Origin: a virus
Reading direction: 5' to 3' (one strand)
IMG/VR virus record: IMGVR_UViG_3300031277_000044
Span: 1 to 25,669 of that record
DNA length: 25,669 nucleotides
The notes below the pieces were generated by a model, which saw nothing but the letters and a program-made list of their open reading frames with translations, was not told the DNA's origin and did no database searches. Shown here one piece after another: positions 1 to 25,669 of the stretch. Within the stretch, counting starts at the first letter, position 1, and each line of letters starts with the position of its first letter. A program made the position numbers and the translations under genes.

Positions 1-273
1 AAACCAATCAGGTTGTGCCTCATCAATGATACGTTCCCACTCATCGGCCAGGGTAATATTAGGGTCACCGTTAAGGTGCGCCAAGAGTGATTCACCGATA
101 CATGGCGGCCCACCTATTATTCCTTCAAATACGCCGGCCGGCGGGTGAAAGTCCCGCATATCCTTGCCCCACAATAGGTCAGGCCCGTTCACTACACAAT
201 ATCTCTCAAGCTCAAAAGCCATACCAAAAAGGCCGATACCTGGCGGAACATCTAATACTAAATTATTTCTCAT
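1..273 (-). CDS. DNA (cytosine-5) methyltransferase, N-terminal part (cut by left edge)
   Basis: Translating the minus strand from the ATG at 273-271 gives 91 residues with no stop before position 1, so only the N-terminus is present. Residues 6-21 (LVLDVPPGIGLFGMAFE region) look like the S-adenosylmethionine-binding motif I of C5 methyltransferases. Residues 53-58 (IGGPPC) match motif IV, with Cys58 as the catalytic nucleophile. The spacing and the 'GPDLLWG.D.R.FHPP' stretch match phage-type C5 methyltransferases as I know them. It would methylate cytosine in viral DNA, probably to evade host restriction. It follows the HTH gene; its start lies in the second copy of a 20-bp duplication. The target site and later motifs are outside the window. 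No restriction endonuclease is seen beside it. Confidence 0.85.
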   Translation of the reverse strand, partial: MRNNLVLDVPPGIGLFGMAFELERYCVVNGPDLLWGKDMRDFHPPAGVFEGIIGGPPCIGESLLAHLNGDPNITLADEWERIIDEAQPDWF

Positions 274-307
274 TTTTTATTCTCGCCTCTCATTTTTTAT
301 TCTCGCC
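269..307. repeat. 20-bp tandem duplication at the HTH stop / methyltransferase start
   Basis: The segment ctcattttttattctcgcc occurs at 269-287 and again at 289-307 (period 20). On the minus strand each copy contains a GGCGAG purine stretch and AAAAAATGA. The right-hand copy supplies the HTH stop (290-292) and the left-hand copy supplies the methyltransferase ATG (273-271). Starting at the first ATG would give only seven codons before a stop. Seen directly. Confidence 0.9.
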
Positions 308-580
308 GGGTGGGAGGGGGGTGAGGTTGCCGGCGAGGAGCTCGACGATGGTGAAGAGGTCGACGTTGCGGCCGGTGAGCTCGCTGGCGTGGGCGCGGAT
401 GAACCGCGCGAGGTCTTTCTCTTCGATGCGCCAGGTGGCCTGGCCCCGGCCGTGTTTGGGCTTGTTGCCATTTCGAGGCCGCGCCTGGAGCTCGCCGGAT
501 TCTATCCATTTGACTGTGGTCTGTCTCGAAACGCCCAAAATGGCGCTGCATTCCATGGCGGTATACCAGCCATCGCGCAC
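290..580 (-). CDS. Excisionase/MerR-like helix-turn-helix protein
   Basis: A 96-residue protein. Residues about 5-32 (WYTAMECSAILGVSRQTTVKWI, then ESGEL) follow the pattern of the HTH_17/excisionase DNA-binding domain: a Tyr-Thr entry, a helix-turn-helix with 'GVSRQT', then Trp-Ile and Gly-Glu-Leu leading to the wing. The C-terminus is basic and then Pro-rich. The best start is GTG at 580 because no ATG precedes the domain; the frame is open further upstream but has no standard start. It may be an excisionase-like recombination directionality factor or a small regulator. No integrase is visible, so the role stays open. A strong ribosome site lies upstream at the 16-codon ORF (612-662), and coupled translation is possible. 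Confidence 0.7.
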   Translation of the reverse strand: MRDGWYTAMECSAILGVSRQTTVKWIESGELQARPRNGNKPKHGRGQATWRIEEKDLARFIRAHASELTGRNVDLFTIVELLAGNLTPLPPGENKK

Positions 581-611
581 CTTTAATGAATAGCCTAGTT
601 TACGGGTTTTT

Positions 612-662
612 TCACGGATTGCCGCCGGGGTTCTTGACCCAGGGGATTGTCGTTCTATTCAT
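612..662 (-). pseudogene. 16-codon ORF with strong ribosome site; possible remnant of a Gp37/Gp68-like gene
   Basis: The minus strand carries GAGGAGG just before ATG at 662-660, an unusually good ribosome site, but the frame closes after 16 codons (TGA at 612-614). The peptide begins MNRTTIPWVKNPGGNP. From memory this resembles the first residues of phage Gp37/Gp68 (DUF5131) proteins, which continue with a Trp-Asn-Pro-Val motif not found here. It could be the stump of a deleted gene or a leader peptide that delivers ribosomes to the HTH gene at 580. Its start overlaps the stop of the upstream ORF (ATGAATAG). Confidence 0.35.
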
Positions 663-840
663 ACTCAGCCTCCTCGTATTCGCTGTTACAGCGCCCGCGC
701 CGCCTGTCTCGCTTCTTATGTTCTGCTAAGCCTCTCGGCGTTCCTGCGACCTCCCTACGATGTTTTCTCTGGTCTTTATGCGTCTTGCCAGTGTAGGCAA
801 ATCCTCTCCCCTTTTTACCCCTCAACGTCGGTCGCCTCAA
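655..840 (-). CDS. Small basic hypothetical protein
   Basis: A 61-residue frame starting with TTG at 840 (another TTG at 825). It is very rich in Lys, Arg and His through the middle, with an acidic C-terminal tail (SEYEEAEYE). The basic character suggests nucleic-acid binding, but no domain is recognised. The frame fills the gap between the 81-residue gene (ends 815) and the 16-codon ORF, overlapping both by a few bases, as genes do throughout this window. The weak start codon lowers confidence. Confidence 0.4.
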   Translation of the reverse strand: MRRPTLRGKKGRGFAYTGKTHKDQRKHRREVAGTPRGLAEHKKRDRRRGRCNSEYEEAEYE

Positions 841-1060
841 TTCGCAGGTCTGGCCGCACCTTGATGTTCAAGGCTTCAACCGTCATTTTAACAGTCGCCT
901 TGATGTCAAGGTTGACTTCCCTCTGAGCAAAGGGATGGGCTATCTTCATGCGAATAAATGGCAGCTCGGATGTATTCGGCCTGATGACTTGGGCATCAAC
1001 AATCTGCCATCCTGCCAGCTTGGTTATATCATCCGGCTTGGTCATTATTATCTCTGGCAT
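815..1060 (-). CDS. Hypothetical 81-residue protein
   Basis: Not recognised. I choose the ATG at 1060-1058: GGAGAG lies just upstream and the start overlaps the RuvC-like stop by 13 bases. The frame is open further upstream to 1207, but that part runs across the resolvase C-terminus and reads as out-of-frame sequence. The protein alternates beta-like segments with a Lys-rich middle (NLDIKATVKMTVEALNIKV) and ends acidic. Its position in the replication/recombination cluster suggests a DNA-metabolism accessory role; this is inference only. Confidence 0.6.
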   Translation of the reverse strand: MPEIIMTKPDDITKLAGWQIVDAQVIRPNTSELPFIRMKIAHPFAQREVNLDIKATVKMTVEALNIKVRPDLRIEATDVEG

Positions 1061-1533
1061 GGCTCTCCTCCGTATCTGGCAATCAATATTGCCTCGGCCC
1101 GGCCCACGTCCTTCTTGCGACCGAGCGGGACTTGCGGGTAAAGCTGCTGCGCCAGTGTCCGTGATGCATCCTTGTTTTTGCCGATAAGTCCAGCCCGCCG
1201 CTTCCATACGCCGGGGGATATTAGCTCGTAAGGGATGCCCAGCGCGGCCAGGACGCCCTTGATTACACCGACGCCCTCCATGAAAGCCCCGCTGGACGCC
1301 ACGCCCTGCTGCGGCATGGTATGGACGTTTTCAAGAATGGCAGCGACGACCTCGAAGTTTTCTGCTCTGGCAAATTCGTTTCTTAAAAGTCTCGCCACCT
1401 CAGCCCCGTTCACCTGCTGGCGCTTCTTGGTAGCCGGCATGACCGGCATATCAAATACTTCAATCAGGCGCGCCCCCTCGTCAAGTATGGCAATAGCGCC
1501 GGACACACCTGGGTCAATCCCGATGATTTTCAT
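1048..1533 (-). CDS. RuvC-like Holliday junction resolvase
   Basis: A 161-residue RNase H-fold nuclease. Visible family marks are the opening strand with IGIDPG and catalytic Asp7, a second acidic residue at Glu68 (AILENV), and the C-terminal KKDVGRAEA motif with Asp142 and Glu147. These match the bacterial/phage RuvC family, which cuts four-way junctions with two metal ions. The length is close to bacterial RuvC. It starts 15 bases after the DnaB stop, behind GGTGGGAGA. In this phage it probably resolves recombination or replication branches made with the RecT-like protein before packaging. Confidence 0.85.
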   Translation of the reverse strand: MKIIGIDPGVSGAIAILDEGARLIEVFDMPVMPATKKRQQVNGAEVARLLRNEFARAENFEVVAAILENVHTMPQQGVASSGAFMEGVGVIKGVLAALGIPYELISPGVWKRRAGLIGKNKDASRTLAQQLYPQVPLGRKKDVGRAEAILIARYGGEPCQR

Positions 1534-1548
1534 TCTCCCACCTTACCC

Positions 1549-2889
1549 CTATCCATTGATTACTTCCTCCTTCGCCATGCCGCGATAGGTCTGCGCCTTA
1601 GCATCCCAATGGAGGGGCACCTTCTTACCGGCCTTTGAGCCGTCCTGGCGGTGCTTGGCAATCAGTATCTCGGTCGCGTTATTCGTCGTGTCCTTGTTGT
1701 AGTAATTCTCTCGGTAGATGAAAAGCACATCGTCGGCATCTTCCTCGATATGCCCGCTCTCGCGCAGGTCGTAGAGTTGCGGCCGCTTGTCCTGCCTTGC
1801 CTCAAGAGAGCGATTGAGCTGGTGGGCCACCAGCAAAGGTACTTCAAGCTCTTTTGCTATCTGCTTCAACTTCCTGGTAATGTGACCCAGCCTCTCGTTT
1901 TCGTTCTGCCCCTTCGTATCAGCCATAAGACCGAGGTAATCAACGACGATGAGGCCTAGCCCCTGTCTAATTTTAAGCTCATACCCTAGTTGGTATATAC
2001 TACTGGTAGTCAAATAAAAGCCACGCCCGGACTCCATGTGATATACCTGGTTCTGTTCCATCTCGGGTATCTTTGCCAGTATCTGAGTAAATGTCTCCTC
2101 GTCGTAGCCGCCGAGCCGTATATCATCGACACTCATGCCAGCGAGGCCGGCCATGTCTCTATCTATTAACGAGTCAATGCTCATCTCGCCCGAGCAGAAA
2201 AGCACCGGCATTGAGAGGGAAACATTATTGGCGATACATTGAAGCATGGCCGTCTTGCCCATGCTGGTGCGACCGGCTAGTATTGTAACTTCGCCGGAGT
2301 ACAAACCGCCGCCCAGCTTTTTATCAAGGTCTTTTATGCCAGTGGAGATAGCCACCCCGGCCTCTTTCTCGTGGAGCAAGATGTATCTGTCCATCGCCCT
2401 GTCCATGCGCTGCCGGGGGGTGATGATGTGAGTTCCGCCAACATTCTGCCGTAGGGAAAGAATAAGACTGTCGGCCCTCTCCAGACTCTCGCCGATATCT
2501 GATTTGCCATCATACCCTATCGAAGCTATGAGGTCTCCAGCCGCGATTAACTGCCGATAAAGTGATAAGCGATGGACGATGCCAGCATAGTGTCCGATGT
2601 CGAGAGAAGTGGGGCAGATTGAAACCAAATAGCTCAACCGGGCGGCGCCGCCGCAGGCCTCCAGTCTATCCTGCTCGGAGAGTTCCCTGGCAAGCGTCAC
2701 CTGGTTAATGGAAACGCCTTTTTCTTTCAGGGACAATGCGGCCAAGAATAGCCATCTGTTCGGCTCGTAATAGAAATCGTCGGCAGCTAAATCTCGCAGG
2801 GAATTGATAGACTCGCCGTCAATCAAGAGGGAGCCGATGACCGCTTCCTCGGCATCACTATCGCTGGGCGGTAACTTTATACTATCCAC
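1549..2889 (-). CDS. dnaB: Replicative DNA helicase (DnaB family)
   Basis: A 446-residue protein, full length for DnaB. The N-terminal domain (about 10-150) has the usual AEEAVIGSLL start and helical bundle. After a linker, the RecA-like ATPase domain carries Walker A GRTSMGKT (206-213), the SGEM segment with a conserved Glu near 235, Walker B LIVVDYLGLM (313-322), the HQLNR motif (356-360) and a C-terminal arginine-finger region near DLRESG. It acts as a hexameric 5'-3' helicase at the phage replication fork. The start is GTG at 2889 behind AGGAAAG. It is encoded in the same block as a DnaD-like loader, its likely partner. A palindrome lies about 55-70 bases upstream of the start. Confidence 0.95.
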   Translation of the reverse strand: MDSIKLPPSDSDAEEAVIGSLLIDGESINSLRDLAADDFYYEPNRWLFLAALSLKEKGVSINQVTLARELSEQDRLEACGGAARLSYLVSICPTSLDIGHYAGIVHRLSLYRQLIAAGDLIASIGYDGKSDIGESLERADSLILSLRQNVGGTHIITPRQRMDRAMDRYILLHEKEAGVAISTGIKDLDKKLGGGLYSGEVTILAGRTSMGKTAMLQCIANNVSLSMPVLFCSGEMSIDSLIDRDMAGLAGMSVDDIRLGGYDEETFTQILAKIPEMEQNQVYHMESGRGFYLTTSSIYQLGYELKIRQGLGLIVVDYLGLMADTKGQNENERLGHITRKLKQIAKELEVPLLVAHQLNRSLEARQDKRPQLYDLRESGHIEEDADDVLFIYRENYYNKDTTNNATEILIAKHRQDGSKAGKKVPLHWDAKAQTYRGMAKEEVING

Positions 2890-2941
2890 TTTCTTTCCTG
2901 TAGGAATACTCGCTAATTTATTCGTAAGTATCCCTTCATCT

Positions 2942-2959
2942 ACAGTATTACTCTACTGT
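2942..2959. promoter_or_regulatory. Palindrome ACAGTA-N6-TACTGT, upstream of dnaB
   Basis: A perfect 6-bp inverted repeat with a 6-base centre (ttactc), in the 74-base gap between the Cys-rich gene and dnaB. The same arms and spacing occur at 3252-3269. It is either an operator for a phage regulator or an RNA hairpin. A second, imperfect inverted repeat lies between it and the dnaB start (about 2903-2932). Confidence 0.55.
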
Positions 2960-2963
2960 GCAG

Positions 2964-3242
2964 TTAGACTTGCATCCATTCTTTGTAATATTGGCTCGCC
3001 TTCGCTCTGATTCTATCTATTGGTGGTGAAATATTTGGGTGTTCACTAATCCACCGATTCCTCTTTTGAGCCCATGCAATATAAGGACAATCGAGGCTGT
3101 GAATAGGATTTCGACCACCAAATCGTGACGCTCCGCAGGTGCAGGTTTTAGAGAAAAATATCTCGACAGGAATTTGCCCGCAAACGCAGGTATCTCCATC
3201 TTGATACCAGTGCATATTATTGTCGCCGCATTTATTCATCAT
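2964..3242 (-). CDS. Cys-rich hypothetical protein (probable zinc binder)
   Basis: A 92-residue protein not recognised by family. It has Cys pairs suited to metal binding: CVCG (about 19-22) and CTCG (about 34-37), a later HSLDC, and a Trp/Tyr-rich C-terminal half. The start is ATG at 3242 or 3239; GAGG at 3248-3251 is the ribosome site. That site touches a perfect 18-bp palindrome, so expression may be controlled there. It sits between the DnaD-like loader and DnaB genes. A zinc-ribbon accessory factor is a guess from context. Confidence 0.6.
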   Translation of the reverse strand: MMNKCGDNNMHWYQDGDTCVCGQIPVEIFFSKTCTCGASRFGGRNPIHSLDCPYIAWAQKRNRWISEHPNISPPIDRIRAKASQYYKEWMQV

Positions 3243-3251
3243 TTAATCCTC

Positions 3252-3269
3252 ACAGTATACGGATACTGT
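3252..3269. promoter_or_regulatory. Palindrome ACAGTA-N6-TACTGT abutting the ribosome site of the Cys-rich gene
   Basis: The arms are 7 bp if extended (acagtat/atactgt) with a four-base loop, and 6 bp in the form shared with 2942-2959. The element ends one base before the GAGG ribosome site of the gene starting at 3242. It could be a DNA operator or a translational-control hairpin. No clear -35/-10 pair is seen next to it. Confidence 0.6.
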
Positions 3270-3295
3270 ATGTCATGGGATAGTTACCAGAAAAC

Positions 3296-4045
3296 TTAAT
3301 CTTGATATTTCAGAGTGCGGCCCTTCTCCCACGCCTTGCCAGGGTCCATACCCTCGACCTTCCATCTCTCAAGTATCTTCTCAACGTAGCTGAGATTGCG
3401 CTTATTGTGTGTAACAGCTTCTTGAACGGCCTTTGCGAACCATCCTTCGGGGTATTCGTCCCTCGCCTTCTTGATGCGCTCGGCCAGCATCGGCGTTAGC
3501 ATACCGATGTTATCTTCGTAGGCCTTGACCATACTACCATAAACTGGGTCCATAATGGTTGACTTGTCAAATTCAGTTTTCTCACTGGGCCGAGCTTTCG
3601 GTTTTGCTTTGACGCCCTTTGCCGCCTTCTCCTCTTGCTCGCGCTTGGATAATGGCGAACCATCATCGGCCCATAGTTCAGGCTTCTCACGCAGTAATTC
3701 GTCGATGATGTTCTGCGGCGGCTTGGGGGTTTTCCTGGCATGGCGAGCTTGGGGGTAATTAAATCGTGGGAAGGCCGCAAAAACCGAGAAGTCGCGGCCA
3801 TCGTCGGCAGTCCAAGATAGTATTATGCCAGCCTTCAATAGCTCGACCTGCCGAGCCAGGATGTCTCTTGACGTTACCTCCTTGAGGGGGTAGGCGTGCC
3901 CCTTGAGAAATGACAAAGTGCTCTGGTAACATCCATAATCATCAGTCAGCACAAGGCATCTACCCCAGTGTACCTCCGCCTCGGCGGATAGTATGTTGAA
4001 GTTCGGCGAGTCACAGATGCTTTCGGAAATCCATCTCTTAGGCAT
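3296..4045 (-). CDS. DnaD-like helicase loader / replication initiation protein
   Basis: A 249-residue protein. The N-terminal 95 residues look like a winged-helix replication-initiator domain. A Lys/Pro-rich linker (about 100-165) follows. The C-terminal part (about 168-232) has the DnaD/DnaB_2 pattern: Y..MV.AYE.NIG..TP near the start and NLSYVEKILERW at 218-229. Such phage proteins bind the origin and load the replicative helicase. The ATG at 4045 is preferred over TTG at 4048 and lies behind AAAGGTGG; it overlaps the previous stop by 8 bases. dnaB is the next large gene downstream, supporting a loader role. Confidence 0.8.
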   Translation of the reverse strand: MPKRWISESICDSPNFNILSAEAEVHWGRCLVLTDDYGCYQSTLSFLKGHAYPLKEVTSRDILARQVELLKAGIILSWTADDGRDFSVFAAFPRFNYPQARHARKTPKPPQNIIDELLREKPELWADDGSPLSKREQEEKAAKGVKAKPKARPSEKTEFDKSTIMDPVYGSMVKAYEDNIGMLTPMLAERIKKARDEYPEGWFAKAVQEAVTHNKRNLSYVEKILERWKVEGMDPGKAWEKGRTLKYQD

Positions 4046-4424
4046 CAATCCACCTTTCGCCGTCCCACTTCTTGCCGTGTTTTTCGTGCATATAGAAGGA
4101 CAGCCAGAGTTGTTCCATTGATTCGCCTAGCATCTGCTCTCCCAGTTCCTCACCCATAGTGATGTAGCGATAAAGAGGCTCAATATAGCCAAGAGGATTT
4201 CTATGCCAGCCTAGCATCCCCTGTAGCTGGTCTTGGCGTTCTAATTGGACAGCACCTTCCTTAGTAGCAACAAAAAAGTTCCCATTAGTATCTATAAATA
4301 CCCCCTCGTGGGAATCTGTGAGCCAATTAAGTTCATGCCCTACGCTTCTGGGACTATTAACACCCCTACCTAAATAAGGTATTGCAGCTAATCTCATCTT
4401 GATATAAGTTTCGCTAGTGTCCAT
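4038..4424 (-). CDS. Hypothetical 128-residue protein
   Basis: Not recognised. I choose the ATG at 4424-4422 because GGGAGGG lies immediately upstream (4429-4435); the frame extends to 4469 but that leader is dominated by Arg and Ala. The sequence has an amphipathic start, a central stretch resembling a small beta domain (GVFIDTNGNFFVATKEGAVQ) and an acidic, Trp-rich C-terminal half. It is translationally coupled to the downstream DnaD-like gene by an 8-base overlap. Confidence 0.6.
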   Translation of the reverse strand: MDTSETYIKMRLAAIPYLGRGVNSPRSVGHELNWLTDSHEGVFIDTNGNFFVATKEGAVQLERQDQLQGMLGWHRNPLGYIEPLYRYITMGEELGEQMLGESMEQLWLSFYMHEKHGKKWDGERWIDA

Positions 4425-4478
4425 GTCGCCCTCCCTTTCCGGCCACCGTCTTACTGCCGCAGCCTTCAAGATGATGAG

Positions 4479-4721
4479 TCATTTCCCCACCGGCTTTGTT
4501 TTCTCTTTAGCCTTTATTATCGCATCAATGAAACTATGCGCCGCCTCCGGGTCAATATCCATATTGAGAAAGAAATCAGCCGCAGAGTAGGAGTCAAAGA
4601 GTAGTTCGCCGTCTCTCACTGTCATGGAAAAGATGTTACGGCCCTTCCAAGTCAGTTCTACTTCCTTGAACGAGACTGTTTTATCTTCTGATGTTATCGG
4701 TGGTACATTGGTTTCCGCCAT
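4479..4721 (-). CDS. Hypothetical 80-residue protein
   Basis: Not recognised. The start is ATG at 4721, preceded by AAGGAGGGG, 12 bases after the RecT-like stop. The frame is open to a TTG at 4736, but the ribosome site favours 4721. The protein has an N-terminal beta-rich half (VSFKEVELTWKGRNIFSMTV) and a helical, Lys-rich C-terminus. It is probably an accessory protein of the recombination module by position. Confidence 0.6.
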   Translation of the reverse strand: MAETNVPPITSEDKTVSFKEVELTWKGRNIFSMTVRDGELLFDSYSAADFFLNMDIDPEAAHSFIDAIIKAKEKTKPVGK

Positions 4722-4732
4722 TTTCCCCTCCT

Positions 4733-5947
4733 TCAATTCTCCTCGTTAATCTTCTTGCAGAGATGCTCGTACTGCCATACCTTGAGGTCGTCAAGCTTCT
4801 GGATACGCCAGCCCTCCTCCTGGTTGCATATCCGGCCCAGGTCGGACGGCGTAAACTTGGCCTTTGCGCAGAGTTCGCCCAGGTGCTTGAGCTGGGCGGC
4901 ACTTATTTTATTCTCGTTGCGGGGCTTTTCCTTATTATCGGGGGCAGGTTTGGACTCCTCCTCCGGCTCCCCGGGTATCGGAATTTCCTGAAATTCGCCC
5001 TCTACCACGCCCTCCTCGGCATCGGCAGACGGCTCCGCACTCTCCGGCGGTTCCTCACTCTCCGGCGGTTCCTCACTAGCCGCCTCCGGCCCAGTCGGAG
5101 ACTCCTCCGGCAACTCCGGCTTCGCCATGTATTGGTCATCAACGACTTCCATCTCCGGCATCTGGGCGTCGGGGCACAGGCGCTTGAAGGCGTTGCGCTC
5201 GGAGCGGATAAAGGCCATGTTCTCGCGCGTGTTGCCCTTATCCTCGCCTTGGAAGTGGCCGCCGGTCTTGGGATACCTGCCGTAGCCGGGCGCCTCCATG
5301 CCGCCCTTCGTGCGCAGCTTGGTGATGGCGACGATGTTGTCCTTGTCCGTCTTGCCGAAAGTCCGCATCTGTTCCTCATCGGTCATTATCCGGGGGGTGT
5401 TGTCGATATAGGAGAAGCTGCCGTAGCGGGACATTATCAGGCGGGTCGCTGTGATGCCCATGACAGTCGCCCAGGTAGTTTTGCCGGTTTTGGCCGAGGT
5501 AAAGGGGATGATGAAAACATGGTTCTGGAGAGGATGCAGGCCGAAGTCCCGGCAGAGCAGGGCGGCCTTGTAGACTTCAATCTCCGGGGCCTTCGGCCAG
5601 ATGGTCGTGATGAGTTTTGTGGCCTGCTCCTTCGTAAGCTGGCCGGTCAGTGGTATTCCCCTGGTAGTTAGAGCCCGATTGCGCTGAATATTCTCCTCGT
5701 TCATTATTTCTTTCCTCCCGTCATTCATTTGTTGCTGCCGCGCATCAGGCGGCTTGTATTCTCTGGCTACGCCCTCATGGCCAGTGGTGCGGTGGCGGTG
5801 GCAGGCGAGATAATGCCTTCGGTCATCATCCACCCACCAGCAGACCCACTCGCCGCACTCGGGGCAGACAAATTGAAGGCGTAGCTTGTCGCGCTCTTTG
5901 ATGGATAGCTCGTCGTAGTTGTCAACGTAAAAGCGGTCAGACATCAT
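4733..5947 (-). CDS. RecT-like single-strand annealing protein with N-terminal Cys/His-rich extension
   Basis: A 404-residue frame. Residues about 85-270 resemble phage RecT: a helical region, then AALLCRDFGLHPLQNHVFIIPF and TWATVMGITATRLIMSRYG, matching the family's 'GLdPl...iyliPy' and 'm.gi...I.RsG'-type core. RecT anneals complementary DNA strands. Before this is a unit with C28, C31, C36, C49 and nearby His residues, a possible zinc finger. After it is an acidic Pro/Glu linker (about 280-345) with an 18-bp in-frame tandem duplication near 5041-5080 (EEPPES twice), then a small C-terminal helical domain. An internal ATG at 5704 has its own GGGAGG site and begins just before the RecT domain, so a shorter product is possible. 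No partner exonuclease is recognised. Confidence 0.75.
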   Translation of the reverse strand: MMSDRFYVDNYDELSIKERDKLRLQFVCPECGEWVCWWVDDDRRHYLACHRHRTTGHEGVAREYKPPDARQQQMNDGRKEIMNEENIQRNRALTTRGIPLTGQLTKEQATKLITTIWPKAPEIEVYKAALLCRDFGLHPLQNHVFIIPFTSAKTGKTTWATVMGITATRLIMSRYGSFSYIDNTPRIMTDEEQMRTFGKTDKDNIVAITKLRTKGGMEAPGYGRYPKTGGHFQGEDKGNTRENMAFIRSERNAFKRLCPDAQMPEMEVVDDQYMAKPELPEESPTGPEAASEEPPESEEPPESAEPSADAEEGVVEGEFQEIPIPGEPEEESKPAPDNKEKPRNENKISAAQLKHLGELCAKAKFTPSDLGRICNQEEGWRIQKLDDLKVWQYEHLCKKINEEN

Positions 5948-6269
5948 TCCCCCTTTGAAGGGAATTAAGAATATTTATGATTTCACCTCGGGGACTATAC
6001 ATATTATACAGTCTTTTAGCTGTGTCCAATAAGGCAATCAGTAATTCTTCGCGGCTCATTTCGTTTATGTCTTTGCCACGATAGAAGCACTTTTCCTTGT
6101 CAAACTTGAGAGAAGATTTAGCCCAATCGGCTCTCCCCCGGTGGAATTGATTTATATTGCATCTCAGCCTCTCTCTGCCTTCCTCGCATTTCTCCTTAGA
6201 CATAAAGGGCCATTCCCACCGGATATGGAAGCGTAATTTCCCATCCACATTGTAGTATCTTCCTAACAT
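5937..6269 (-). CDS. Hypothetical 110-residue protein
   Basis: Not recognised. ATG at 6269 is preferred over GTG at 6272 and lies behind AAGGGGG; it shares bases with the stop of the preceding 54-residue gene (TGATG). The protein is rich in Lys, Arg, Trp and Tyr in the first half (RFHIRWEWPF, then Cys- and Arg-rich) with a helical C-terminal third. It overlaps the RecT-like start by about 11 bases, so translation is probably coupled. Confidence 0.65.
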   Translation of the reverse strand: MLGRYYNVDGKLRFHIRWEWPFMSKEKCEEGRERLRCNINQFHRGRADWAKSSLKFDKEKCFYRGKDINEMSREELLIALLDTAKRLYNMYSPRGEIINILNSLQRGNDV

Positions 6270-6433
6270 CACTCCCCCTTCGGCGTGGTAATCAGAAAGG
6301 AAAGGGCTTTCGGTTCGCCATGTTCGTCGTAGTCAATCATTATTGACTTGGCGCCATGAGCCACGAGATTACCCTGTATCTCTCCGAGACTTTTCATGGC
6401 CGGGACTTCGGTAGTATAGTTTGCTATTGGCAT
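6269..6433 (-). CDS. Small conserved-looking phage protein, 54 residues
   Basis: A short gene filling the 170-base gap between the coiled-coil gene and the next hypothetical. ATG at 6433, TGA at 6269-6271. The protein begins MPIANYTTEVPAMKSLGEIQ and continues with HGAKSIMIDYDEHGEPKALSF. I recall similar small phage proteins with an N-terminal 'NYTT.V' motif and a 'YDE.GEP..lsF' strand, of unknown function. Its stop overlaps the start of the next gene, which supports it being real. The ribosome site is weak. Confidence 0.65.
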   Translation of the reverse strand: MPIANYTTEVPAMKSLGEIQGNLVAHGAKSIMIDYDEHGEPKALSFLITTPKGE

Positions 6434-6440
6434 AGAAAGC

Positions 6441-6935
6441 CTACACAATCACCGGCACTTTGCGCTCGGCATAGGTGATGACCGCCGGGCCGTCGGCATT
6501 GGCTCTCTCAAGCTCATCCTGGGATAAGAGTTTGCCTTTGACCAGCCCCTTGATGGCCTCGGCATTGACCTGCTTGACGATGACGATTTTGGCATGGTCG
6601 GGATAGCGGGCCTCGAAGGCATAGGCATTGTACTGGGCCGTCCTTCTCACGTAGACCAGCGCATACTCGCCCTTTTCTGTGTCCTGATAGCTGCCGAAGT
6701 GGTCAATGAGGTTGCGGATGGCCGTCACCTTCTCGCCCTCGGATACCTTGAGCGCGTCGAGGTCGGCGGCGAGGCCGGGGTTAAGCTGGCGCTGTTGCTT
6801 CTCCAACATGGCGATGGTGCCCTGTATCTCGTGGAGTTTGTCGAGCGCCTCCTTGACCTGGGGCGGGTTGCTGAGGTTTACGGCGGTTGCGGAGTAATCG
6901 GGGTTTTTCTTCTTGGTCTCGTTTTCGGTTGTCAT
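6441..6935 (-). CDS. Coiled-coil hypothetical protein of the recombination module
   Basis: A 164-residue protein. ATG at 6935 is chosen because AAAGGAG precedes it; the longer frame to 7010 overlaps the 55-residue gene. Residues about 25-60 form a likely coiled coil (KEALDKLHEIQ...MLEKQQRQL). The second half is compact and contains YNAYAFEARYP, IVIVKQVNAEAIKGLVKGKLLS and a C-terminal AVITYAERKV strand. Genes of this shape often sit near recT in phages. A host-nuclease-inhibitor role like Gam is conceivable, but I cannot show it. Confidence 0.6.
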   Translation of the reverse strand: MTTENETKKKNPDYSATAVNLSNPPQVKEALDKLHEIQGTIAMLEKQQRQLNPGLAADLDALKVSEGEKVTAIRNLIDHFGSYQDTEKGEYALVYVRRTAQYNAYAFEARYPDHAKIVIVKQVNAEAIKGLVKGKLLSQDELERANADGPAVITYAERKVPVIV

Positions 6936-6946
6936 TTGTCGCTCCT

Positions 6947-7114
6947 TTACCTTTTCCTTAAAGCATCGGTGACTATCTTGTCCTTGATATAATCCGGGAC
7001 GTTCTGCCACCGGCCCTTACTTTTTCTCACCCTCTCCCGCAATATTGCGTCAATATCATTGGGCAACCTGATTGCCCTCGGCATGGTCGTATTGCTCGGT
7101 CTGTAGTTTGCCAT
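6947..7114 (-). CDS. Ribbon-helix-helix-like DNA-binding protein, 55 residues
   Basis: ATG at 7114, TAA at 6947-6949. Residues about 11-55 run RAIRLPNDIDAILRERVRKS, then a short loop, then VPDYIKDKIVTDALRK. This is the layout of a ribbon-helix-helix (CopG/Arc-like) domain: one short beta strand with alternating residues, then two helices, the second beginning at a Val-Pro-Asp turn. Such proteins bind DNA as dimers and often repress small operons. It follows the XRE gene by 28 bases and may be a second early regulator. It is a candidate for binding the ACAGTA palindromes, which is inference only. Confidence 0.6.
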   Translation of the reverse strand: MANYRPSNTTMPRAIRLPNDIDAILRERVRKSKGRWQNVPDYIKDKIVTDALRKR

Positions 7115-7142
7115 TTATATCGCATCTCTGGCGCTGTTACAG

Positions 7143-7343
7143 CTAATCTGCGGCCTGTGGCGCCAGTCTGCCCAGATGTTTCAGCCTCAAGTTTTCAAGA
7201 GCCTTTAACGAAAGCGGGCTTGGCCGACTTATTCCCCTCTCCCATCGCATCACGGCATGATACTCGCAGCCGAGCTCCTCTGCAAATCCTTGCTGGCTCA
7301 TGTTGAGGCTTAGTCGCAGTTCCTTAATCTCGTCGGCAGTCAT
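7143..7343 (-). CDS. XRE-family (Cro/CI-type) transcriptional regulator
   Basis: A 66-residue protein made of a single lambda-repressor-like helix-turn-helix domain: IKELRLSLNMSQQGFAEELG, then CEYHAVMRWERGISRPSPL. The 'MSQQGFAEELG' helix, the 'AVMRWERG' recognition helix and the Pro-Ser-Pro-Leu turn are the standard marks. It is small like Cro, with no cleavage or oligomerisation domain. It is the first gene after a strong promoter whose -10 lies about ten bases from the ATG, so its mRNA may have almost no leader. It likely controls this early operon, possibly including itself. Confidence 0.85.
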   Translation of the reverse strand: MTADEIKELRLSLNMSQQGFAEELGCEYHAVMRWERGISRPSPLSLKALENLRLKHLGRLAPQAAD

Positions 7344-7352
7344 AGCACTTAT

Positions 7353-7381
7353 ATACTAGAACTTCTTAGAATGTTTGTCAA
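7353..7381 (-). promoter_or_regulatory. Early promoter with possible overlapping operator
   Basis: On the minus strand, TTGACA at 7381-7376 is a perfect -35 box. After exactly 17 bases comes TAGTAT (7358-7353), a 4/6 match to the -10 box. The spacer contains TTCT-A-AGAA-G-TTCT, overlapping short inverted repeats that could be an operator for the XRE protein. The ATG of the XRE gene (7343) is only about 9 bases after the -10, so the transcript would be leaderless or nearly so. Confidence 0.7.
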
Positions 7382-7408
7382 CCCCTTTCAATGTTAAATT
7401 TTCATAAA

Positions 7409-7437
7409 GAAAATCCCCCGCCCGTAAAGAGCGAGGG
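7409..7437 (-). terminator. Rho-independent terminator ending the late operon
   Basis: On the minus strand 7437 to 7415 folds as CCCTCGCTC, loop TTTAC, GGGCGGGGG: nine pairs including two G-U wobbles. It is followed by ATTTTCTTT. It lies about 80 bases after the stop of the hydrolase gene (7517) and just before the early promoter. It separates late from early transcription. The rest of 7438-7516 holds no gene that I can see. Confidence 0.75.
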
Positions 7438-7516
7438 TCTCATAGGAGGTTAGGTGGGTAGGAAAGGAAATTTATTTCGGAATAATTTATCTGTTTACTT
7501 TTTGGCTTTGGGCTTT

Positions 7517-8143
7517 TCATTGCGAGCCTGAAACCAGATGCCGATGAAGCCTCTTGAGCTGTCCCCCTCTGAAATGTTTGAGTAACACCAGGCGGCCATC
7601 CTCGATAGCCTGCAGATAGACGGTAGGGATGTCCCATATCTCCTCCTGGCCAGGGGGCTCAATCGGCCTCTTGATTCGCTTCATGGCGTAGGCAGCCTCC
7701 TCAGTGCAGAGATACTTGTCATTGGCCGAATACCTCAAGTCCTGGGAGGTATACGGCGGGAATTTGAAATGAAGCATCAATCTTACGGCATCAGCGATTA
7801 AATACAGGAAGTCAATGTATCCGTAATCCTTACGCCCTATTTCAGATGTATAGAGCACAGCGCTTAGTCCTATTTTCTCAGTGATATCCGGCGCGCGGTA
7901 GAACTCGATATCGTCCTCGGCATACTCGGCGAAAAAGCGGGCGCAGCTCGGCCCCTTATCCAGAGATTCCCGCGTCTCGAAATCTACGAACTTGCCGTCT
8001 TCAAATACGGGATGCCCGATAATGCCGAAGTGGTAGCGGTCAGTATGCCTGCCGCTCGGAGACTTGGTTAAATTACGGGATGCCCAGCCCCAGATGCCTT
8101 TCCCCTTTGTTGCGAAAATGTCGCCCGGCCAGATTTCAAACAT
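7517..8143 (-). CDS. Permuted NlpC/P60-like (YiiX-type) cysteine hydrolase, lysis candidate
   Basis: A 208-residue protein. The order of marks fits circularly permuted NlpC/P60 papain-fold enzymes: an N-terminal GDIFATKGKG strand, then RYHFGIIGH with His38 as the likely catalytic base, an acidic DFETRES strand, a helical DYGYIDFLYL section and a late KYLCTEEAAYAM motif with Cys146 as nucleophile. In the canonical fold the Cys comes first; here it comes after the His. These enzymes cleave peptide or amide bonds, often in cell walls. It follows a small membrane protein and precedes a terminator, a usual place for lysis genes. The ribosome site is AAGGAGGG. No signal peptide is seen. It could instead be a virion-borne hydrolase. 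Confidence 0.6.
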   Translation of the reverse strand: MFEIWPGDIFATKGKGIWGWASRNLTKSPSGRHTDRYHFGIIGHPVFEDGKFVDFETRESLDKGPSCARFFAEYAEDDIEFYRAPDITEKIGLSAVLYTSEIGRKDYGYIDFLYLIADAVRLMLHFKFPPYTSQDLRYSANDKYLCTEEAAYAMKRIKRPIEPPGQEEIWDIPTVYLQAIEDGRLVLLKHFRGGQLKRLHRHLVSGSQ

Positions 8144-8243
8144 ACTGTTCCCTCCTTAGAGTATCGCGGCTACTACGCCAACGGCTCCTTTATTTTCCGG
8201 CGGGCATTTGTCAATTCTGTTACGTTACACATAATTCAGGCTC

Positions 8244-8495
8244 CTACAAGAAATGTATTACCGATGCCGCATCAAGGATGCCGGTAATGGCAAGGGACGT
8301 GATAAGCAAGAGTAGTATCACTCGGTTCGTCCATGACCTCTTTTTGTTATTGGCTATATCATCAGTCATGGCCTTCATCTCTTTGCGCACACTAAAGCCC
8401 TGTCGCGCCGTAAATTCTAAGAGTTCACGGTCGCCCATCTTCCCGATGTTGCGTTCAAATGCAATCTCTGTCAGGCAATCTTCACCATCAGGCAC
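8244..8495 (-). CDS. Small membrane protein, holin-like candidate
   Basis: An 83-residue protein starting at GTG 8495 behind AGGAGG. The first 56 residues are charged and helical (RELLEFTARQGFSVRKEMKAM), followed by one hydrophobic segment at about 57-82 (RVILLLLITSLAITGILDAASVI). This layout, a cytoplasmic helix with a C-terminal transmembrane segment, resembles XhlA-type holin accessory proteins. The gene lies between the tail-tip gene and the hydrolase. The 100-base gap that follows (8144-8243) has only frames under 20 codons, plus TTGACA at minus 8214-8209 without a good -10. Confidence 0.55.
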   Translation of the reverse strand: MPDGEDCLTEIAFERNIGKMGDRELLEFTARQGFSVRKEMKAMTDDIANNKKRSWTNRVILLLLITSLAITGILDAASVIHFL

Positions 8496-8507
8496 CGGCC
8501 CAACCTC

Positions 8508-11144
8508 CTAATTTTTCAATGCCTCCATCTTCTTCCTCAAATCTACTACCTCGGCCTCCAGCGCCTCAATCTTATTCAAGAGCGCCCTGGATACACCGAG
8601 GCCATAACCTTGCAAGGCGGCTATGCTTACGAATGACTGACCGCTTTCGCTGTCTCTCACCATCATATCATCAGGTAGCGAGTCGCCGTCAATAACATCC
8701 CTGCCGTCCTTGTTTTGTCTTGTCTTTAGCCGCCGCAGGATAGAGAGGTCATCATAGGCATGGTAATCATGGATTGCGCCGTCCTCGGCATAGATGCGGA
8801 ATCCATATATTGCGACCCAGGCTTTTGAGGAACTACCCAGTCTCCTCGTATTAGTGGAAACCGGCAGCATACCGTCACCCCCCACATTTACATAGTTGGT
8901 CGCAAGTAGATTTATTTCATCCCCGGCGTTCAGGTCGATGTCGTATGTGGCCTGCAAATCCATGTAGCCATTCACGGCGGCATTGGCCGCACCGCCCGCC
9001 TTCAAGCTGACACCGCCGGTAACATTGGCAATCAGGTCATGGTTGTTGTTAACATCAAGCTGAATATTACCACCGTACGCTAAAAATCTGATTTTTGTAT
9101 TTGACGAACTGATTACATACTCATCCACGTTGGCAAAAATATAGCCGCGCACTATCCCGAGATAATCTTTGATAAAACACTCTTGACCTTGAATGTGAAG
9201 GCCCTGTGAATTGAGAAAAACCGCACCACCGCCGGCGTAGAAAGAACCATCGGAACCGACGTAACACTGAATTGCGCCGCCCTTGCTGGCCCTGGTGGTG
9301 AAGGCAGTGTTTGAGCCGTAAATCTGGACGCCATAACTTGCGCTGATTGATACTCCGCTTTCGTCATACCACTCACCCGAAATTTGGGTGGCACTGGATA
9401 GGAGGATGTGGCCTGCCGATATGTCCGTCGCCAGAACCTTCGCATAGGTATCGCCATTGACGATACTGTCGAGGTTTACGGCCGTCCAGTCGCCGGCATT
9501 ATAATCTCCGCTCGCTCGCCCTGTCGTGCAGAGTTTGTTGGTGGTTGTCGCATCCACCCAGAGGTCTCCGATGTCATAGGGCGTCGTCGGCTCGGATGTA
9601 AAGACCCGCCTTTTCTCGCTCGGATTGTAGCCGGCGGAGAACTCCATCTGGTCGGAGAGTAATATTTTGCCCGCCGAAATCTGCGTTGAAAGCACCCGCT
9701 TGTAAGTCGTACCCTCCGGCACATCGTCAAGCGTGTTATCGCCCAGGTCGAACTTGTCGGTGGGGTCGTAGCCGGAGGCGTAATAGATGGCATCGTCCAG
9801 CTTGATTTGACCAGCATCGAGATGGACGGCCTTGACCCGCGCATAGACCTCGCCATCTGCCAGGTTGTCGAGGTCGTCCCCAATCTGGCTGAGGTCGACG
9901 TTGCCGTCCGGGTCTATCCAGACCATATCAATATTGTCGGCGTTGATATTCTCGGCGTATAGGTCTTTCACCCACAATCTGCCGAAGTAGTTGCCGAGGT
10001 CGGTCGTATTTTCAAGGTCACGCAGGGTCTTGCGCAGGGAAAGCCATGCGCCGAACTGGAACTTGATGGTATACTCGCCTTCCTCTGTGTCGATTACCCT
10101 CTCAAGCGAGCCTATATTGCCGATGGCATTTGAATCCATGCGATTGTCGGTAATCTTCACGTAGTCAAATACTTCAAGGTTGGTTATGAGCGGGGTGTAA
10201 CCCATGCCGTTCTGGGCATGAAGCTGGTACTTGGACAGGAGGCTCTCAGCCATCGCCGTCGCCTCGTCGTTACTCTGCAACCTGGCCCGGTGGTACTCCC
10301 TGATTTCCAAGTCCTCGTAGCTCGCATCGGTGGCATAGCCGGAATACTGCGGGTCATCGTCGGGCTGGCTTTCAACTACAACATAATTCGGAATGACGAC
10401 CCTGGTGCGGTAGGCTTTGGCGTAGAAATTCGGGTAGTCGTCATTGTCCAGCTTGAACTCCATATTGTAGCTGTCGCCGGAAGTTACCGGCACAAAAACG
10501 TGGATGTTGCCGTCCTCCTCTAAACGGGCCACGCATCCGGTCGGGTCGAGCAATCTCCTGAAAGCGGCCAAACGGCTACCGTTCTGGTAGATGCGGAAAC
10601 TGTCTTTGGGCTGATAGCTGTCGATGATGCCATCCTCGCTGTCGTAGATGACCGTAAAGGCGATGCAGTGATTGAAGCAACCCAGCGTGGCCCCGGCGAT
10701 GGCGGTCAAGAGGTCTTTGATGGTGTTCGCATCGTCCTCGTCAGGAACGTAGCTGTCGCTGGCGCCGTCGAGGCCCATGATATCAAAGGCACCGATGGCC
10801 TCGATTTCAACGTAAGGCTCGCTGGTGGAGCTGATGGTCTCCTGCGAGATTATGCGGAGCGGGGCGGAATAGGAGTATCGCAAGGTGTCGCCGGATATGT
10901 CCGCCCCGTAGTACATCGTGAGGATCCAGCCCTTGTAGTCGTTGCTCTCAAAATGCTTGTCGCCGTTGTGGATGCGGATGGTGATTTTGTTGCTCCAAGG
11001 CTGCTCGGGGTGATTTACCTTAATGGTGTCATCCTGGTCAAAGGTGACACTATCCTCTCCGGCCTTAGAAAAAACGGCTTTGTAGACAGGCTCATAGCTT
11101 GCCTTAATCTGCTCCGCCGTCAGGTTGGCATGAATGTCTCTCAT
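8508..11144 (-). CDS. Tail-tip / fibre-like protein
   Basis: An 878-residue structural protein. The N-terminal 370 or so residues are beta-rich and resemble a tail-hub or baseplate domain by position and texture. Residues about 420-640 contain three copies of a motif like 'G.tYa.V.at.isAG.I.L', with a module reading PYDIGDLWVDATT...DYNAGDW between copies, as in other phage fibres. A beta-repeat region with Asn/Gly/Asp-rich strands follows. The C-terminus contains LSILRRLKTRQNKDG and ends in a short coiled coil (LLNKIEALEAEVVDLRKKMEAL), as in fibre trimerisation ends. It probably attaches the virion to the host. Hub assignment is tentative. Confidence 0.65.
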   Translation of the reverse strand: MRDIHANLTAEQIKASYEPVYKAVFSKAGEDSVTFDQDDTIKVNHPEQPWSNKITIRIHNGDKHFESNDYKGWILTMYYGADISGDTLRYSYSAPLRIISQETISSTSEPYVEIEAIGAFDIMGLDGASDSYVPDEDDANTIKDLLTAIAGATLGCFNHCIAFTVIYDSEDGIIDSYQPKDSFRIYQNGSRLAAFRRLLDPTGCVARLEEDGNIHVFVPVTSGDSYNMEFKLDNDDYPNFYAKAYRTRVVIPNYVVVESQPDDDPQYSGYATDASYEDLEIREYHRARLQSNDEATAMAESLLSKYQLHAQNGMGYTPLITNLEVFDYVKITDNRMDSNAIGNIGSLERVIDTEEGEYTIKFQFGAWLSLRKTLRDLENTTDLGNYFGRLWVKDLYAENINADNIDMVWIDPDGNVDLSQIGDDLDNLADGEVYARVKAVHLDAGQIKLDDAIYYASGYDPTDKFDLGDNTLDDVPEGTTYKRVLSTQISAGKILLSDQMEFSAGYNPSEKRRVFTSEPTTPYDIGDLWVDATTTNKLCTTGRASGDYNAGDWTAVNLDSIVNGDTYAKVLATDISAGHILLSSATQISGEWYDESGVSISASYGVQIYGSNTAFTTRASKGGAIQCYVGSDGSFYAGGGAVFLNSQGLHIQGQECFIKDYLGIVRGYIFANVDEYVISSSNTKIRFLAYGGNIQLDVNNNHDLIANVTGGVSLKAGGAANAAVNGYMDLQATYDIDLNAGDEINLLATNYVNVGGDGMLPVSTNTRRLGSSSKAWVAIYGFRIYAEDGAIHDYHAYDDLSILRRLKTRQNKDGRDVIDGDSLPDDMMVRDSESGQSFVSIAALQGYGLGVSRALLNKIEALEAEVVDLRKKMEALKN

Positions 11145-11145
11145 C

Positions 11146-11451
11146 TTAAACTACCGTGAACGAAGCCGTGCCGTGACTTACCTTTGCGCCATCCCCCACC
11201 CCGTCGGTGGCCTTTACCAGAACGCTCCATGGGCCGGTGGCCGAGGAGGAGGACGTATTGTAGTAGTAGGTGTAAATGCCGGTGGAGTCCTTAGTCATGA
11301 CCGCCTCGTCAACTTGGTCGTCCCCATCGGCGTCTGTGATGGTAATAACCACCGCATCCGGGTCGTCAAGCTCGTCGTCCTCATCGTAGATATAGGCCGT
11401 AGCTTTGACTGTTCCGCCGGCTATGAACTCGGTAATTACCTCAATAGCCAT
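11146..11451 (-). CDS. Small Ig-like beta-sandwich protein
   Basis: A 101-residue protein with alternating beta strands and an acidic loop (DEDDELDDPD), then VVITITDADGD, TGIYTYYYNT, GPWSVLVKATDG and a final FTVV strand. This is the pattern of a single Ig-like or cadherin-like domain, with acidic loops that could bind calcium. I do not recognise a named family. Its stop is followed at once by the tail-tip gene start, whose own ribosome site is weak, so the two are probably co-translated. A tail or fibre accessory role fits the context. Confidence 0.6.
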   Translation of the reverse strand: MAIEVITEFIAGGTVKATAYIYDEDDELDDPDAVVITITDADGDDQVDEAVMTKDSTGIYTYYYNTSSSSATGPWSVLVKATDGVGDGAKVSHGTASFTVV

Positions 11452-11454
11452 GAT

Positions 11455-11796
11455 TTACTCCTTCGGCTGCTTCGGTTTAATAAAGCCTTCTTTGATGAAC
11501 TCCCAGATTGGCTCGGCATTGTCCCGCCATGCCCTTGCGCAGACCGGCCCGGCCTTGTCTTTCAGCCAGTCGTGGGTGCTGTCCTCAATCTCAATGATGT
11601 CGGCCTTGTCCTGCTTTTCCAGTGCTTCCAGCAGAAGCCGGGACTGCCTGGCATTTTCCATCGTATCGGTCGGCGTCGCGCGGGCGAAGATAAAGAAAAC
11701 GGCCCAGGTATTAAGCTCGCTCTCCACGCCGTCCATTGAGAAGGGGATGGGCTGCCCTTTCCTGTCCCTGAACACCACATTCTTAAACTTTTTCAT
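11455..11796 (-). CDS. Hypothetical 113-residue protein between adhesin and Ig-like gene
   Basis: Not recognised. The start at 11796 lies behind AAGGAGAGG. It opens with a short beta unit (FKNVVFRDRKGQPIPF) and then is mostly helical, with an acidic/Lys-rich stretch (LLLEALEKQDKADIIEIEDSTHDWLKDKAG). The soluble, charged make-up could suit an assembly chaperone for the neighbouring 1562-residue adhesin, as seen for some tail fibres, but nothing in the sequence proves this. Confidence 0.55.
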   Translation of the reverse strand: MKKFKNVVFRDRKGQPIPFSMDGVESELNTWAVFFIFARATPTDTMENARQSRLLLEALEKQDKADIIEIEDSTHDWLKDKAGPVCARAWRDNAEPIWEFIKEGFIKPKQPKE

Positions 11797-11805
11797 ATCC
11801 TCTCC

Positions 11806-14800
11806 TTATTGCTTACTTAACTTCGTCCTTATTTTACGATATTGAGAAGTAATTGTCTTTATCTTCCTGTACTGACTGGTAATAGTCTCTATCCTGAAAA
11901 CCTTGCCTGGCTTGGAGATAGTGGCAGATGCTACCGCGCCGACACTTACGGCGGCAGAACGTATTGCAGCCATAGTGCGGGAGGCCGTCGCCACCGCACC
12001 GACAGAAACACTGGCCGAGCGCAAAGCCCCGAAAGTACGACTGGCAGTTGCTACTACTCCGACTATCACGGAGGAACTGCGTACCGCTCCGAATGTCCTT
12101 ACGGCGCTAACAACCACTCCCACCGATACCGCCGCCGACCTCGCAACGGCAATCGCCCTTGACGCAGAGACCGCCACGCCCACCGAGACGGATGCTGACC
12201 GCAAAGCAGATAACGTCCTGGAGGCCGTAGCAACTATGCCTGCGGCCACGCTGGCTGAGCGGATTATACCGATGGCTCTTGATGCTGACACCAGAACTCC
12301 GACTATTGTGCTGGCGGAGCGCACGATATTAATTATTATCCCTGTGTATGGAGATGATACAACCATTCCCCAGTGAGCTTTCGTACTTGCAGGCGAACCA
12401 GATGGAGTACACATCAGGTCAACCACTACACCGTCGCCGACTGTATCGATGTTATTGGTGTCGTTTCCCGTTTTGTTTGCCCCGTCAATTACCACCGATA
12501 AGTTGCCGGTAGCGCCGCTAATCCGTGACTGGAAGGTGTAGGACTTGCCAGAACCGGGGGCATCATTCAGTTCTACGTAGAGCTTCTTGAATCGGCACGA
12601 CTGGGCAAGCTGGTAAGCATTATACTCCGCAAAATACCACGGCACCGTAGCGTCACACTCAAAGGAGTGATAGGCTATGGAAGATGTCTCCAGTGAGCTT
12701 ATAGTATTTCCAAGTGCGATGCACTCTCCTGGAATGTCGGATGTAAATGTAAAACCAAAGCGTATCCTTCCTGTGGCCGACGTGGGAGAGTTTAACCTCT
12801 CCATCTTTAGACTGAGCTTATCACCAGCGCTTACGGAGACTTCATGCTCAAGGTCGTTTACTATGGTCTCCCCACACATCAAATCAACAGTTATAGCAGT
12901 ATCTTCAAGGTTTTTCCTCAATGTAATCCTAAAACCAGCGGTAGGGTCTCCTGTTGCAGCCGAACCTGCGTTAACGCGAAAATTCCTTATTGTTCCCGTT
13001 GTTGGACATATTTGATACCGAGCCGTTTCGTCATCGGTCCAAGCGTAAAGGTCAACAGGAAGCAGGGCATTATACCTTGTAGCATATAAGTGCGTGCATC
13101 CGCCGCAGTTCCCAAGTAGAAGGCTATCGTAAGAGTTGACTCCCGTAAACTTGCAGGTATATGTTGGCGAACCACCGGCAGGAGTCCCGGATGATACCTC
13201 TTTAACGGCTACCAAATCCCCCGCTTCGACCAAGGCCGTGTGAACTAAATCGCTGGCCGTGGTATCACTATCTGAGACTGTGCAAGTTATGTCAGTATCA
13301 ACTCCGTTTAATTGTATCGTGAAGGTATAAGATGAGCCTTCTCCGGGAGCAGCACTAAGGCGGACATAGAAAGAGCCAAGCTGCCCCGGCGAGCAAATAA
13401 CCTGGGCGGCACCACCGAACTCAGCCGGGGGAAGCCCCGCCCTTAGAGAATAATAGACTGTTCCATTTTTGAGGGTCTGGTAACCAGGCAAACCGCCTAT
13501 AATAATCTGTGCCATCGGAAATTCAGTTGTCACGCCGATAGATACAGATGCCGAGCGTATAGCCGCCATCAATCTTGACGCTGTAGCGACTATCCCCACT
13601 GAAACCGCCGAGCTTCTTGTTATTCCAATAGCCCGGAAGGCACTCACGGCGGCGCCAACGCTGGTTGCGGCTGACCGGACTATGCCGATTGCTTTGGACG
13701 CCGTAGAGACCACGCCCACCAAGACGGACGAAATGACAAGCCTACCGATATTCGGGGTGGCCGATGCGACAACTCCCACCGAGACCGAGGCGCTTCTCGT
13801 TATGGCTATGGCCCGGCTCGCAGTTGCTACCACGCCGACGATTACGGATGAAGCCCTGGCAGCGCCCACAGCCCTTGAAGCAGTGGCGGCAATCCCGATT
13901 ATCACGCTCGCCGCCCTTGTAGTTGTAACAGCACGTACAGCGCTTGTCAGTATACCTACGGCGACGCTGGCAGACCTGATTACCCCGGCTAGACGGGAGG
14001 CGGTGGCGACCGCCCCGACTTGCACCGAAGCCGAGCAGGTAGTACCCATAATGCGAGAGGCATTAGCTACTATCCCGATAATGACCGACGCTGAGCGAGA
14101 TACTCCGGCTATCCTTGTGACGGAAACGAGTGCTCCTATACTGACTGAGGCACTTTTTATCATGCCCGCAATCCTTGATGCGGTAGCCACGACACCGACA
14201 CTGACGGAGGCCGACCTCGCAACACTGGCTATCCGAGAAGCGGTTACAGCTACGCCCACCCTGACACTTGACAAGGCAAGCCAGCCGAAAACGCCTATTG
14301 CCGAAACCAGAACACCGACAGATGTTGCCGCCGATACAACCCTCCCCCATCTCCCAGCGGCAGATACGTGTGCTCCCACCGAGACCACCGCGCTCCTGGT
14401 AGCCGAAAGCGCTCTGGTTGCGGTAGCCACGACGCCGACATAGACGGATGAGCTTCGTGTCGCACCGATTACGCGCGAAGCCGTTGCCACGATGCCCGCA
14501 ATAACCGAGGAACTTCTTATCATGCCGACGGCGCGGGAGGCGGTGGTGACGATGCCTACGATTACGGACGATGATATGACCTTACCCCAACTCACCGATG
14601 CTGAGACAGCGACCCCTACGGAGACGGCGGCGCTTCGTGGTGCGCCTAAAATCCTTGTGGCTGCCGCCAAAATGCCAACGGAGACCGCCGAGGATAAAAT
14701 TCGCCCCCAGCTTTTGGTGGCTGACACAAGCACCCCGGCGATGACAGATGAACTCCGGTTCGCCCCCATCGCTCTAGAAGCAGTCGCCACAACACCTACG

Positions 14801-16494
14801 GATACGGATGCCGAGGCATGGGTAATAAACGTAATCTCGTCGCTGTAACTGTAGCCTTCCGAGTTGTGGGCATAGGCGCGGGCGTAATACCTCATGGGGC
14901 TGCCAAGCCCTGTCAGGCTACGTGTAAATGCGCCGGTTCCGAAGTCCCCGCTTTCGTCCTCATAGTTGGCATAATCGCTGTCTCCTGGAGCGGTATTTCC
15001 GGGGTCTCCGTGAGAGGATGTGTCGTAGACAATTCCCCGGTGGTCGCAGTTTTCTCCGCCAGTGTCGGTAATATTGCCGTTTCCGGTAGCAGCGGTCGCT
15101 GCTATATCCGAGGCAGCTTGAGTAGTTACTGTGGGGGCAGCTGCTACTGTATAAGTCACTACCAGCTTGGGTTTATAGCCCTCACCTTTCTCTGCCGCAT
15201 AATTAGCAAGGTAAAACTTTTTACCACTTGCCCACGCAGGGGGCGTATCAGTAGCATCATAAGTAGCTTCACGTGTCCCCAGTCTGGTAATTGATGTTTT
15301 AGATACTGCTTCCAAGCCAGTAGCGTTCAGAGCAAAGTCATTCCAGAATGGGTCTGCTACTTTCCAGTCTGCATAGGCTATAGGGGTGTCACAGAACGGG
15401 GTAGTTCCAAATCTCCCAAAGTCTTCCACATCAAAAGCACCCGTTGTGTGTGTTGATGTTGTCCCAAATATATTCACCGTAGGCGATACTTCAAGTGTAT
15501 CCGTCTTGGCCACACCGTAAACAGAAAAAGTGGCTTCTGTAATAGTCACATCATCCGGCAATCCAGAGGTATCAAAACAGTAAAGGTTACGGTATAAATA
15601 AGTGTAAGTATCAGTCTCACCACCAGACTCCAGCCTATTCCCATAGTGTGAGTCTTGAGCATCATAGCCTTGAAGACCAGGAGAGGTTGTTCTGTCATGC
15701 AAAGTGCTCCAAGAAACACCTGTATCTTCAGCTCTTAGACTAGTATCCCCAGGTGCTCCACCTGTATCGGGGTAGAATGTTTCAGGGCTATCTGAAACTG
15801 TGAAAGGATATTCAGCCTCATTAAAGACTGAAAGCGGTATTAATTCCTCATCCCCACTCTTGAACTGTCCTAATTTGAGTTTGAAATCTCCCTTTTGGTT
15901 GTACTTAATCCTGACTTCATTAAGAGGGTTGGATTCAAATACCCATGAACCGAGGATGCGCCCCTGAATGAGCCTTAGCCTTCTCTTGCAGACGCCATAA
16001 TCCCACTCTAGAACGTTGTTCTGATAGTTCTCGTTTACGGGGTCTACAGGCAACAAGACGGGGGCGGAGGGTGTCTGCTCTACGCCGTCAAGAAAAAGCT
16101 GGGCGTGGTAGTTTAGTTTGTCGTTCTTCTTCCTGCCGTCAGGCTGGTCGTTTTTGACCTTGATTTCAACCTGAGTGTCCTGAACGGTACACTTGAACAG
16201 GTTGTTTTTCTCGGTGAACTTGTTGCCCTGCTTCTCCCACCCGACATCTACCTTTAGACCATCGGCATCTACCATCGGCAGGCCGGAGAATACGCCAAAT
16301 CGCTTATTGCTTTTCAGGTCACGGTAGAATTTGGCATACGGAGACCGCCCTTTGACCCGCTTCCCATCAACAAAGGGAGAGGCATAATCCTGCGTGAACT
16401 CCACGTAATCCGGGTCTATGCCTCTTTTCCTTAGATTAGACAGTAAAACGGGGTCGGTGACTATTCTCTTGGGGTCGGTGACTTTATCGGGCAT
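11806..16494 (-). CDS. Giant repeat-containing adhesin / virion appendage protein
   Basis: A 1562-residue protein. In order: an N-terminal domain (1-235) of unknown type; a beta-sandwich region (about 240-450) ending in a 'YKPKLVVTYTV' strand, as in DNRLRE-like domains; a fibronectin-III-like domain (about 452-558, GLGSPMRYYARAYAHNSEGYSYSDEITF); a first array of 21 full and one partial copies of a 20-residue repeat (560-987); a 400-residue segment with three similar beta-sandwich units (988-1391); a second array of six full and one partial copies (1392-1525); and a basic tail with a duplicated ITSQYRKI motif. The repeat consensus is RSASVSVGVVATASRAIG plus two variable residues. It is probably an elongated surface fibre or host-binding appendage. 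The start at 16494 directly abuts a 24-codon ORF. There is no signal peptide, as expected for a virion protein. Confidence 0.7.
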   Translation of the reverse strand: MPDKVTDPKRIVTDPVLLSNLRKRGIDPDYVEFTQDYASPFVDGKRVKGRSPYAKFYRDLKSNKRFGVFSGLPMVDADGLKVDVGWEKQGNKFTEKNNLFKCTVQDTQVEIKVKNDQPDGRKKNDKLNYHAQLFLDGVEQTPSAPVLLPVDPVNENYQNNVLEWDYGVCKRRLRLIQGRILGSWVFESNPLNEVRIKYNQKGDFKLKLGQFKSGDEELIPLSVFNEAEYPFTVSDSPETFYPDTGGAPGDTSLRAEDTGVSWSTLHDRTTSPGLQGYDAQDSHYGNRLESGGETDTYTYLYRNLYCFDTSGLPDDVTITEATFSVYGVAKTDTLEVSPTVNIFGTTSTHTTGAFDVEDFGRFGTTPFCDTPIAYADWKVADPFWNDFALNATGLEAVSKTSITRLGTREATYDATDTPPAWASGKKFYLANYAAEKGEGYKPKLVVTYTVAAAPTVTTQAASDIAATAATGNGNITDTGGENCDHRGIVYDTSSHGDPGNTAPGDSDYANYEDESGDFGTGAFTRSLTGLGSPMRYYARAYAHNSEGYSYSDEITFITHASASVSVGVVATASRAMGANRSSSVIAGVLVSATKSWGRILSSAVSVGILAAATRILGAPRSAAVSVGVAVSASVSWGKVISSSVIVGIVTTASRAVGMIRSSSVIAGIVATASRVIGATRSSSVYVGVVATATRALSATRSAVVSVGAHVSAAGRWGRVVSAATSVGVLVSAIGVFGWLALSSVRVGVAVTASRIASVARSASVSVGVVATASRIAGMIKSASVSIGALVSVTRIAGVSRSASVIIGIVANASRIMGTTCSASVQVGAVATASRLAGVIRSASVAVGILTSAVRAVTTTRAASVIIGIAATASRAVGAARASSVIVGVVATASRAIAITRSASVSVGVVASATPNIGRLVISSVLVGVVSTASKAIGIVRSAATSVGAAVSAFRAIGITRSSAVSVGIVATASRLMAAIRSASVSIGVTTEFPMAQIIIGGLPGYQTLKNGTVYYSLRAGLPPAEFGGAAQVICSPGQLGSFYVRLSAAPGEGSSYTFTIQLNGVDTDITCTVSDSDTTASDLVHTALVEAGDLVAVKEVSSGTPAGGSPTYTCKFTGVNSYDSLLLGNCGGCTHLYATRYNALLPVDLYAWTDDETARYQICPTTGTIRNFRVNAGSAATGDPTAGFRITLRKNLEDTAITVDLMCGETIVNDLEHEVSVSAGDKLSLKMERLNSPTSATGRIRFGFTFTSDIPGECIALGNTISSLETSSIAYHSFECDATVPWYFAEYNAYQLAQSCRFKKLYVELNDAPGSGKSYTFQSRISGATGNLSVVIDGANKTGNDTNNIDTVGDGVVVDLMCTPSGSPASTKAHWGMVVSSPYTGIIINIVRSASTIVGVLVSASRAIGIIRSASVAAGIVATASRTLSALRSASVSVGVAVSASRAIAVARSAAVSVGVVVSAVRTFGAVRSSSVIVGVVATASRTFGALRSASVSVGAVATASRTMAAIRSAAVSVGAVASATISKPGKVFRIETITSQYRKIKTITSQYRKIRTKLSKQ
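11920..12321 (-). repeat. 60-bp repeat array 2 (C-terminal adhesin block)
   Basis: Six full and one partial 60-bp units in frame, coding for 20-residue repeats at residues 1392-1525. No insertions or deletions break the period. Units share Arg-Ser-Ala-Ser-Val and Val-Gly-Val positions, but many codons differ synonymously, so the copies are not recent. Confidence 0.9.
13534..14817 (-). repeat. 60-bp repeat array 1 (central adhesin block)
   Basis: Twenty-one full units and one 8-residue partial unit, exactly 1284 bp, in strict 60-bp register (residues 560-987). The consensus matches array 2. Some units depart from it, with Trp-Gly in place of Ile-Gly (units 2, 4 and 8) or loss of the leading Arg (units 3, 5, 9, 10 and 19). 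Confidence 0.92.
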
Positions 16495-16569
16495 CTATAC
16501 CTCGTCCTTCCAGGGGAAAGATTTGTTCCCTGTAAAAGCATGGGTGCTATGATATTTTATCTGCGCCAT
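16495..16569 (-). CDS. 24-codon ORF directly before the adhesin
   Basis: ATG at 16569-16567, TAG at 16495-16497, directly abutting the adhesin ATG. The peptide starts MAQIKYHSTHAF and ends FPWKDEV. GGGATAAG lies upstream. It may be a tiny structural protein or a leader peptide coupling translation to the adhesin, whose own ribosome site (GGAAGGACGAGG) lies within this ORF. It is too short to judge by itself. Confidence 0.35.
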   Translation of the reverse strand: MAQIKYHSTHAFTGNKSFPWKDEV

Positions 16570-16589
16570 CGCTTATCCCATCATACTGA

Positions 16590-16630
16590 GAAGGGGGGCC
16601 GAGGGAACAATACCCTCTTTGCCCCCCTTC
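16590..16630. terminator. Two-part perfect hairpin downstream of the 136-residue structural gene
   Basis: The outer stem GAAGGGGGGC/GCCCCCCTTC is 10 perfect pairs and the inner stem GAGGG/CCCTC is 5, with a 7-base loop. It lies about 22 bases after the stop at 16652. No T-run follows on either strand, so it is not a classic terminator. It could be an attenuator, processing site or mRNA stabiliser. Confidence 0.55.
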
Positions 16631-16651
16631 AAGGCCTGTTTATTGCTTCGG

Positions 16652-17062
16652 TTAAGAGCCGAGTTTGAGCTGGTATTTGCCTTCGCAGGTCAGCGTATCA
16701 TTTTCCTCGAACTCCAGCGCCGCATTGAAGCAAACCTCCATGTAGACAACATCATCGTCGTCGTTCAGGATGGCGAAGCCGCTAACCGACTGGGCGCCGG
16801 AGGCCGTGAATACGTGGTCTACCTCCACCGTGTCGTCAGTAACGCTGGTATCGGAAGCGATTACCGAGTCGGCATCGGCCAGCGCGAAGCCGTTGGCCGC
16901 CAGTTTGGTGGCGCCGCCGGGGTTGATAAAGGTGCTGTCCTCCGAGGCCGTGCAGGCGCCGGTCAGCCCGACAATGGACTTGAAGGCGCTTGCCGCCTCA
17001 CCGGCCAGCAGGCGCCCGGCCTCGCCATAGCCGAGCTTGGTGGGCTTTTGTGTCTGGGCCAT
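16652..17062 (-). CDS. Beta-rich virion protein (minor structural)
   Basis: A 136-residue protein. It begins MAQTQKPTKLGYGEAGRLL, then a SFK/VGLTGA-type strand, several Thr/Ser/Val-rich strands with acidic turns (DDTVEVDHVF, ILNDDDDVVYMEVCF) and ends with a strand (TCEGKYQLKL). This resembles small phage virion proteins of jelly-roll or Ig-like type, but I cannot give a family. The ribosome site AAGGAGG is very strong and the start follows the previous stop directly (TAAATG). A hairpin follows the gene. It may be a tail or decoration protein made in quantity. Confidence 0.55.
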   Translation of the reverse strand: MAQTQKPTKLGYGEAGRLLAGEAASAFKSIVGLTGACTASEDSTFINPGGATKLAANGFALADADSVIASDTSVTDDTVEVDHVFTASGAQSVSGFAILNDDDDVVYMEVCFNAALEFEENDTLTCEGKYQLKLGS

Positions 17063-17278
17063 TTATTTTTCCTCCTTTTTGGAAGTCGCCGCCGGCGGCT
17101 TGGGTGCCTTGATGGCTACATAAGCCGGGTCAGTAATAGTTACTGCCGTGCAGACCTTGACGCCAGAGGCATCCTGCGTCTCCCGCAGAAGCCCCACGAT
17201 GTCGGCGGCGGGGGTTTCGGACTCGTTGACGATTACATCAACGGCTTTCTCAAGGTCTTTGTCCAGGACTTTTTTCAT
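17063..17278 (-). CDS. Hypothetical 71-residue protein
   Basis: Not recognised. It starts at ATG 17278 behind GGGAGG, overlapping the previous stop (ATGA). The first half is helical and charged (KKVLDKDLEKAVDVIV), the middle has short strands (GVKVCTAVTITDPAYVAI), and the tail is Pro/Ala/Lys-rich. It sits between two virion candidates. Confidence 0.6.
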   Translation of the reverse strand: MKKVLDKDLEKAVDVIVNESETPAADIVGLLRETQDASGVKVCTAVTITDPAYVAIKAPKPPAATSKKEEK

Positions 17279-17787
17279 CTTAACCTCCCGAATAAGAATG
17301 GGTCTCTATTGTATCTCCGGCAGACGGGGCACTTAATCTTGATGATGGCGTGTATCGCCTGCCAGATAGTCTGTGGTGATGGTTCGCCGGTGCGGTATCG
17401 CTCCAGCACCTTGTCGAAGATTTCAAGGGCGGCTACCCGCGCCTCGCCCAGAGTCGGGTAAACCTCCGGCCTGTAGTCGTATCTCTGGCCGGTTTCGTGG
17501 TTTATACCGGCCCGCCTTATCTGGAAGTGGCCGTCTACTGCTTCGGGCATATACCGCATCGCCTCGGCGTAATAAACCCTGCGGGCGTGATACGAGGCAA
17601 GGAGCGCGGAAAACACCGTGTCCCTGAAAAAACGAAGTATGCAGCGCGGCGAGGGGCAAGTCGGGGGTGGAGGCGGAGGGACCGCGCAGGGGCGGCAGAT
17701 GAGGTTGCCGTCTTTGTCCCGGTGCTCGGCACCCCACTGGATAAAGACACCGTTCCCGGTTGAGGCTTTTTGGGTTATGTTCGGCAT
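17275..17787 (-). CDS. Cys-rich hypothetical virion-region protein
   Basis: A 170-residue protein. I choose the ATG at 17787 because the longer frame to 17964 runs over the end of the adaptor-like gene in another frame. It has Cys pairs at ICRPC and CPSPRC flanking a run of six Pro residues, a central helical region rich in Arg and Tyr, and a C-terminal CPVCRRYN motif that looks like half a zinc ribbon. The function is unknown. Genes before and after overlap or abut it, so it is part of the neck/tail operon. Confidence 0.6.
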   Translation of the reverse strand: MPNITQKASTGNGVFIQWGAEHRDKDGNLICRPCAVPPPPPPTCPSPRCILRFFRDTVFSALLASYHARRVYYAEAMRYMPEAVDGHFQIRRAGINHETGQRYDYRPEVYPTLGEARVAALEIFDKVLERYRTGEPSPQTIWQAIHAIIKIKCPVCRRYNRDPFLFGRLR

Positions 17788-17791
17788 CTTC

Positions 17792-18628
17792 TCAATTCCT
17801 CGCGTAGAGTTTCTGATACCGCCTCCGGCGGATTTTACCGAGGTCTCGCTTATACAGGGCGAGCTGATTGGTAGCCCAGTTCTGGTAGGTGCGGATGGTA
17901 TTGGTGATGGAGAGGTCGGCCTGGAGCTCCCGCAGATACCCCTGGGACTGCGTAAGGTAGCCATCGGAGGCCACCTGCAACTCGCGGTAGGCCGCCGTCA
18001 TCAGGTCGGACTGGGGCTTGCCGCGCGTATTGAGCTTGTCGATGTATGTACGTGCATTGGTGAGGTCGGTTGTGGCCTGGGTAATCCGGAGTGTCATGTT
18101 GTCCACCGCCGAATTGATGTTGGCGATAGCGGCCGCTGCCGCATCAATGTGGCCCCGTATCTTTCCGAGCCAGTTGTTCGCTGCTTTAGCCACCGCACCT
18201 TCCACCAGCACCCTCTCCTGCTGTGGGTTGAGAGTCGTGCTGTTACGGGTAAGCTGGTGGGTCTTGCGGCAGTAGAGGTAGACATCCTCGGAGTCGCCCG
18301 GTAGGAAGTCTATCTCAAGCGTGAGAACACCGGCTTCACGGACGGAGAAGTTGCGGAATTGAACGGGTGTGTAACCTGTCCGGTACTCCACTTCCTCAAT
18401 CTCCAACAAGTCCTCGATGTCGGATATGTCAATCTCACGGCTGCCGGAGGTCGTGGTCAGTTCCTCTTTGACCATGCGGGGGGAGACCTCGGATATTTCC
18501 ACAAGCGTATCACGGATAATCATGTTAAGCTCGTCGTCCTGAAAATCAGTATCCGAGTCGACAACGAACTCGTCCAAGAGAAACTGCCGGACTTCACTCC
18601 GTATGGTTGCTAGGTTTTTCCCCGCCAT
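17792..18628 (-). CDS. Head-tail adaptor-like (connector) protein
   Basis: A 278-residue protein. The N-terminus (IRSEVRQFLLDEF, then DFQDDELNMIIRDTLVEISEVSP) matches the pattern of phage adaptor proteins, where a 'DdEL...i..al..is...P' helix opens the connector domain. A beta unit follows (REIDISDIEDLLEIEEVEYR). The C-terminal half (about 140-260) is a long Ala-rich helical region, probably coiled coil. It would sit between portal and tail. The start lies behind GAGGACGG. It follows the capsid genes, as expected for a neck protein. Confidence 0.6.
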   Translation of the reverse strand: MAGKNLATIRSEVRQFLLDEFVVDSDTDFQDDELNMIIRDTLVEISEVSPRMVKEELTTTSGSREIDISDIEDLLEIEEVEYRTGYTPVQFRNFSVREAGVLTLEIDFLPGDSEDVYLYCRKTHQLTRNSTTLNPQQERVLVEGAVAKAANNWLGKIRGHIDAAAAAIANINSAVDNMTLRITQATTDLTNARTYIDKLNTRGKPQSDLMTAAYRELQVASDGYLTQSQGYLRELQADLSITNTIRTYQNWATNQLALYKRDLGKIRRRRYQKLYARN

Positions 18629-18640
18629 CTAACCGTCCTC

Positions 18641-18991
18641 TTATCGTTTTATGCCACGCACGGTGAAGGTTACGGCCGCCGTAGTCTGGGACGCACCGGC
18701 GTATAGCTTGATGAACTGCGCGCCGCCAATCTTGAAAATGACGGCGATACTGCCCGTCCCCGCCGTCGAGGCCTGCAATACCGTGCCGTCCCCATCAGCA
18801 TCGAGGAAGTCATGCACCGGGAGGAAGGTGCCACCGCTCTTATCGGAGATACGCACGGAGATGGCGGCACTGTCTATGGCCGGCATGATGACCAGAAGCT
18901 CGTCGTAGATGCCATCGAGGTCTACCTCCGCCGATAACTGCGCATCTTTGGCGATAACGCAGCTTTTGAAAGCCGAAAAGTAGCTGTCCAT
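18641..18991 (-). CDS. Small beta-rich virion protein
   Basis: A 116-residue protein with strands AQLSAEVDLDGIYDELLVIMPAI, AISVRISDKSGGTF, SIAVIFKIGGAQFIKLYAG and a final TTAAVTFTVRGIKR. Phage proteins with the same 'disc..gGt..p...aqfIKl......avtF.vRGi' texture occur in structural clusters. I think it is a head decoration or neck component, but the family is not certain. The start is behind GGGGAGG. Confidence 0.55.
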   Translation of the reverse strand: MDSYFSAFKSCVIAKDAQLSAEVDLDGIYDELLVIMPAIDSAAISVRISDKSGGTFLPVHDFLDADGDGTVLQASTAGTGSIAVIFKIGGAQFIKLYAGASQTTAAVTFTVRGIKR

Positions 18992-18993
18992 TG

Positions 18994-19182
18994 TTATGTA
19001 CCTCCCCGACTGGCTTTAAGCGAGCGGCCGGTTTGCTTGCGGGCTATGCCGTAGGCTTCCCCGGCGGCCTGCTCGGGTGTCTTTTTCTCGTTCTTAACGA
19101 GATACTTGATTGTCTGGTTTATGGCCGTGCGAACAGCCGTCATGGAGCTTTCTTTAGTGAGGTTTTCAACCGCCAGTGGCAT
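18994..19182 (-). CDS. Small hypothetical protein
   Basis: A 62-residue protein with a good ribosome site (AAGGAGG) ahead of ATG 19182. It overlaps the end of the preceding gene by 17 bases. It has one amphipathic helix pair (TAVRTAINQTIKYLVKN, then EQAAGEAYGIARKQTG) and a basic C-terminus. Not recognised. Confidence 0.6.
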   Translation of the reverse strand: MPLAVENLTKESSMTAVRTAINQTIKYLVKNEKKTPEQAAGEAYGIARKQTGRSLKASRGGT

Positions 19183-19618
19183 CTTCGTCCTCCTTCATTT
19201 CGCCAGCGTCCAGCTTTTTCTTACACTTCTTGCCAATTTTGCTGGTGAGTTTGTGCAGGCTCTTGTGCTCCGGGCAGTAGAAGTAACCAGGGGGCGGCTC
19301 GACTGGAATTTCGGGCGCGGGAACCTCAACCTTTTCTGACGGTTGAGACTCGGTAACTACCGGCGTCTCCGCTTCGGGCGGTGCTGGCTCAGGGGCGATT
19401 TCGGGCGCTGGTTCCTCGCCCAGTATCTCGCCCGGCTCGGGGTGCCTTCTAACCGCCGTTGCATCCCTTCGCCCGACTTCGTAGCCCTTGCCGCACTTGG
19501 GGCAGAAGTCAGTCCAGATGGGCTTGCCCTCGCCGTTGAAGCCCTTTTCGTACGGCTTGGGTGGCTGAACGAAGTTAAAGCCGCAATCGCACTGCTCTCT
19601 CGGCCACTTTAGTTCCAT
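19166..19618 (-). CDS. Protein with zinc-ribbon-like ends and Pro/Glu-rich linker
   Basis: A 150-residue protein. The N-terminal part has CDCG and CPKCG pairs (about 10-13 and 39-43), a likely zinc ribbon. A long Pro/Glu/Ala linker (about 60-108) follows. The C-terminal part contains YFYCPEHKSLHK and a Lys/Cys stretch, perhaps a second metal site. The start follows GAGGAGG. Its place after the capsid genes is puzzling for a zinc protein. The function is not recognised. Confidence 0.6.
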   Translation of the reverse strand: MELKWPREQCDCGFNFVQPPKPYEKGFNGEGKPIWTDFCPKCGKGYEVGRRDATAVRRHPEPGEILGEEPAPEIAPEPAPPEAETPVVTESQPSEKVEVPAPEIPVEPPPGYFYCPEHKSLHKLTSKIGKKCKKKLDAGEMKEDEDATGG

Positions 19619-19632
19619 GTTGCCTCCTCAGT

Positions 19633-19663
19633 TTGTGGGGGCATGGGTTGGCTGCCCCCACAA
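19633..19663. terminator. Perfect 11-bp GC-rich hairpin after the beta-helix gene
   Basis: TTGTGGGGGCA pairs perfectly with TGCCCCCACAA around a 9-base loop. It lies between the stop of the beta-helix gene (19679) and the ribosome site of the next gene. There is no T-run on the minus strand, so it may attenuate or stabilise rather than fully terminate. It resembles the 16590-16630 element in its G-run stem. Confidence 0.55.
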
Positions 19664-19678
19664 TATTTTCGCTTCATG

Positions 19679-20515
19679 TTAAGAGGTCGGGAAAAGCAGG
19701 GCTTCGGTATGGCTACCAGCGAGGTCGCTGGTATCCAGCGCCGCCAGTGTACCGCTATTGTTGCTGAGGCAAAAAGCGGCATCAATTTGCTGGGCGGCAT
19801 TACCGCCGGACACGCCTTCATGCAGGATGATGCAGTTGCGTAGCCGGATGTCCAAGGCGACGGCATCGGCACTGGTCTCGATGCCCCCTTCAAGGAACAT
19901 ATCATGGAGATAGAGCCGGTCACCGCCATCTTCGGTCTTGAAGTAGATGGCGCCCTCGCACTCGTCGTTGGGGTTGCCTTTGGCGTAGATGCGGACGGCA
20001 TTACCGCTTCCGCCGTGAGTAACCGTGATGAACTTATCCCCGTTGTCGTAGGCGTTGTCGTAGACGTTCTCCAGATTGAGGATGAGTTTCTTGGCTACGT
20101 CGCTGTGGTCAATCTTGATGCCGTCCTGGCCGTTGTTGCCGTGGTCGATGCAGAGCGAGCCGCCGCAGGCGCGGATGGTGGCCTCCCATGTGGAGGTCTG
20201 CACTCCGGGCGCAATTTCAATCACTTGGTCCTCGTCGGTCGCCGTGCTGATGGTGACGTTGCCGAGACAGATGAGCTCAACCTTGCTGACCGTCGGCCAG
20301 CTCAGGCAGGCCGCCTCGGAGTAGGAACCGACGAGCACGATGACCTTATTGCGGGTCGAACTCACCAGGGAGAAAGCGTAGGCGATGGTTTTGTAGGGAC
20401 TATCAAAGTCGCCCTTTCCGAAGGTATCGTTGCCCCACTGCGCGACGACGATGGTGTTCTGTGGGTAGTCACTGTCGATGTACTTGATGACGTTGGTATG
20501 TGTATTGGTGCTCAC
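19679..20515 (-). CDS. Right-handed beta-helix (pectin-lyase-like) virion surface protein
   Basis: A 278-residue protein starting at GTG 20515 behind AAAGGAG. The N-terminal DFDSPYKTIAYAFSLVSS then KVIVLVGSYSE is the usual opening of parallel beta-helix domains: 'sPykTI.yA', then short strands on a repeating ladder. Later segments (VELICLGNVTIS, LILNLENVYDN, AVRIYAKGN) fit successive rungs. Such domains bind or sometimes cut glycans; no catalytic pair is obvious to me. Directly after the capsid gene, it is probably a head fibre or decoration protein. Confidence 0.6.
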   Translation of the reverse strand: MSTNTHTNVIKYIDSDYPQNTIVVAQWGNDTFGKGDFDSPYKTIAYAFSLVSSTRNKVIVLVGSYSEAACLSWPTVSKVELICLGNVTISTATDEDQVIEIAPGVQTSTWEATIRACGGSLCIDHGNNGQDGIKIDHSDVAKKLILNLENVYDNAYDNGDKFITVTHGGSGNAVRIYAKGNPNDECEGAIYFKTEDGGDRLYLHDMFLEGGIETSADAVALDIRLRNCIILHEGVSGGNAAQQIDAAFCLSNNSGTLAALDTSDLAGSHTEALLFPTS

Positions 20516-20527
20516 TTTGCTACTCCT

Positions 20528-21577
20528 TTAACCCGTCGGCACGGTGTTGGTGATGTCGGTGATGCGCCCAATCGACCATTTGCTGCCGGGGATAAGGGTC
20601 GTGTGGCATGACAGCCTGTGGGCTTTCGCCAGGTAGTCGGGATGCTTGTCCCAGTATTCGTAGTTGAAGAATTCGCCGTCGTTCTCGGTCTTGCCGAAGG
20701 CGACGCCAACGCCGGGGTCGGGGACCATAAGGCCACCGCGCCGGGCGAGGATGGCGAAGATGGAATACATCCGGGTGCCGGAGCTATACTTCGCCCTGGC
20801 ATCGGAGCCGTAGCCGGTGTTGGCCTGCTCGGCTACGAGGAAGTCACTGGGGATGATGGGCTTTCCGCCGAAAAGCGTGGTAACGCCGCCGACATCATTC
20901 GGGGTGTAAGAAATAAGTCCGAGCGGGCCGGCGCTGTCGTACTTCATGTTGGCGATACCAGCCTCGTGGTATACGCGGGAAATCTGGCGCTGGAGCAGGA
21001 AGGGCATAAGCCAGAAGTCCAATCCGTACTTCATCTCCTCCAGCAAGATGCGCATATTGTTCAAGGCCAGCGCACCCTCGCCTTCGTCGATGTCCCAGTT
21101 CTCGCCGTAGTTGGTTGCCGCCCAGGAGTGCAGGCCGTCCATCTCAAGACTATGGTCGTCATAGGTATAGTCGTCGTAGATGGTCTTGTCGCCGAGCTTC
21201 TTGGTGACGCCCTTCATCATCTCGCCGAGCGAGATTTCCTCGTAGTTGTTGATGCTGCCGTAGATGGCCTGAACGAATTTGTCCAGCTTCTCGTAGAGAT
21301 AGCAGGAGCGCAGGTAGGCCGACTTGCGGCTAACGGTGGCGCCCTCGGTGATAACGGTCTGGCCGCCGACGGCGATGTTCGCTACGTTGCCTTCAACGTC
21401 CGTACCCGACCGGAGCCAGTAGATGAGTTCACCGGAATGGTTGGCCTGGGAGAACGGCAGGAGGTCAACCGGGTTGCCCCGCTTGAAATTCTCGTCAACG
21501 ATGCCCGGTATCAGGGTCGGCAAAGTCAGTTTCAGGACTTCGGCAAGCGTATCATAGTGTCCGCCTGAAAGGGCCAT
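20528..21577 (-). CDS. Major capsid protein (HK97-fold-like)
   Basis: A 349-residue protein preceded by a strong AAGGAGG site and a scaffold-like gene. Features expected of this class of capsid protein are an N-terminal helical region (DTLAEVLKLTLPTLIPG), an extended-loop-like segment (LIYWLRSGTDVEGNVANI), a long central helical part (ALALNNMRILLEEMKYGLD) and a C-terminal region with GGKPIIPSDFLV and ILARRGGLMVPDPG. It would assemble the head shell with the upstream scaffold. No protease gene is visible in the window. The assignment rests on size, texture and gene order. Confidence 0.75.
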   Translation of the reverse strand: MALSGGHYDTLAEVLKLTLPTLIPGIVDENFKRGNPVDLLPFSQANHSGELIYWLRSGTDVEGNVANIAVGGQTVITEGATVSRKSAYLRSCYLYEKLDKFVQAIYGSINNYEEISLGEMMKGVTKKLGDKTIYDDYTYDDHSLEMDGLHSWAATNYGENWDIDEGEGALALNNMRILLEEMKYGLDFWLMPFLLQRQISRVYHEAGIANMKYDSAGPLGLISYTPNDVGGVTTLFGGKPIIPSDFLVAEQANTGYGSDARAKYSSGTRMYSIFAILARRGGLMVPDPGVGVAFGKTENDGEFFNYEYWDKHPDYLAKAHRLSCHTTLIPGSKWSIGRITDITNTVPTG

Positions 21578-21595
21578 AGGGGGTTCCTCCTTGTT

Positions 21596-22375
21596 TTATT
21601 TTCCTCTTGCTCTGTCAATCATGTTGCGCAAGGAGCCTGTTTCACCCCCTAAACTTAAACCCCCATCAGGTTTCCCCTGCACCACGCCGTCCTTGCCGGG
21701 CTGGCCGCCGTTGCCGGGCGGTGGCGTGGTTAGCGTATGCCCGCCGGCTGTCAGCGTCTTGGCAACCGACTCTAGGCGGCTCTCGTCGCCATCCGGCACG
21801 ATGCTAAACAGGACATCGGCATTGAGGTTGTACCTGGCGGCAACATCTGTCGCCGCCTTCTGGGCCTTCCAGGCAGTGATTTCCTCGCTGTCTGTTTTCA
21901 GCTTCGCTTTCGTTTGGTCAAGCTCGGCTCTCTGGGTGGCGAGGTCAATCTCGCGCTGGTCAAGTTCGTGCTTCCTCTTTACCACATTGAAGGCTTCGGG
22001 TTTGTCCTTTGAAGCCTCAATCTCGTCGGCCCACGATTGCTCCTGGGCGACCTTGAGTTGCGCCTGTAAAACGGGAACCTGCGCGGCGGTCGCCTTTGTG
22101 GTCTCAAGCTCGTCACGGACAGGCTTAAACTGCCTGCCCATCTCCGTCCTTGCTTCTTGAATGAGCCTTGAGACCATCTCCTGGGCTTCCGCCTCGGAAT
22201 AAGTTCGGGGAGTGTCGTTCTGAGTACCCTGCTTCCCTGTCTGGGTTCCCGCCGCAGCAGCCGGGGGGACCGTCGGAGGCTGAGCGGGAGGGTTAGCCCC
22301 TGCCGCCGCAGCCGGCGCCGGTTGCCCCGGAGGCGCCTGCGTTCCGCCTTGTAGATTTGCAGTTGTGTCAGCCAT
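21596..22375 (-). CDS. Scaffold-like protein
   Basis: A 259-residue protein lying directly before the major capsid gene. The first 55 residues are Pro/Ala/Gly/Gln-rich and disordered. Residues about 58-180 are strongly helical and charged, a likely coiled coil (LIQEARTEMGRQFKPVRDEL, then HELDQREIDLATQRAELDQTKAKL). The C-terminal part is Gly-rich, ending in a small basic helix (RNMIDRARGK). Scaffolds of tailed phages have this form and bind the capsid through a basic C-terminal helix. The start lies behind GAGGAGG. Confidence 0.75.
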   Translation of the reverse strand: MADTTANLQGGTQAPPGQPAPAAAAGANPPAQPPTVPPAAAAGTQTGKQGTQNDTPRTYSEAEAQEMVSRLIQEARTEMGRQFKPVRDELETTKATAAQVPVLQAQLKVAQEQSWADEIEASKDKPEAFNVVKRKHELDQREIDLATQRAELDQTKAKLKTDSEEITAWKAQKAATDVAARYNLNADVLFSIVPDGDESRLESVAKTLTAGGHTLTTPPPGNGGQPGKDGVVQGKPDGGLSLGGETGSLRNMIDRARGK

Positions 22376-22400
22376 AATGTCTCGGCCTCCTCATTGATTT

Positions 22401-22409
22401 ATTATATCA
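22401..22409 (-). promoter_or_regulatory. Extended -10 promoter before the scaffold-capsid genes
   Basis: The minus strand reads TGATATAAT (22409-22401), a perfect -10 box with the upstream TG of an extended -10 promoter. There is no convincing -35 at normal spacing. It lies in the 48-base gap between the giant gene's stop and the scaffold start; transcription would begin about at the GAGGAGG site. It would boost head gene expression. Confidence 0.45.
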
Positions 22410-22423
22410 CAAAAGTCAATAGC

Positions 22424-25400
22424 CTACGGCCACTGGCCTCCGGTAATCATTTCAAGGAGTCTCTGCGCCTCCTCGGATAGCTCCCAGGGGGTCGGCGGCG
22501 CATCGGCGTTCCCCCTGTCCCCTACGGGTTTCATGTCGAAGGCCGTTACCAGCCAATCGTCCAGCAGGGGGTATCTCGCCCTGAAATCATATCTCGGCTG
22601 GCCAGTCGGTAGCCCGTCATAAACCTGCCAGAGAGCGAATACCGCCCTCGACGGCACCTTCGTAAAGTCCCTGCGCTGGTGGCCGAGGAGCTTGACGTAA
22701 ATCTGGTTGTAGTATTCGGGATGCTCAATCAGATACCAGTCGTCATCGTACCATAGAGACTGCCCCTCCGACTTGCCGATGGCGTAAACCTGGGCATATT
22801 CCACGTAGTTCTCCACGAATTGCTCCGGCACGAAAAGGCCGTAAGCCTCCCGCCTTTTCTCGGCGGCACCGAACATGGTAAAAGTCCCGTCGGCATTATA
22901 GCGGAGAGCATCGCGCGCCTTTTCACGCCTCGCGTCATCAGCGATATAATACTCGGATTTCGGGTCATTCAGGCCATCCAACCTCTCAAATTGCACCCGG
23001 TAGGTATCGTAGATTTCGTCGTACCGCACTGGCGGTATCTTGGAGGCATCGGGTATCTCTATCCCACTTATGTGGTTAAGTGCCTCGGCAAAGTCGGGGT
23101 GTTCGACGAGATAGCGCTCGCGCCGGTATCCCTTCTCGGAAAGGCTGTAATATTCCACGTACTGCGGCGCCATTCCTGCGGGCAAGTCGGACTCGGAAAA
23201 TGCCTTCTCTTTAATCATCGCCTCGCGGAAGTCGGCATTGTTTTCGAGGTAATCGGCGCGCTCGTCGGCGATGGCCTCGTCCATCAATTTCTCGGAGGCG
23301 TAGCCGATATTCTGGTGCTTTTCACGGATGCCGTCATAGTACCAGGCGAAATCGTCAGCAAATTCAGACCTGATTTTCAGGGCCGGATAGTTCCATGATG
23401 AATAATCCGGCGAGATAAGCCCAACATCAATGGCCTTTTGCATTATCTCCGGGTGTTCTAGCAGCCAGACCTTGACGTTAGCACTGAGAGGCCCGTACTC
23501 CTGCGCCACATCGCCGCGCTGCGCCCAGAGTTCGGCCTCCTCTTTGGTAAAACCAGCATTGAAAGCCTCAATGCGGTTGAGGTCATCGCGGAGGGTGTTA
23601 CCTGGAAACTGGCGCTCAAGCTCCGCCCACCGCTCATCAATGTCTTTCACGTAGCCAGGATTGTCCTTGTTGCTGAGGACGCCCTCGTAATAGTCCATCT
23701 CCTCGGTATTTTCTACCCGCAGCACCGTTGCCTCGTAATTCCACTGGACGTAATGGCCGCGCTCCCCGGCGGTCGGCAGCCCGCCCCGGTCATTGAGTAG
23801 CCCCTCGTCAAGCGCCCGGCGGTACGTTTCCATGTTGTCCATGAGAAAAAGCTTGTCCTGCGGGCTGAGTGCTCCGTGTTCAATAACGATGGCCTCGCGC
23901 GCCGCCCACTTCTCCACCTGCTCATCGGTAAATCCGTGAGACAGCGCCTCGCAGCGCGCCTCGTCGGCAAAATAACTACTTCCGGGGAACTCCTCATAGA
24001 AACTTCCACGGCGGGCGTCCATGTCCTCAACGTATATCGCGCTGTCCTTGTCCGATAGCTCCTGCCAGTATTCGCGCTCGGTGCGGGTGTCTATCTTGAT
24101 TTCGTAATAGCGCGCCGGCTGTGGCGGCTGGCTGAAACCGTACCAATCCCGCAGGGTGTCGTCGGTGGCGAGGATGAGAAGCGACTCGGCACTCATCGCC
24201 CCGTACTGGTCAACGGCCTCCTCACGCTGGAAGAAGTTTTCTACCGAAGCATCCGGCGGGAGCGTCTGCTCAGGCAGGGCATTATCGGGGATGTCGTACT
24301 CAATGAGTAAATTCTTAAATGCCTCGTAGGCCTCCTGTGTCAAAATTTTGGCCTTGCCGAAGATGGCAAGTTGGGCGTTCTCAAGGGGATGCGCCACCAG
24401 CCAGTCGTTGCGCGGGCTGAACGACAGTTCGGGGTGATTTCCGGCAAAGGCCTTGCGCTCATCTTCGGGGAGTGCGTAGTATTGATTTAGCAAATCTAGG
24501 ACCCGCTTCGAGAAGTTTCCGTAATTGGCGTGTTCGTATCGCTCGTCGTTGTCGAAGGCCTCCACCGCCTCGTCGCCGTGATATATGACCTGCTTGTATT
24601 TGCCGTTTTCCTGTAATTCCTGCGTGATGAACTCGGCATCATCACCGGCATCAACAAGCGCCTGCCTCTGCTGCCACATGAGATAATAGTCGGAATAGGT
24701 CAAGCCCTCATCCGGGTCGGCGTTCAAGCTGATGGGTTTCTGGCTCGGCAGGTCGGCGATTTCAGCAAGATGCTGCTGGCACAAGGCCACCAGCGCGATG
24801 TAAGGCGGATATCCCTTCTTTTCGGTCAGCTCGGCGGGGTCGGCATCCTTGAAGTCCCCGGCATGGTCGGCCCAGAAATCGGCCGTAGTATATCTCGGTT
24901 CCTCAAGGTTGAAGGGCAAATTCTCGGAATACTTGGGGTAGCCGAGCTTCTGCCAGTTGTCTTTCCGCTCGCCGGTGTATGTCTGGATGCCCTCGCCTAC
25001 AATGGCCGGCAGTATCAGGCCCAGGCCAAGCGCCTCATTTTCCTGATAGGCCTCGTAGACATCCCAAATCATAAACGGAGCCATCCGTTCAAGCCACTGT
25101 TTCGGGTTTGCAATCTCCACATCCTCACCAACGAAGTTTTTGCCTGTCCAGAAATCGCTGATGACGTTAGCGAGCGGCGATGCCTTGTTGCGGATGAAGT
25201 TTGTTATCAGGCCAACCGGGTCGAGCTCGTATTCCTGTCCGGTTATTGATGAGATGCCCTTACTATCCCCGAAGATGGTCTCGGCCACTCTAGCACAGAA
25301 AACGGCTATCTGTTGTTTACCGCCCCAGGGGTCGATGCGGGTATTGCCGGTGCGTATTTTCATAAAGTCGGCACTGCGCGGGTCGAGCTCGGTGTCCCAC

Positions 25401-25669
25401 CAGTCCAACTCCTTGCCGAGAATGACAAGCCCCCCGATAATGCTGACCACAAGCGTCATGTTCTTCCAAGCAACCCGCCTGATGCGAGGATTAGACGATA
25501 GGAGATGACGGGGGGTCAGGAGGTCGCCGAGGAACTTGCGGGGAGCGAAGACGCCAGCCGACAGTACAGGCGCTGCAGGAGCAAGACGCCCGAGCGAGGC
25601 CCTCCCCGACCAATCGGAGAGAAGCCTGGCGCAGTCCATCATCTGCCTCTCGATGCTCCAATTTTTCGG
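22424..25669 (-). CDS. Giant virion-associated protein with internal repeats (cut by right edge)
   Basis: The frame is open to the right edge, giving at least 1081 residues; the first ATG in view is at 25642 and nine codons precede it without a stop. The N-terminal visible 200 residues have a hydrophobic segment (MTLVVSIIGGLVILG) then RIDPWGGKQQIAVF, IRNKASPLANVISDFWTGKNF. This matches, as I recall it, the end of LPD38-type large phage polyproteins. From about residue 510 a roughly 120-residue unit is repeated (units starting near 24110, 23737 and 23389), each with a Tyr-rich opening and an 'xFPGxx' segment, and ending in motifs like WLLEHPE. It is probably an injected or head-associated protein encoded between portal and capsid genes. 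Confidence 0.55.
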   Translation of the reverse strand, partial: PKNWSIERQMMDCARLLSDWSGRASLGRLAPAAPVLSAGVFAPRKFLGDLLTPRHLLSSNPRIRRVAWKNMTLVVSIIGGLVILGKELDWWDTELDPRSADFMKIRTGNTRIDPWGGKQQIAVFCARVAETIFGDSKGISSITGQEYELDPVGLITNFIRNKASPLANVISDFWTGKNFVGEDVEIANPKQWLERMAPFMIWDVYEAYQENEALGLGLILPAIVGEGIQTYTGERKDNWQKLGYPKYSENLPFNLEEPRYTTADFWADHAGDFKDADPAELTEKKGYPPYIALVALCQQHLAEIADLPSQKPISLNADPDEGLTYSDYYLMWQQRQALVDAGDDAEFITQELQENGKYKQVIYHGDEAVEAFDNDERYEHANYGNFSKRVLDLLNQYYALPEDERKAFAGNHPELSFSPRNDWLVAHPLENAQLAIFGKAKILTQEAYEAFKNLLIEYDIPDNALPEQTLPPDASVENFFQREEAVDQYGAMSAESLLILATDDTLRDWYGFSQPPQPARYYEIKIDTRTEREYWQELSDKDSAIYVEDMDARRGSFYEEFPGSSYFADEARCEALSHGFTDEQVEKWAAREAIVIEHGALSPQDKLFLMDNMETYRRALDEGLLNDRGGLPTAGERGHYVQWNYEATVLRVENTEEMDYYEGVLSNKDNPGYVKDIDERWAELERQFPGNTLRDDLNRIEAFNAGFTKEEAELWAQRGDVAQEYGPLSANVKVWLLEHPEIMQKAIDVGLISPDYSSWNYPALKIRSEFADDFAWYYDGIREKHQNIGYASEKLMDEAIADERADYLENNADFREAMIKEKAFSESDLPAGMAPQYVEYYSLSEKGYRRERYLVEHPDFAEALNHISGIEIPDASKIPPVRYDEIYDTYRVQFERLDGLNDPKSEYYIADDARREKARDALRYNADGTFTMFGAAEKRREAYGLFVPEQFVENYVEYAQVYAIGKSEGQSLWYDDDWYLIEHPEYYNQIYVKLLGHQRRDFTKVPSRAVFALWQVYDGLPTGQPRYDFRARYPLLDDWLVTAFDMKPVGDRGNADAPPTPWELSEEAQRLLEMITGGQWP
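23275..24110 (-). repeat. Protein-level tandem repeat of about 120 residues in the giant gene
   Basis: Units begin near 24110, 23737 and 23389 (124, 116 and a partial copy). Units 1 and 2 share YVEDMDAR/YVKDIDER, EEFPGSS/RQFPGNT, HGFTDEQVEKWA/AGFTKEEAELWA, HGALS/YGPLS and LMDNME/LLEHPE. DNA identity is low, so the duplication is old. Confidence 0.65.

Follow-up and report, generated by a model that had tools for sequence, protein, structure and literature searches.

Phage genomes are mosaics with breaks at gene boundaries, a pattern usually ascribed to rare illegitimate or short-homology recombination. Some small genes also travel as MITE-like cargo elements, which have terminal inverted repeats and a target duplication and lack a transposase of their own. 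In the attC sites of integrons, the folded single strand bears the R''/R' core motifs RYYYAAC and GTTRRRY. Integron gene cassettes are promoterless, are moved by a tyrosine recombinase and have been reported in phages (PMC9892861). In Acinetobacter, Rep_3 plasmids hold dif (pdif) modules, in which single genes lie between short sites, each made of a 6-bp spacer with an inverted arm on either side; pdif reactions need identical or near-identical spacers, and a single module can be exchanged for another where the spacers of the flanking sites match (PMC13141974). Phages also harbour short intergenic repeats of other kinds. The stoperators of Cluster A phages, found in many copies in intergenic spaces, are 13-bp asymmetric elements that are bound by a monomer and whose orientation is tied to transcription (PMC9283540). 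Similarly, the Start-Associated Sequences (SAS) and extended SAS of Cluster K phages, a 13-bp asymmetric element and 17-bp inverted repeats, lie just before the starts of non-structural genes, are absent from hosts and have no known function (PMC3203893).

The locus described here lies in a 25,669-bp stretch of DNA (the window), which is an entire IMG/VR contig and probably a phage fragment. It consists of two copies of the palindrome ACAGTA-N6-TACTGT around a cysteine-rich gene. Two inverted arms around a 6-bp centre, found in all phage sites of this family, recall pdif sites. However, pdif arms are 11 bp long, distinct for XerC and XerD and of other sequence, whereas those of the phage sites are 6 bp and symmetric, with inner ends GTA/TAC instead of TAA/TTA. 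Further, pdif modules reside on plasmids and use host XerCD, whereas the phage sites reside in phages and have only a candidate enzyme. The locus is classed with mobile gene cassettes and, because the arms do not agree with Xer arm sequence, not as a dif module. It resembles integron cassettes in its occurrence in phages and in the type of recombinase considered, but the 18-bp sites have only ACAGTA/TACTGT in common, without core-site motifs, and no IntI was found. Unlike stoperators, the phage sites are palindromic and have site-specific spacers, and no spacer-address pattern has been reported for the Cluster K repeats. The likeness to MITE-like elements holds for a second phage contig, G174, but the cargo is swapped between sub-terminal palindromes and most sites are without end repeats.

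The palindrome pair and its gene neighbourhood

Site 1 (ACAGTATTACTCTACTGT, positions 2942-2959) and site 2 (ACAGTATACGGATACTGT, positions 3252-3269) are exact matches to the pattern, with the spacers GAGTAA and TCCGTA, respectively, on the coding (minus) strand. No further copy was found on either strand of the window with up to two mismatches allowed, a count that covers this contig only. As base composition predicts about 0.001 exact matches per window, and none of 100 dinucleotide shuffles of the window contained one, the pair is well beyond chance, in agreement with a preliminary description of two elements with identical arms and spacing that bracket the gene. The pair is supported as genuine and as functionally tied to the gene between its copies.

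The neighbouring genes all share the minus strand, on which the order is a DnaD-like replication initiation gene (3296-4045; PF07261, 1.1e-9; a DnaD-like loader in PHROGs), site 2, the Shine-Dalgarno sequence GAGGA (3247-3251), the cysteine-rich ORF of 92 aa (2964-3242), site 1 and a DnaB-type helicase gene (1549-2889; PF03796, 1.6e-63), so that both replication genes are outside the putative cassette and the cysteine-rich ORF would be its cargo. Site 1 lies 4 nt past the stop codon of the cysteine-rich gene and 52 nt ahead of dnaB. Site 2, between the DnaD-like and the cysteine-rich gene, directly precedes the Shine-Dalgarno sequence and extends to 7-bp arms around a 4-base loop, as had been described. 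No relatives of the cysteine-rich protein were found by an IMG/VR peptide pattern or in phage records, Pfam and PHROGs.

The palindrome looks like a protein-recognised sequence, with two half-sites and near-invariant inner bases; Rfam gave no match. A LexA-like box was rejected, as the half-sites are in the opposite order, which had already been pointed out, and the palindrome is absent from hosts. A promoter at each site was likewise rejected: the Shine-Dalgarno sequence is too near downstream, and the window's sites have no sigma-70-like match nearby.

Inverted repeats extend outwards from the two sites. The left end of the cassette (end B, GGTAACTATCCCATGACATACAGTA, 3264-3288, minus strand), whose inner six bases form one arm of site 2, and the right end (end A, TACTGTAGATGAAGGGATACTTACG, 2923-2947, minus strand) form an imperfect inverted repeat, and the outer flanks GGTAACTATCCCTTGACATACAGTA and TACTGTAGATGAAGGGATACTTACG are inverted repeats of each other. 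Of all site pairs, ends A and B give the best outer inverted repeat. No target duplication was seen around the window's cassette, though these inverted end repeats are present. A nine-codon micro-ORF (MKGYLRIN and a stop; 2913-2939, minus strand) starts within end A; at the matching position G174 has MKGYLR and a stop, or a longer ORF beginning MKGYLRSVKC.

Elsewhere on the minus strand, the window encodes a 66-aa XRE-type HTH protein (7143-7343), without a relative in the other site-bearing contigs, and an HTH_17 protein (290-646) that aligns at 41% identity with the C-terminal region of two paralogues arranged in tandem in the viral contig G011. Those paralogues (7020-7637 and 7661-8278), located between palindromes, have an added Myb/GcrA-like region, and the window's copy may be missing its N-terminus. 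A 1562-aa protein (11806-16494, minus strand) contains long stretches in which short repeats (SASVSVGVVATASRA and so on) follow one another almost unchanged.

Distribution of the sites in phages and hosts

Relatives of the window's major capsid protein (MCP) in IMG/VR are 39-64% identical to it, and none of those searched for the palindrome (G001, G003, G005, G007 and G008) carries it; dnaB is also absent from the MCP relatives. Two of them, G001 and G005, have RecT-like and DnaD-like genes in common with the window, but their DnaD gene adjoins or overlaps the next gene and no such cassette is present. The palindrome is therefore not ancestral to the window's phage family.

Pattern scans recovered it about 55 times across several unrelated environmental phage contigs. 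A scan for two copies with the window's spacing matched G011 (IMG/VR 3300024262_000007) and G012, a MAG contig labelled Dehalococcoidales. There are 10 exact copies in the 40 kb of G011 and 7 more with one mismatch, compared with none for 20 permuted palindromes, and 9 copies in G012 on four short phage-like contigs. Further scans added G169, G170, G173 and G174 (IMG/VR 3300031651_000030), along with chance matches. Single matches within structural genes (G168, G171, G172 and G175) were set aside as chance, and those in coding or probable coding DNA (G011:28991/G170:10618 and G011:37633) were left out as cassette sites. G011 and G170 are related viruses with two beta-clamp-like genes and small membrane proteins, and their structural genes do not clearly resemble those of tailed phages. 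A search of 156 Dehalococcoidales and 393 Dehalococcoidia genomes gave matches only in G012, in one phage-like contig from G145 and, as a single isolated occurrence, in G070. With the genomes of these presumed hosts nearly empty, the palindrome is a phage feature, and a host regulon was discarded.

Judged with a home-made gene finder, nearly all sites fall between the stop codon of one gene and the Shine-Dalgarno sequence or start of the following one. The TAG within ACAGTAG is often the stop codon of the upstream gene. Most sites are 0-10 nt ahead of a Shine-Dalgarno sequence, and AGGAG or GGAGG occurs within 26 nt downstream in 31 of the 52 sites, against 5% at random places. One site (G011:4171/G012C113:2145) lies between convergent genes, ahead of a terminator-like hairpin and with no start codon near, which indicates that the sites are not tied to translation starts. 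In the arms of the 52 sites, variation falls on the outer bases, and the inner GTA/TAC hardly changes; conservation stops at six bases, and A or C is favoured beside TACTGT on both sides.

Conserved spacers and replaced genes

Homology between phages at sites with the same spacer is often one-sided and ends at the palindrome. It is confined to the right side at G011:8272/G012C43:2285 (93% over 150 bp), G011:14332/G012C189:3341 and G011:11451/G012C189:531, and to the left side at G011:5566/G012C43:615 and G011:9354/G012C43:3374. In 12 comparisons, each with at least one homologous flank, differences amounted to 0 of 72 spacer positions, 8 of 144 arm positions and 289 of 1585 positions (~18%) in the homologous flanks. 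The probability of no spacer change at the flank rate is 4.5e-4 in a non-circular calculation with six addresses, each counted once. It becomes 0.02 once one exception, G011:22702/G012C62:2157, is included; this site lies in a divergent promoter region and differs at three of its six spacer bases, although its arms are equal and its flanks homologous.

Identical spacers are also shared more widely than expected. The 50 independent contexts contain 16 such pairs, compared with a null mean of 2.2 and a maximum of 12 in 2000 shuffles, several of the address matches depending on one MAG (G012) compared with one phage (G011). The window's GAGTAA recurs in G174, G012, G011 and G170, and its TCCGTA at G174:1303. 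Within a contig, the 22 spacers of G011 are all different, and repeats of the same spacer are limited to G145, G173 and G174, as direct repeats. In G145 (contig C446, 1765-2227), one gene lies between directly repeated sites with the spacer TTGCGG and could be excised as a circle.

The order of the addresses is kept as well, while the DNA between them is not. G011 and G012C43 have the ordered spacers CTTAGA-TTAGCC-GAGTAA-GTTGGA-TGAGTG in common; three of the four intervals are unrelated DNA, and the GTTGGA-TGAGTG interval is 87% identical. Likewise, G012C84 and G011 have TAAGCA, GAGGGA, GTGCAA and CAAGGG in the same order, with different genes from TAAGCA to the next site, in GAGGGA-GTGCAA and in GTGCAA-CAAGGG. 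Permutation of spacer order gave P = 0.008, 0.04 and 0.17 for three contigs. As far as the alignments can tell, modules between identical-spacer sites differ among phages in the way that exchange would predict, and the palindrome copies behave as recombination junctions.

Replacement and insertion in G174

Protein similarity between the window and G174 is almost nil. Both of the window's addresses nevertheless occur in G174 in unchanged order, TCCGTA at 1303 and then GAGTAA at 1553. The flank outside TCCGTA on the left matches the window (25 bp, 96%), and so does the flank outside GAGTAA on the right (48/49 and 37/37 bp, site included), with homology reaching only 19-25 bp beyond the sites on each side. 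The genes inside are unrelated, namely the 92-aa cysteine-rich gene in the window and a 74-aa zinc-ribbon-like gene in G174. The cassette ends recur in G174: end B is 96% identical over 25 bp to both G174:506-530 and G174:1270-1294, while for end A the region 2923-2971 is 48/49 identical to G174:89-137 and the region 2923-2959 is 37/37 identical to G174:1553-1589. For end B, GGTAACTATCCCTTGA was found in G145 as well.

In G174, 25-bp terminal inverted repeats have the palindromes at their inner ends. Two units are present, with a methyltransferase-like gene (unit 1, 506-1210) and the zinc-ribbon-like gene (unit 2, 1264-1597) as cargo, and both combine these repeats with target-site duplication: exact 8-bp repeats border them, TAGTGTGA and TTGATAAA, with chance probabilities of ~9e-5 and 7e-4. 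When both units are removed, the fragments fuse to one continuous zinc-ribbon ORF, in which the joined flanks read NPISVKCGNCGTYRMKRDNIIDKCPNCGDEEYEYLS up to the stop codon; the restored ORF, a textbook CxxC...CxxC ribbon, ends with GMMKNPISVKCGNCGTYRMKRDNIIDKCPNCGDEEYEYLS and the stop. The duplications and the restored ORF establish mobility for G174, from which we infer it for the window's cassette, where no duplication is visible. The same ~100-bp tail of a zinc-ribbon gene (94% identity) follows both GAGTAA sites of G174 (101-202 and 1553-1654), reflecting either a repeated target or a tandem duplication.

Proposed mechanism and candidate recombinase

On these comparisons we consider it probable, though well short of certain, that the palindromes are matched recombination junctions that end a mobile single-gene cassette with the cysteine-rich ORF as cargo. 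Unrelated environmental phages appear to swap such one-gene cassettes and to insert them at these sites. In the proposed mechanism, the arms are common to every site and the 6-bp spacer is the address of the site. Placed at gene boundaries, a site often supplies the upstream stop codon and stands just ahead of the next ribosome site. Phages would exchange the gene held between two addresses, as in TCCGTA-gene-GAGTAA of the window and G174, where the sites double as inner ends of the terminal inverted repeats of an element inserted twice in G174. The exchange would probably be performed by a spacer-matching recombinase, plausibly of the tyrosine type with a dif-like 6-bp centre, since the shared arms, the variable 6-bp centre and the replacement of genes between matching spacers agree with site-specific recombination as in dif modules.

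A tyrosine recombinase gene is present in G011, G012 and G170, and its product retains the catalytic residues R, K, HxxR, W and Y. The G011 protein, encoded at 20821-21750, matches PF00589 (5e-7) and is distantly like XerA and lambda Int, which are also the best matches of a weak AlphaFold model (pLDDT 64, TM-scores ~0.3-0.4); the model supports no more than the class that Pfam assigns. This enzyme is a candidate and could alternatively be an ordinary phage integrase. Arms of six bases are short for a tyrosine recombinase. No recombinase or transposase was found in the window, G169, G173 or G174, all of which are fragments. Further, the terminal inverted repeats with their 8-bp duplications indicate transposition of the DDE type, which differs in chemistry from spacer matching, so that two processes may be superimposed; this suggests that a transposase is also involved alongside spacer-matched exchange. 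An HNH endonuclease target was dismissed because only G011, G012 and G174 have an HNH protein in common and such an enzyme would do harm to a genome of its own with many cut sites.

Alternative explanations

The preliminary description offered two readings of the pair, RNA hairpins for translational control and operators for an XRE or ribbon-helix-helix protein. Hairpins adjoining the ribosome site that control how the next gene is translated or processed would suit the position of most sites just before a Shine-Dalgarno sequence, and some sites, such as G011:10439 (z about -4), fold better than shuffles. However, the window's hairpins are ordinary in this respect (z -1.45 and -1.69), and changes in the arms disrupt pairs instead of compensating: 21 variants break pairing against 6 that make G-U, no other Watson-Crick pair type occurs at any of the six stem pairs, and only 1 of 15 double variants is compensated, the latter being the fairer test as the sites were gathered by arm similarity. 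With one site also standing between convergent genes, the RNA reading is very improbable. The same uncompensated variation, together with the dyad symmetry and the two-sided preference for A or C, is what operators for a dimeric phage regulator would display, dispersed like stoperators in the gaps of a small-gene region, with the mosaic as a by-product of homologous recombination. More than 20 sites within short intergenic stretches serve L5-type repressors (PMC9283540), and the divergent-promoter exception kept its arms while its spacer diverged. The central bases of operators should be free to drift, but apart from that exception the spacers are inherited exactly and are conserved above their flanks (0/72 against 18%). 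Neither these spacers nor the end repeats and target duplications of G174 are explained by operators. Further, no HTH regulator is common to all site-bearing contigs, most of them fragments, and the window's sites have no promoter-like match nearby. Operator function survives from the preliminary description as the main alternative for the arms, and as an account of the whole pattern we judge it unlikely.

For the exchange itself, the main alternative is short-homology recombination, in which the sites are passive linkers and RecT/Red-type annealing recombinases act on 18 bp of identity without a site-specific enzyme. The window's RecT-like protein (PF03837, 1.2e-4, just below the cut-off) could supply such an activity, same-spacer sites offer 18 bp of unbroken identity, and T4-type phages are known for gene shuffling at conserved regulatory cassettes. 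This explanation deserves serious weight but is doubtful, for it accounts neither for the same palindromic arms at all addresses across unrelated phages nor for the absence of one-base drift in the spacers. The G174 units could instead mean that the system is nothing more than a non-autonomous transposon with terminal inverted repeats, a MITE-like element bearing cargo, whose palindromes are sub-terminal transposase sites and whose shared spacers reflect descent. In its favour are the end repeats and 8-bp duplications of both units and the recurrence of these ends in the window and of one of them in G145. Most sites, in G011, G169, G170 and G012, lack the end A and end B sequences, and the cargo differs between identical addresses, so that a transposon as the sole explanation also seems rather improbable.

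Implications for phage gene exchange

The pattern exceeds what the preliminary description proposed. If recombination at address-bearing junctions is correct, a broader and more tentative idea follows, which we hold to be possible though not the likelier outcome: some environmental phages may possess a natural recombinase-mediated cassette-exchange system, with gene slots bounded by common arms and unique 6-bp address spacers, by which co-infecting and unrelated phages would swap single accessory genes in place and in orientation while the rest of the array is kept. Address-coded cassettes would then be a direct mechanism for a fast trade of small accessory genes among unrelated phages. Such a system would also predict which genes are cargo, and the bracketed genes of unknown function, such as the cysteine-rich ORF, would become candidates for accessory, possibly counter-defence, functions.
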